Part shown: positions 1 through 64,000 of the stretch, in pieces
Position numbering within the stretch: the stretch's first letter is position 1
Layout of the letters: every line of letters begins with the position of its first letter
Assembly (NCBI GenBank): GCA_028554645.1
Contig: JAQOOI010000061.1
Span: 310,001 to 374,000 of the forward strand
Origin: Omphalotus guepiniiformis
Lineage: Eukaryota; Basidiomycota; Agaricomycetes; Agaricales; Omphalotaceae
Reading direction: 5' to 3'
Length of the DNA stretch: 64,000 nucleotides
Made by a program: the position numbers and the translations under genes
Notes under the pieces: generated by a model
The model's input: the letters and a program-made list of their open reading frames with translations, nothing else
Database searches by the model: none
Told to the model about the DNA's origin: nothing

Positions 1-3000
1 TATGGTATTCCAGAACTCGAAGAGCGACTGAGACGAGAGAGTTTCTTTCAATCTAGATGTCCCGTGAGTCACTGAGGTGGAGATCACTTCGTGGTATTTG
101 AAAATACAGCAAACCTCGTGAAGACTTCTTTGTTCAAGAAACACCTATGAAGAACAGGATGCACTAGATAAATATCGGAGAAACAAGTAACGTACATCAG
201 CTTTGTCAATCAAAAGGACTGCATCCCAAGCAGTGGCGAGCTAGGAAGAAACCTTGTGAGTATTGTTCTACAGCGAGTAACACACCATCCTTACTAGTAA
301 AACATCCTCGAGTCTACTTTCGAGAGACGAAGGCCTCGTCGAGAGCTCGGATGAGCCCACCATGTACAAAGGGTGTTGGAGATTTTCAGCTACCGCTTCA
401 GCAGTCAAAGTTTTTCCTGTAGGAACCAATATCACGGCGTCAAGCGATAATCAACATATGCTTCCTTAATGAACATTACTCACCAGTTCCAGGTGGACCA
501 TGCAGGGCAGCAATCTAGAAACAATGCTCACCTCGGAAACGTGAGCCCAAGGGCAAAGTTACACTTACCAGTCCACCTCCTTTGCCTGAAATCACATCAC
601 CAATTATTTTGGAAGAAGAATTATTATTCTTGGTAACTTCCACCAATCCTTTGATCAACACCTGCAGAACAAGAACATCAGCAAAACAATGTCTTTAGAA
701 CAAGCAAAGAATGAGGTCTTGCCTTGACATCTTTGTCCAAGACCAAATGATCCCAAGCACCATCATCGAATGTAACCGGCTCAAGTTTATCAACGAAAAA
801 GTGTGACCACTCCTTCGAAGCTAGATTGAAACCATATACTGTTGATGGTAGACGTTCAAGGTGACACGGAGCAATTTCAGGGATTTCTTCATCTCTATGA
901 TCAACTCTATCAGTATGCCAGTAAAATTGAGTTGCTGTTTATACCACTCAACGGTTCCCTGGTGTAGCCGCCTTTTTCATCAAAGGCAATCCTATCAATC
1001 ATGACGTGACTCTGTAAAAAGTGTGAGCCCAGTTGCTTGAAATAGACAGAGATAGTGGTATTACCCCCTCATCTGCAAGATGTATTAGAGTTGCAGATAG
1101 GACAGTGTTGTGAGGATGACTTACAAAGTCTGTGGTGTACACCAGAGAGCGCAACATAACGTTCTCCGCGAGCTAAAGCCACGAGAATCAGAACAGTATC
1201 TCACAAAGCCAGTCCTCGGTCCTCAACACACCTTGTAGCATCTTCCGTACCTCGTCCGTCATATGATGGATAGGCAAGTCCGTCAGCAAACGGTCTCCCT
1301 AGAGGTGACAACGTAAGTGCATGGCCGCAAAGGAATGAATGCACACGAAAAAGTTACTGACCTCAAAGTAAGGAATCTTTATCTCCAGTTTATAGATAAC
1401 ATAATTATGTCCATCCCAGATGCGGCCATTACCACAGACAAGAAAGTATTTCGAGTAGTCGAAGCTATACAGCATCCGGAGAAATAAGATGTCAGAGAAG
1501 ATGTAAGTGCAGGGGTGAAGACTGACCAATACTCTCGTGCAGTTACTTTGAAAGCAACCTGTTCAACCGATGTAGTGACTATGAAATGAACGAGAGAGAT
1601 ACTCAAATGAGCACAATCCAACTCAAATCAAAATGATGTAGGGTGAGGTGTGACTGGCGTTGTCAGAGATTCCGCACAGTTAGACGCAACAATTGAACTT
1701 TGAATCTGCAGGGTTACAGATGTCTTTATCTCAATCTGGGTGAAAAATGGCAGAGGGTATCTCAAAACACAAGATTCAGACAGAAGGTAAGGGTGGTTTT
1801 CAGGGTTCAGGAGGGATTCAGGACAATCAATCTCGATGTTTAAACTCGATCCAATGGTCAGACAATGCAGGGAACAGTTTCAGATGCAGCACAGACAGTT
1901 TCAGCAGGCAGATTCAGCACAGACAGAACAGCAGTTTCAGCAAAGATTCAGTATCTCTTTCAATTTATCTGCCACAAGGGACTTTACAGAAGTTTTTCAC
2001 AACTGGATATTTCTCGAACTGAACTCTAAAGAGCCAGGCTATATTTCGTCTAAGAAGGTTTTCCTGCTTTGGCTTGTAGCTTTGGGCAGTACTTGCTTAA
2101 GAAAATCTAAATAGATACTCTGTAAGCTATATATACTAAATCATAAAATCAAACATATATCTCGAAATTAAAAGAGTAATCTGAACAGTAAATGAGTCAA
2201 AAGTAAGTAAGTATCAATTGAGCAGAGATTGGATTCTTTTTAGGTAGTTTTCTAGGTAATTTTCCAGTTAGATAGTCAAAATGTAGGAACTTTGGGTATA
2301 GATTGGTATAAAAACAGAAATATATCGCTTTGTCCGCGTTCTAGGTGTGTTAGGGCGTACCCAGGGTATCTAAATAAAGGTCCAGATCCTGTAAATAGCA
2401 ACCAGTATCCTGACAGGTGACATTCTCCTTAGTGCATTGCAAATCTGGTCCCCTATAAGTTTCTCCAAAATTGGCACATTCTCCTCTACTAGGGCAGCAT
2501 TAGGAGTTGTGTAGAAGCTCTAGAGCTTATCTAGACCATGCTTCATCGTTTCTATCAGCCACAGTAAGGTACAGTAACTGTTTATTTCAAGTTTTACCCC
2601 TATACATCTCTTTTTTGGTCAGATTTGTACTCAGGTTATATTTCTTGTTTAGGATAGCTCTCAGCTTCTCCTAGGACAGTATTCTATCCCATAGTTTCGT
2701 CTAAGACCTCCCATTAGAGCGCCTTTGTCTTTCATCAAGTTCAGAGGGTTACTGAATTTCAGAGAGATACTCAGATCCAGAGAGATACTCATTTTCAGTA
2801 TCTAACTCCTTCCAGCATGAGTATTGAGTATCTAACTCATTTATGCAGATGTAACTTTTGAATCTACTTCCATTATTACACAGATTGGCATTTCATCTCA
2901 GTGACATTATATTCACATAGTACTCAATGTACAATATTTCTCTGGTAATACAATCTTCAAGATTGCCCATATTCTCAGCATTCAATCTTATAGTGCCAAC

Positions 3001-4604
3001 TTAGTTAGCAAGACCAGCTGGAACTTTTGATCAGTCCAAAGGACTTAGATAGTTGTTCAATTGAAGTGAAAATCCATCAACCCCTTGGATTACAGTCAAC
3101 AATACTTGGTAGAGTCTCTAGTTATTAGAGGGTGGGTCTGACCAACTCAATCTGGTATGGAACATTGGAATTCCAACACATCTGGAGAGGCATAACTAGT
3201 ATCTCTTTGTATAACCCATTGGTCACAGTTGCTTAGTACCAGATTCAGTACTGTAGCAAACACTACACTTAGGTATTGTGAGTACAAGTATGTTTCATGT
3301 CTTAACTAGCAGTCTGGGGTGACTCTAATCCTTTATGTTCAGTTTCCAATGCTTGAACATTCCATATTTACTTCAATCTGATAGATTTCAGTAATGAAAG
3401 GCTTTTTGACGCAACACCGAATGAAAATGTTTGACTGTACCAACCAAAAAATAAGCCATACCGGTAAACCATAATCATCCAGAGTCCACAAGACCTGTTT
3501 TTCTTCGATGAAAAATTGGAGCCTAAAGAGATACTGAACTTCACAGTAAAAGACGGAGGCAGGGGAAGCCACACATATCATATTCAATATGACCATGACT
3601 AACGGTAAGGGCAAGCCTGTCTGCACTGTATGCACACGTGTCAATGCACATTTCGAGTAAACGAGACAACAGAAACACAAACGTTGGTTTAAATTGCTCC
3701 TCTACATACTCCAACAGCACCTCAAGATGTTCGACCAGCTGCGAGATCAACTCCAAAAGCTCAGTCTCCGGAGTGTCTGTATCAAGGTCATGAGCTCGCA
3801 CCCAAAGAGGGATTGTGAAAAGAGAAAGCAACCTGTGCCGAGTTCAGGGTGGCCTAAAGACTTGACAAAATCAAGTCTCTCCGTGAAAGTGAGGCTAGAT
3901 TCTGGTGACAGGGCCAATTTTGCAGCCGTGTACTTTTCTCTTAATTGCCGCAAGATCGGGAAGAAATTTTGGAGCTCATATCGGGGTAAGTCGATGAAGA
4001 AAGGTGTTCCAATAAAGCTCCTATAGTATGGTGCGTCAGCCTAGCCAGAAACATATAAAACAATGAAACACACTGGAAAAACCGCTTCAACGTTTTACTC
4101 CATGTAGTCAGATAGATTACAGGCTCATCTGAAGACGGATCAACATATTGACACTTCGGAAGAACATGTCTCACCTGCTTCAGAGTTATAGCGATGATCG
4201 ACATAGAAGAAATTGTCAGGATCCTCCTTAACGGGCGGAGGCCGCACGTATGAAGTTGGATCCCAAGGCACATATTTGTGATCCATGAGGTTGTACAACA
4301 AAAATCTTTGAAGATAATGGATGTGAGATATTTGCGTGACGGGCTTGACAGGCTCTGAGTCAGGTTCAACGAATTTGACCGATTTCTTGACCGCCGTGGT
4401 ATCACTGGGCAGAGAGTTTTCAGCGCCAGAACCTGAGCTAGTATCTACAGTCTGCGTCTTGTCAGAAGCTGATTCACCCTGTTCAGACTCGTTAAATATT
4501 CGTTTCTTCGGTGGTGTCGGTGCCCTTTTGGCAGTATCTGCATTTGCTGCCTCATCGATAGCAGAGCTTGGTTGAGTTTCTTGCTTTGCAGTGGAGGTCG
4601 ACAT
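1..4604 (-). pseudogene. AAA+ ATPase of the fungal DUF7025 type, split by a solo LTR and cut by the window edge
   Basis: Spliced gene read leftwards from an ATG at 4604-4602; its C-terminus lies outside the window. The first exon encodes a polar, probably disordered N-terminus. A DUF7025-like region follows (WDGHNYVIYKLEIKIPYFE near 1375-1440, TVYGFNLASKEWSHFFVDKL near 785-845, and a downstream HLVLD). The ATPase core has Walker A GPPGTG/KTLTAEAVAE split by a 67-nt intron (483-417). Walker B reads LLIDKADV at about 225-196, before a 51-nt intron (195-145), followed by FLEQRSLHE. The family normally has IDEAD there, so the catalytic Glu is replaced by Lys. A solo LTR (1571-3416, CCGA duplication) interrupts an exon, so a normal product is unlikely. 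The family assignment is firm from the motifs; the substrate is unknown. Confidence 0.82.
1571..3416. mobile_element. Solo LTR of the element B family, inside the AAA ATPase gene
   Basis: It starts TGTAGTGACTATG and ends TTTTTGACGCAACA, and matches the two LTRs of element B (28316-30157 and 53202-55043) along its whole length with scattered differences and small indels. It is flanked by a 4-bp duplication, CCGA (1567-1570 and 3417-3420). No internal gag or pol is present, so this is a solo LTR left by LTR-LTR recombination. Open frames inside it are not supported as genes. Confidence 0.93.
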
Positions 4605-5029
4605 GGTGCTAGTTTGAAAGAGAAGATGGTGTTTCCTTGCAGATCTCTCGGTTTGAAGGTGGAAAAGCTCCTATAAGGCGAGACCAATATTAGTTAAAGT
4701 CAAGTAATGTCGTCCGGAATTTACATACAATGAACTTCGATTTCTTCGTACTCCGCATGGCGGCACAGCGAGTCATATTCAAGCGACAAAGGTAAGAGAA
4801 GAGATTCATGATTATCGGCCGTAGCAGTCGTGATCGGAATAAGAGACAATGGGCGCGCTTGAGCAGAGACAGGCATCAACAAAAGTTCATGATCGACATA
4901 CTCGCATTGCGCAAACGGTGAGTCACGCCTCAGCTTCGTGAAGAGTTTACACTGAGATTACACACAGATACGAGGGCAATCCAAAAAACAGGCGCAGACA
5001 TTGCAGACACGCATGAGAGAAGTCGTGAA
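4605..5029. other. Intergenic, no gene recognised
   Basis: This interval lies between the start of the AAA ATPase gene and the stop of the thioesterase gene. It probably holds the AAA promoter and leader. No further coding exon is supported. Confidence 0.4.
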
Positions 5030-5769
5030 TCATAGTTTCCCTCCTACACGGTCCACCGTGACGAGCAACTGTTCTAACCCTTTCCGAGTCATCTGACCCA
5101 TAGACGCGCTTTTTCGCTCTACCCGATCCACGAAAACATGTGTATATCCGCCAATGGCTGCAGGCGAATCTTCTCCAGCTTTGAAAATACCGATCTCGTA
5201 TGTGACAGAGCTATTGCCGAGCTTACTGACTCGAAGTCCGAGATCAAGGACGTCAGGGAATGAAAGTGGGGCAAAGAACTACAGAACAGAGTAAACCTCA
5301 TATCATTGTGTGTAGACAATGCTTTCATACCTGACACCAGGAGGAAATTACAAGACCAATTAGAGGTGATGTCTGAGGGTCTTGCCCACAAGATTCAATG
5401 AGGTAGGTGTTGACAATTGAGTCAAAGAAATGATAGTAAATGGAATTATTGATGTGCGAGTACTGATCGTTATCCACCCTTCAAGTCGTGCTTGTCAATA
5501 CTATGTAAAAACATACGCGTGTCAAATCTTCGAAGCAGAAAAGAGAGACTGCTCGAAAAAACAAAACACTGGACAAGCAAATGAACTCACCATCGTGTTC
5601 GGTACGATAAGAAGTACCTAAAATCCGCCCTTTTGAGAAGCTTTAGTTGATTTCCTGAATTCTGAGCCATTGAGAGGACGTTCACAGCGAAAATGGAACA
5701 CAGATACAGTATAGAGATGTAAAGAAATTCGGATGAAGCCTGAAGTTCTACACTTTCCCACGTGGCCAT
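5030..5769 (-). CDS. Hotdog-fold acyl-CoA thioesterase (4HBT/YbgC-like)
   Basis: Probable acyl-CoA thioester hydrolase. Three exons join in frame. The first ends SYRTRW at a GTGAGT donor. The second begins VDNDQYSHINNSIYYHFFDS, the hotdog thioesterase signature with its active-site Asp and the following H-x-N-N-x-x-Y. The third carries the strand-rich half (LDLGLRVSKLGNSSVTYEIG, then GGYTHVFVDR) and ends VTVDRVGGKL at the stop 5032-5030. Two in-frame starts are possible. The ATG at 5769 adds about 33 hydrophobic residues that could form a membrane anchor or targeting segment; the ATG at 5670 (MAQNSGNQLK) gives a compact soluble protein. The longer span is given. The substrate is not deducible. 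Confidence 0.78.
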
Positions 5770-5931
5770 GCCTCGATAATTCGACTGTCAGACTCTGTCA
5801 GATTACTGTCAGATTACAGTAGGTTACTCTATTATTGCGATAGATGCCGCGTCGTTCAGCCCCAGAATTATATTTATAGACCATGCCGTAATACACTTCC
5901 TCCCTTCCTTCCTTCCTATTCTCTTGGAAGT

Positions 5932-8504
5932 ATGTCGATATACACCGAGCTAGCAGAACTCCCTTTTCCAACTTCAGCGAAATTCCTGAATAAAAATGGT
6001 ACGTAGACTAATTCGACACGTACCCACGATATACCTGATACTGAGCAAACACTTATCGTTATCATGCGCTACCGTTTCGGTGTATAGCTCTTCAAGTAAA
6101 TTATACCGCTCGCGATCATACTCGAAATATCAAGCGTACTTTGTCCAAAACAATAATATTACAAGATGATGCTACGCAGGCTTTATCCTCGGGTGCTAGC
6201 CAAGAACTTGTCGGAATTGTCGCATCAGAGTACACTATCGACGGAGTGTATCGTGTTGTTCTTCGTGAGGATGGGATTCAAGAACATAAGAGGAGATATG
6301 TGGAGATCTGGGCAGGAGAAAAACTTGAAAAGAGTAAGGATGTTACGGATATTCATGGGGATTTCTATGCAGACGGTATGTAGGGTTTCAGATGCTTCTA
6401 TCTACAGAGGCTCTAAGCTGACTGAGATCTTCGTACAATCAAGAATTCCTGTCGTCGTTGTCTTCTTCATACTCGAATGAAGTCATTTTATACATCGCCG
6501 AGAAGAAGATCAACCTTCCGCCAAACGCGACCGAGCGTTTCCTGTACACACAATCTTTCGGCGAGGGCCTAGTCACTCGAAAATCTCCTGCCATCTATTT
6601 ATACTATTGGAAACAAGATCGACTGATTACACTCGAATACGATGCTCCCGTATCACTCGGACAAGCAATCTTCGCGCCCAAGGTGCACGATAATCACGAT
6701 GAACCCGACACCATCTTCGCCACTGGATACGAATACACTTCTGAACAGAGACTTCTCGGCATCAAATGGTGCTACAATCGTCCATCGGGAATATGGGCTA
6801 TAACCATTCCTCCTTCCAATAAGGACGAAGCATCGAAAGGATCTGATGAAGAACTCACAACCGTCCATTGTACACTTCGGAAAATAACACCTCCTGACCT
6901 ATCTTGCCGATCGCCTCGGATAGTACAGACGAAAGACTCCAACCTGTTCAAATTATTATGGCTTTCTAATCCCACTGGTGGAGCCCATGAAGCCACAGCT
7001 AGTCTTCACAGCCTCGATATCACTAGTACTTCATCCAATGAGGACCTAGAGAGTAGGGCCAAGAAACTCGTAGATGCTCCTTGGGACCCTGCACCTGGCG
7101 AGTTCCCCGGTATCTACACGGGTAACGTATTTCCTTCGACTTTTCACGTCTCCAGCGCGGGCCAAGATAGCGTTATCTTACACTCTGTCTGGGGTTCACG
7201 TTTGACAGTCCTTGGCATATCACTTTCCGATGGGACTGTCAAGGATCTAACGCCTGTCCTGGATGATTCGTTGTATTCCTGGACGGTGCTTACGACTGAT
7301 GGTGTCAAGAGGGTGGTATGTGTTCGTAGCTCGCCAAAGACGCCTCCGGAACTCGTTCTTGGCGAATTTGCTTCAGGTGAAATCGGCCCTTGGACTGTTC
7401 TTGACGCTCCGAGTCTTTCAAAACAATGTGCGTCTTGTAGGGTCTTCAGCGTTGAATTTCATTAACCCTAATTTTTTATTGCAGTGAAGGATCAGCTCGA
7501 CTCTCTTCAAGTCAAGATCGTGCCGATTCCAAATCGGTTCCCGACAGAAACTATCCTCATTCAAGATACACGAGCCTTGTCGGAGAATAAGATTCTACCC
7601 TTCGTTCTCAATCCTCACGGAGGCCCGCACGGTACAACTTTGACAGAATTTGCGCCCACAATCGCTGCTCTCGCCCTCGAAGGCTGTGAGTGTGTTGCTA
7701 TCATCTTGAAAGGCTTGCATATTTACAATAACCATCCTCCCTAGTCACGGTATCTCTGCCCAACTACACCGGCTCACTAGGTTTCGGCGAGAAATACGTG
7801 CGTGCTCTCATAGGACAATGCGGCTCATTAGATGTGGGCGACTGTATCGAATCAGTGCGATATCTTATCAAGACAGGTGTAGCTGAAGAAGGAAAGGGAA
7901 AGTTATTCGTGTCGGGTGGAAGTCATGGCGGGTTCCTCACTGCGCATCGTAAGAACCCAGCTCATCATTTCGTGGTGCGAGCATAATTTACTAACGTTCT
8001 GAGATCTCAGTCATCGGTCAATACCCAGATATATTCACCGCAGCTGCCCTACGGAATCCAGTCATCTCATGTGGGGAGATATCCACCTCCGACATCCCAG
8101 ACTGGTACTTTGCTGAATTTGGTCTGGATTACCCTATGCTCTCCCTTCCTCTCGGGTATACAAGTCCCTCCTCAGGATCTCAACCCAAGGAAATCCGCAA
8201 ACGGTCTCCACCGCAACTGATGACACCCGAAATTTACTCTAAGCTATATGATGCTTCGCCGATCGCGTACGTAGGGAAGGTCAAAGCAGCAGTCCTGCTT
8301 CTGATTGGTGGGTCTGATCAGAGAGTCGCGCCGACTCAAGGGATTGGGTATTATCATGCTTTGAAAGCGATCAAGGCGGAGTCGCCCGAGGAGGTGGAGA
8401 TGCTGTGGTTTGCGGGAGAGGGTCATTCCCTAGAAGGACTTGAGACTACGAAAATACATTGGACGCGCACTTTGGATTGGTTCAAAGATCACGCGAAACA
8501 CTAG
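5932..8504 (+). CDS. Acylaminoacyl-peptidase (S9C prolyl oligopeptidase family)
   Basis: Serine peptidase that removes N-acylated amino acids from short peptides, expected in the cytosol. Six exons join in frame: 5932-5998, 6088-6375, 6444-7427, 7485-7685, 7745-7948 and 8011-8504. The N-terminal half is beta-propeller-like (RRYVEIWAGEKLEKSKDVTDIHG, in the style of APEH proteins). The catalytic alpha/beta-hydrolase domain has NPHGGPHG, the nucleophile elbow GGSHGG near 7915, the Asp motif GGSDQRV near 8308 and the His motif GEGHSLEG near 8420, so the triad is complete. The exon 3/4 junction (SKQ/LKDQ) and the exon 5/6 junction (TAH/LIGQ) restore the family sequence. It looks functional. Its 5' end faces the thioesterase gene, about 160 bp away, in a divergent arrangement. 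Confidence 0.88.
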
Positions 8505-8803
8505 GGTAAAATGAGCGAACGGGTGGTTGGTAGATGGTCGGCACTGTCAGTTTTCATGCACTGGTCATTACTGCTAGCTACATAAACAACGTGCAGAATA
8601 AGTAAAGGGAGCGTCACGTATCATTTTGTTCCTTGGGTGAATTAGTCTTCACCCAATGTAGCTGAAAGGAAAACAAGGATGAATGTTTCAATAGTACTCT
8701 CTATGTACAAGCCGTCTATAGGTGTGTTCATCGTCATAGTCTGTGTGAATGAAAGAGAGGTAGGATAGTACGTCGCAGCAGCACCCACATGATCCTTCTA
8801 CTA

Positions 8804-10142
8804 TCATACAGGGGAGGGGTCGGAGGTCTCTGAGGTTTCTAAAGATGACTCGGAGTTGCCAAGTTGAGCGCCAGAATTATGCGATTTCTCATCCGCAACC
8901 TCCTCACTCTGTAGCTTTTCAACGGTAGGTACCATGAGCCAACTGAGTGCAATAACCACGCGGATACCAACGCCGATCGCAAGTGAACCTGGGGAGCCTA
9001 GTCGAAATGTCAGGCCTCGTGCAGAGATGGCACCTAATGGCGGGAGCGTGAATCAGCGTCACCGAATGTTGATTCCCGCTGAATACCAAAACTCGAACAT
9101 ACCAAGTATGACGCTGAATATGCCGAGCAATCGCTGATCTCGAGCAGTATCCAGACGATTGAGTGAAAACAACGCATCGACGCCTATCAGCTCGCACCAT
9201 GTCGTAGTAAGAGGTACTGTTTTACGTTTAAATCCCGCTGAACGTGAAATTGAAAACATCAATGACTTACATGTAGCGCCAGACTGAGTTTTTAGTCGTA
9301 CGCTCATCAATCCCTGTAAGCCCATACTCGCAGACATGAATATCAAGCATAGATACGAAACAGCGTCGGTCCATGCGGCCCCACTCGTGAACCTTCACAA
9401 TTCGTCGACGTAAGAACGAAGGAACCATAGATGATTGAAGAATTGAATACCTATCATCTGAAATCCCGGGATATCCTTGATTGCTCTTCCATATTGATAT
9501 CGCCGCAGCCATCGTTAACAATGCTTGGACAAATGTACCAAGCATCATCCAACCCCGCGTATGCGAACCCATTACGTCGCCCAGCCTCACTATCAGTGCC
9601 CCGCCAATGAAGCTCAACAGCGAACCGAGTGCTTGTCGATCGGCGAGCCGGAACTGCGTGCTTTCTCCTTCCCATAGGCGTGCTATTGCGATACCGAGCT
9701 GCGTTGTATTCCCAGATTGAAACCCACACCACACCATGGTCGCCGAGTATGATATCGTGTTCCTGTGGTATTCGAGTGTGTCAGCGAGGAAGGACATGAG
9801 TTGAAAGACACGGAGCAGACGCATACATGAATCCCGCCATAAAATAATAGGCGTTCATTTGCAACGCGCAGGCTGTGGTATCGACTTCTCCTCTCCAGAT
9901 ATTCGAGGGAACTAAACGCTTCCGTCTTGTCGCATTGACGAACGGCGGTTCGAAAGAAGGAGATGATGAATTGGATTGAAGCGCCGTCATATTGCGGAGG
10001 TGCGGCACAAATGAGGGCTGGACAATTCCAGACCAGCGAGTAGGTGGTCTAGAGATTTTGAACCGCAGCTACTTGTACTTACCTCTGCTACTGTCTTGCC
10101 AAGGGCGGGATCCAAGTCTTGGAAGTGGCGCACTGAAGGCAT
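8804..10142 (-). CDS. DUF1275 (YoaK-like) multi-pass membrane protein
   Basis: Predicted integral membrane protein of the DUF1275 family, whose transport role is not settled. Exon 1 (10142-10083) encodes MPSVRHFQDLDPALGKTVAE and ends at a GTAAGT donor; exon 2 continues PSFVPHLRNMTALQ. The family signature CGFQSGNTTQLGIAIARLW is near 9690-9730, followed by hydrophobic segments (LLSFIGGALIVRLGDVMG and MMLGTFVQALLTMAAAISIW). Later exons give MGLQGLMSVRLK and RVVIALSWLMVPTVEKL, then an acidic Ser-rich tail ending SDPSPV at the stop 8806-8804. At least four introns are needed and their exact edges were not all resolved. It converges with the peptidase gene, whose stop is 299 bp away. Confidence 0.72.
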
Positions 10143-11926
10143 TAGGGATTCACCCTTTCACGTGACACGGAGATTCAAGCTGTAAAATTTCAGGCGAAAG
10201 CTGTTGAACCCTGTTAAACCTGGGTCCTGTAGGTCGTCGATTGGAAAATCGGAAGGCCGTGCAGCATGCATCATTGCATGACGGAGAGTGATATGTATAT
10301 CCAGTGGAGACGGCGAGTAGAGTTCTGCGCAATGATGAAAGACTGAGATGAAGGTTGTAATAACAAATATTGCTTTCGAGAAAGAAAGGATGCAGCAGCA
10401 GAAACATCTTCGAATGCAACCGTACATTAGCCAAGGGTGTCTCGTTTCACTTTAAACTTCACTTACGTTCTTCTTAGCCCTAGTTTCCCAACTTTTGGCT
10501 ACAGCCTTCGATTAGAATACGAAACACAGTAAGAAAGCTGTCATACACTGATAGCAAGCCTAATTCAGACTCATAAGATCAGAAAGGGATATTCAAATGA
10601 TACCCACTGAAAGAACAAAGCGCTCAGTACTCAGTCCCAGTCTGAATTGGAAACTGAATGAAAACTTGGCAGCGACAGTGGAGAAAAGTGGAGGCAACGT
10701 CTGGAATCGTTTTCTCGGTGAAAGTCTTGGAAGAACAGGGTCGCGCAGGAATGTCTTCTTGGGGCGGTGTAAAAGAGGACATGCCCAGCCGCCAGCTTGC
10801 AAGTTGAAAGCACTGATAAAAGTGAAAGAGCTGAAGATCCCGGTTCAGACGGACCCTGGAAGTTCATATACATAAGTCCTTGTAAACGAACGTTTTTAGA
10901 CGGCCCGATAAAACATTAGTCACCATCCTAAATCCATCGGGGCTGGATCTCCGTCGCCTAACCCGCGTAACACGCTTCGCTCGCTACCACTCGCGCCGTG
11001 CACGGCTCTTGCTCGGGCAGCTGTTCTTTCTCAGTAGTTAATACTCACAAGAGCCTGCTGCTAGACATAGCCCAGAGAGGAGCTGGCTATGTAGCAAATT
11101 ATCTGACTTACAGACAAATTTGTGTATGTATATATGTATAATGGTACAGGTATTATACATAGTAGTATACATGTATCTCTATGGACTACACATGTGGTGT
11201 GAGCAGCCACAGCTATTTCCTGCCGCATCCGGCACTCACAATCAAAATATGATGGCCCAACGAGGTATTTTACATCAATTACCTACTATGGTGATCAGAG
11301 AATTGCAATGCACAGAGATGTGCAACTTCGTGAATATTTCCACATCTACCAACTTCTGTGCTTCGTCAATTTTTTGTAAGTCTTATTGGATGCATTGGAA
11401 ACTATTTCTCAAATAAAAACAAGAGAATGTGTCGAGGAAAGTGAATGAGACCCATATTACTGCTCGGGAAGCGTGACTTTGAGGTGTGACATTCTCTGAT
11501 ATAGAGGATTACATTAATAGGATTGCCCATAAAATTACATAGACATCTGAAAGTATACATTACCAGTCCATGTTCCGGTTCTCAAGGTGGCACGACAGGC
11601 AGAAGGTGGTATACATACAGGATTATGGAAAAAGTCAATGCTCTCTGACGCGGGTGGATGTGGCCGTGACAGCGTGATTGCAATTCCCTGTTCCTGCTTA
11701 AACACTGTCTGACACAAGCACATCCTCATAGAAAAATCCCAGAAATTCAGGTTAAGGGTTTTAGAGCTTAAATAATGATTCTATGAAGATACTTAAGAGA
11801 ATAGGCCTGAGAGGAAGATACAAAAAAGGATTTCTCAAAAAGTTGCAATTCTCTGATCACCATAGTACAGGTACCCATAAAAACTGATTTCTGGGCTCTC
11901 GCCGGCGCTGCCGCGTTAAAAAGTGA

Positions 11927-11946
11927 TTAAAACACGCGTGTTTTAA
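11927..11946. repeat. 20-bp perfect palindrome centred on ACGCGT
   Basis: The half-site TTAAAACACG is followed by its exact reverse complement. The centre is the hexamer ACGCGT, which matches the MCB element of fungal cell-cycle promoters. It could be a protein-binding site or part of a decayed element. Confidence 0.7.
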
Positions 11947-12274
11947 GTCGGCTATCTTAAAACACAACTTATCGAGCACTTATCTCACTTATTCCACCCA
12001 ACTTACCACTTATTTACATCTTTTTGTTACAAGAGGCCATTGGTGAGTGTAGATAGCATTCAAAATGATAAATAGTCTATATTCTCTGGTCTGTATGTAC
12101 TCCTCAGGCCAGCAGGCTATAGCAGTAGTATTTCTATGAGACTATGAGTCCTACTCTTTGAACTCGAGGGTCCCAGTCTGCCTGCACAGAAAAGTCACAG
12201 GCTCGGAGGCGTGGTTGCAGTGTGCATGTGACCGTGAAACTCTGCGGACCCAAGGACCGGGTTGACGGTTTCAG

Positions 12275-12300
12275 ACGGGCTCGTCCGCGGACGAGCCCGT
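12275..12300. repeat. 26-bp perfect GC-rich palindrome
   Basis: The half-site ACGGGCTCGTCCG is followed directly by its exact reverse complement with no loop. As RNA or cruciform DNA it would be a very stable hairpin. Flanking bases do not extend the symmetry. Confidence 0.8.
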
Positions 12301-13067
12301 GAAAAGCTGGAAGGGGCAAGGGCTCGTCTGGACCGCTGAGGTCAGCAGACCACCCCTCGCGGCACTTGCTGGAAGTGGAGGCCTCTCGTCAGAGAGCTCA
12401 CGTCATTGGGATCAAACTCTATTTACGCGTCGGCTAACGTCGGCAACTGCTACGCGCGTGGGGCGTGGGAGGAAACCCTTAAAAACCGCAGGATAAGTAA
12501 CTTGACCCTCACTATTTTCGTCGACATTGACGTTTCTCGGTCGAAAGCAACCACAAGAGCCCCTGACTCGACATCTTTGCAGACAGGAAGACTGATCAGT
12601 ACTGTAACAGTCTTAAGTACAGCATGATCAAGAATCTTCTGGTACTTAGTGGTTCTTGGCGCTTGGGGACTTCAAGTCTTCAACGTCAACTTCAACTTGA
12701 TGGCTTGGTGATAGATATATTGACGTTAAACTACGACGAAGGCTCGTAACCATCGACCGTCGACACCACACAAGTAGCCACAGGACAGAGTCTGTAAGTC
12801 TGTATCAAGAGCAGCCGTCTGTTCATCGTTGGAGAAAGTGAATGTAGTTCAAGACATACTCGTGGGAGATCTTGCCATTCAGACAAAACTAGTACTGCTA
12901 GTACTTAGTAGCCGCGTATTACTATTACTATTATTCTCAGCGGGAAGTAGAAGACACATAAACACATCATGGACAAAATACACCGTGGATAAAATACATC
13001 TGTTGTACACAATTGAAACATAGCCTTAGCCGCTGAACATTTACCAGAATGATCCCTCGACATCTTC

Positions 13068-16055
13068 CTACACGGTCGCACTAATATTCGTGTCCATCAG
13101 TGTCGACTTTTGTTGCGCGAAGAACACATTGGAAATGTCCAGGTCGTTCCGCGGAAAATCTTCGTGACAGGAACTCTGTTGTAAAATAGAACGAAGCCGC
13201 TGCTGACAGGTATAGTTGTCAGAGGGAAGACACGCATACACTCGACTTGATGCCCCATTAATCGTGATCTGGTAATGTCTTTGGTAACGCTCATCCTTAG
13301 GGCGTGGAATACTGTTGATGACAACTCCTGGCTCGTCGCTCCCGAGCTCGTGAACAAAAGCCACTGTAGGGTGATTGTTGTACGGGTTTTCGTACGGGGT
13401 AACAAGGACAGATGTTGACTGCTGACGATTCTTGGATTGATAGGATAGTTCACTGGTGGTCTCGCGGCTGATCATCGAGTTCTCTAATGTTCCATCGGAA
13501 GTATGAATGAGCACCATCATACCATCTCTTTCAGGGTCATAGGATTGGCATTTAATGGCCACCCCGCGAAGCGCACATTTCCAAAAGTGGGCTGGTTCGG
13601 TGATTTCGTAGTCCCCGGCGACCGCCCAATGCGAAAAGAATACATATGTATGCTTGAAAGCTTCTCGGACAGTTGCGCCTTTTGAATCGCCGACGGGCCT
13701 GGCATCTAGGACACGCTCAATGTATTCTTCCGCGATAAGTCCCCGGAGAAAGTCGAGATATTTCAGAGGGCGATGGTAGTGGAGATCCTCTGTGCCTGGC
13801 TGCGGCAACATGCTGGCGTTTGCCGCTGTGCACAGGAGGCGAAAAACTGTTTCACTTGCATCGCCCTCCGTGATCCAGCCATCAGCGTATGAGGAATAAA
13901 CAGTGTCAATGAGTAGACGACAGTAAGCCTTAGCATTTTTCTGCTGCTCAAGAACCGAATTCGAAGGGCCTGGCGCGCTACCCTCATCGGTTTTCATCCG
14001 CTTCCCGGAAGGCTCCTGTATATACGTCGTGTCTATATCACTGATCTCATGCAACAGGATTGCAGCGGCCTCAGCAAGAATGGGCTCCGAAGGCGTACAG
14101 GTCTCCATGAAAAGACGATGTTCAGGGACAGCGAACGCAGTGCGCATATACCGCTCGACCAAGATGGCTTCAACTGTATTTGAGTTGAAGTGTTTTTTCC
14201 GCAGGTCGATCTGAATGAGCGTGGCGACACATGAGAATCTCATATAAGGATCGGTCAACTTGCGTGACTGAGTCGGATTGAGTTTTGCCTTCGCCAACGG
14301 AATGACATACTTGGAACCAGCTTCGTGCATGGCTGCAAATCTGCGATGAATAACTTAGAACAAGTAAAGGTTTGTCTCAAGTATAGGGAACGCACAAGGG
14401 TCGACCAAAACGCACGACATACTCAAAAGAGGCGGCTGTAGACAGAGTGACCGGCTTTGATAGATCACTCTGTGATTTGAACACATCGATGGGGAGTTCG
14501 GTTATGGGTGGAAACAAGACATGGCCTGCCTGGACACGCGCAGAGGGATGAAGAGGTTGGGAAACTGCCATGTTTCTCAAACGACTGTTGGTTGACATAA
14601 ATATAGTAAACACGGAAAATTTGTTCAGTAATGTCAACACTGAATTGAGGTTATCGAATACGCTCCTGTTAGTATTGCTCGAAGTGTCTTGGGTGTGCAC
14701 CTCATTGCCTGGCGAAGTGATACGGTGTGCTTCATCGAATGCAAGGAAAAAAGCTAGATCACCAAGCCCATCATCCTGTTCGGACGGGCGAGGTGGAATT
14801 TCACCGATCAACGAATCACAGCAACGTTGGAGATACTGGAAAGGGTCAAGATTCTTGTTCACTTGGTTAGCCTCGTTTGACTTGCTAAAACTGCCCGGGA
14901 ACTCTTGGCTCGTAAGTCTTCGAGCCTAGCACGTTGTTCAGTTTAAAATACAATGTTTGACATACTCAATCCTTACTTCTGTCAGGACGTGGTACAAAAA
15001 GTAGTCTTTGTTGCTCCGGAGATAGGAATGCCACTTCTGAGCAAGTTCTTCCCGACCTGTTACCGGTTTGAGGGTCGAGACAATCCTTTTGGCCCTAGTA
15101 AACAGAGCCGAAAGGAAGTTAGCGATCCTCTTTTGCTGCCTGCCGTCTGGATAGTTGCTGAGCTCTTCAAAATACTGCGCCACATTTTCGTCCGCTTCAG
15201 GATATGCTACAACAATGATCAGCATATAACAGTCCAACGTGAACCAGAGATAAGAAACGAACTTACTGTAATGGCCCGCTTGTAGTGGCTCTCTCAGGTT
15301 CAGCATGAACGCGAACTTCCGGCGACTCGCTTGATCCACAGCACGCGTTTTTCCGGAGCCCGAAGATTGAATAATCGGTATGCTGTAGTTGTAGGCTTCC
15401 CCTTCTTCCCAATGATATTTCTTCCGATAGTACTCCATGGTCTGCAGAATCAAGTTGTCGGCCCCACCGTGGAACGGGATATTTTCATATGCACACTTTG
15501 CAGCTAATGTCCACGTTGATGTGTCAGTAGTGCAGATGGTCAAGAGGATGCTGAAGCCCACCACGAACTACACGCAAGAAAGAGGAATGGTCAGTTTCAC
15601 AATCTTTATCCCCACCTGCGATTACAACCCACATTCAGAATTGAGTGGCCAGCTTTCTCGCCATGATGGATGCAGCTTTCTCTCGGAGATCAAAGACTGC
15701 TTAACTGAAGGGCGATTGAGTGTGGATTAGTGGAAAGTGACTTCAACGCACCATAAAAATCCAACAACGGTTTCAGAGTCTCCTCTTTGATGCAACTCTT
15801 CAAGATAGACATGATTTCATCCATTTGCGAAACATTCGATGTATGGGTTATTCCAAGATGTTCTGCGTATGAATCGCTAAAGGCTGATCCCCACACCATA
15901 GTGGCCCGGGTTTTGTACCGCTCCCATGCTTCAGTAACAAACTTAGGCAATGAGGGAGACCTGGATTCCAACAGGCGAAAGTCTTGCTTGCCTCGGATGC
16001 TACACGCGGATTCGTCGATGTCGCTCGAGTCGTATATCGACGCCATGACTGACAC
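13068..16055 (-). CDS. Large P-loop NTPase of unknown function
   Basis: Spliced gene of about four exons. Exon 1 (16055-15752) starts MSVMASIYDSSDIDE and ends LLDFYG at a GTGCGT donor. Exon 2 starts near 15567 and carries Walker A in SIPIIQSSGSGKTRAVDQAS, then FAFMLNLREP. Exon 3 (about 14870-14377) has a Walker B-like LAFFLAFDEAHRI and a following FTIFMSTNSRL, which could be a sensor strand. The last exon (14330-13068) encodes about 420 residues without a recognised fold. Agaricomycete genomes contain many proteins of this layout (SSGSGKTR...LNLRE...DEAH), some reported with Crinkler-type effectors; that link is from general memory and is not shown here. The frame is open throughout, so the gene may be functional. 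Confidence 0.6.
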
Positions 16056-16230
16056 CGTTAAGATGGTGAGGTCCAGTGTGACACCAGCGCGTCCCAGCCT
16101 GTCTCAGCAATGGTACTAGTATAGGGTGTAGCTCAGGTCACGTGAACCATTGGTCCTTCCAAATCTTGATATCATTTAATAAATTATTATGCATTGACGA
16201 AGCAGGCTGAAAGGTCGACATCGCTGTCCA

Positions 16231-18098
16231 TGGCAATGTCATTCTCAATGCTCATCTCAATCTGTCGCTTCTCTTTTATCTCCGCTTTCATCTCCACCGT
16301 CATACTCGTTCTATACACCTTCATCAACGATCGAGCACTCAGATATCGTCCATCAGAGCTCAATGCATTCTCGCCAGCGGAGTGGACCACAGATGACTTT
16401 GACGCTGTAGAGAAGAAACTGGATGAGAATCCAATCAGGATAGAGAATCATCTTCCTCTGAAGACGGGGAGGAGGTATATCGTTGCTGGTGGGGTGAGTT
16501 CTGTGTTTTCTGTTGTCTAGCTAAGATAATAGGAATATCATTTCGCTGACGATCATCGATTCTATGTACTTGAAAAGACAGGTTTTCTAGGCGGATGGAT
16601 CGTTATTCACCTGCTCAAACGTGGCGAAAGCCCTCATAGTATCCGCACAATCGACCTTCGTCCACCAACACGCAAGGACTTGATCTGCGCGCCTGCGAAC
16701 AAAGTCGAATTCGTGCAAGCAGATGTAAGCAACGTCGAAGAGGTCGAGGCAGCATTTAGCAAACCGTGGCCTAGTAATTCTGCTCCAGCAGAAATTACGG
16801 TGTTTCATACTGCAGCTACAATCCGCTTCTATGACCGACACCCTTCTCTGCTTCACCTCTCCACACGCATAAATGTCCAGGGGACAGCTAATGTCATACG
16901 CGCGTCTAGAAAAGTAGCCGCGAGCGTGCTTATTGCAACGTCGTCTGGTTCGGTACAACAGAAACGAAATAGACTTTGGTTGATGCCGTTTTGGGAGAAG
17001 ATGCCTGGCAAATTTGTTCAGGTTTGGAGGGATGATGAGGAGAACATGAAGAAGGAGAACGTGGAGGAGGAGAATCTGAATGTGGAAGAATTTTGTACGA
17101 CGTATTCGGTCAGCAAGATCATGGCGGAGAGGCTAGTCAGGGAGGCGGATGGCGTGGAGACTGGGACTGGGAATGAAAATGAGGTCAAGAGCGAGAGCGA
17201 CCGTGGTAGCATGCACGATGGAGACAAGGACGAAGATGAGAATACAAGTGAAGACTGGAGTTCTGTCTCCGTTTCTTCTGCTTCAGTTCTCAACGATGCA
17301 GCGGCAGCAGGGTATGAATCTGACCGTGAACGACCAACTTCAAGCCACCCCATTCCCAGTTCCAGCCCTCGTCCTAAACGTCTCCGAACAGGCTGCATTC
17401 GACCTGGTAACTCCATATACGGCCCAGGGACAGATGTCTTCGAGTTTTTCCTCGAAAAGGGACACGATAATCCTTCATTCTTCAGCAATATCCTTTCCAA
17501 CTATGTCTACGTGGAGAATTGCTCATTGGCGCATTTGTGCTACGAGGAGCGGTTGTTGGAAATTGAGGGTAGTTTGACGGCAGTATTACCGGATATCGGT
17601 GGTCAGTCCTTCACAGTCACAGATCCTGGCCCTCCAGTATTCTGGTACGATATCTACGCTGCTCTGAAGCATTTCACGCAAGGGAAGTTTGGATACTTTG
17701 TGGTTCCCGCAACACCTATCCTACTCCTCGCACATGTTGTGGAAGCGTATAGTCTCTTCAGGAACTTTGTGTTGGTCTCCTCTTCCGCCTCATCGACATC
17801 CTCGGCCTCTATTTGGACTTCGTTACTCTGCCACCTATTACCCCTTCTCCCTCAGCTTCCCCCGTCGCTAATAAGTGTTCAACCAAGTACGGCCAACCTG
17901 TCCCTCTGCCACATCTTCGTAGATGACTTCCGTGCGAGAACGGGCAAGGAGGTGGGTGGATTGGGATATAGAGGTGCTTGGACGACCTTGGAGGGGCTGG
18001 CGGAGTGTGTCAGGGCGTATGAGAAGAATGGTAGGTTGGACTCGAGAGCTGGAATATTCGAGGGGGTAGGCATAGAAAGTGAGATGGGCAAGAAGTAG
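16231..18098 (+). CDS. 3-beta-HSD/sterol-4-carboxylate 3-dehydrogenase-like oxidoreductase
   Basis: NAD(P)-dependent extended short-chain dehydrogenase related to 3-beta-hydroxysteroid dehydrogenases. Exon 1 (16231-16493) starts MAMSFSMLI and has an N-terminal membrane segment (FISAFISTVILVLYTF). Joining it to exon 2 at 16578 creates the Rossmann motif VAGGTGFLGGWIVIHLL. Exon 2 has HTAA, then ATSSGSV, the catalytic YSVSK, RPGNSIYGPG, and a second hydrophobic region near the C-terminus (VPATPILLLAHVVEAY). About 80 residues between YSVSK and RPGNSIYGPG are acidic and Ser-rich and are not part of the usual fold; they read as an in-frame low-complexity insertion. The C-terminal KNGRLDSRAGIFEG tail ends at the stop 18096-18098. 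The substrate is probably a sterol or other hydrophobic alcohol. Confidence 0.75.
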
Positions 18099-18501
18099 GT
18101 GGGTTTTCAGTGAGTTTTCGGCTCCGAGTATTGGTTTTTTTGAAGGACTTATGACCGTCTCTTGCGCTTGTTGATCTATGTCTTGGGACTCTTATATGCA
18201 ATGTTGTACTTTCTGTTATTCAAATGTAAGTGTATGCTCTAGCCTCTATGTGTGCACGACTAGCGACTGACTCTGCTGAAATCCATCAAGTCTACAATTC
18301 TGGGATATCTAGGTTTGACAGTGAAAGAATCGAAGCTACGAGAAACTCTGAATCTGGAGATCTGTTCGAATTGACAATACTCATGACAATGCGTCGCCCA
18401 CCCACTCCCAAACATAGTTGCCTAAATCCATGCCGAACGTCGGCAACGTGGCCAAATTCCAACTTCAGTGGCCCAGAGGACTACAATGAAGCCCTAGGGG
18501 G

Positions 18502-18509
18502 TATAAAAG
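18502..18509 (+). promoter_or_regulatory. TATA box of the secreted protein gene
   Basis: TATAAAAG lies about 143 bp upstream of the ATG at 18652, leaving a leader of about 110 nt. The spacing fits a core promoter. Confidence 0.55.
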
Positions 18510-18651
18510 TAGCAACGTTTGCAAAGGCTCCACATTACCCAGTTTTCCTCGTCTTTTACCAGTGATCCATCATTGCCCATCTTGAAGCCCGGAGCTCTTG
18601 ACGCAACACTCGTTGAAATCATACACTTTTCATTCCTACACATACATCGAT

Positions 18652-19389
18652 ATGGCCCACGCAATCTCTGTCTTGCTTCTCTCAGCTTTACTTGCTTCAA
18701 GCCAAGTGAATGCCCTTCCGACGACGCGTCTCAGCCCGCACCTCAGCTTGAATCGCGACGAATTTGCCGCTGAAGCACTCTACCGTCGGGAGATCGGGGA
18801 AAGCTCACTCGCTGATACCAGCTTCGTCTCTCGTAGCGCCGATGGTTCCGCATCTACCTCTGTCTCATCCTCTTCTTTCGTATCAGCTTCTGTGTCGGGA
18901 AACATTTCCTCTACCGCTTCCCCATCTTTCTCAGCTTCTCTTATCTTCCCAACTTCCGTTATAGCATCACATTCTTCCTCAGCGACTGCAGCCTCTGCTG
19001 CTATCACGTTCCCTGCCCTCGGTGATCCCGCTAGTGTATCCTCTGCGATTCAAAACGGCACTGACGCCAGTGCCGGTGTTGGTGGACAAACTGTTACGGT
19101 CACTACCACTGCTACTACGACGATTGTTGTCGCTGTACCTGGCGTGACGGGGACGAAGACTGGGGTTGTGGTTTCTAGAACCGAAATTGGTTGTGGGGCA
19201 GCCGAGACGAGTGAGAGCGTAAAAACCACGGCGATTACGACAGTTACTAGTGCCTCTGCGGCTGGGAGCAGTGCGAACTTGAAGACTACTACAACCACTC
19301 CCGATTTCTCTAATACCGCGGACTCTTCCATAGAAACCAACACAAGCCGAAGCACAGAGACGTCGTCTGTGGCGTCGATATCGGTGTAG
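18652..19389 (+). CDS. Secreted Ser/Thr/Ala/Val-rich protein
   Basis: Single-exon gene of 245 residues. The signal peptide MAHAISVLLLSALLASSQVNA has a likely cut before LPTTR. The mature part is almost entirely Ser, Thr, Ala and Val, with SVSSSSFVSASVSG-type runs and a QTVTVTTTATTTIVVAVPG block, so it is probably heavily O-glycosylated and wall-associated or secreted. No GPI signal is clear at the end (SSVASISV). The start is at the ATG that opens the signal peptide, because longer frames upstream lack one. A broken paralogue lies at 60304-61027 on the other strand. The biological role is unknown. Confidence 0.7.
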   Translation: MAHAISVLLLSALLASSQVNALPTTRLSPHLSLNRDEFAAEALYRREIGESSLADTSFVSRSADGSASTSVSSSSFVSASVSGNISSTASPSFSASLIFPTSVIASHSSSATAASAAITFPALGDPASVSSAIQNGTDASAGVGGQTVTVTTTATTTIVVAVPGVTGTKTGVVVSRTEIGCGAAETSESVKTTAITTVTSASAAGSSANLKTTTTTPDFSNTADSSIETNTSRSTETSSVASISV

Positions 19390-21852
19390 ATTGGTCTATT
19401 CAGGGCGAAGATGGTTTCGACCAATAAGCGGGGGTTATGTAGGATATGGTCAGGAATCAGATAGTGAATGGAATTGAAGAGGATGAACAACTAGAGTGTC
19501 TGACTTTGCTAGTATCCCACCTTGTAGGAAGATTTTCCTGAATAAAATTCTTGGAGCAACAGTCACCTCTGCGCAAAGCTTGACATCATTCCCTTCCAGC
19601 CCAATGGAAAATATTGTGGGCCAAGTCCTTCGTGCAACCTGACAAGGTAATACGCACTTCTTGTGAAGATTCTCGGATGACTTTGCTCAAGCAGGCTTAT
19701 GGGAACGTCTCGAGCTCCAATGAATCCTCAGTTGCGGAAGTCGGTAGAATATCAGGGAGAACGATCATTTGCCCGTTTCGTCGGTCCCCCCTATCCCAGC
19801 CAGCTCTTGACCTCCTCCTTACCCAACCCCATCGCGTTCACGTTAACGTTCAATTCTATCGTCCTCGTCCTCGCCTTCCTGCACTCTCCAAGCACTCCCG
19901 AGTTGCACTTCTTAGGATCGGCGAACATATTGTGGTGTGCGTTGGCACGGTAGTCTCGCTTGAGATGTACTTTAAAGGGTTGGATGTTTTGTGCGGGCAC
20001 ATTGGGGTGAAGATTGGGGGAGTTCTTCAAGACAAATTTGCATTGTTCCAACTTCTGACGGCGTAATGTTGACGCTGTTCGGTTTTACTAGTACTTTCGT
20101 TTACTGTCACTGGAAGGAGAACACTCTCATTATTTGTTTTGTTTCCCTTGATCTTCTTGCTTTCTCCTTCATGTGATACGACTTTCGATTTACCCAATCC
20201 TGAGGCTCGATGTCCGCGCATGGATGCTTTCCATACATACTGTGCGATCGAAGGATGAACAGTTCAATTAGATATCTACTGCTTTTTGTTTTTAGACTAT
20301 CCATAAAACGTGGTGACAAGTTGTGGCGCGTCGTGGAGGACATGGAACTGAGGTAATCTAGGTAATCTAATTTGGGTCAGCGTGACTCTTACTCGCTGAC
20401 TTACAACATCGTCCCGAGGTCCTTTGCAGTGGCTTCCTGAAGTTCTTCGATGATATCCGCACCTTCAAGCTTCCAAACTTCAAGTCTTCAGTCGTCTTCA
20501 ATTTCCCATCTTCCTAGGGCCTTCGTCTTCACTTTCTCTTGAGCTACGTTCTTTTTCGTCTCCGGCTTCATTTACGACTCAAGTCGAATGTGACGGTTAG
20601 ACGAGGAGGATTCCGATCTCGGATTCTACAAGAGCAAATTTGAAGAGCAATTTTAAAGAGATCCGATAGTCACCTGCGGGGAACCATGTGTCTTGAGACC
20701 TGTTCGCAACGATTCGTGTTAAACCGTAACGTGAGTCGCCCCCACATGTATACGCTTTTGCACTCATGCATGGCAGGAGCACGATGAATTCAGATGCGAA
20801 AATGATATCGAAACGGTCGCGAGGATTTGGCAGGGAGGTTGTGGGCTTCCCCAAATTCATTCCTCGAATCTTCAAGAGTTTCCGTCAAGCATGCTCTCGT
20901 CGCCTGCATTTATGTACATCTACACAAATGAGCTCGTACAACGCACCAATAGGCAGGTAGCTCTTTCAGGCTATTTCATCACCAGCATCTCAAACTAGCG
21001 CCATCACAAGATGTCGTAGAATCATTAGCTTTGAGAGTGTCAGCGGGGTTCATTTTGTATCGAGAATGGATGAAAGGTTGGTACTCTAACTGGCATCCAC
21101 ATTCTGATCATCAATCCACTCGTTCCCTTAACAGTGCAATCGAATACGTAGTTCCTCTGCGGAGTCTGCGAATACGCATACTATACATCAATCTTACACC
21201 AACGCTCTGAACCATAGTCTGTGCAACATTCTACCATGGATTGGCCTTACGACGAGTATTTGCCATAATGAATACAGTCCGCATTCGCATGGCATACTGC
21301 TTGCTCGTAATCTAAACAAAGGCTATGTGCCTCTTCCAGTGGTGGCAGAAATAAACTAGAATGCGAGATCGTGTTATACCGAATACCGTCTGAGCCTAAC
21401 ACCACAGGGACGAGAAAGCGAGCACAAGAGCAGGCATCATCTGATACTACAGCTCGATTACAGCAGCCTCGTTGAGATTGGCGTTGTGCGAGGACTATCT
21501 CAAGACTATCGGGACTGGCAACTGCACTAGTCCTAAGCAGTACCTTCGGCTATGCTATGATAATGTCGCTATGATTGAGATATCCGGATGTGTCTTTCGA
21601 TGGTGTCAACTGGATTGAAACTTGACTTTCCGCTGAGAATTCTTTTTCATTATTCGAAGCATGCTATACCTAGCTCTAACTAGCTCTAACTGTGCTTTTA
21701 GAACTCATGTCATGACTTACATCTCCTTCAGGTAGGTGTCAAGATCAACCAAGTGGGCCATGACGCCCACTGAACACCCACAACGAATCAAACTCCGGTC
21801 GTGTTCTTATCAAGAACGGTTGTCGTGTCTACCCTACCAATTGCCTTCCAGT
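19390..21852. other. 2.4-kb stretch, no firm gene
   Basis: Only short frames are present. One minus-strand frame (20051-19791, 86 residues, MEQCKFVLKNSPNLHP to KSWLG) has protein-like composition and might be an exon of a small gene, but no family is recognised. The rest holds nothing identifiable; 20340-21850 is AT-rich intergenic sequence upstream of the kinase-like gene. Confidence 0.35.
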
Positions 21853-23319
21853 ATGCTTCCATCTACAGATATCCTTGCAAGCGCTGCAGCTGCTGCGACT
21901 CTGTTCCTCATCTCTTGGTATATCCTGAAGTACTGTTCGTCTTGTATCAATAAGCATAGAGCGGTGAATATCCGAAAAAAGGTTTCGTACACTCCTATCT
22001 GCAGTGCAAACGGTTGAACTCATACTTCTTTATGCTTCTTGAATTGACAGTTGCCGAAAGATATCATAACCTGGAGGATACCTGGCGATTCAGTCGAAGC
22101 TGAGGAGCAAATATGGAATGACTTGGAGGAAGTCTTTCTTCGAGAGCGCGGATACACCATGTGGAGTCACCTAGCAGTTTTCATAATTCGCTTGCCTGAT
22201 TGGTCCTATCCAATGGCCAACGGGTTTCGTTACACGTCAGAAGTCTGGGGTGTCGCTGATCGCCCTTACAGACTCCGGACCTTTGAGTATAAAGTATGCG
22301 TGAAGCACTCCTCTATCATTTGATGGGATGGCTGAAACATTTGCACAGAATCCTCAAACCAGGATTTTTCGAACACCAGAAGGCTACGATGTCTCTGTCC
22401 GTAGTGGGGAAGGAAGGCCATAGTCACTTAAGAATCTTAAGAAAAGTTGCCATGGGTCCGCATACTCTACAAGTCAATAACCACTCTCTCCCGATGCTGA
22501 GTGAATTTCAATTTGAGGACATCATCTTTGGTGTCTTTCCCTTAGCAGGCTCCAATATGGCCAATGTGTATGGTCTTTGGGCAAAGAACTCAGTGGGCGA
22601 CATCATGGACATGATTCTACAAGCTCTGGAAGTGAGTTTCTTTGCTCTACTACTACACCTACACAAGTAGCAGATATCTTGATCTATGCATATATAGGGC
22701 TTGGTATATCTTCATAGCATGCGTATAGCACACCGTGTGAGTAGCAAGTTTATTTTATTGATCATGACAATAACTGTACACTGTCAGGACATGTTTCCTG
22801 ATAACTTCCTAGTGCAGTGGCATCCAGAATCACTGATGTCTGGAGCTGTATCAGTGTCTCGGCCTCGTGTCTATATCATTGACTTTGAATTAGCAGTCGA
22901 CTTTCCACCTGACTGTCCTATGGAAAACTGTGTATCCACTGGTTTTCCAATAGCAATGGATCAATATGGAAGAATTCCTGCACCAGAATTGATGCTTGAG
23001 AATTCATATGATCCTTTCAAACTTGATGTATGGCAATTGGCTGCTACTTGGAGATTCAAGGTATGTGAATCTTTACTTGAAACTGTAAGAGTAGATGCCT
23101 ATACTTAGCATTCTTCAGACAACAGTTGATTCAATCAATCGAGTGTTCTATGACATGTCAGAGTGGAATCCTTCAGAACGAATTGATTCTAGGGAAGCAT
23201 TCAACAGGTTGAGGAAGGTTGTCCACAGCATGCCACAGGATGCTCTATGTATTGAGCCAGATGGGGGACCTGCTCCTGGACTTGATAGTGCTTCAGATAG
23301 CTGCAAAGATGAGAAGTAG
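21853..23319 (+). CDS. Agaricomycete kinase-like protein with N-terminal membrane segment (left copy)
   Basis: Multi-exon gene. The start at MLPSTDILAS opens a hydrophobic segment (AAAAATLFLISWYIL). The exon from 22051 continues LPKDIITWRIPGDSVEAEEQ. Next come NPQTRIFRTPEGYDVSV, an MLSEF/EDIIFGVFPLAG hinge-like part, and LVYLHSMRIAHR spliced to DMFPDNFLVQWHPES, which together form the HRD catalytic loop with its Asn. The metal-binding motif reads IIDFELAV, so DFG is DFE. APE-like IPAPELML and the helix FDPFKLDVWQLA-like segment (YDPFKLDVWQLAATW) follow. The end, ALCIEPDGGPAPG to SDSCKDEK, stops at 23317-23319. No Gly-rich loop is clear, so it may be a weak kinase or a pseudokinase. A close second copy lies at 61330-62784. 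Confidence 0.68.
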
Positions 23320-25645
23320 GTGGATCTAGAAGAGTATTCAAACAGTGCATACATGTTACTATTCTAGATGTATGATTCTAAATATCTGGCATAACATTTA
23401 AAGGGTTATGTGATTTGATCCATATTATTGTGGTTCTAGTTCTGACTTATTGACCTGACAATGTTAAGCTTAATGCCAAGAATATTTCAGCCACCTTAAA
23501 GACATTTTATAACACTTGGTCTGATTATTTTCTTACTATACTGTGCTATGAAATATGTTCTAAGTTTAAGTGAGAGTAGTAGATCTTCTCTGATCTGCCC
23601 AGCTCTGGAAACTTTGATAATATTGATGTTAGTGTTGAGAATAACATTGCAGTATCAAGTTCTAGCTAACTTTGTTTATACTCAAGTTTATGCTAGGCAG
23701 GAATTCAAATAAATTTAAAAAGGAAAGCTGAGAGAGAGAGACTTGAGAGGAAACAGGGATCATATCAACTCAAAATCCTCTTGAGAATAGGGGTTTTCAA
23801 TTACAAAGTAAAGGAATATGATTGCTAAAGGCTGTCAAAAACTAAAAGATTTGGAGTGTGTCTGAAATAGAAGAATCATTACATATAGAAACAAAGTGAT
23901 AGGTATCAGTGAGACTAATGTTTAAAAAAGAATAGCAAATAGATATATCATGTACATGTTATATGCTAGTAAGGAGGAGCCTTTGTGGTTGGTTTACTGC
24001 AAGTTGATAATTGATATTTAGCAGATCCTCTGATACATCCAGCAACTTATGATATTTACCTGGTAGAGACACAGTCTCTGGCAAAAACTTGCTGCTCAGC
24101 ATCAGAGAATTGCAAGAGTAGCTTGAGCTATCAAAACACAGTAAACTCATTATTGCTGAGCCACAAGAACAAATACTCACTCCATTGATAGTCTCAACCT
24201 ATCCTGCATATTTTCCAACATATGATTCACCATACTGTTTAATATAGTAATTCCCCTGAAAAGCCATGATAAAGTAATTGATTGTTCAACATTTGACTCT
24301 GGTAGATAATGATAGTTTAGAATCTGCACTCACTTGAAAGGATGTGTATGCAGGTTGATAGCCTTTGGGATATGGATTAGTCCCCAAAAATCCAAAATTG
24401 CTAGACTAGATATTCAAAAGATTAGATAGACTCTAGTGATTAAGAATTCAGTTGCATGGATAACACACCATGGTATTTCAGTTTAGAACTCAGTGAGAGA
24501 TGAAAGGTAGTGTGTTGTTGAAGATACTGATAGTAGAAACATGTTCTCTTTTTATATGCATCTTGCCACAGTTTTTTCACTCTTTCCAAATACACGCTGC
24601 TGAGAAACATGTACTGCATGTAATTTTTGTGGCAAACCAAGAGAAGGATCAGTCTCTTGCCACAGTTTTGCCACTTTTTCCAAATACACGCTGCTGAAAA
24701 GCACTGTAGACTGTATGTATGTTTGTGGCAAACCAAGAGAAAGACTAGTTTCTTGCCACAGTTTTTTCCCTCTTTCCAAATACACACTGCTGAGAAGCAT
24801 GTACTGTATGTATTTTTTGTGGCAAACCAAGAAATAGATCAGTCTCTTGCCACAGTTTTTTCACTCTTTCCAAATACATGCTGCTGAGATGCATGTACTG
24901 TATGTATTTTTTGTGGCAAACTAAGAGGAAGACTAGTCTCATAGCTATACAAGTCTGCCTTAGTGTTGAACCTTTTTTGGTTTAGGATGAGTCTGGTACA
25001 TTTTACCGTAGTGTGGCAAGATATCCATTTGGCTGCAATGCTGTAAATCATGTCAGGCATCTAAGATTCTGATTTCAAGGTGAACAAAGGTTTCCTAATC
25101 TGTTAAGCTTTTTAAGTTTGTTTCTACATGCAAATCTCAATCCTCTCCTTGAATCATCTTATGAATCATCTCAGTGATTGATATTCTACTCCAATTAGTA
25201 GTAGGAGCATACTACATATACACCTCTTAAACATCAGAATGGCTTTGTACAAGCACTAGAACAGCGGAAAACTCACAACTCAATAGTCATGGTATTCCAT
25301 AGATAGTCAAACTTGCAGTGGCAGTCGCAAATCATATTTGGATTAACACGTAACCACTGACTCTTTTTGTTTAATGTTGCCACATTTCAGTATCCTCACA
25401 CGGTGCTAGTGTATACTAGCACAGAACTACATCCGAATTTCGAAATACATACAGCATTGAAGCACAAAGTCAAAAACTGTGGCAAACAACAGCATTGGAT
25501 TGTAAATTCAACGCCAGCCAGAAGCTGCAGAGCTTGCAACATTTGAGGATGCAAGGTAGTAAGAATTTGTTTTCTGAGATTTTTTGTCATTGAAGCTGCT
25601 GAATTGCTCTCCTTTGCACACCATTGTCTCCCTCAAACACACACC
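23320..25645. other. 2.3-kb AT-rich stretch, no gene recognised
   Basis: This stretch lies between the kinase-like gene and the left target-site copy of element A. It is AT-rich, with only short frames and no recognisable protein. It contains the tandem repeat at 24565-24940 and several further copies of TTGCCACA or its complement (around 25012, 25377 and 25481). Confidence 0.45.
24565..24940. repeat. Tandem repeat, about four units of 94-96 bp
   Basis: Each unit starts GCCACAG, runs through CTCTTTCCAAATACACGCTG and a CATGTACTGTATGTA block to TTTGTGGCAAACCAAGAG, and ends AGTCTCTT. Unit starts are near 24565, 24659, 24755 and 24849. Within a unit, TTGCCACAG and TTTGTGGCAA are inverted relative to each other. 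Protein frames reading through it are repeat artefacts. Confidence 0.8.
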
Positions 25646-25650
25646 TTGAC

Positions 25651-26103
25651 TGTTACGAACATTTTCTTTTTCATCTTATCTCATTGTTTGTACATATAGA
25701 CACTTTTATTATCAGTAGATAACATCATAAGTTATAGATCTAGGGTTATATTAAATACACATGTATGTAGCATGATGATCGAGATCAAGCATGTAGACCT
25801 CAAGGCGATCACGATCATTAATGAAGTACTTGAGGCAATCGAACTCATGGTAGACACACAGTGGATTAGTCAAGGGTTATAGCCCAGGGTTTAGGGTTTT
25901 ATTTATGTATATAATAAGTCCGCTTAGGTAGATATTTCTTTAGCTTCGATCTTGTCAATAACTCCTCGAGTTTAGACTTGTACTTAGCATAACTTCTTTG
26001 TATCATTCCTCTTCTCAATTCTATTTCCTGCTTTTCTCTTATTTGTGTGAAACTGAGATCCTTGTGTTTGGTTATTTGAGTTTGATAACTCGAGTCGCTG
26101 ACA
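25651..26103 (+). repeat. Left (5') LTR of element A
   Basis: A 453-bp LTR with TG..CA ends. A TATA box (TATATAATAAG, from about 25908) lies roughly 30 bp before TTAGCTTCGATCTT (25940-25953), the likely start of the transcript. Confidence 0.93.
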
Positions 26104-26639
26104 TAAGATCGAAGCTAACACAACTCACCCGACCAACACAATTCAAATCGCCTTCTTGTTGCTATTTCAGTAGCAAGTAAGTTTCTCTTGACCCTTCACA
26201 CACTTACTTCATTTTCTCCCTTTGATATTCGGGTTTCCGTCCGAATTAGGAATCTGTGCTCCATTAGAGTAATTGCGCCTATAGTACAAACGAGTAACGT
26301 TGAGTCCGACTCAGTACTGGCAGCAGAAAGCATCGTCTGATAACCAACCTTCAGGGAGGGGACTTTGCGCTTGGGGAACGAGGTGCACCCCTAGAAAGGC
26401 ACGCCCAGGTTTACTCAGCAAGTGAGCACAGATTTAGGAACTCGTTTATTAGAGGCAGAAAAGGTCCCGAAATCTCTTCGTGAGGTTACTGACAGACCGA
26501 AGTAAACTCTACCATTACGGAATCTTGGGGGAACTTTAGCAGTCTCTTCGAAGAAACCACTATCCCATCACCTATCACACCTTCATACAAATCTCTTGCA
26601 TCATCTCCCTACTCTATCTGACCTTCTACCCCTATCAGA
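26104..26639 (+). other. Leader of element A
   Basis: About 535 bp of untranslated leader between the 5' LTR and gag. Apart from the priming site at its left end, no feature is recognised. Confidence 0.6.
26105..26118 (+). promoter_or_regulatory. Self-priming site of element A
   Basis: These 14 bases, one base after the 5' LTR, are the exact reverse complement of 25940-25953 in the LTR, at the predicted RNA 5' end. They do not begin with TGG, so no tRNA is implied. This matches Tf1-type self-priming. Confidence 0.72.
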
Positions 26640-27533
26640 ATGTCTGAAATCGAAACCTCGCGAGGAAAATCACTCCTCAACAAACCCGACAACTTCACCG
26701 GCGTCAAATCTGAGTTCAAGAATTGGCGACGGAGACTCTTTACCTATATCCGTGATAAGAAAAATGGTATCACGACGGATGATGAAAGGATCAATGTTGC
26801 GATCTCTTTCATGAATGGGAAGCTTGTAGATGGATGGGTCAATAATTACTACAATACCCATTTTGACCAAGACAACGAGAAGTGGCAGAAGGACTGGGCA
26901 CATTTCAAGCAAGCCTTGAACAAGGTGTTTCTAGATTCTGGTCTGCAGAGGACAGCGCAGGAGAAGGTGGAGTTGTTGAAGCAGGGAGCGGGGACGGCGG
27001 AGGAGTATTTCCAGGAGTTGGAGATACTGTTGACGGAGGCGGATTACAAGAAGGATGACCCGTATGTGGTGCGGCTCATCGAGAAGGGCATTAACGAGAA
27101 AACTATTGATGCCATCTACACAAGGGACGAGTTGCCCAAAGTGTACGATGAATGGAAGGACGTAGTGATCAAGATTGATCAACTATGGAGAAGGCGTCAG
27201 GAATGGCGCAAGAATCAGAATCAGAACCGACCGGCGTTTACGCCAAGAAGAGAAAGTCCGCAAAATGCGGCAGGAAGTGGTGATCGGAGAGACGCCACAG
27301 GAACAACCTTTGGGGGTACAGGTAAACCCATGGACATTGACGCGGCCCGAAGGAATGGGCAGTGTTTCAATTGCGGACAGAGGGGGCATATCTCACGGGA
27401 TTGTCCAGCGAAGCGGGGTCAGAGAGTGAGGCAGGTGAATGTGCAGGAAGAAGAGAAGAAAGAAGAACAGCCGCCGAGCTGGTTCTTAAACTGGTTGAAA
27501 TCGGACATGGGTTTTGTCAAAGCTCAGAAGTGA
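26640..27533 (+). CDS. Gag of element A
   Basis: Structural protein of 297 residues, a typical length for Ty3 Gag. It starts MSEIETSRGKSLL. A retrotransposon Gag core follows (FKNWRRRLFTYIRDKKNGI, then NKVFLDSGLQRTAQEKVELL). A basic stretch leads to one zinc knuckle, CFNCGQRGHISRDC (C-x2-C-x4-H-x4-C), near residue 241. The frame is intact. Pol lies in the -1 frame and overlaps the gag end. The only near-heptamer in the overlap is CTTAAAC at 27485-27491, which is not a standard slippery site, so how Pol is made is unresolved. Confidence 0.9.
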   Translation: MSEIETSRGKSLLNKPDNFTGVKSEFKNWRRRLFTYIRDKKNGITTDDERINVAISFMNGKLVDGWVNNYYNTHFDQDNEKWQKDWAHFKQALNKVFLDSGLQRTAQEKVELLKQGAGTAEEYFQELEILLTEADYKKDDPYVVRLIEKGINEKTIDAIYTRDELPKVYDEWKDVVIKIDQLWRRRQEWRKNQNQNRPAFTPRRESPQNAAGSGDRRDATGTTFGGTGKPMDIDAARRNGQCFNCGQRGHISRDCPAKRGQRVRQVNVQEEEKKEEQPPSWFLNWLKSDMGFVKAQK

Positions 27534-28315
27534 ATACAGGTCCTCCTGAGTCGGAATCGGAACAGTCTAGTGTGGATCACGAAGATAGCAATTTTCATTT
27601 TGTATTTAATCATCCTGAGAATAAATTTGCGTCAGTATCTACAAAGACCGATTCAAAACCTGTGAGAGAACGTTATCCGCCAAATTCACCAGAATGGATA
27701 GCGCAGAGAGTAAGGGAGGATGAGTCAGAACGAGCGGTGGGAATTTTGAGAGCATGGATGCCAACCTGTTGGGCCAGGGAAGCATCGGAAGAAACGGTTG
27801 CCCAGATCCGGTCATTGGACATTAGTGAAGCCGTCACAGTCGTAAAGTCACTCAAGAAAAACTTGCGGTTCGTAAAAGGTACTAAGGGCAGAGATCTCAA
27901 ACTGTCTGTTACAATCGATGACATCGAAAGTGGCAAGCAGATAGAAACATCGGCATTACTTGACAGTGGAGCAACGGGTTCTTGCGTCAATAAAGAATTC
28001 GTAGAGCGACAAGGCTTAACTGTTAAGAAATTACCAGTAAAGATGCCGGTATACAATGCGGATGGTACCTTAAACGAGGACGGTTCAATTGAAGGATTCA
28101 TAGAAGTCAGATTGGTAATGGGAGATCATGCGGAACACATTGAACTTGCAGTCACAAATTTAGGCAAAACGGACATATTCCTAGGACTCAATTGGTTAAG
28201 ACGTCATAACCCCAATATAGATTGGAATGACTCAACCTTAAAGTTTGATCGATGTCCTAAGAAGTGTGGTTACATACCGTATTACCTAAAACCTGAATCC
28301 GACGCTGAAGCCCGA
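27362..28315 (+). pseudogene. Pol of element A, protease segment
   Basis: First part of the interrupted pol, in the -1 frame relative to gag. The aspartic protease has TSALLDSGATGSCVNKEF (active site DSGA) near 27950 and a downstream GKTDIFLGLNWLRRHNP, the ILG-type motif of the protease second half. The frame stays open to 28315, where element B is inserted after CCGA; the frame beyond is LTR sequence. The true start is set by frameshifting and not by the ATG at 27362. Confidence 0.85.
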
Positions 28316-30157
28316 TGTAGTGACTATGAAATGAACGAGAGAGATACTCAAATGAGCACAATCCAACTCAAATCAAGAATGATGTATGGTGAGGTGTGAC
28401 TGGCGTTGTCAGAGATTCCGCACAGTTAGACGCAACAATTGAACTTCAAATCTGCAGGGTTACAGATGTCTTTATCTCAATCTGGGTGAAAAATGGCAGA
28501 GGGTATCTCAAAACACAAGATTCAGACAGAAGGTAAGGGTGGTTTTCAGGGTTCAGGAGGGATTCAGGACAATCAATCTCGATGTTAAACTCGATCCAAT
28601 AGTCAGACAATGCAGGGAACAGTTTCAGATGCAGCACAGACAGTTTCAGCAGGCAGATTCAGCACAGACAGAACAGCAGTTTCAGCAAAGATTCAGTATC
28701 TCTTTTAATTTATCTGCCACAAGGGACTTTACAGAAGTTTTCACAACTGGATATTTCTCGAACTGAACTCTAAAGAGCCAGGCTATATTTCGTCTAAGAA
28801 GGTTTTCCTGCTTTGGCTTGTAGCTTTGGGCAGTACTTGCTTAAGAAAATCTAAATAGATACTCTGTAAGCTATATATACTAAACCATAAAATCAAACAT
28901 ATATCTCGAAATTAGAAGAGTAATCTGAACAGTAAATGAGTCAAAAGTAAGTAAGTATCAATTGAGCAGAGATTGGATTCTTTTTAGGTAGTTTTCTAGG
29001 TAATTTTCCAGTTAGATAGTCAAAATGTAGGAAATTTGGGTATAGATTGGTATAAAAACAGAAATATATCGCTTTGTCCGCGTTCTAGGTGTGTTAGGGC
29101 GTACCCAGGGTATCTAAATAAAGGTCCAGAACCTGTAAATAGCAACCAGTATCCTGACAGGTGACATTCTCCTTAGTGCATTGCAAATCTGGTCCCCTAT
29201 AAGTTTCTCCAAAATTGGCACATTCTCCTCTACTAGGGCAGCATTAGGAGTTGTGTAGAAGCTCTAGAGCTTATCTAGACCACGCTTCCTCGTTTCTATC
29301 AGCCACAGTAAGGTACAGTAGCTGTTTATTTCAAGTTTTACCCCTATACATCTCTTTTTGGTCAGATTTGTACTCAGGTTATATTTCTTGTTTAGGGTAG
29401 CCCTCAGCTTCTCCTAGGACAGTATTCTATCCCATAGTTTCGTCTAAGACCTCCAATTAGAGTGCCTTTGTCTTTCATCAAGTTCAGAGGGTTACTGAAT
29501 TTCAGAGAGATACTCAGATCCAGAGAGATACTCATTTTCAGTATCTAACTCCTTCCATCATGAGTATTGAGTATCTAACTCATTTGTGCAGATGTAACTT
29601 GAATCTACTTCCATTATTACACAGATTGGCATTTCATCTTAGTGACATTATGTTCACATGGTACTCAATGTACAATATTTCTCTGGTAATACAATCTTCA
29701 AGATTGCCCAGATTCTCAGCATTCAATCTTATAGTGCCAACTTAGTTAGCAAGACCAGCTGGAACTTTTGATCAGTCCAAAGGACTTAGATAATTGTTCA
29801 ATTGAAGTGAAAATCCATCAACCCCTTGGATTACAGTCAACAACACTTGGTAGAGTCTCTAGTTATTAGAGGGTGGGTCTGACCAACTCAATCTGGTATG
29901 GAACATTGGAATTCCAACACATCTGGAGAGGCATAACTAGTATCTCCTTGTATAACCCATTGGTCACAGTTGCTTAGCACCAGATTTAGTACTGTAGCAA
30001 ACACTACACTTAGGCATTGTGAGTACAAGTATGTTTCATGTCTTAACTAGCAGTCTGGGGTGACTCTAGTCCTTTATGTTCAGTTTCCAATGCTTGAACA
30101 TTCCATATTTACTTCAATCTGATAGATTTCAGCACTGAAAGGCTTTTTGACACAACA
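28316..30157 (-). repeat. 3' LTR of element B (left)
   Basis: 1842 bp, TGTAGTGACT to TTTGACACAACA on the plus strand. It contains GAGAGATACTC repeats and the motif GAGTATCTAACTC (29569-29581). Frames inside it occur identically in the other LTR copies and are not genes. Confidence 0.92.
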
Positions 30158-30165
30158 TCTCCCCC
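30158..30165 (-). promoter_or_regulatory. Polypurine tract of element B
   Basis: On the minus strand GGGGGAGA directly precedes the 3' LTR. This is the expected plus-strand primer position. Confidence 0.65.
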
Positions 30166-30822
30166 AAAGTAAAATAAGATCGTCCCCGATCGTACCAGAT
30201 TGGCCAAAATCGAGTTAGATACAATTATTACTAGCAGGTTTGTCATAGAAGCACATTTTGTACTGTTCAATATCACAATATCACGTCTCGCGGACTGCCT
30301 TTAGGCAAAACCTTTCTCGATTGATCGCCAGTCAATACATTTACATCGGCATGTGACGGCAATGTCAGACTTTGGCGAAACCCGCAATCTGCTTCTGTCG
30401 AAGTTTCGACTTAAACAGACAGTGATTCTCGTTTTTCTTTTCACATCTCACTCCGTCCCCCGATGGATGACTTTTCAAGGCAATTGGCTTCCTCTATTAC
30501 TCTCAGTAGGGAGCCTTCCGAGGTACCGGTAAGTCCTTTTTAATTCCTTTCTGTCAAGGTTGAGAGCTCTCGGTTACTCGGCAATGCTATTCGGCTAAGT
30601 CCTCTGCGGTCAAAGCTGTCTAGATCCCCAGATTTGAGATATTTGAAATTTCAAAAATTCAAAATTTTGGCCTTGTCAACTTTTGTGTGCTCTCTTCCCC
30701 CAAGTAAAATTAACTTCAATGTCCCCGTTGATCAATCTGCTACGCTGGCTAGGCCTCATGGTGCCTGTTTGAACAGCATAGGAGTAATGACCAACGTGCA
30801 GATTTAGACGGGGTAGACCAGA
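30166..30822. other. Non-coding part of element B before the antisense gene
   Basis: No open frame of note. This is the upstream region of the antisense gene at 30927 and presumably contains its promoter. One copy of GAGTTAGATAC is at 30212-30222. Confidence 0.5.
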
Positions 30823-30830
30823 TATAAAAG
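30823..30830 (+). promoter_or_regulatory. TATA box of the antisense gene of element B
   Basis: TATAAAAG lies 97 bp before the ATG at 30927. It is on the strand opposite to the retrotransposon genes and is separate from the LTR promoter. Confidence 0.6.
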
Positions 30831-30926
30831 GTGCAGCGCAGATTCAGAACGACTCAGCACCATCTATCACTTGGTTCTACATCCCTCCCACTTTTATCAT
30901 TTCTTTTATCTCTATATTTTACAGTT

Positions 30927-32328
30927 ATGGCCCCTAAAGGTCCCAAGACTTGGCCTGAGCGTCCTGAATGGGTTGCCACCACGCAACAATATCTTTCTCG
31001 GGCTACTGGAGCCATGGAGGCCAAAGATGCGGATACTGAACTGCTTGGGATGCTTATTACAGCCCTTGCAAGCCATCTTGTAAATGTTCAATCTTTGATT
31101 CCAGGTCCAGTATGTAACTTGATTTCTTATTACAGAAGAAGTCTCTGCCTGCATATGCAGTTGCTAAGTCCGAGGAAGCGTTCACTTTGTTCGACAAAGG
31201 TGTCAATCTGGTCGCAGATGCAGTCAAGAAGTTCCCATCTGTAGGTGAACCTGACACTTTCTCCGCCATTTAAGCTTTCCGGGACGACTTGGCAAAGCGC
31301 AGAGAGACTCTCAGTGGGTCTAAGAAGCGCAAAGTACGTTTTTATTGACCATCCCTCTCATTTCGAGTATCTAACTGCCTATTGGTGTGTAGCTGGCTAA
31401 AACTCCCGAACTTATTGAGGATGACGATGATGACGATGAAGAGATTGAGGTCATTACTGGTGACGGAGACGTTACTGTAAGTATCTAACTCCTTGGTTAC
31501 TGAGTATCTAACTCAAACCCCAACATGGTCTTTCTTTTCTCAGATGGCAGATGGACCTTCTCTTGGGCTCTCTGCGTCGATCCACGCTCCCAATAAGGAT
31601 AACAAGGACTCTAGCAAGGACAAGACCAAAGGTTCCTCCACTACTACCACAGTTCATAAGTCTTCCAAGGAAAAAGTAGTAATCACTTCTCCAAGGGTAA
31701 GCAGATTTATGTTCAGAACTGTTCATTCGTTTCTCTAGTCTGATGTGCCATGGTCACTTTGCAGGCTACCTCAGTTGGACCCAAAGATGTAAGTTTTTAG
31801 TTCCATCTGGAAATATTCATGCAGTTTCATGTACTGACTATAAATGTTCATGTAGAATGAACCTATTCCTGAGCCCCACAAGGTGATTGTCATGAAGAAG
31901 CCTCGCATTGAGAACCCAATCGTCAACCTTAGAGAGGAGACAGACCGTGAGTAGTCACCCAATCTGCGGCTTTTTCGAGTATCTAACTCAATTATCCTGC
32001 AGATGAGCGCAAACTCCGGGAGAGTGGAGAAGAGATTGTGACTCGTATCACTGCTCTGTTCCCTTTCATGGACTTGGACCACTTCTCTCCTGAGGTTCTT
32101 CAATCAATTTCCAACTTCTTGAAGACAGAACTCAGTGTTCATCAACATGCCATTCAGTACCATCACTCTCAGTACAGATTCGCCTACAAGGAGTTTTCCC
32201 GTCTGGAATTGCTCCGGAGACAGAAGGAGAAGGCTTACAGGGCCAACCAGAGTCCCTTGGAGTCTGGTCCAGGTACTGCTGATGATCCAGCTCCTTTCCA
32301 TGCATTTCCATCTGCAGACATTCTCTGA
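30927..32328 (+). pseudogene. Antisense seven-exon gene carried by element B
   Basis: Predicted exons: 30927-31079, 31136-31333, 31393-31476, 31544-31696, 31765-31788 (24 nt), 31856-31946 and 32003-32328. All introns are GT..AG, 56-68 nt long, and several have CTAAC branch-point-like sequences. Exons 1-5 each end in phase 0, and exons 6 and 7 join in frame. The product starts MAPKGPKTWPERPEWVATTQ, has an acidic run (EDDDDDDEEIEVITGDGD), a Lys/Ser/Thr-rich middle (KDSSKDKTKGSSTTTT) and a helical C-terminal half (ERKLRESGEEIVTRIT to RLELLRRQKEKAYRAN). No family is recognised. A TAA at 31271-31273 interrupts exon 2; unless it lies in an unrecognised 57-nt intron, the gene is broken. It converges on pol of B. 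Confidence 0.68.
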
Positions 32329-32529
32329 CTTTAATGTTACATCTGGACATCTCAGTATCATTTATGGGCAGTTTACACGGTATTGGTACATCGTATAGGA
32401 CATCCTCAGACGCCCTTTATGTTTATCTTAGTAGTGCATACTACTGTTACCCACTTTTTACTTTCATCTGCAGTTAGGTAGTCACTTTTCAGTGTCTATC
32501 TCTTACTTTGTTCAAATATAGTGTGTTTA

Positions 32530-35406
32530 TCATTTATTTTGTGAAGATTGAGACCTGGTCTGGACTGGAGCGTCCCAATCTGGTTCTTCTTCATCTGCAT
32601 CGTTTGCAGATTGTAGTTCTTCATCACTGGACTCATCAAGATCTTCATCTTCAGCAGGAATTCTCAGTTGAGGAATACTGTCAAAGATGTAATCTCTCTC
32701 AAGTTCAGGGTCTAACTCATTGTTATCATTGACCATCTCTTCTAGCTGTTCACTAGTCAAGTCTATAAGTTCATGAATGTTCTCAGGCAGTTCAATTGGT
32801 TCATATCTAGCTACATGGGGTAGTACTCTGAAGGCAGCAACCTTTTCTCTGAGTACTGTACCATCCATCTGGGCCACAATGTAGGATCCCCCTTTGGTTC
32901 TCCTTATTACAATCATGGGTCCCAGGTATCTAGGATACATCTTTCTGTCCAGGTTCTTCTCAACTTGTGTATTTCTGACTTGTATAAGTGTACCAGGTTT
33001 GAAATCAAAGTCTCTGATAACATTTCTGTATTCTTCTTCATATTGTCTAAGAGTCTCTTTCTTGGTGGTATCAATTCTAGATATCATTTCCTGCACATGG
33101 GTTCTATGCTTAGCTAGGGCTTGTGCTCTGTAGCCAATAAGTTCCTCATATGTTAAGATTCTATCTGGAAGTTTTACTAACCATGTAGATTCAACAATAT
33201 CCAAGGGTAGGATAGGTTCAGCTCCAGTAACGAGGAAGTATGGTGAACATCCAAGTCCTTTTCTAGCTGTAATTCTATCTGCCCAGAAGACATGTTTGAG
33301 AAACCACCACCATCTCTTTAGATCTCCACCTGTAGCTTTTGCCAAGGCAGTTCTAATGTCAAAGTGGGCTCTCTCAATCTTGCCATTTGCTTGGGAATTG
33401 TAAGGAGATATAGTAATTCCTTTAATTCCATATTTATCTTCTAGCCATTTAAGCATAGCTCGCATCTGGGGTGCATTATCAGTTACTACTTCATCCGGAC
33501 ATCCCCATCTGCATATAATATCATCAAAGAACCATTCTCCCAATGATCTAGCATTGTCAGATCTTAAGGCTCTTCCTTCAGACCAGGATGAGAGTGCACA
33601 TCTGCCATGTACAACATCCTTGCAACCATTACTTGGAGGTGATACTTTGAATACATCCACATGAATCTTCTGAAACAGGGAGGGAGTGTGTGTAAGAGTG
33701 GGAGGAATCTTCAACAATTCTAATTTTCGGTTCTGGCAGATTTGGCAGGATTTGACAAACCAATTGACATCTCCATTCAAATCTGGCCACCAAAAACGCT
33801 TCTCTATGAGAGCTTTTGTTGCAAACATTCCTTTATGTCCCAGATGGTCATGAGCAGCATGCATCATGTACATCCTTTTCTCTTTAGGCACAACCAGTCT
33901 ATGCTGGCCTCCTGTATCATCATTCCTTCTATAGAGTCTACCATCTCTGTCCACAAAGAACTTTACAGCCCTGGAAATGAACTTTTTCATAGCAGTCTCA
34001 CCTAGGTGAGCTAGAGGCTGATTGCCCTGCAGGTACCAATCTTTGATTAGGTCTAGTTGTTCATCCAGTTCCTTTGTAGATGCAGATCTGTGATCCTCTC
34101 TATATGGGTGTTCATGTCTCCATTCAGTACCTCCTTCAGGTATAACCAAGGTCTGTGCAAACTGCAACATCGAGTTAGATACTGGATGTTGAGTTGCTAA
34201 CAGCTCTCTAATAGAATTCAAGTGACGTTCTTCTTCAAGAGCTTCTTGCAAATCGTCCTCAAAGTCGTCTATTGACTTTGCAACTTCCTGCAAGTAACCA
34301 CCTCGAGTATCTATTCCATCTTTAAAGGCTTCAAAATCAAAGGGTACCTCAGATTCACCATCTCCCATTCTGAATTTCACTGGCAGACCATCATCTTCAT
34401 CAACAAATGAATCCGGATCTCTAGATGCCGCTCTTTCAGTTGGTATGGTTCCTCTAGGTGGTCTAGATAGTCCATCTGGTCCCTTATGTTCAGTGCCCTT
34501 GATGTGTACCAAGGTGAAGTGGAACTTCCTTATTTCTTCAATCCATCTGTTTATAGTTGCATTGGGACCACTACTGGGTTTGTCAAGCATTCCTTTAATA
34601 TAGCTTGCATCTGTTTCCACAGTAAGATCCCTACATCCATATGTCTGGTAGTATGTTTGTTGTAAGGCCAACATTAAGCCATATAGTTCTCTCTTGGGTT
34701 GAGAAAACCTTGCTTCTCTCTCATTTAAGGTAATAGAACCCATCCAATTGTAGAACTTTTTCTTTGAATCTGCAGGGTCTCTCTGATATAGTTGGAAACC
34801 TACTGCCATCCAGGAAGTATCTACTGAAAGGGTGATTCCAGTACTTAAATCATAGTCAATAGGACGAAGTGCCGGAGCATTTCTGATCCCATCTTTAATC
34901 ATTTCTACAGCTTCCAGTTCTGCAGGACCCATTTGAAAAGGTACATCTCCAGTTAAGATTGTCAAAGGTTTTGCTTTCTTGGCATAATCCTTTATGAACA
35001 TCCTCATCTGACCAGCAGTGCCCAAAAATGACCGGATATCTTTCTTCTCAGACCATTTTGATGCATCACAAGTCAGGACAACTTCAGCTAGCCTTTCAAC
35101 TGGCTTTTCTCCTTCATAACTGACATGATGTCCAACAACATCACCTTCAGCTATACAGATGAAAGCTTTGGTCCCTGCAAAGGTACCACCAGCATGTTTC
35201 ATTCTTTGCACAATTCTGTTCATATTCTGCAGATGCTCCCACACAAATCTTCTGATGCCAGAATTTTCAGGGATAGTTTCATAACCTCCATCTGCAGTTT
35301 CATATCTTCTGACAGGCCCTTTTACTGGTACATCATCAATGTAAGGTTTAGTTACATGTGGAATTGCATCTCTGAAGATGTATGTAACATCATCATGGTA
35401 GATTGG
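32530..35406 (-). pseudogene. Pol of element B, C-terminal part: RT end, RNase H, integrase
   Basis: Open from just after the in-frame TGA (35410-35408) to the stop at 32530. The first ATG in this stretch (35244) is not a real start. The RT catalytic box reads YIDDVPVKGP (near 35330) in place of the usual YLDDIL. Next come the RT thumb, RNase H (LSVDTSWMAVGFQLYQ and TVETDASYIKGML), the integrase HHCC region (HDHLGHKGMFATKALIEKRF, then CQICQNRK) and a D,D-35-E core (VDVFKV; VVTDNAPQ; GKIERAHFDIR). A GPY/F-like module follows (YLGPMIVIRRTKGGSYIVAQ), then an acidic tail. There is no chromodomain. This YIDDVPV-type pol is frequent in agaricomycetes as I recall them. Confidence 0.85.
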
Positions 35407-35407
35407 T

Positions 35408-36629
35408 CAAGAATTTGTCCAACCCATAGGTAACTTTACTAATCTATGTGGGCCAAAAGGTGTTTGGAAGGTTGTAAGATCTCTTGAACTTTCATCAACC
35501 AGCCTCTCATCATAACCAACAAAGATATCCAGTAAACCCAAACATGCTCTTCCAGAGAAGCTTCTAGCTATATCTGCAGTTGCAGGAGGAATTCCTGAAT
35601 GTTGAATAGTCACTTTATTGAGTGGTTCTAAACTATGGACCAATCTTAAGCTTTTTCCATCTTTCTTTAAGACACAGAACCATCTGGATCTATAGGATGA
35701 ACTAGAAGGCTCATATACACCAGCATCTATTTTGTCCTTAATCATTTTACACACTTGATCATAGATCCCTGGAGGTATAGGAATATTCCTTTCTACCCAA
35801 GGGGTGTGTGGTAACACTGGAAACTTTACTGGAGGAAAGAACTCTGTATTAAAGGTTCCTCCTTCAGATGCTTCCCATGCAAATGCTTTCTCTTGGACTT
35901 TCATAAGATGGTGTACAAGCTTCAGCTCTTCAGGCCATAAGAATCCTTCATTATGATTCTTGTCTACAATTTCTTTTCTTTCTTGAGAGTACCTCTCACC
36001 AGGAGTGAAATCTGGAGGATGAGTAGGTAACTCAGGCATATCTTTTAACGAATCTCCAATTATTTTTCTTTCAATCCGGAACTCTGCAGGTAAGGTAGCT
36101 TTAACAGGTTTGACCTTAATAGCAACCGGTTTGTACTTTCTAGAAGCCAAAACAGTCACCAATCTGGCCATTTTGTTGCCATTCTTATCTCTACTCCATC
36201 TGGGTCTTGAAGATTGGACTGGTTTAGGTTCTCTTTTGACCGTTTTACCCTTATCCATCCTCTTTTCAGTTCCAGATGCAGGTTCCGAAGTGTGATTAAG
36301 TACCGTGCAAGTATCTAAGTCTGAATTCTGAGTATCTAAGTGCTCTTTTGAATTCAAATTTAAATTTTCTCGCCAGGTACAGAACACTTGTTTCTTTTCT
36401 GAGTCTACAGACCAATTTAAATACGATCTAACCGAGTCTGCAGCGGCTATATCTTTTTCTCTTATGCTGGACTCAGCTGCAAACACAAATGCCTCAGCCT
36501 TTTCAGGTTCTGAAAACAATTCATTGTCTGGTAGCTTAAATCCAGCAATTGTGGCATTGCCATCTTCATCCATTTCAATACAAACAGCTACCTCTCCCTG
36601 ATCTCTTATCAGTTCATTGAGGTCCGATG
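35408..36629 (-). pseudogene. Pol of element B, linker and N-terminal RT part
   Basis: Continues pol after the frameshift at 36630-36633, where a run of four A on the plus strand (TTTT on the coding strand) is one base too short to keep the frame. It contains a linker rich in charged residues, then RT with YEPSSSSYRSRWFCVLKKDGK, LRLVHSLEPLN and FQTPFGPHRLVKLPMGWTNS. It ends at an in-frame TGA (35410-35408), beyond which the same frame continues with RT sequence, so this is a nonsense mutation and not the natural end. Confidence 0.82.
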
Positions 36630-37280
36630 AAAATTTTGAGAGTCTCCCTCATTTTTCACAGGGACACTCGCAGATTTCTGTGTTTCAGGGACAAGCTTTG
36701 GTTCACCAGGAATAGGTTTAACCTTAATTCCTCTACCTCTGTCATATGTTCCCATTGTACACTTCATTCCACTGTTTGGATCTGTAATGGTGATCTCTTG
36801 TTCTCCAGTTTCAAAGTTTCTGACTACACTGCTTGTTAACACATCAAATGGTCTTCCCAAAAGAACATCATAAGGCACTTTATCTATTATGTGAATCTGC
36901 ATATAGATAGTTATTTCTCCAAAGGTAAATGGTACATTTCTTGCTAGTCCCCTAGTAGCCTGTAATTGACCATTTGCACTTTGCATATGGATCACAGTCT
37001 CTGGGTCCCATCTTAAACCAAGTCCAATAGCTACTCTTGTATCCATGGACACGATTTGAGAACCACTATCAACTACTGTCTCAACTTGTTGATCAGAGTG
37101 ATTAATCTTTGGGTAGATTGCCTTTAGACTGTCAGTCTGGCTGGCTACTATAATGATCTTGTTCCTCTCATCTGGAGGTACATCTTTCTGATACTGGTCC
37201 ACAACATCCTTGTGTACCACTGAGCCTTTCTTAAGGTCTTCTGTGTCTTCATCTAGGACAATAAACACATCTTCCCTTTC
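36609..37280 (-). pseudogene. Pol of element B, protease segment
   Basis: Resumes directly at the right-hand target-site copy of element C. It reads EREDVFIVLDEDTEDL, then the aspartic protease with VETVVDSGSQIVSM (active site DSGS) near 37085 and VPYDVLLGRPFDVLTS as the second-half motif. The frame runs to a false stop at 36609 because of the single-base loss at 36630-36633. Confidence 0.82.
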
Positions 37281-37567
37281 ATAGGTGTTAGGAACTTAGA
37301 TGAATTAGGGGCATGAATACAAGAGGATTGAACAAGTCAACAAAAGTGTAGCAAAAGTGATACCAGAAAATTTTCAAAATTCTGGATGTTATTAGACTAG
37401 TCATTTTAGATGACCTACCTATTGGACTAGTCATTCCAGATAATCCACTGCCTCACATTGCAACCTCATGTTCAAACTGCCTCATGTTTGGCCTTAAGGC
37501 AGCCACATTGTAGCCTCATGTCCAAATGGCCTCATGTTCAGCCTCAAGGCATGCCTCACTGCAACCT

Positions 37568-37639
37568 CATTGCATGCCTCATTGCATGCCTCATTGCATG
37601 CCTCATTGCATGCCTCATTGCATGCCTCATTGTATGCCT
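37568..37639 (+). repeat. 12-bp minisatellite in U3 of the C LTR
   Basis: Five units of CATTGCATGCCT and one variant, CATTGTATGCCT. The right LTR has four plus the variant (49713-49772). Each unit contains the palindrome GCATGC. The position just upstream of the TATA box suggests a promoter-proximal element. Confidence 0.85.
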
Positions 37640-37663
37640 CATGTTTAGCCTCATGGTTTGTAG

Positions 37664-37672
37664 TATATAAAG
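37664..37672 (+). promoter_or_regulatory. TATA box of element C
   Basis: TATATAAAG lies about 30 bp before 37695, the first base of the sequence that pairs with the priming site. The same box in the right LTR is near 49797-49805. Confidence 0.75.
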
Positions 37673-37769
37673 CCCCAGAAACTTAGTGTACAGTAGTCTA
37701 GTTATTTTCTTGTTAACCCCCATCTTGTAAATCTGTCTTGTGAATTCAAGTACTTTTTACTCTCTAAGT

Positions 37770-38070
37770 GTTGCTGAAGCATTACCAGTGACTGAACCTA
37801 CAATATCTGAAGCATTTCCAGATATTCTCTAAGACATCTGAAGCATTTCCAGTGTCTATTCCTAAGTATTGCTGAAGCATTTCCAGCAGTATTCTCTTTG
37901 ATTGTCTGAAGCATTTCCAGACTTTCTCCTTGAACAACTGAAGCATTTCCAGTTTTCAAACTACTCCTAGATTACTTGAAGCATTTCCAAGTATTCCAAC
38001 CTTCCTTGGTTACTGAAGCATTTCCAGTAATCAAAACATCCTCTTTTCACTTGAAGCTTTCCCAAGTGAA
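37770..38070 (+). ncRNA. Array of nine hairpins with a constant loop in the C leader
   Basis: Nine inverted repeats about 28-41 bp apart share the 9-nt loop AAGCATTTC (unit 1 AAGCATTAC, unit 9 AAGCTTTCC). Stem arms: 37770-37776/37786-37792; 37802-37809/37819-37826 (AATATCTG with CAGATATT); 37832-37840/37850-37857; 37867-37874/37884-37891; 37904-37908/37918-37922; 37930-37940/37950-37959; 37973-37978/37988-37993; 38006-38015/38025-38034; 38046-38053/38063-38070 (TTCACTTG with CAAGTGAA). Stems differ in sequence but stay paired, including CTG/CAG exchanged for TTG/CAA next to the loop. The array lies in the transcribed R/U5 leader and is repeated in the right LTR at about 49903-50203. Confidence 0.85.
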
Positions 38071-38251
38071 TCCTATTCTTCTAGTGCTACCTGATACATC
38101 ATTCTTCACATTTCCTCTTTCCTGTGATATAGACTATCACTTCAGTTTCTCCATTGTGTTCTTTGAGTAGATTCTCAATTAATACAACTTAGCCCCCAAC
38201 CCTCATATTGTGGATCAGAGTAACTAACCCTTACCTTCTGTTCCCTAACAT

Positions 38252-38263
38252 AATAACTAGACT
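38252..38263 (+). promoter_or_regulatory. Self-priming site of element C
   Basis: AATAACTAGACT, starting one base after the 5' LTR, is the exact reverse complement of AGTCTAGTTATT at 37695-37706, the predicted 5' end of the RNA. No TGG start for a tRNA primer is present. The layout is that of Tf1-type self-priming. Confidence 0.78.
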
Positions 38264-38283
38264 CCCACTAAGTTACAGTTGAG

Positions 38284-41200
38284 ATGTCTACTCAAACAAC
38301 CCACACCCAGACCAACCAACAACAGACCACTTCTCCTAGACACTATGTCCTCACCCCAGACAGCACCAATCTCAGAAGATCTGTCTCTGAAGGACCAGTT
38401 AACAGGCAATCCCAGAGTTTTACTCCATTTGAAACTCCAGGACAAACCCTAGGAAGTACACCACAACAAATCCCACCAGGAGTAGCAGTTAGAAGACCAA
38501 GGAGAAGAAGAGACAGAACTACAGGTCTCACCTTCCAAGAACTCACTCCTATTTCCCCAGTCAGACCTAGATCCACTCTTCAGACTGAGATACTGAGAGC
38601 TGAATTGTATGGAGAACAAGGCATGGCTGAACTAACACCTGGTCCCAACACCATTGATAATTTGCTGCAAGAACCATATCAAGATCAGTCTCAATTCCCC
38701 AGTCAAGCAGCCATCAATGTTTCAAGTTCTTCTAGTAATGGAGCTGCTGGTGATACAGGGAACATAGCAGATGATGAAGATGAGCATGCAGACATGCCTG
38801 CATTACAGGCTGCCAGTGATTCTGAATCTGACAATGATGAAGAGGATGAGGAGTATGAACCACCAACTATGCAACATCCCATTGCACACTCCACACCCAG
38901 AACTCAACAATGGCAAGAGGCTAGTATGGACACAGGTTTCCAAAGTTATAATGAGGGCTTAAGAGATGTGTTGGGAAGCATGTATTCCAATCCTCATGTC
39001 CCTACAGCAGCTGCTAGAAATGTACAAGGACATTCTACTTCACATGGTGCTCCAACATCCACACATAATACTATCCACTCTAACAGAAGTCAAAGACATA
39101 GTGTCAGAGAGAGTATACCTTCACACAGAGCTTCATCAGGATCCCATACCACCAATGACTATGAACAGGAGCGTAGTGTATCAGCTACTCAACTAGCAGG
39201 ATTGGCAATTTCAAGCAGAGCCTTTTTACTCAGCATTGGAGTAGAAGATGATTCTTGGAGAAATGATTATGGATGGATCCGTATGATGCGCAGGCTGGCT
39301 CAAACTAATCTATCTGACTTATCAGAGCCCATAGCACATGCTTTGCAATTCCCTCATAATGCAAGGGAACTCACAAATCTATATAACTTCTCACAAAGAC
39401 CCATGATGCTCAATCTTTTGAATATGCAAGAGCCATCTAGCAGAGTCTCATCTCCAAGGAGTAATACCCCTCACTCTGCCAGAACAACCTTGCTTTCAGA
39501 GGCAAGTGATCATCCACATTCAACATCTCCAAGATCCTACCAGCTATATCCTGAAATGGACATTTTCCAGTGGACTCTGAACTCTGCTAATGTGAATGGA
39601 AATTGGCAAGTGGTAGATGATAGGTCAGTCAGGAGCTCTCATACCAACCTACAAGGGTATACTAGAGTACCAACCCATACTCCAGTACAATCACCTCAAC
39701 ATGCAGTACATTGGCCTAGTACTGTTGGTAGAGTACAACAATTCATCAACACTACTCCTTCAACTGTGAGAAGTACAATACCCCAAGCAGTGCAAGGACG
39801 TATTGCAACTCCCTGGCACCCTAGTACTCAACCAATAATGGTATCCTCAGGGTCAGACTCCACCACTGTAGTAGGGATACCCAATGTTCCTTTCTACAGA
39901 AACACAGAGTACAATATCCCAGACCCTGTACCACCATATCCTGGAGAGCCCCCAGCACCTACTTATGAACAGATTCCCACTTCCAGAACATCCAATCCTT
40001 CCTCAAACAGAGCATCCAATCATATTGAAACTCATTCATCTAATCCTGTAGTTCAAGAACTTCCACAGGAAAACATTCAGAGTGTCAACTACATAGATGA
40101 TACAGCAGTTTTCATCCATGAATCACAAGAGGAAGATGTGGAAGTAAATGAACCTGAAACAGTTTTGAGACCCAACAGAGTACCTGGTTATAGAGATGAT
40201 GAGGTACCTCCAGAGAGTTCAGTACAGGAATCTAGTGGAGTACAGAGGAGAAACAGGACACAAACTTGGAGGGAAGAATTAGAATCAAGAATCCAAAGAG
40301 GTCAAACCAGAGTTGAGCCTCAACCAAATAATTCCCCCTTACATCCTCAAGATGAACCAACCAGAGCTCAGGCCCCAGTACAGCTAGGTCCTTCCAATCA
40401 GTCTCATTCAATGCAGATGCCTGCAGCTAGGAACAGAGTACCCTCTGGTATGGAAAGAGATGCCCCACCACATTTGGATGTTAGAAGAGAGGATCAAAAC
40501 ACTTCTAGGCAATACAGGCAAAACACAGCAGGACCTTCTAGAAATCATGAGGTAAGTCACTCACCAGGATCATCTAGGATTTCAGAATTAAGGAGAAACC
40601 AACAATATCCTTATACTCCCAACAAAGGTAAGACTCCCATAAGGAATGCTGGAGGACCCCCAGATGACCCCAATGGCCCTGGGCACTCTCACTATGATGA
40701 TTCTGATTCTGATTCTGATGATGAACACAATCAGTCATCTAGAGGGGAAGGACCAAGTCATTGGACAACACCAGGAGGACCAGGAGGACCAGGAGGACCC
40801 CAAGGACCAAATGGTCCCCCATCTGGAGATGAAAGTGATGATGACTACAATCATAGAAGAAATGGTAGAAATGGTAGAGATGGCAGAGATGGCAGAGATG
40901 GTAGAGATGGAAGAGATGGAAGAGATGGCCGCAATCAGGAAGATGCAGAAGAACGTCGACAAAGAGAAGAACTCACTCGTGCTCTCAATAGAGAAGCTAA
41001 GTTGGACATCAACAAACCCAAAGAGTTCTCTGGAGAAAGCCGTGCTGAATGGTCTACCTTTGTTGACAGCTGTGAGAACATGTTTGCTGCCAAACCCACC
41101 ATCTATGCCACTGAATCATCTCAAATTACATTTGCCGCATCATATTTCAATGGTCCAGCTTTGCGGTATTACAACAATCTCATGCGCAAACGGCGAAATG

Positions 41201-42075
41201 GCAATTTCATTGCAGCTTTGAACACATGGAATGAATTCTTAAAGATGTTCAGTAAGATGTTTGGCTTACATGATGAGACTTTATACTCTCAATCCAAACT
41301 GGATACTGTATATCAGAAGTTCAAAGAAGCCTTTGCTGATTTCCTTGTGCGCTTTGAGGATGTGGCAAATAAGACCAACTACAATGATCCAGCTTTACGG
41401 TTCCGATTGCTCCGACAAATCCGCTCTGATCTCAGAAATCGACTCACAAACAATGGGAAAATTCCTGAGTCTTATGATGAAGTTGTTGAAAGACTCCTGG
41501 AAATTGATACTGCTCGTGAAGCACTCAATGACATGGGTCTTGGAGACAACACTTATAGTCGCAACTGGAATAATCAACAAACAGACACTAATCAGCGTGT
41601 AGTTCAAACTCGTTTTGTGTCAAACAATACCTATCGACTTCGTAATGCTAACACTCCCAATGCAGTCAGTGGGAATGCTGCAGAAACAGGAGAAACACAA
41701 TCCCAATCAAACTTCCCACCCCGTATTTCACAAGAAGAATATGAACGGCGGATGAGAGAAAGGTTGTGTATGCGCTGTGGCAAACCAGGGCACTTTGGTA
41801 GAGAATGTAGGACTTATCCAATGCCAAACTCCAATTCAAATGCAAACCGCTATGGCAACAATACAGGGACTGGCAATGCTGTCAATGGTAGAGCAGTGTT
41901 TGTGGACAATGTTGAAGAAGAAAGAGATGGAACATATTTGGAAGTTGAAGGAGAGGATGGCATTATTCAGATAGAAGACACCAATTTCCAAGAGGGCGCC
42001 AATGGAGAGGAATATGAAGATGACAACAACTCGGGAAACTTGCAGGAGACTCAGGATGGCAGGAGTCACATTTGA
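38284..42075 (+). CDS. Gag of element C with a very long N-terminal extension
   Basis: 1263 residues, about three times a normal Ty3 Gag. Residues 1 to about 890 are Ser/Thr/Gln/Pro-rich and probably disordered, with acidic patches (DDEDEHADMP, DSESDNDEEDEEYE). They end in a Gly/Pro block (GGPGGPGGPQGPNGPP) and RDG repeats (40861-40932). The retrotransposon Gag core follows, from about residue 895 (DINKPKEFSGESRAEWSTF) through LRLLRQIRSDLRNRL-like helices. One zinc knuckle, CMRCGKPGHFGREC, is near residue 1161. An acidic tail ends RSHI. The start is the first ATG after the priming site. The frame is intact. Pol follows by -1 frameshift at 42033-42039. Confidence 0.92.
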   Translation: MSTQTTHTQTNQQQTTSPRHYVLTPDSTNLRRSVSEGPVNRQSQSFTPFETPGQTLGSTPQQIPPGVAVRRPRRRRDRTTGLTFQELTPISPVRPRSTLQTEILRAELYGEQGMAELTPGPNTIDNLLQEPYQDQSQFPSQAAINVSSSSSNGAAGDTGNIADDEDEHADMPALQAASDSESDNDEEDEEYEPPTMQHPIAHSTPRTQQWQEASMDTGFQSYNEGLRDVLGSMYSNPHVPTAAARNVQGHSTSHGAPTSTHNTIHSNRSQRHSVRESIPSHRASSGSHTTNDYEQERSVSATQLAGLAISSRAFLLSIGVEDDSWRNDYGWIRMMRRLAQTNLSDLSEPIAHALQFPHNARELTNLYNFSQRPMMLNLLNMQEPSSRVSSPRSNTPHSARTTLLSEASDHPHSTSPRSYQLYPEMDIFQWTLNSANVNGNWQVVDDRSVRSSHTNLQGYTRVPTHTPVQSPQHAVHWPSTVGRVQQFINTTPSTVRSTIPQAVQGRIATPWHPSTQPIMVSSGSDSTTVVGIPNVPFYRNTEYNIPDPVPPYPGEPPAPTYEQIPTSRTSNPSSNRASNHIETHSSNPVVQELPQENIQSVNYIDDTAVFIHESQEEDVEVNEPETVLRPNRVPGYRDDEVPPESSVQESSGVQRRNRTQTWREELESRIQRGQTRVEPQPNNSPLHPQDEPTRAQAPVQLGPSNQSHSMQMPAARNRVPSGMERDAPPHLDVRREDQNTSRQYRQNTAGPSRNHEVSHSPGSSRISELRRNQQYPYTPNKGKTPIRNAGGPPDDPNGPGHSHYDDSDSDSDDEHNQSSRGEGPSHWTTPGGPGGPGGPQGPNGPPSGDESDDDYNHRRNGRNGRDGRDGRDGRDGRDGRDGRNQEDAEERRQREELTRALNREAKLDINKPKEFSGESRAEWSTFVDSCENMFAAKPTIYATESSQITFAASYFNGPALRYYNNLMRKRRNGNFIAALNTWNEFLKMFSKMFGLHDETLYSQSKLDTVYQKFKEAFADFLVRFEDVANKTNYNDPALRFRLLRQIRSDLRNRLTNNGKIPESYDEVVERLLEIDTAREALNDMGLGDNTYSRNWNNQQTDTNQRVVQTRFVSNNTYRLRNANTPNAVSGNAAETGETQSQSNFPPRISQEEYERRMRERLCMRCGKPGHFGRECRTYPMPNSNSNANRYGNNTGTGNAVNGRAVFVDNVEEERDGTYLEVEGEDGIIQIEDTNFQEGANGEEYEDDNNSGNLQETQDGRSHI
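42033..42067 (+). promoter_or_regulatory. Programmed -1 frameshift signal of element C
   Basis: The heptamer GGGAAAC (42033-42039) lies in the gag frame as G-GGA-AAC. An 8-nt spacer follows, then the stem GACTC (42048-42052)/GAGTC (42063-42067). The pol frame is closed by TGA at 42021-42023 and open from 42024, so the shift must occur within this short window before the gag stop at 42073-42075. Confidence 0.82.
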
Positions 42076-45000
42076 GTCCAGAAGAAACTGATTCCATATA
42101 TTTAAATGGTGCAGTGGTTGAACCAGTCACCATAACTTCTAGATCAGAACAATCCTTCATCATTTCTGCAACAATTTTCAATTCCAACTCTGTTAACTAT
42201 CACTGCCTGCTGGATACAGGTGCAACTAGAGAATTCATTGATATCAAACTAGCAAGTCTTTATCCTGAAAGACTCAAGCCCCTACCTCTTCCCATTCCAC
42301 TAAGACTCTTTGATGGACAATTCACCTCTGCAGGGAAAATCACACACAAATTCTTTGCACCAATCACATTCACTGATGGAACAACTCATCATATAAACTT
42401 CTTGGTTACTCAGCTTCATCCTGAAACTCCCATAGTACTGGGACTACCTTGGTTTAGGAAGTACAATCCTCAAGTAAACTGGACTGACTTGAAGTTCTCT
42501 TTCAATAACAGTGTTCAGCTTATGGCTGCAGAAGTATATGATCTCACACAGATCACACACTATATTGTCAGACCTTCCATAAACAAGAAGAATGGAGTAA
42601 CTATAGAAGATGAGGAAGAGATATATGAATTTCAGAAGTCAGGATTAGGATTGGAAGACCCAATCTTGATACACATAGATGAGATGAATGAATACCTCCA
42701 AGAGCAGGAAACAATTCAACAGTCCATTCCCAAATCTAAACCTCCTACCTCTGATCCTCAAATGGAAGATAACACCCCACATATATGCTTGCTAGGTGCA
42801 GCCTCCTTTGCTCAACTAGTGATGGAAGGATGTGAAGCATCAATTCTATACATAATGCCAAGCATTGAGGAAGCAGAAGTAGATGCAGGAATGGCCTCTA
42901 CCAGTAATGAGAATTCAGAAGTTCCAGATAAACCAAAATCCAGCAAACTCTCTGAGCAAGAACTACTGGATAAATTTGTACCCAAACAGTATCATCAATA
43001 TGCCAAAGCTTTCTCAGCCACAGAAGCTAAAGGCCTGCCACAACATAGACCTTATGATATCAGGATTGATACTGAGGATGACAAACTACCACCCTATGGG
43101 AAGTTATACAACCTGTCAGAAAAAGAATTGAAGGTTCTCAAGGATTACATTGATGAAATGATGGAAAAGGGATTTATCAGGCCTTCTAGTTCACCAATTG
43201 GAGCTCCAGTCTTGTTTGCCAAGAAAAAAGATGGAAGTCTCAGACTGTGTGTGGACTATCGTGCACTAAATAGGCTTACAAGAAAGAACCGCTATCCCCT
43301 TCCACTCATTGGTAATCTCATTGACCAGTTGAGAAGTGCTAAAATCTACACCAAACTGGACCTCAGAGCAGGGTACAACAATATAAGGGTTGCTGAAGGA
43401 CATGAATGGAAAACCTCATTTAGAACCAGATATGGTGCTTATGAGTACTTGGTCATGCCCTTTGGTCTAACCAATGCTCCTTCTGTATTCCAGCACTTCA
43501 TCAATGACATATTCCGTGACATGGTAGATGTGTTTGTCATAGTCTATCTTGATGACATCTTGATTTTCTCAGAAAATGAGCAACAACATTTTGAACATGT
43601 CTCTAAAGTGTTGCAAAGACTGGAAGAACATGATCTGCATATCAAACCAGAGAAATGTGAATTCCATACCAACTCTGTTGAATATCTAGGTGTCATTGTT
43701 TCTCCAGAAGGTGTCACTATGGATCCCAAGAAGATAGAAGTTATCCAGAAATGGGAGACACCAACAAATGTGAAGGAGCTACAATCATTTTTGGGGTTTG
43801 CAAATTTTTATAGAAGATTCATTGACAACTATTCTGGAATAGTCAAACCTCTCACAAGGCTTACCAGTAAAGACAAACCTTGGATTTGGACAGAAGAATG
43901 CACCACAGTCTTTGAACTCTTGAAGAAAGCATTTCAAGAAGCTCCTATACTCCAGCACTTTGATCCAGAATTACCTATCATTGTGGAAGCTGATGCATCT
44001 GACTATGCTATAGCATCCATTATATCCCAGCAGAACAAGGAATCTGGAGAAATACACCCTATTGCATTCTATGCAAGGAGCATGACTAGTGCAGAGTTGA
44101 ACTATGATATCTATGATAAGGAGCTATTAGCTATTGTAGAATCATTCAAACAGTGGCGTGCATATTTGGAAGGGTCCAAGTACAAGATTGAAGTCTTCAC
44201 AGATCACAATAACCTTCAATGGTTCACTACCACCAAAACTCTGAGTAGAAGACAAGCAAGATGGTCAGAGTTTCTATCAGGATTTGACTTTGTGATCAAC
44301 TACAGGCCAGGAAAATTAGGAGGAAAACCAGATGCTCTTACAAGGAGAAATGATGTCTACCCCAAGAAGTCAGCACAAGCAGCAGTGAACAGTGAGAATC
44401 ACAGGGTACTGCTAAATCCTGAAAGGTTATCAACTTCTCTTATTATGAATGATGAAGCAGACCTGGCACACATCCATAGTGTAGAGAAGGATAGATACTG
44501 GAAAGAGCACAAGGCTATAGCAGAATCAGAAGAGCCTGGACCATTCAAGATGGAAAATGGATTACTACTCAGAGATGGATTGGTCTATGTACCAAACAAT
44601 GCTTCTCTTAGACTTAGAATCCTTCAAGTACATCATGACCATAAGCTAATGGGCCATCCTGGAATGCGGAAAACAGCACAGATGATTCACCGGACATACT
44701 TTTGGCCAGGATTGCAAAAGGATGTAAAGAAGTATGTTAGAAGTTGTCATGAATGTCTGAGGGCAAAGAGTAGTCGCCGGAAACCATTTGGTCTGCTCAA
44801 ACCACTACCCATTGGTGAAAGACCATGGAGTTCTATATCAGTGGACCATATTGGAGAACTGCCAGAATCAAATGGATTTAATGCTATTATGGTTGTAGTT
44901 TGCCGGTTGACCAAACAAGCAGTATTCATAGCATGTCGTACTGATGACAATGCTTCACAACTGGCTAAACTCTTCATTAAGCACATATTTTCCAAGCATG

Positions 45001-45947
45001 GTCTTCCAGTGGATATAGTTTCTGATAGAGGATCTACCTTTGTGTCAACCTTTTGGCATTCACTTTGTGATGCACTAGATGTCAAAACCAATTATTCCAC
45101 TGGTTATCATCCACAAACAGATGGACAGACTGAAAGAACAAACCAGACTTTGGAGCAGTATCTCAGACTGTTTGTTAACTATGACCAGGATGATTGGGAA
45201 GAATGGCTTCCACTAGCAGAATTCACTTATAACAACTCTCCAAGTGATGCTACTGGACTAACACCCTTCTTTGCAAATAAAGGATTCCATCCTAGATTAA
45301 CCATTTCACTCAAAGGGTTGCCAAATCATCAGGCACAGTTAAAGGCTCAAGAACTTAAAGATGTTCATGAGTACCTAAAGAGTGAAATCAAAAGGAGTAA
45401 TGAATCAGCAAAGAAGTACACCAATCCTAAAAGAAGGAAGACACCTAGTGACTGGAAGGAAGGAATGTTGGTATGGTTAAATGCAAAAAACATCAAGACT
45501 AAAAGGCCTACCAAGAAGTTGGATCATAAGCAACTGGGACCATTCAAGATAGTTAAGAAGATTTCTGATCATGCATATCGATTGGCATTACCACGCAGCA
45601 TGCAAACTCTTCATAATACATTCCATGTGGACTTGTTGACTGCTAATCCACCGGAACATTTTCCCCAACGTCGACAACCACCTCCTCCCCCAGTTGAAAT
45701 TGATGATGAAGAACACTATGAAGTGGAACAAATTTTGGATAACCGTAGAAGATGGGGAAGAATGGAATACCTAGTCCGCTGGAAAGGTTATGATCCAGAA
45801 CATGATTCTTGGGAACCAATTAGAAATGTGGTTGGATCTCAAGAATACATTGAAGATTTTCACCAAAAGCATCCCAACAAAATAGGACTTCATGATGGTG
45901 AACTGGAGAGAGCAGTAGAACAGGAAAGAAGTCAAACTCAGAAATAA
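42034..45947 (+). CDS. Pol of element C: protease, RT, RNase H, integrase, chromodomain
   Basis: Read in the -1 frame from the GGGAAAC site; the frame has no ATG near its start. Positions are counted from 42072. Protease: CLLDTGATREFID near residue 48 and IVLGLPWFRKYNP near 120. RT: FIRPSSSPIGAPVLFAKKKD and LRLCVDYRALN, with catalytic YLDDILIF near 489. RNase H: VEADASDYAI near 640, IYDKELLAI and FTDHNNL. Integrase: HHDHKLMGHPG and CHECLRAK zinc region near 854, then a D,D-35-E core (VDHIGELP near 922; VSDRGSTF near 983; GQTERTNQTLEQYL near 1019). A chromodomain near 1215-1265 (YEVEQILDNRR, YLVRWKGYDPEHDSWEP) would bind methylated histone tails and direct integration. No break was seen. Confidence 0.95.
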
Positions 45948-46050
45948 CCTCAACAAATCATTCAAGCAATATGGCATAGAGAGTTAATCATCTACTTGTC
46001 ATGTACAGAATCAGGTTATTTCTTGGCATACATTGGTTACAACTATCTCC
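45948..46050. other. Short gap between convergent pol and antisense gene of C
   Basis: About 100 bp separates the pol stop from the stop of the antisense gene. Overlapping convergent transcripts are likely. Confidence 0.5.
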
Positions 46051-47202
46051 CTAATTATCTAACTCTGGATACTCCAATTCCACTTCACCATCTCCCTCAT
46101 CATCAACAGTCAGGTCAATAATAGCAGGAGACAAACCTGTAACTGTTTCATCATCATCCAAGTCAATAACCACTGGATTGACATGAGATTCAGCTACAGT
46201 CCAGGCACTGGGATAAGTAATGCGAGAAATGTTAGAGAGGTGAGCAAGAGCATCAGCAATACCAAGACGTTGGAAATGCAGAGACAGGAGTTCATCCCGA
46301 GTGAGACGAGCATGTGAAATAGTCCCCATCATCTTGTCAAAGCTCTCAACAAGCCAAGATTCCAGTGTCTCCACCCTCATCTGCCCCTCTGACAACTGGT
46401 GTTGAGCTTGAAAAACACCCCGCACAATGGTCTCTAAGTCCCGACGAAGCGCATCGAAGAAGGGGGTAGGGTCCGCACGAAGTCCCCTATAAGCCATATC
46501 AGCCAGAATTCTCTGAAGCACCGTTCCCTGTTCCAACTCCCGACGAAGGCGTACAATCTCCGCATCACGCTCCTTAAGTTGACCATTACGACGAGATTGA
46601 GCAGCTACCACGCAGTAGTACGATTTCTTCATACGATTCAATCGCACTACCTGACCTTGTAGGGTTGCGGCTAATTGACCCATGCGAGAACCAGTGTTGC
46701 GAGCTACAGTCAATTCCTCCTGAGTACGAGTAAGATCACTAGGGGAAGATATCAGCAACAGCAGCAAAAAAAGAACATGGGAGGATAGGCAACATACCTT
46801 TCAAGTGACTTCTTTTCATCCTCTAATGTTCGTTTATCATCCATAAGGAGCTTCGCTCGAGCGCGAAGGCTAGCAACGAGCCTAAAAAACTATCAATACA
46901 ACACCACGAAATGGTGATTTACACTTACCTAGCCCCTAAAGTTTCGCCTCGAAAAACTGTCGGCTCATTGGTTTTCAATTGTTCCTTGTATTCCGCTTCA
47001 AGTTCACTAATACGGCTAAGGTAATTGGTCAGCTCACTTGGACAAATGGAGTTCAAAGAAGTACCCACATGTCTACCAGTTCTCGAAGACTTGGAGCTGG
47101 CACCACTGGAATGTTCATCCAAGTGAGAGAGCCACCACCAGCAATGCGAGGAACGAGATCAACTAATACAGAGGACTGAGTAGCAGAGGTTTCGAAATTC
47201 AT
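46051..47202 (-). CDS. Antisense four-exon coiled-coil protein carried by element C
   Basis: Predicted exons 47202-47069, 47015-46929, 46881-46798 and 46738-46051 sum to 993 nt (330 residues plus stop) with consistent phases; introns are 47-59 nt, GT..AG. The start MNFETSATQSSVLVDLVPRI follows a TATA box at 47273-47280. The middle is strongly helical and coiled-coil-like (ISELEAEYKEQLK; RLNRMKKSYYCVVAAQSRR; LKERDAEIVRLRRELEQG). The C-terminus is acidic, with two motifs of the SUMO-interaction type, VVIDLDDDE and AIIDLTVDDEGD. No family is recognised. The frame is intact, unlike the antisense gene of B. Because it is antisense, its introns would not be removed from the element's genomic RNA, so they survive reverse transcription. 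Confidence 0.72.
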
Positions 47203-47272
47203 GGCAGGAATAAGGCGAAAGACGGATGAATTGTCAAGAGGACAATGGGATGAATACATGATGAAAAGCTAG

Positions 47273-47280
47273 ATTTTATA
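47273..47280 (-). promoter_or_regulatory. TATA box of the antisense gene of element C
   Basis: TATAAAAT on the minus strand, about 70 bp before the chosen start at 47202. An in-frame ATG at 47259 lies too close to this box to be in the mRNA, which favours 47202. Confidence 0.55.
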
Positions 47281-47283
47281 GTA

Positions 47284-49144
47284 ACGAGTTATCATTAACA
47301 TCCTCCGTCCCGGAATTCCACTGAACAAGAACACGAGGATGCATGGGAAACATATCTCAAGTAGAACATGGAAGAACTAGTTCAAATTAAAATTCTAACG
47401 AGTGGCGTGTAGACGATGTACACGAGGAACGTACACTCCTACTGCGGACCCCGTTACAGTACCCTTCAACGACATCATCCTGCTCATCCAACCCCTGCAA
47501 CATCCTCTTCGCTCACAGACACTCTGTCGTACTTCCGAGTTGTTCGTTGGGGTCCACGAAACCTGCATTGGATATCGTACGAGAACTGACGATATGCAGA
47601 ACACCAATAGACGTGCATGAATAACGATTTCGAAGCAAAAGGTTACGACAACGCACCACATGAATAGAATACTTCATGATTGAGGAAGGAGAACTCGTGG
47701 AGGTATCGAAATGGAATCCAACAGCCGCATGATCCTTTATTGGAATGTTCTGTACCAGACAAGGATCAAGATAAACTAACCTACCAATTCGATTCAAAGA
47801 TTCAGTCCGGTAGTCCGTGAAATGGGAAATTGCACTCACTAGAACATCTCGCTGGTCGTCCGTTAACCCGTCAACCCTCTATTTTCTCAGCAGTCTAAGT
47901 CCCACCCATTGCCTTGCGCCCCATTCACAAGTCCCTCTTTGTATTCCTATCGATTATTGTAGCCATTGGAGGCGCCGTTGTGGTGGTGTACCCATGTCGA
48001 AGGTCGTAGATTGTGGTGAAAACAGGAGACAGAATGTTCGAGAACCTTTGCGCAATTGTCGCACTTGGAGTTCTAGCCAAAGGATGAAAAATGATCTAGA
48101 GCAGAGAGCCACGCACCGTACTTCCAGTAAGTCCACCAGTCGTAACGCAAACCCAATAAACAACAACCGCTTTGTTGCCCACCAAACCACCCTTGAAGTC
48201 CTCGACCCTTCTCTGCAGACGTATACCGGAGGTTCGACTTCCCATGGTAACAGAGCATAGACAGATAGAATTACGGCGTTACGAAAGACCCAGCCGTCGT
48301 AACGTTCGCGCAGTTGCATGAGCAAACTAATACTGAGTATAAAGACGACGAGTGTGGGAATGGATGGATCGTCACGGTCTTCTGAGGATAAACGGCCGAT
48401 GCGTCTTGGGATATCTGAGTCGAAGTCAACGAAGATTCGGATCTAGAATGATCATTAGCCATGCAATAGACAAAAAGAGAGGTGGTGACGCACCTCGTCA
48501 TCGCTAACAAGGACACAACACCAATCTCTTTCCCAACCGAAGCATCACTACCCTGAAGACCAGCCTCAATGATGGGCCAGACCTCGTCCAAGAGAGAGTT
48601 ATGAGTGCACTACAGCTCTTCACAGCGATACCAAAAGCGGGCATGAATCCGCAACGTTGAGCAGGGTCTGTCGTTCATCCCTGGTCCGTGTAGCGTTGCC
48701 TTCGTCCCTGGTTCATATTGGAGTATGCAATTGCGGAAAATATAAAGCATTGGACGTACCAATAAAAACCGTCCTTTTTAAATTCCCTCATGAATGCTCC
48801 TCAGTTGTTAGATCAACCTCAGTGTCAGCGCCGGAAGCAGTATGCAGGCGCTTCATTCTCTGTGTATGCATGGTGAGAGGTAGCCAACAACACATCCATC
48901 ATCACATTTCGTGGTTCTTTGCCAACAACATCACCACCTTTCCTTTCCACACCAACTTCATCAATGGTGGCTGGGAGGAGAACGTCGCGAAAGTTGGAGT
49001 CGTAAAGTTCCGGAATATGCGGCAAACAGACTGTTGAGACATAGCGAGAGCAGAGAAAGTGGAAGCCGTCATACAAAGATGATAACGGGGAACATACAGT
49101 ACATACTCCAAGAGGATCGGCAAACGTGGCCGTACGCGCGTTCA
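47284..49144. other. Non-retroviral segment inside element C, possible captured gene remnant
   Basis: This 1.9-kb stretch is richer in GC and CpG than the rest of C. The minus strand has several protein-like pieces, such as LLDEVWPIIEAGLQGSDASVGKEIG split across frames near 48500-48600, with a plausible GTGCGT..TCTAG intron near 48445-48494. Others are 48325-47954 and 47839-47513. They do not join into one clean product by eye and no family is recognised. It may be a captured host fragment in decay or a second antisense gene with unresolved introns. Confidence 0.4.
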
Positions 49145-49162
49145 ATATATCACGTGATATAT
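49145..49162. repeat. 18-bp palindrome with CACGTG core inside GCGCGTT/AACGCGC arms
   Basis: The sequence is perfectly symmetrical around TATATCACGTGATATA. Outside it, GCGCGTT (49136-49142) and AACGCGC (49174-49180) form a second inverted pair. The core is an E-box type site. It could be the promoter of the minus-strand segment to its left. Confidence 0.6.
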
Positions 49163-49416
49163 ATTAGCAAATCAACGCGCTCGCATGCTCTTGCTCAGGC
49201 CTACCATGGAAAGGATGCTGGGCTTTGATCTCAAGAAAATTAATGGACCACTCATAGTACATGGGATTAGGAATCTACATCTCTATTGATTATCATCTAT
49301 GTGGACAAACATTACTTTCATAGCAAGACTATATTTCAATTTCAGTATTGAAGATGTCTTGAAATTGTACCACTGGTGCCATCAAACATGCTATGCCGTC
49401 GAGGGCTCCGGCTGGT

Positions 49417-49425
49417 GAAGGGGGG
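49417..49425 (+). promoter_or_regulatory. Polypurine tract of element C
   Basis: GAAGGGGGG ends five bases before the right LTR, the expected plus-strand primer. The preceding 49181-49416 holds no feature. Confidence 0.7.
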
Positions 49426-49430
49426 TGTAC

Positions 49431-50383
49431 TGTTAGGAACTTAGATGAATTAGGGGCATGAATACAAGAGGATTGAACAAGTCAACAAAAGTGTAGCAAA
49501 AGTGATACCAGAAAATTTTCAAAATTCTGGATGTTATTAGACTAGTCATTTTAGATGACCTACCTATTGGACTAGTCATTCCAGATAATCCACTGCCTCA
49601 CATTGCAACCTCATGTTCAAACTGCCTCATGTTTGGCCTTAAGGCAGCCACATTGTAGCCTCATGTCCAAATGGCCTCATGTTCAGCCTCAAGGCATGCC
49701 TCACTGCAACCTCATTGCATGCCTCATTGCATGCCTCATTGCATGCCTCATTGCATGCCTCATTGTATGCCTCATGTTTAGCCTCATGGTTTGTAGTATA
49801 TAAAGCCCCAGAAACTTAGTGTACAGTAGTCTAGTTATTTTCTTGTTAACCCCCATCTTGTAAATCTGTCTTGTGAATTCAAGTACTTTTTACTCTCTAA
49901 GTGTTGCTGAAGCATTACCAGTGACTGAACCTACAATATCTGAAGCATTTCCAGATATTCTCTAAGACATCTGAAGCATTTCCAGTGTCTATTCCTAAGT
50001 ATTGCTGAAGCATTTCCAGCAGTATTCTCTTTGATTGTCTGAAGCATTTCCAGACTTTCTCCTTGAACAACTGAAGCATTTCCAGTTTTCAAACTACTCC
50101 TAGATTACTTGAAGCATTTCCAAGTATTCCAACCTTCCTTGGTTACTGAAGCATTTCCAGTAATCAAAACATCCTCTTTTCACTTGAAGCTTTCCCAAGT
50201 GAATCCTATTCTTCTAGTGCTACCTGATACATCATTCTTCACATTTCCTCTTTCCTGTGATATAGACTATCACTTCAGTTTCTCCATTGTGTTCTTTGAG
50301 TAGATTCTCAATTAATACAACTTAGCCCCCAACCCTCATATTGTGGATCAGAGTAACTAACCCTTACCTTCTGTTCCCTAACA
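49431..50383 (+). repeat. Right (3') LTR of element C
   Basis: 953 bp, identical by eye to the left LTR apart from one fewer 12-bp minisatellite unit. It contains the second copy of the hairpin array (about 49903-50203). It is followed by the target-site copy ATAGG. Confidence 0.95.
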
Positions 50384-50388
50384 ATAGG

Positions 50389-51109
50389 CCATATCTTCAA
50401 TAAAGACCATATAATTTGCCTGTACCAGATTGACATCTTCTTCTGGTAGAATACCATCAGGATCATCTTCATCCCTTACTTCATGAACAAAAGCCTTTAC
50501 AGGACACTTATACATCCTGTTGTTCTTCAATTTTCTCTGCATAATCTTCTGAAGTGCCGGAGATATAGCAATGAGGTCCCCACTACTTATATCTATCTCA
50601 GATCTAAAGATTTTGTCTGCAATTTCTTCTGCTAGACCCGGTTTGAATAGTGAGTTTCTAAGCTTGAAATCGGGCTCAGATTTACGCGGAGGCTTTGTGT
50701 ATACAATAGCATTCCTTGTATCATTACTCATTCCATCTTTAGTTCCAGATTGAGCTCCTTCAGTCTCATTTGACTTGTTCTGGCTTCCTACAGGCATTCC
50801 CTTTGGTATAGGTGGCCTATCTATTGCCTTTACATGATCAAACGGACGGTTAGATACTCTCCGTGCAACATCGTTGTTATTTTCAGAGGGAGATTCGCTC
50901 TCCTCAGTGTCAGAATCAACGGGTAGTTCAAAACGAACAGGCTCTTTTCTCATAGCAGGGGGTCTGTATTTCTCCCTTTCAGATGGCTTCAGTGTAGGTA
51001 GTAACACTTCAACTCTCTTTTTCTTTACAAGTTTACTTTCCTCAGGAGATTGACCTGTTTTGTGAGAAGGATTCTGAGTATATACAGCTTCTTCACCAAT
51101 CTCCTTCAT
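50389..51109 (-). pseudogene. Pol of element B, N-terminal segment before the protease
   Basis: In the -1 frame relative to gag of B; begins MKEIGEEAVYTQNPSHKTGQ seven bases after the gag stop. It is a charged linker ending PEEDVNLVQANYMVFIEDMA, where element C interrupts it; the frame resumes at 37280. In-frame sequence extends a few codons upstream of the ATG, to the GAAAAAC run at the gag end. Frameshifting at that run or reinitiation at this ATG are both possible. Confidence 0.75.
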
Positions 51110-51117
51110 TGAAAATT

Positions 51118-53028
51118 CTAGTTTTTCGACTCAGAGTTGTTTTCTCGTTTCAAAATCTGCTTAGTTTCAGATTTAGCTGCTGGTGCCAGATTCTGCAAAG
51201 TATTGCAAACCTGACTGAATTGAGCAACAAGGCTGTTGATAGCATCTAATGAACTACTTTGAGAGGGACCTGCTATAGCAGAATCCTCATCTTCAAAAGC
51301 ATACAAGTTCTGGTCAACATGAGAGGAAGGTTGTTCCCACCCATGTCTTTTGGCAATTTCCTCAATCTTCTCTTTCTTAGACCGAGTATCAGATGGATCA
51401 GCTCTTGGCCAATATACTCCATCTTTCAATGCCCATTTACCAGCACTATTTTTGATCATCCACCCCAACCTGATAAATCTAAGTTGATGTGGACAGTCCA
51501 TAGATCTATGTCCAGGCTCATCACACATATAGCAATTGGAGTCAGCATGAGTATTATTATTCACAGATGACATCTGGGACGATCTTTGTACACTATTGTG
51601 TCCATTAGAGTTCATTCCAGGTCCAGATTGGGAATTTGGAGCATTCATGTTCATCCTAACTGAGCTAGAAGTTGCTTGGGTCATTTTTGCCAAGTTAGCA
51701 ACTGTCTCAGATAGCTTTGCAAGAGCTGCCAGATTCGTCTCCTGGGCTTGTCTAATCTGGTTAAACTGGTTCTGGTGACTATCCACTGTTGCAGACAATT
51801 TCATTGCCCACTGATCTGGTTCTGACTTTACAGTAGATGCTACTTGGTAAGGATCATATAACTTCCTTGTAGCACTCTGCTCAGTTGTTGGGAGTACCCT
51901 AGAGTATCCTTCTGCCAGATTTGGACCATTCAAGAATAAACCAAAGTTGTATCCCCCTGCTCTTTTTACAGAACAGAGTTTTTCAGCCTCAGACATTACA
52001 TCTTTCAGAGTAAAAGGGTCATCCTCTCTCTGAACTTGTAAGTGGCCATTGATCACTTTGTTTTCCAAACGGTCCAGAAGTTTCCTTCTGAAGGGTTCAT
52101 CTAGTGCACTCAAGAAACCAGCTACAGCTTCTGAGTTTGATACTACAGGTGTAGTACCAGAAGATAGTTTCTCATACTCAATCTCATACTCTCTTTTAAA
52201 TGCCATCAGTTTCTGAATAGCACCAAGCACTATGAGTTTATATGCATCTATGATAGCATACAATCTTTGTCTAGATCCCAGTCCTCTATCTGCAGATTCA
52301 GGGAAATTTTTCATTAATGCCTCTTTAAAAGCATCCCAATCCAAATCTTTAACAGCTTGAAGCCGTTGAAACTCTTCACGGGTATGGAACTCCATATATC
52401 TGAGAGCCAACATTACTTTAGCCGCATCTGGTTTAGTTCCGGTTGACACAAAGATGCCTTCCAGCTCTGCCAACCATGCAACCAATTCAGATGGATGTTT
52501 CTTATCAAAGATGGGAGCCTGCTTAGAGACTTTAGGTAGTTTCTCATTTTGCAACTCTTTAGCTGCAGGAACAGGAATCTGCATTCCTGTTGCATTTCCA
52601 AAAATGAAGATCTCTTCCATTTCAACAGGTCCTTGGGTAGGTCCTTGTTGTTGGGGAGCTTCATTCCCAGTAGTATTGTCATGAGTAGACATATTGTTTC
52701 TCGGGTTCCTTATTATTTTAACAGGGATTCTTTTATGTGTCAAGGCAAAATATTGAGGACTGTTGACAAAGTTCCTCTTATTTTTCTTGTATCTAGCTGA
52801 GAGTTCAGATAAATCTGGAGGTGTATTCCGTTCAGGAATCGTACTTAGGGACGAAAGAGACGAAAGGGAACTTGAATCTGGTTCAGGTATGACTTCTTTC
52901 TCTTTTCCTTTGGAACTTTTCCTTCTGGATGACTGGTTCAGTGACAATTCTTCTGTTCCAGCTCTCTCAGAATTCTTAGTCTTTCTAGGACGTGTGTTTC
53001 TCTGTGAGCTGCTAATTTTGACAAGCAA
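51118..53028 (-). CDS. Gag of element B
   Basis: 636 residues, intact. The N-terminus is basic and Ser-rich (SSRRKSSKGKEKE, SSLSSLSSLSTIPE). A Gag core follows (FDKKHPSELVAWLAELEGIF; EALMKNFPESADRGLGSRQR; VAGFLSALDEPFRRKLLDRL). A Gln/Asn-rich linker leads to one zinc knuckle, CYMCDEPGHRSMDC (C-x2-C-x4-H-x4-C), near residue 498. It ends SESKN directly on a UAG preceded by GAAAAAC. The start is the ATG at 53028, about 170 bp from the 5' LTR. Confidence 0.88.
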   Translation of the reverse strand: MLVKISSSQRNTRPRKTKNSERAGTEELSLNQSSRRKSSKGKEKEVIPEPDSSSLSSLSSLSTIPERNTPPDLSELSARYKKNKRNFVNSPQYFALTHKRIPVKIIRNPRNNMSTHDNTTGNEAPQQQGPTQGPVEMEEIFIFGNATGMQIPVPAAKELQNEKLPKVSKQAPIFDKKHPSELVAWLAELEGIFVSTGTKPDAAKVMLALRYMEFHTREEFQRLQAVKDLDWDAFKEALMKNFPESADRGLGSRQRLYAIIDAYKLIVLGAIQKLMAFKREYEIEYEKLSSGTTPVVSNSEAVAGFLSALDEPFRRKLLDRLENKVINGHLQVQREDDPFTLKDVMSEAEKLCSVKRAGGYNFGLFLNGPNLAEGYSRVLPTTEQSATRKLYDPYQVASTVKSEPDQWAMKLSATVDSHQNQFNQIRQAQETNLAALAKLSETVANLAKMTQATSSSVRMNMNAPNSQSGPGMNSNGHNSVQRSSQMSSVNNNTHADSNCYMCDEPGHRSMDCPHQLRFIRLGWMIKNSAGKWALKDGVYWPRADPSDTRSKKEKIEEIAKRHGWEQPSSHVDQNLYAFEDEDSAIAGPSQSSSLDAINSLVAQFSQVCNTLQNLAPAAKSETKQILKRENNSESKN

Positions 53029-53181
53029 ACTCTAAGTTATAAAACTTATAGATGGTTCAACAACTTCAAGGAAATTGTTGCTAAGTGAGGAACAGGTCAA
53101 AGTTCAACACAGAAAAAGTCCAGATTTATTTCCAGACACGTGTAAATACACAGATAGTTCAATTATCAAGTCTAAAGCCAC

Positions 53182-53199
53182 CCCTTGCGGTGGGCTCCA
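53182..53199 (-). promoter_or_regulatory. Candidate tRNA primer-binding site of element B
   Basis: On the minus strand TGGAGCCCACCGCAAGG starts two bases after the 5' LTR. A TGG start is what a tRNA CCA end requires. The tRNA could not be identified. No self-complementary match like those of A and C was found. Confidence 0.5.
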
Positions 53200-53201
53200 G
53201 A

Positions 53202-55043
53202 TGTAGTGACTATGAAATGAACGAGAGAGATACTCAAATAAGCACAATCCAACTCAAATCAAGAATGATGTATGGTGAGGTGTGACTGGCGTTGTCAGAG
53301 ATTCCGCACAGTTAGACGCAACAATTGAACTTCAAATCTGCAGGGTTACAGATGTCTTTATCTCAATCTGGGTGAAAAATGGCAGAGGGTATCTCAAAAC
53401 ACAAGATTCAGACAGAAGGTAAGGGTGGTTTTCAGGGTTCAGGAGGGATTCAGGACAATCAATCTCGATGTTAAACTCGATCCAATGGTCAGACAATGCA
53501 GGGAACAGTTTCAGATGCAGCACAGACAGTTTCAGCAGGCAGATTCAGCACAGACAGAACAGCAGTTTCAGCAAAGATTCAGTATCTCTTTTAATTTATC
53601 TGCCACAAGGGACTTTACAGAAGTTTTCACAACTGGATATTTCTCGAACTGAACTCTAAAGAGCCAGGCTATATTTCGTCTAAGAAGGTTTTCCTGCTTT
53701 GGCTTGTAGCTTTGGGCAGTACTTGCTTAAGAAAATCTAAATAGATACTCTGTAAGCTATATATACTAAATCATAAAATCAAACATATATCTCGAAATTA
53801 GAAGAGTAATCTGAACAGTAAATGAGTCAAAAGTAAGTAAGTATCAATTGAGCAGAGATTGGATTCTTTTTAGGTAGTTTTCTAGGTAATTTTCCAGTTA
53901 GATAGTCAAAATGTAGGAAATTTGGGTATAGATTGGTATAAAAACAGAAATATATCGCTTTGTCCGCGTTCTAGGTGTGTTAGGGCGTACCCAGGGTATC
54001 TAAATAAAGGTCCAGATCCTGTAAATAGCAACCAGTATCCTGACAGGTGACATTCTCCTTAGTGCATTGCAAATCTGGTCCCCTATAAGTTTCTCCAAAA
54101 TTGGCACATTCTCCTCTACTAGGGCAGCATTAGGAGTTGTGTAGAAGCTCTAGAGCTTATCTAGACCACGCTTCCTCGTTTCTATCAGCCACAGTAAGGT
54201 ACAGTAGCTGTTTATTTCAAGTTTTACCCCTATACATCTCTTTTTGGTCAGATTTGTACTCAGGTTATATTTCTTGTTTAGGGTAGCCCTCAGCTTCTCC
54301 TAGGACAGTATTCTATCCCATAGTTTCGTCTAAGACCTCCAATTAGAGTGCCTTTGTCTTTCATCAAGTTCAGAGGGTTACTGAATTTCAGAGAGATACT
54401 CAGATCCAGAGAGATACTCATTTTCAGTATCTAACTCCTTCCATCATGAGTATTGAGTATCTAACTCATTTGTGCAGATGTAACTTGAATCTACTTCCAT
54501 TATTACACAGATTGGCATTTCATCTTAGTGACATTATGTTCACATGGTACTCAATGTACAATATTTCTCTGGTAATACAATCTTCAAGATTGCCCAGATT
54601 CTCAGCATTCAATCTTATAGTGCCAACTTAGTTAGCAAGACCAGCTGGAACTTTTGATCAGTCCAAAGGACTTAGATAATTGTTCAATTGAAGTGAAAAT
54701 CCATCAACCCCTTGGATTACAGTCAACAACACTTGGTAGAGTCTCTAGTTATTAGAGGGTGGGTCTGACCAACTCAATCTGGTATGGAACATTGGAATTC
54801 CAACACATCTGGAGAGGCATAACTAGTATCTCCTTGTATAACCCATTGGTCACAGTTGCTTAGCACCAGATTTAGTACTGTAGCAAACACTACACTTAGG
54901 CATTGTGAGTACAAGTATGTTTCATGTCTTAACTAGCAGTCTGGGGTGACTCTAGTCCTTTATGTTCAGTTTCCAATGCTTGAACATTCCATATTTACTT
55001 CAATCTGATAGATTTCAGCACTGAAAGGCTTTTTGACGCAACA
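53202..55043 (-). repeat. 5' LTR of element B (right)
   Basis: 1842 bp, the same length as the left copy and differing at about five sites by eye. It is followed by the target-site copy CCGA at 55044-55047, after which pol of A resumes. Confidence 0.93.
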
Positions 55044-55047
55044 CCGA

Positions 55048-56467
55048 GAACTGGAAGAAGGGGATCGGTTGTTTTATCTGAATTGGGACGGATATCTTCG
55101 GAGTATGAACTTTGAAAAAGGCAAAAAGACTGAGTCAAAGCAGACAAGTACGCCAATGAGTACAAGGATGTTTTTGATGAAGCCGATTTCCAAAATTTAC
55201 CCGAACGAAGACCCTGGGACCATGCAATTGAACTGAAGCCAGACTTTACGCCAGTAGATTGCAAGGTCTATCCATTAAATCCTTCGGAACAGAAAGTTTT
55301 AGATGAGTTCATTAAGGAAAACCTGAAATCTGGACAAATTAGACCATCAAAGTCACCGATGGCCTCACCATTCTTCTTTGTGGCAAAGAAAGATGGGAAA
55401 CTTCGACCCGTCCAGGATTATCAGAAATTGAATGAAGCAACGATAAAAAACAAATACCCGTTGCCGCTCATTCAAGAACTCATTGATAAACTGAAGGATT
55501 CGAAAGTATTTTCAAAAATGGATGTTCGATGGGGATACAATAATATCCGGATCAAAGAAGGTGATGAGTGGAAGGCGGCATTTAGGACTAATCGGGGGCT
55601 CTTTGAACCAATGGTTATGTTCTTTGGTCTTACAAATTCTCCGGCGACCTTCCAAGCGTTCATGAATCATATCTTAAGGGATTTGATCAACAAAGGTCAC
55701 GTCATGGTGTACTTAGACGATATCTTGGTTTTCACAAATACAATCGAAGAGCACAAGTCAATTGTAAAACAGGTGTTAGATATATTACGACAACACAAGT
55801 TGTATCTTAGACCTGAAAAGTGTGAATTCGAGACCAGCAATGTTGAGTACCTTGGAGTGTTTGTAGGAAATGGACAAGTGCGGATGGATCCAAAGAAAGT
55901 CAAAGCGGTAAAAGAATGGAAAATACCAGGAAACAAGAAGGAAGTACAGTCCTTCTTGGGTTTCTGCAACTTCTACCGACGATTTATCCGAGAATTTAGT
56001 CAAGTGGCAAAACCATTGTCATCACTGACTGGGAATTCAAAGTGGGAATGGACAGAGCAACAACAGCAGGCATTCGAAGAACTCAAAAGTAGAATTGCCG
56101 AAGAAGTTGTTCTAACCATACCCCGTGATCATGGACAATTCAGAGTCGAGGCAGATTCATCAGATTATGCGAACGGAGCTGTCTTATCGCAAAAGATAGA
56201 TGGAAAATGGTGGCCTATTGTGTTCAGATCTAGATCTCTAAATGAAACGGAATGTAATTATGAGATCTATGATAAGGAAATGATGGCCATTATGGATTCC
56301 TTAGCAGATTGGAGACAGTATCTGATGGATGTGGAAGAGTCATTTGAGATCTATACAGATCATCAAAATCTTCAGTATTTCAAAAAGCCTCAGAAATTGA
56401 ATCGCCGACAAGCCCGATGGATCACTGAATTATCCGAATACGACTTTACATTGATTCATAAACCCGG
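55048..56467 (+). pseudogene. Pol of element A, RT and RNase H segment
   Basis: Resumes in frame after the CCGA copy (ELEEGDRLFYLNWDGYL). A single-base shift near 55141-55144 moves the reading into the frame of NEYKDVFDEADF. From there RT is complete: IRPSKSPMASPFFFVAKKDG, LRPVQDYQKLN, catalytic YLDDILVF near 55712. RNase H follows: VEADSSDYANGAVLSQ, IYDKEMMAIMDSL, YTDHQNLQYF. It is cut after HKPG by solo LTR D. The frameshift confirms that A has decayed. Confidence 0.88.
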
Positions 56468-57844
56468 TGATGAGAATGAAACGGGGAGATGATCTGCTAA
56501 AGGGCTAATGAACAAAAACCCAAAAACAACCAAAACAACCAAGTCACTCGAAAGGTGCGAGTCTGAGGGGGCGTTGTCGAAGGTTCCGCACGACCAAACT
56601 TATGGCTTCTTTATTAGAACTTTATATCTTTATCACAAGAACTTTATAGTTGAGCTTTTAAAATGCACTAAGGCAAAAAGTAGCACAAGACGGTTTTGAA
56701 CAAGACAGGTGTTCACTGCACAATCACAACCAATTGACCACAAGATCAAACAACCAATTCCAATAACACAACCAGTTCAATTCAACCAACAATGATCTTT
56801 ATACAATATCGCAATAAACACCGGACTATAAACAGACCAGGGCAACTTTATGTTTTTGGTAGGATTTCCCTTCACAGGCACGATTCACGTTATAAAGACA
56901 ATCCCCAGTGACCCTGTGACTCTATGGTACTCTCCTGGATTTTCTCTCTCCAAGTTACTGCCCTTTTATACATACTGCCAGTCCAAAATTAATAAAAACG
57001 GAAATTATAGCTAAACTGTCCTGTTTTATATATATACCTATATCCGTGTATGTAGGTTGTAAGTATCTGTGTCAAGTATGTCCATTATTACTTGTTATAG
57101 ATCTATTTTATGAGGCCAACCTCAAAAATGCGTTTTAATTCCATTATTTTTATTGTGGGCAATATTCAGCCCCTTTATTTCATTTTTACGGATTTCCTTG
57201 ACATTTCTCGGGCATCCGGGTTCCATAGGATTAATCACCTGATAGAAATTATATCCCTCCAAGTATCACATTGTTCCGTCAAAGGAACTCCTTCAATTCA
57301 GTAGTATTCCGAGAAATTTTACTGATCGAGTTTTTACACCTCCTAACCGGTTTCTTGTCAAGCAATTTCCACCGGACAATTAATCGAAGCAAATTTCCTC
57401 GATCAACTTTTGTTCCTGGCGATTAATTAAGGAGTAAATACCCCAAAACTATTCTAGATCCATTATTTCGACTCTATTTCGCGTTCCATCCATTTTTAGT
57501 TTCCGCCGGGTTTTTATTCTTTATTGACCGGAGGAAGATGTTCCCCTAATAGTTATATGATGCAATTGACGTTGTGATGTCAGAGTTCTCGTTACGAGAT
57601 TGGGTGAGTCTGATTCAACAGTGGATGGCTATTGAACAATTCTCTACATCACAACTGTACTGACTAGCCTAGAACCTTGATACACATGTTGTACCGTAGG
57701 TAATAGAACATGCTTTATTACTCAAATCACAACACATTTTGATTGACAAGGCGGGCACCTTTCAACCCTCTAATACCTCACTGCAAATGCCTAAAATGAT
57801 TAATCACCTGGCTTTTAATGCAGGTGCCGAAAATCGGCGCATCA
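56468..57844. mobile_element. Solo LTR D, a divergent relative of the B LTR, in pol of element A
   Basis: 1377 bp, TGATGAGAATG to CGGCGCATCA, with TGATG/CATCA terminal symmetry and the 4-bp duplication CCGG (56464-56467 and 57845-57848). The flanks join as HKPG/KSMGKPDALSR, the normal RNase H-integrase junction. GCGTTGTC and TTCCGCAC about 100 bp from its left end match the B LTR at a similar position. No coding sequence is present. Confidence 0.85.
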
Positions 57845-57848
57845 CCGG

Positions 57849-59568
57849 AAAGTCGATGGGAAAGCCAGATGCATTGTCCAGGATGGCCAATCATGAGACG
57901 GGGGAGAAAGACAATGAGGATGTGGTACTTTTAAAGCCGGAACTTTTTTCGATCAACAGACTAGAGATGCCCGAGGACGAGATCTTAGATCTTATAAAGA
58001 AGAAGTCGAAAGTACGGGATAATCTAGTAAATAAGGCTTTGGAAGGAAAAGAGAAGGATTGGGTTGAGTCAGAGGAAGGAATTGTGACATGGCAGGATAG
58101 GATTTACGTGCCTATTGATAATAGGTTACGAGGGAAGATCATTGGATTGCATCATGATACTGTTCTTACGGGACATCCAGGACAGTTCAAACCCATGGAA
58201 TTGGTGACGAGAAACTATTGGTGGCCGGGAATTACTCAGGATGTACGGAAATACGTTAAAGGGTGTGAAAAGTGTCAGGCCACTAAGATTCATCGAACCA
58301 AACCAACGGGAACACTAGTCACAAATAATGTTCCGCAAGGTCCCTGGGAAGTCATAGGAACAGATCTGATCGGAGAACTACCAGAAGCTGGAGGTTTTAA
58401 TGCCATAAGTGTGACTGTGGACCATTTCACAAAACGAACACGTTTGGTACCCACACACATGTCATTAACATCTGAAGGAATGGCCAGAATCTATAGGGAC
58501 AAAATCTTTCCTATACACGGATTACCGAGGAAGATTATTCATGATCGGGGACCTCAATATCATTCCCGATTCATGAAGGAACTATACCGGTTATTAGGCA
58601 TTCAGGAAAGTTTCACAACGGCATATCACCCACAGACGAATGGACAGACAGAACGGATGAACCAAGAGATTGAACATTATCTCCGGTTATTCATCAATCA
58701 ACATCAGAACGACTGGCATGAATGGTTACCAACAGCAGAGTTCGTGTTGAATGACAGAATACACTCAGCAACGGGTGTCACTCCGTTCTATGCGGATATG
58801 GGACGACATCCGTATAAGGGAACAGCTCCAAAAACTCTATTGACAAACCCCACAGCACAGGAATTTGCCGATAAGATGGTCAAGATCAGGGACGAAGTAG
58901 GAGCAGCACTCAAAAAGGCAAAGGAAGACATGACTCGGTATTACGACAAGAAAAGGAAACCATCAGTCGAATACAAGCCTAATGACAAAGTATGGCTTGA
59001 AGTGACAAATCTGACTTCTGATCGACCAATGAAGAAGTTGGATGACAAACGATTTGGTCCTTTTGAAATTGTAAAGAAAATTGGAACGACGTCATACCAG
59101 CTAAAGATTCCGAAGACTTGGAAGAGAATACATCCAGTCTTTAACGAAGTTCTACTGTCACCCTATCATCCGCCTGAATTCCCTGAGCAGCCTAAGAATG
59201 ATAATCCGCCACCAGTGATAGAAGGAGAAGAACCGGAGTTCGAAGTGGAAGAGATAGTAGATTCAGGGAAATATAGGGGAGGAAGATTTGGATACAAAGT
59301 CCAATGGAAGGGATACTCGCGGCACGAACAGACATGGGAACCATTAGCAAACCTTGCAAACGCAAAAGAAGCAATCAAAGAGTTCCATAAAAAATTCCCC
59401 ACTAAACCACGACCACCTCAGTTAAGAAAGATTGAGGTCCCAATTTCCTTATTCCCAACGTCATTGTTACGACCTATCCCTGAAGCATGTATGGAAGTAG
59501 TAGAAACAAAGAAGATGCCGACAGAAGCATTAGCAGTGAAGTTAGGACGATGGGGACATCGTCCCTAA
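57849..59568 (+). pseudogene. Pol of element A, integrase and chromodomain segment
   Basis: Starts KSMGKPDALSRMANHETG after solo LTR D. The integrase zinc region is HHDTVLTGHPG and CEKCQATKIH. The D,D-35-E core has IGTDLIGELPE, IIHDRGPQY and GQTERMNQEIEHYLR. The C-terminal chromodomain (FEVEEIVDSGKY and GYKVQWKGYSRHEQTWEP) lies near 59238-59345. The open frame is intact to the stop at 59568, but the piece is separated from the rest of pol. Confidence 0.9.
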
Positions 59569-59576
59569 GGAGGGGG
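59567..59576 (+). promoter_or_regulatory. Polypurine tract of element A
   Basis: AAGGAGGGGG overlaps the pol stop and ends three bases before the 3' LTR. Confidence 0.75.
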
Positions 59577-59579
59577 TCA

Positions 59580-60032
59580 TGTTACGAACATTTTCTTTTT
59601 CATCTTATCTCATTGTTTGTACATATAGACACTTTTATTATCAGTAGATAACATCATAAGTTATAGATCTAGGGTTATATTAAATACACATGTATGTAGC
59701 ATGATGATCGAGATCAAGCATGTAGACCTCAAGGCGATCACGATCATTAATGAAGTACTTGAGGCGATCGAACTCATGGTAGACACACAGTGGATTAGTC
59801 AAGGGTTATAGCCCAGGGTTTAGGGTTTTATTTACGTATATAATAAGTCCGCTTAGGTAGATATTTCTTTAGCTTCGATCTTGTCAATAACTCCTCGAGT
59901 TTAGACTTGTACTTAGCATAACTTCTTTGTATCATTCCTCTTCTCAATTCTATTTCCTGCTTTTCTCTTATTTGTGTGAAACTGAGATCTTTGTGTTTGG
60001 TTATTTGAGTTTGATAACTCGAGTCGCTGACA
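59580..60032 (+). repeat. Right (3') LTR of element A
   Basis: 453 bp; differs from the left LTR at three positions by eye. It is followed by the target-site copy TTGAC at 60033-60037. Confidence 0.94.
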
Positions 60033-60303
60033 TTGACAAACACCGGTCACGAACCTCGTTCACCCTGATATTCGACTGACTTTTGCAAATGAAGATTCAT
60101 TGGAGCTTGAAATTCCATGAGCCCGCTTGAGCAAAGTGTATACTACCTTGTTAAGTGGCAAGAGCGACTTGTGCCACAGTTTTCCATCGGGCTGGATGAG
60201 ACAGATGTCAGGCATTGGATAGAGATCAAAATCTATGCATCAAATTCTTCTAAGGTCAGAGACTAGCTTAGAGTCAGACTTGAAACCCAAGAATTAAATA
60301 TGC

Positions 60304-61027
60304 TCATGAATTCGAGACGGGTATATCCAACAACTCAGCAACTCCACATCGTTCACCATCCTCTTCAAGTTCATCTTCACTATCTGCTCCCTGATCAGAA
60401 CCTTCCGTAGCGGTTGCAGTACTCTTCGCACTGCCAGCAGCGGAGGTGTTAGCAACTGTCACAAATGCTGTGGTCTTCACGCTCGCACCCATCTCGGCTG
60501 CCCCAGAACTACACTTGGTTTTAGAAGCAACAACCCCAGTCTCTGTCCCCATCATGCCCGGCACGGCAACGACAATTGTTGTAGTAGCATGATTTGTCCA
60601 CCCATGCAAGCACTAGTGTCATTGCCGTTTTGGATCGTAGAGTATACACCAGTGGGATCATCAAGGGCAGGGATTGTGATAACAGCAGCAGAGGCTACAG
60701 TCGCCGAGGAAATGCTGCAGCAGAAGTTGTAAAGATAAGAGAGGCAGAGAAAGATTGGAAAGCGGAAGATGATCTATTTCCTGACACAGAGGCTGATACG
60801 AAAGAAGAGGCTGATACAAAGGTAGATAGGGAAACCACAGCACTACGGGAGACGAAGCTGGAAATAATCAGTGAAGTTTCACCAATCTCCCAACGGTAGA
60901 CCGCTTCAGCGTCAAATTCATCGTGATTTAACCTGAGGTACCGGTTGTGGCTTGACCAAATGAGAGGTGTCGGAAGAGCAATCACTTGGCTCGAACTTGA
61001 AGCAAATAGAGATTGCAATGGGCCGTG
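60304..61027 (-). pseudogene. Broken paralogue of the secreted Ser/Thr-rich protein
   Basis: Matches the gene at 18652-19389 over its length: NHDEFDAEAVYRWEIGETS, SSFVSASVSGNRSS and ATTTIVVAVPGMMGTETGVV correspond to parts of that protein, and the upstream TTGACGCAACAC block is also shared. The start codon position reads ACG where the other copy has ATG, and the frame breaks in the middle (near 60690-60610), so only two separate partial frames remain. The end is more acidic (SEDELEEDGE). The preceding 60038-60303 holds only a 49-residue frame (60117-60266) with no recognised match. Confidence 0.75.
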
Positions 61028-61329
61028 TCGATGTGTGAGTAAGAATGAGAAGTGTATAATGTCAACGTGTTGCGTCAAGCTTCAAGATAGCAAATGATGA
61101 TGCAATTGGTGAAAGACAAGCGGAAAAACAGTGAATGAGATGATGAACAACAGAGAATCAAATGTGTATATTGGTATTCTTTGTAGGAGCCTGATATATA
61201 TAGTAAGAACACGAGCTCAACAAGGAAAAGTGGATATGACCTTGAAACAATGATACAATCCTTCCGGCTCAACATCCTTTTTCAAGTCCGATGCTTCCTC
61301 GTCAAGCTCAGCAAGGCTCTCCTACACCT

Positions 61330-62784
61330 CCTATTTCTCATCCTCCCAGCTATTTGAAGCACTATCGAGCTCAGGTGCAGGTCCCCCATCTGGCTCAATA
61401 CAAAGAGCATCCTGCGGCATACTATGAATAACCTTCCTTAGCCTTAAGAGGGCTTCCCTAGAATCAAGTCGTTCTGAAGGATTCCACTGCCCCATGTCAT
61501 AGAACACTTGATTAATTGAATCAACTGTTGTCTGAGGAACACAGAACAGTAAATATCTACTCTTACAATTTCAATAATAGATAGATCACGTACTTTGAAT
61601 TTCCAAGTCGCAGCCAATTGCCATACATCAAGCTTGAAGGGATCATATGAATGCTCAAGCATTAACTCCGGGGCAGGTATTCTTCCATATCGCTTCATTG
61701 CTATCGGAAACCCAGTGCATACAGAGTCTTCCACAGGGCAGTCGGGTGGAAAGTCGACTGCGAATTCAAAGTCAATGATATAGACGCGAGGCCGAGACAC
61801 TGATACAGCTCCAGACGTCAATGATTCCGGATGCCACTGCACTAGGAGGTTATCAGAAAACATGTCCTGACGGTGTACAATTAATGTCACGATCATTATA
61901 AATGAAACTTGCTACTCACACGGTGTGCTATACGCAAGCTATGAAGATATACCAAGCCCTGTATATGCATAGACTAAGACATCTGCGACCTGTGTAATAG
62001 TAGAAAGAAACTCACCTCCAGAGCTTGTAGAATCATGTCCATGATGTCGCCCACTGAGTTCTTTGCCCAACGACCGTACACAGTGGCCATAGTGCAGCCT
62101 GCTAAGGGAAAGACACCAAAGATAATGTCCTCGAAATGAAATTCACTCAGCATTGGGAGAGAGTGGTTGTTGACTTGTAGAGTATGCGGACCCGTGGCGA
62201 CTTTTCGTAATATTCTTAGGTGACTATGGCCTTCCTTCCCCACTACGACAACACGGACAGAGACGTCGTAGCCTTCTGGTGTTCGAAAAATTCTGGTTTG
62301 AGGATTCTATGCAAATGTTTTCAATCGCCTCATTTATAGATAAAGTTGGACACATACTGTATACTCAAAGAAGCGGAGCATATGAGGGCCATCGGCAACA
62401 CCTCGGACTTCCGACGTGTAACGAAATCCGCTAGCCATTGGATAGGACCCATCAGGGGACATGATAATGGAGTCCTGTCTGTGACGCCACATAATATATC
62501 CGCGTTCTCGAAAAAAGACTTCCTCCAATTCGTTCCATATTTGCTCGTCAGCCTCGACCAAATCGCCAGGTACCCTCCAGGTCCTGATATCTTTTGGTAA
62601 CTGTCAATTCAAGAGACATAAGTTCAATGGCTTTGCAGATAGAAGCATACGAAACCTTTTCTCGAATGTCCTCCGGTCTACGCTTACTGATACGAGACCA
62701 ACAGTATGTTAGGATATACCAAGACGTGAGGAGTAAAGTGGCGGCAGGAACAGCGTTCGTAGGGAGGATTGAAGATGGCGGCAT
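61330..62784 (-). CDS. Agaricomycete kinase-like protein (right copy)
   Basis: Close paralogue of the gene at 21853-23319 with the same intron positions. It starts MPPSSILPTNAVPAATLLLT with an N-terminal membrane segment. After the first intron it continues LPKDIRTWRVPGDLVEADEQ. The TEGYDV-like block, MLSEFHFEDIIFGVFPLAG, an HR/DMFSDNLLVQWHPES catalytic loop split by an intron, IIDFEFAV (DFE for DFG) and YDPFKLDVWQLAATW follow. It ends ALCIEPDGGPAPE to SNSWEDEK at the stop 61332-61330. No break was found, so both copies may be expressed. A membrane-anchored pseudokinase or weak kinase is the most likely product. Confidence 0.66.
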
Positions 62785-63104
62785 ATTTGGAAAGCAATAG
62801 CTAGGGTAAACAAATTTAACGGTTCTTGATAAGAACACGAACGGAGTTCAATTTCTTGTGGGCGTTCAGAGGCGTGCAGTGGGCGTCCAGCGGTTGGATA
62901 TCCCCATGATTAGTTTGGACTTCTGGATTCTGAAGAGACTTGATTCACGATAGCAATTGTAGGAGCACCAAGTGCGCAAAGTAATAATTCCAGCCTCTAT
63001 ACACGAGCATGAACGAAAGAGGAATCGCAACGAAGAACGTTCATATAAACTATTCCTATTTGTCGGTTCAACATCGAGCGCTTGAGTGAGACGAGAAGAC
63101 TCAC

Positions 63105-63717
63105 TCACGACAAGAGATGCCAGCCCCAAAAGCCCAAAATAAATCTTGTATACCAATCCCAATCTGAACAAGGCTCACTGGAACCCTGTTCGGTATGAAT
63201 TATAATCTCGCCTTCTAGCGTTGGGTTCAGCCACCAGATACAATCTCCCTCTATCGCAGCAGCTCGATGTGCTCCGGAGTGCCGTACCATGCGAATTGGG
63301 ACACCGTAGTCACGCTCGTCGAAAGGGGAATCAGAGCCCGGGCGCCAATAGTGCGTTTGAAACAAGAGCGCTTCTGAGAGTTTGTGTCGATGGGATATGA
63401 GGGAAGGGCCTCTGAGACATGGTAGAGAGTGGCCAATGTGTAGTGGAACTAGACGCATTTTGGTTAAATTGATCATCATGTGGATACACTTAGGGTACCG
63501 ACCTTCCATCCCTCTCGCTAACGCTAATATTCAAGAAACGATTTGGTGCAGGAGTTGGTCTGAGAAGATGTTGTCGATTCCGAAATCCGAGTGCACAAGA
63601 GCGACCTGTCCTATTGATGGCTCGCCCAAGCTCATTCCCATATATGAGAACGTAGACGACGAGAGAAGCTGAATGCTTGACGGAAACTACGTTCCATCGC
63701 GTTCCTACGATTCCCAA
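63105..63717 (-). CDS. Hypothetical protein, probably spliced
   Basis: Two overlapping minus-strand pieces may be exons of one gene: MGIVGTRWNVVSVKHSASL to ISVSERDG (63717-63490) and a second piece with RLVPLHIGHSLPCLRG, SEALLFQTHYWRPGSD and FDERDYGVPIRMVRHS, ending GFWGWHLLS at 63105. Composition is protein-like, but no family is recognised and the junction was not resolved. It is not clearly intact. The stretches on either side (62785-63104 and 63718-64000) show nothing identifiable. Confidence 0.35.
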
Positions 63718-64000
63718 AAATATGCATTGATGAGTTGAAAAGTTACTTCAGAAGAAAACCACTCTGTCCAGCCATTATCCCATCAGCTAAAGAGCTCGGA
63801 GCGATGTTGAACGTTATATAAACATGAATGATGAGAGTCAGCGACTAAGAGCGCGTTTGACCCAAATTAGGCGCTCAGCCGGGAGCTGCTCGCGCCCAGT
63901 GTCCACTGCATTTTATTCCGGATACTACGTTAATCCCTTCAGAAAGTACACAACAGTACGCTACGGACAGTAGATACTGTATCTGTGATCTGTGTGTGTG

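What the first reader, a model, noticed from the sequence alone, without database searches (positions are those of the whole stretch)
37770..38070. Nine hairpins with a constant loop and compensated stems in the leader of element C
Nine consecutive inverted repeats share the loop AAGCATTTC with little change, while their stems differ in sequence and length yet remain paired (for example AATATCTG/CAGATATT, TATTGCTG/CAGCAGTA with one G-U, TTCACTTG/CAAGTGAA). Simple tandem duplication would keep stem and loop equally similar. Here the loop is constant and both arms change together, which points to selection for an RNA (or cruciform) fold. The array lies between the predicted RNA 5' end and the priming site and is present in both LTRs. 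It could bring the 5' end close to the priming site, serve as a packaging signal with repeated loops bound by Gag, or bind a host factor. I know of no described retrotransposon leader like it.
Basis: partly seen in the sequence, partly recalled or inferred. Interest (0 to 1): 0.88.

Follow-up and report, generated by a model that had tools for sequence, protein, structure and literature searches.

The report
Repeated RNA hairpins in retrotransposon leader
A mobile element in a fungal genome starts its RNA with nine small hairpins that share one loop but have different, still matching stems, which points to a repeated docking site for a protein, probably the element's own coat protein.

Summary
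Nine hairpins (37770-38070) lie in the leader of a young LTR element (LTRs 37286-38250 and 49431-50383, TSD ATAGG), a chromodomain Ty3/Gypsy element whose PBS (38252-38263) is complementary to its predicted RNA 5' end (37695-37706), as in Tf1-type self-priming. A sister subfamily in the same genome carries 9-11. Across 16 hairpins, both-side pair changes number 30 against 11.3 in shuffles and 8-9 in slid controls. Swapping arms between hairpins destroys folding (0 of 20,000). Between one copy of each subfamily, linkers differ at 30%, outer stems 10%, loops 4%, inner stems 0%. G-U pairs exceed A-C mismatches, and 14 of 14 leaders that reach gag lack any ATG; both point to the sense RNA, not a cruciform. 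One member each of four other pol families here shows similar 5'-end/PBS complementarity with spans of 79-263 nt and no such hairpin, so self-priming does not seem to need the array. Best reading: a multivalent loop-recognition platform, most likely a packaging site for the element's CCHC-containing Gag (not shown). Ten open-access full-text searches showed no equivalent. Other fungi could not be tested.

The parts
37286..38250 (+). 5' LTR of element C (TGTTAG...CTAACA)
   Evidence: TSD ATAGG on both sides read
49431..50383 (+). 3' LTR, identical but for one 12-bp unit; carries the same array
37664..37671 (+). TATA box, 31 nt upstream of the predicted RNA 5' end
   Evidence: sequence; spacing
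37695..37706 (+). predicted RNA 5' end and self-primer AGTCTAGTTATT
37711..37715 (+). UGUUA that pairs with UAACA at the LTR 3' end (38246-38250)
   Evidence: mean pair probability 0.71 in the window copy, 0.37 in L021, not predicted in the two B copies folded
37770..37792 (+). hairpin 1, loop 37777-37785 (AAGCATTAC), 7 bp with 2 G-U
37802..37826 (+). hairpin 2, loop 37810-37818, 8 bp
37832..37857 (+). hairpin 3, loop 37841-37849, 8 bp with a bulged T
37865..37893 (+). hairpin 4, loop 37875-37883, 10 bp including G-U
37900..37926 (+). hairpin 5, loop 37909-37917, 5 bp, 2x2 internal loop, 2 bp
37930..37959 (+). hairpin 6, loop 37941-37949, 10 bp with a bulge
37970..37996 (+). hairpin 7, loop 37979-37987, 6 bp, mismatch, 2 bp
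38006..38034 (+). hairpin 8, loop 38016-38024, 10 bp with one G-U
38046..38070 (+). hairpin 9, loop 38054-38062 (AAGCTTTCC), 8 bp
38155..38171 (+). LTR arm complementary to the start of gag (38287-38303), 17 nt, 88%
38252..38263 (+). primer-binding site AATAACTAGACT, complementary to 37695-37706
38284..42075 (+). ORF1: long N-terminal part, Gag domain (residues 950-1042), CCHC motif (residues 1162-1176, below Pfam's cut-off)
42072..45947 (+). ORF2: protease-like, RT, RNase H, integrase, SH3_Tf2-1, chromodomain

Best explanation
The array is a sense-strand RNA structure kept by selection in the untranslated leader of a self-priming, Tf1/sushi-like chromodomain retrotransposon. Each hairpin shows nearly the same nine-base loop (AAGCWUUNC in intact hairpins) on a stem whose sequence may differ so long as it pairs. 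The most likely job is multivalent display: 8 to 11 copies of one binding site on the genomic RNA, recognised by loop sequence, most likely by the element's own CCHC-containing Gag as a packaging site. Different stems stop the repeats from pairing with each other. SHOWN by computation: the hairpins, their covariation, the loop and inner-stem conservation, the sense-strand bias, the ATG-free leader, the 5'-end/PBS complementarity. INFERRED: the RNA 5' end, self-priming itself, that a protein reads the loop, that it is Gag, that it serves packaging. My confidence is about 0.93 that this is a selected sense-RNA hairpin array, and about 0.45 for the full statement with Gag.
For: Covariation over 16 hairpins: 30 both-side changes vs 11.3+-2.5 in shuffles and 8-9 in slid controls; 85.9% of cells paired vs 65.2%. 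Arm swaps: summed MFE -67.3 vs mean -28.3 (A), -94.6 vs -36.6 (B), 0 of 20,000 each; the swapped means also show that arms of different hairpins pair poorly with each other. A-B difference (one copy each): linkers 23/76, outer stems 9/89, loops 3/81, inner stems 0/53 (Fisher p 6.6e-6 loop vs linker, 0.0014 outer stem vs linker). 18 arm substitutions keep folding better than the same changes placed at random (0 of 2000 and p 0.0005). G-U 37 vs A-C 11. In the array 7.5 of 9.4 expected unpaired G lie in the constant loops (A), 10.1 of 11.2 (B). ORF1 carries a CCHC motif. 31 of 36 distinct fetched loci keep 8 or more hairpins with a recognisable loop. That packaging signals of retroviruses usually lie between the RNA 5' end and gag is recalled knowledge.
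Against: No binding, packaging or transcript data. The CCHC hit is below Pfam's cut-off (18.5 vs 20.8 bits). The 8th loop base varies (T, A, C, G seen). On the minus strand the summed MFE of the window array is lower (-73.6 vs -67.3; -82.2 vs -68.9 for the stretch), although its contrast with controls is weaker there (z -4.9 vs -5.7; -2.8 vs -4.1). In B the plus strand is the more stable (-94.6 vs -80.4). Four other families lack the array, so packaging in this genome does not generally need it. Relatedness among hairpins inflates shuffle-based counts; A and B are the only two well-separated subfamilies.
Confidence: 0.45

Rival explanations
1. Compaction scaffold for self-priming: the hairpins shorten an unusually long leader so that the RNA 5' end can meet the PBS; the loop is secondary.
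For: 5' end:PBS pairing is predicted at mean P 0.97 in four array-bearing leaders of 565-641 nt. The array lies between the two partners. The array-bearing leader is the longest of the five families looked at.
Against: Compaction does not explain a loop conserved more than the outer stems. One member each of four other families shows 5'-end/PBS complementarity over 79-263 nt without such hairpins. The energy model used does not count the entropy that compaction would save. With more downstream sequence the duplex weakens (P 0.82) or is replaced in the best fold.
Confidence: 0.2
2. A host RNA-binding protein or translation control: the loops bind a host factor that governs scanning, stability or export of the element's RNA.
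For: The leader to gag has no ATG in 14 of 14 distinct loci that hold both ends (7.3 and 8.2 expected by dinucleotide shuffles), so ribosomes probably scan through it. The hairpins are weak (-5.9 to -10.5 kcal/mol), which scanning could melt. An LTR arm pairs with the gag start.
Against: No host factor is indicated; no Rfam family matches (one hit, 20.6 bits against a gathering score of 60).
Confidence: 0.18
3. DNA-level function: repeated binding sites for a transcription factor, or cruciforms.
For: A constant 15-mer core, CTGAAGCATTTCCAG, with 97 + 86 exact copies in the genome; location just downstream of the TATA box.
Against: Outer arms need not pair for a double-stranded binding site, yet they covary. 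G-U over A-C and sense-only ATG depletion are not expected from a DNA function.
Confidence: 0.07
4. Mutational origin: tandem duplication followed by palindrome-templated correction (template switching), with no selection.
For: Units are repeated, and B seems to contain a duplicated block of two to three hairpins.
Against: Correction would give Watson-Crick arms, but G-U pairs persist and exceed A-C mismatches. Linkers differ three times as much as outer stems between A and B.
Confidence: 0.05

Closest known systems
Tf1 / Tf2 / Tj1 / Tosmo elements (Tf1/sushi chromoviruses, self-primed)
   Same: Chromodomain-type Ty3/Gypsy pol, PBS beside the LTR complementary to the RNA 5' end, further pairing next to the PBS (compared with passages of PMC10085805 and PMC4600332).
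   Different: The passages describe a three-duplex 'pretzel' leader and mention no hairpin array with a constant loop. Element C has a 569-nt primer-to-PBS span, two ORFs and a 3.5-kb region after pol.
Retroviral packaging leaders with several stem-loops (HIV-1, MMTV and the like)
   Same: Structured leader upstream of gag with loops thought to be read by Gag (recalled; only titles and abstract starts seen).
   Different: Those stem-loops are few and differ in loop sequence (recalled); here nearly one loop is repeated 8-11 times.
Phage coat-protein hairpins and laboratory MS2/PP7 hairpin arrays
   Same: Works-like comparison only, recalled: one loop repeated on stems that can differ, giving many binding sites per RNA.
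   Different: Different organism, loop and stem; no homology claimed or tested.
Mitochondrial double-hairpin elements of fungi
   Same: Repeated hairpins in fungal DNA (passages of PMC10085805).
   Different: Described there as GC-rich, in mitochondrial genomes, mostly intergenic; not inside a nuclear LTR.

Membership tests
Self-primed Tf1/sushi chromoviruses | LTRs with TG...CA ends and a target-site duplication | tested here: met
   LTRs TGTTAG...CTAACA, ATAGG on both sides
Self-primed Tf1/sushi chromoviruses | Ty3/Gypsy pol order with a chromodomain after integrase | tested here: met
   RT, RNase H, H2C2, SH3_Tf2-1, Chromo; rve slightly under its cut-off (30 vs 32.6 bits), protease under its cut-off (20.5 vs 24.3)
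Self-primed Tf1/sushi chromoviruses | PBS complementary to the RNA 5' end | tested here: met
   12 nt complementary; also in subfamily B with a different upstream LTR part. The 5' end is predicted from the TATA box, not measured
Self-primed Tf1/sushi chromoviruses | Three-duplex 'pretzel' leader | tested here: inconclusive
   self-primer:PBS and UGUUA:UAACA predicted in the window copy; the LTR:gag-start duplex would be a pseudoknot and in a nested fold competes with the first
Self-primed Tf1/sushi chromoviruses | RNase H cleavage of the leader to make the primer | not testable with these tools
   needs biochemistry
Self-primed Tf1/sushi chromoviruses | Position of the RT in a tree with Tf1, sushi and other chromoviruses | not tested
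   no tree was built
Gag packaging signal | Conserved structured RNA in the leader | tested here: met
   (structure by computation only)
Gag packaging signal | Bound by Gag and needed for packaging | not testable with these tools
   no binding or packaging data; only a CCHC motif in ORF1
Known RNA family (Rfam 15) | Match at the gathering score | tested here: not met
   on 37200-38400: one hit at E up to 1, 20.6 bits against 60
DNA cruciform / binding-site array | Strand symmetry of tolerated mismatches | tested here: not met
   G-U 37, A-C 11 (gap-aware); the ungapped count gave 32 and 29

The most novel reading that the evidence does not exclude
A natural multivalent RNA tag: a retrotransposon has amplified one protein-binding hairpin to 8-11 copies in its leader, holding the loop constant and keeping the stems mutually different so that the repeats fold independently and resist mispairing and loss during reverse transcription. 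This would be the natural counterpart of laboratory hairpin arrays, and a packaging logic that I did not find described for LTR elements.
Probability: 0.35. Interest if true: 0.82.

Novelty: new variant of a known kind. Interest (0 to 1): 0.66.

Why it matters
The passages I read on Tf1/sushi elements describe how they prime, not how their RNA is chosen for packaging. A repeated, loop-constant hairpin array offers a directly testable candidate, with sister subfamilies and array-free relatives in the same genome as natural controls. If the loop is read by Gag, it would show a multivalent packaging strategy; if by a host protein, a new point of host control.

Tried and rejected
Loop pairing with the rest of the element: the 9-base complement GAAATGCTT does not occur on the sense strand of element C; GGAAATGC occurs once (46272) and AATGCTTC twice (44598, 44949); no case made. 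Rfam: nothing at the gathering score. Loop as a tetraloop with a bulged C: rejected because the loop's 8th base, which would pair, is the most variable. Relatives outside this genome: a two-loop pattern in viral contigs and in prokaryote genomes gave one stretch each; the hairpin model scores them weakly (16.4 bits twice in L082, loop core only; 18.5 bits once in L083; 28-40 bits for the window's own), so I take them for chance. A pol alignment in viral contigs found no relative; plasmid records gave none. A first fetch for a 62%-related element hit flanking host sequence, not its leader. Ungapped mismatch counts (G-U 32, A-C 29) show no strand bias; bulged stems fall out of register there, and the gap-aware count does show it. 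Both are reported. and held two loci twice (L032 = L046, L033 = L045); one search repeats them without the doubles. Hairpins were found through their loop, so loop conservation must not be read from that set; one search does not have this bias for B. In one search the pattern also picked up two stray matches outside arrays; one is still. In one search the '11 v 1' tally was typed by hand and is not used here. The minus-strand loci were not turned; one search repeats it turned.

Full report
WHAT IS THERE. The window is part of an unnamed 42.5-Mb genome. Named pol relatives of high identity are from mushrooms such as Lentinula edodes (61%) and Termitomyces (58%) (best 120 of 7986 listed), so the host is probably a basidiomycete; this was not tested further. 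Element C runs from 37286 to 50383, with LTRs of 965 and 953 bp that differ only by one 12-bp unit, and the direct repeat ATAGG on both sides. ORF1 carries a Gag domain and a CCHC motif; ORF2 carries protease-like, RT, RNase H, integrase, SH3_Tf2-1 and chromodomain matches. It is a young Ty3/Gypsy chromovirus.

SELF-PRIMING GEOMETRY. A TATA box lies 31 nt upstream of AGTCTAGTTATT (37695-37706), which is complementary to AATAACTAGACT (38252-38263) just after the 5' LTR. The fold of 37695-38263 closes on this duplex, with mean pair probability 0.97. The sister subfamily B has a different upstream LTR part but keeps the same 5' end and PBS (L029). This is the arrangement described for Tf1 and Tj1 (passages of PMC10085805 and PMC4600332). 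I looked at one member each of four other pol families in this genome (L078, L079, L080, L081). In each I found, partly by eye, a TATA-like motif followed by a stretch complementary to one that seems to lie just after an LTR end; the spans are 263, 177, 79 and 102 nt. Their LTR ends were not confirmed by a second LTR. None of the four stretches (2.0-2.9 kb each) holds the loop motif or a match to the hairpin model at E up to 10.

THE ARRAY. Nine hairpins, 37770-38070, all inside the leader. The loop is AAGCATTTC in seven. Identity between hairpins is 0.93 in the loop, 0.87 in the inner three pairs and 0.31 in stem positions 4-8. The leader gave 45 matching stretches in the genome, a lower bound by the tool's own word. 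I read 36 distinct loci (L009-L046 less two doubles); two loci can be the two LTRs of one element. 31 of 36 hold 8 or more hairpins with a recognisable loop; the other five (L032, L040, L041, L043, L044; 3-6 hairpins) are shortened, split or rearranged. Subfamily A (95-100% identical to the window) has 8-9 by the pattern used, subfamily B (85-87%) 9-11. In some copies a loop has changed (for example the third of L021) or a loop has been deleted (L031), and the hairpin then escapes the pattern.

TESTS OF SELECTION. (1) Covariation: 16 hairpins from one A and one B copy (9 of 9 A; 7 of 11 B, leaving out B3, B5, B6 and B10 as near-repeats of others in the set) give 85.9% paired cells against 65.2% shuffled, and 30 both-side changes against 11.3+-2.5; 0 of 500 shuffles reach either; slid controls 8-9. 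One measure did not stand out: pairs with any both-side change, 6 against 5.2 (204 of 500 shuffles). (2) Arm swaps: z -5.7 (A) and -6.8 (B), 0 of 20,000; the minus strand also gives z -4.9 and -6.0, so this test shows pairing but not the strand. (3) A-B difference by class (L009 against L029): linkers 23/76, 5' flank 15/73, 3' flank 20/192, outer stem 9/89, loop 3/81, inner stem 0/53 (p values). The 3' flank differs as little as the outer stems, so the outer-stem figure alone is not decisive; the contrasts with the linkers and of the loop and inner stem are. (4) The 18 arm substitutions between A and B keep the fold better than chance placement (0 of 2000; p 0.0005 in the other direction). Several are G-U changes or bulge shifts, not paired changes.

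WHICH STRAND. In a gap-aware count over 67 distinct hairpins from 36 loci, G-U pairs number 37 and A-C mismatches 11; restricted to the 24 hairpins seen in 3 or more loci, 16 and 2. The ungapped count showed 32 against 29, no bias. Hairpins A1, B2, B5 and B7 fall to about -3 kcal/mol on the minus strand but hold -6.2 to -8.4 on the plus strand; on the other side, the window array as a whole has the lower energy on the minus strand, with a weaker z. The leader has no ATG on the sense strand from 5' end to gag in 14 of 14 distinct loci that hold both ends, with 7.3 (A) and 8.2 (B) expected and 2 and 1 of 5000 dinucleotide shuffles at zero. Of 25 distinct loci with the 5' end and an LTR end, 23 are ATG-free to that point. 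On the antisense strand the window leader holds 17 ATG. This fits a scanned 5' UTR and argues for a real transcript start near 37695.

WHAT IT DOES. A constant loop on variable stems is the pattern of a site read by a protein through its loop. In the array nearly all exposed G are the loop G: 7.5 of 9.4 in A, 10.1 of 11.2 in B. CCHC knuckles often bind exposed G (recalled), and ORF1 has such a motif. Repetition gives many sites per RNA, and different stems keep the hairpins from pairing with each other, as the poor energies of swapped arms show. I therefore favour a multivalent Gag-binding, packaging-type signal, at 0.45. Compaction for self-priming, a host factor, a DNA function and mutational artefact follow, in that order.

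A SECOND STRUCTURE. LTR bases 38155-38171 are complementary to 38287-38303, right after the gag ATG. In a nested fold of 37695-38320 this duplex replaces the self-primer duplex, while a fold that ends 40 nt after the PBS keeps the self-primer duplex (mean P 0.82). As a pseudoknot both could coexist, as in the Tf1 'pretzel'; or they alternate, as a translation/packaging switch. Not decided here.

LITERATURE. Ten full-text searches were read as listings; passages were read in PMC4600332, PMC3601003, PMC4974528 (one passage, in its reference list), PMC2864245, PMC10085805 and PMC7264820. None of what I saw describes a constant-loop hairpin array in an LTR leader. Two of the original Tf1 leader papers, looked up by id, are not held, so absence is only for what I could see.

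Noticed in passing
window 46051-46767 (minus strand), within 45948-49430: A 238-aa antisense ORF lies in a 3.5-kb stretch between pol and the 3' LTR. Thirteen long matches (60-100% identity) occur in the genome, 11 of 13 without internal stops. They fall at 62-63% in the B copies, whose RT is 95% identical, and at 62-64% in two A copies (C59:42510, C69:253659) on contigs where the RT nearby is 100% identical, which suggests fast change or exchange of this part. No Pfam family at its cut-off. Plant elements with antisense ORFs in this place are known (passages of PMC7264820).
   Followed up: partly
window 38155-38171 with 38287-38303: LTR sequence complementary to the first codons of gag; possible third Tf1-type duplex or a switch that hides the gag start.
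   Followed up: partly
window 38284-42075: ORF1 has about 900 residues, largely of low-complexity appearance, ahead of the Gag domain.
   Followed up: no
G000:C43:106743-132354: Three B-type leaders at about 12.5-kb spacing with two pol matches between them, as if neighbouring elements share LTRs.
   Followed up: no
L041 (G000:C75:783900-785700): Two LTR-like stretches in opposite orientation form a large palindrome with degenerate hairpins.
   Followed up: no
L078, L079, L080, L081: One member each of four other pol families in this genome also appears self-primed, with spans of 263, 177, 79 and 102 nt and 0, 0, 0 and 1 ATG between self-primer and PBS.
   Followed up: partly
window 37454-37655: The upstream LTR part holds a 12-bp GCCTCATTGCAT repeat that differs by one unit between the two LTRs; the B copy L029 has GACTCAT-type repeats instead.
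   Followed up: no
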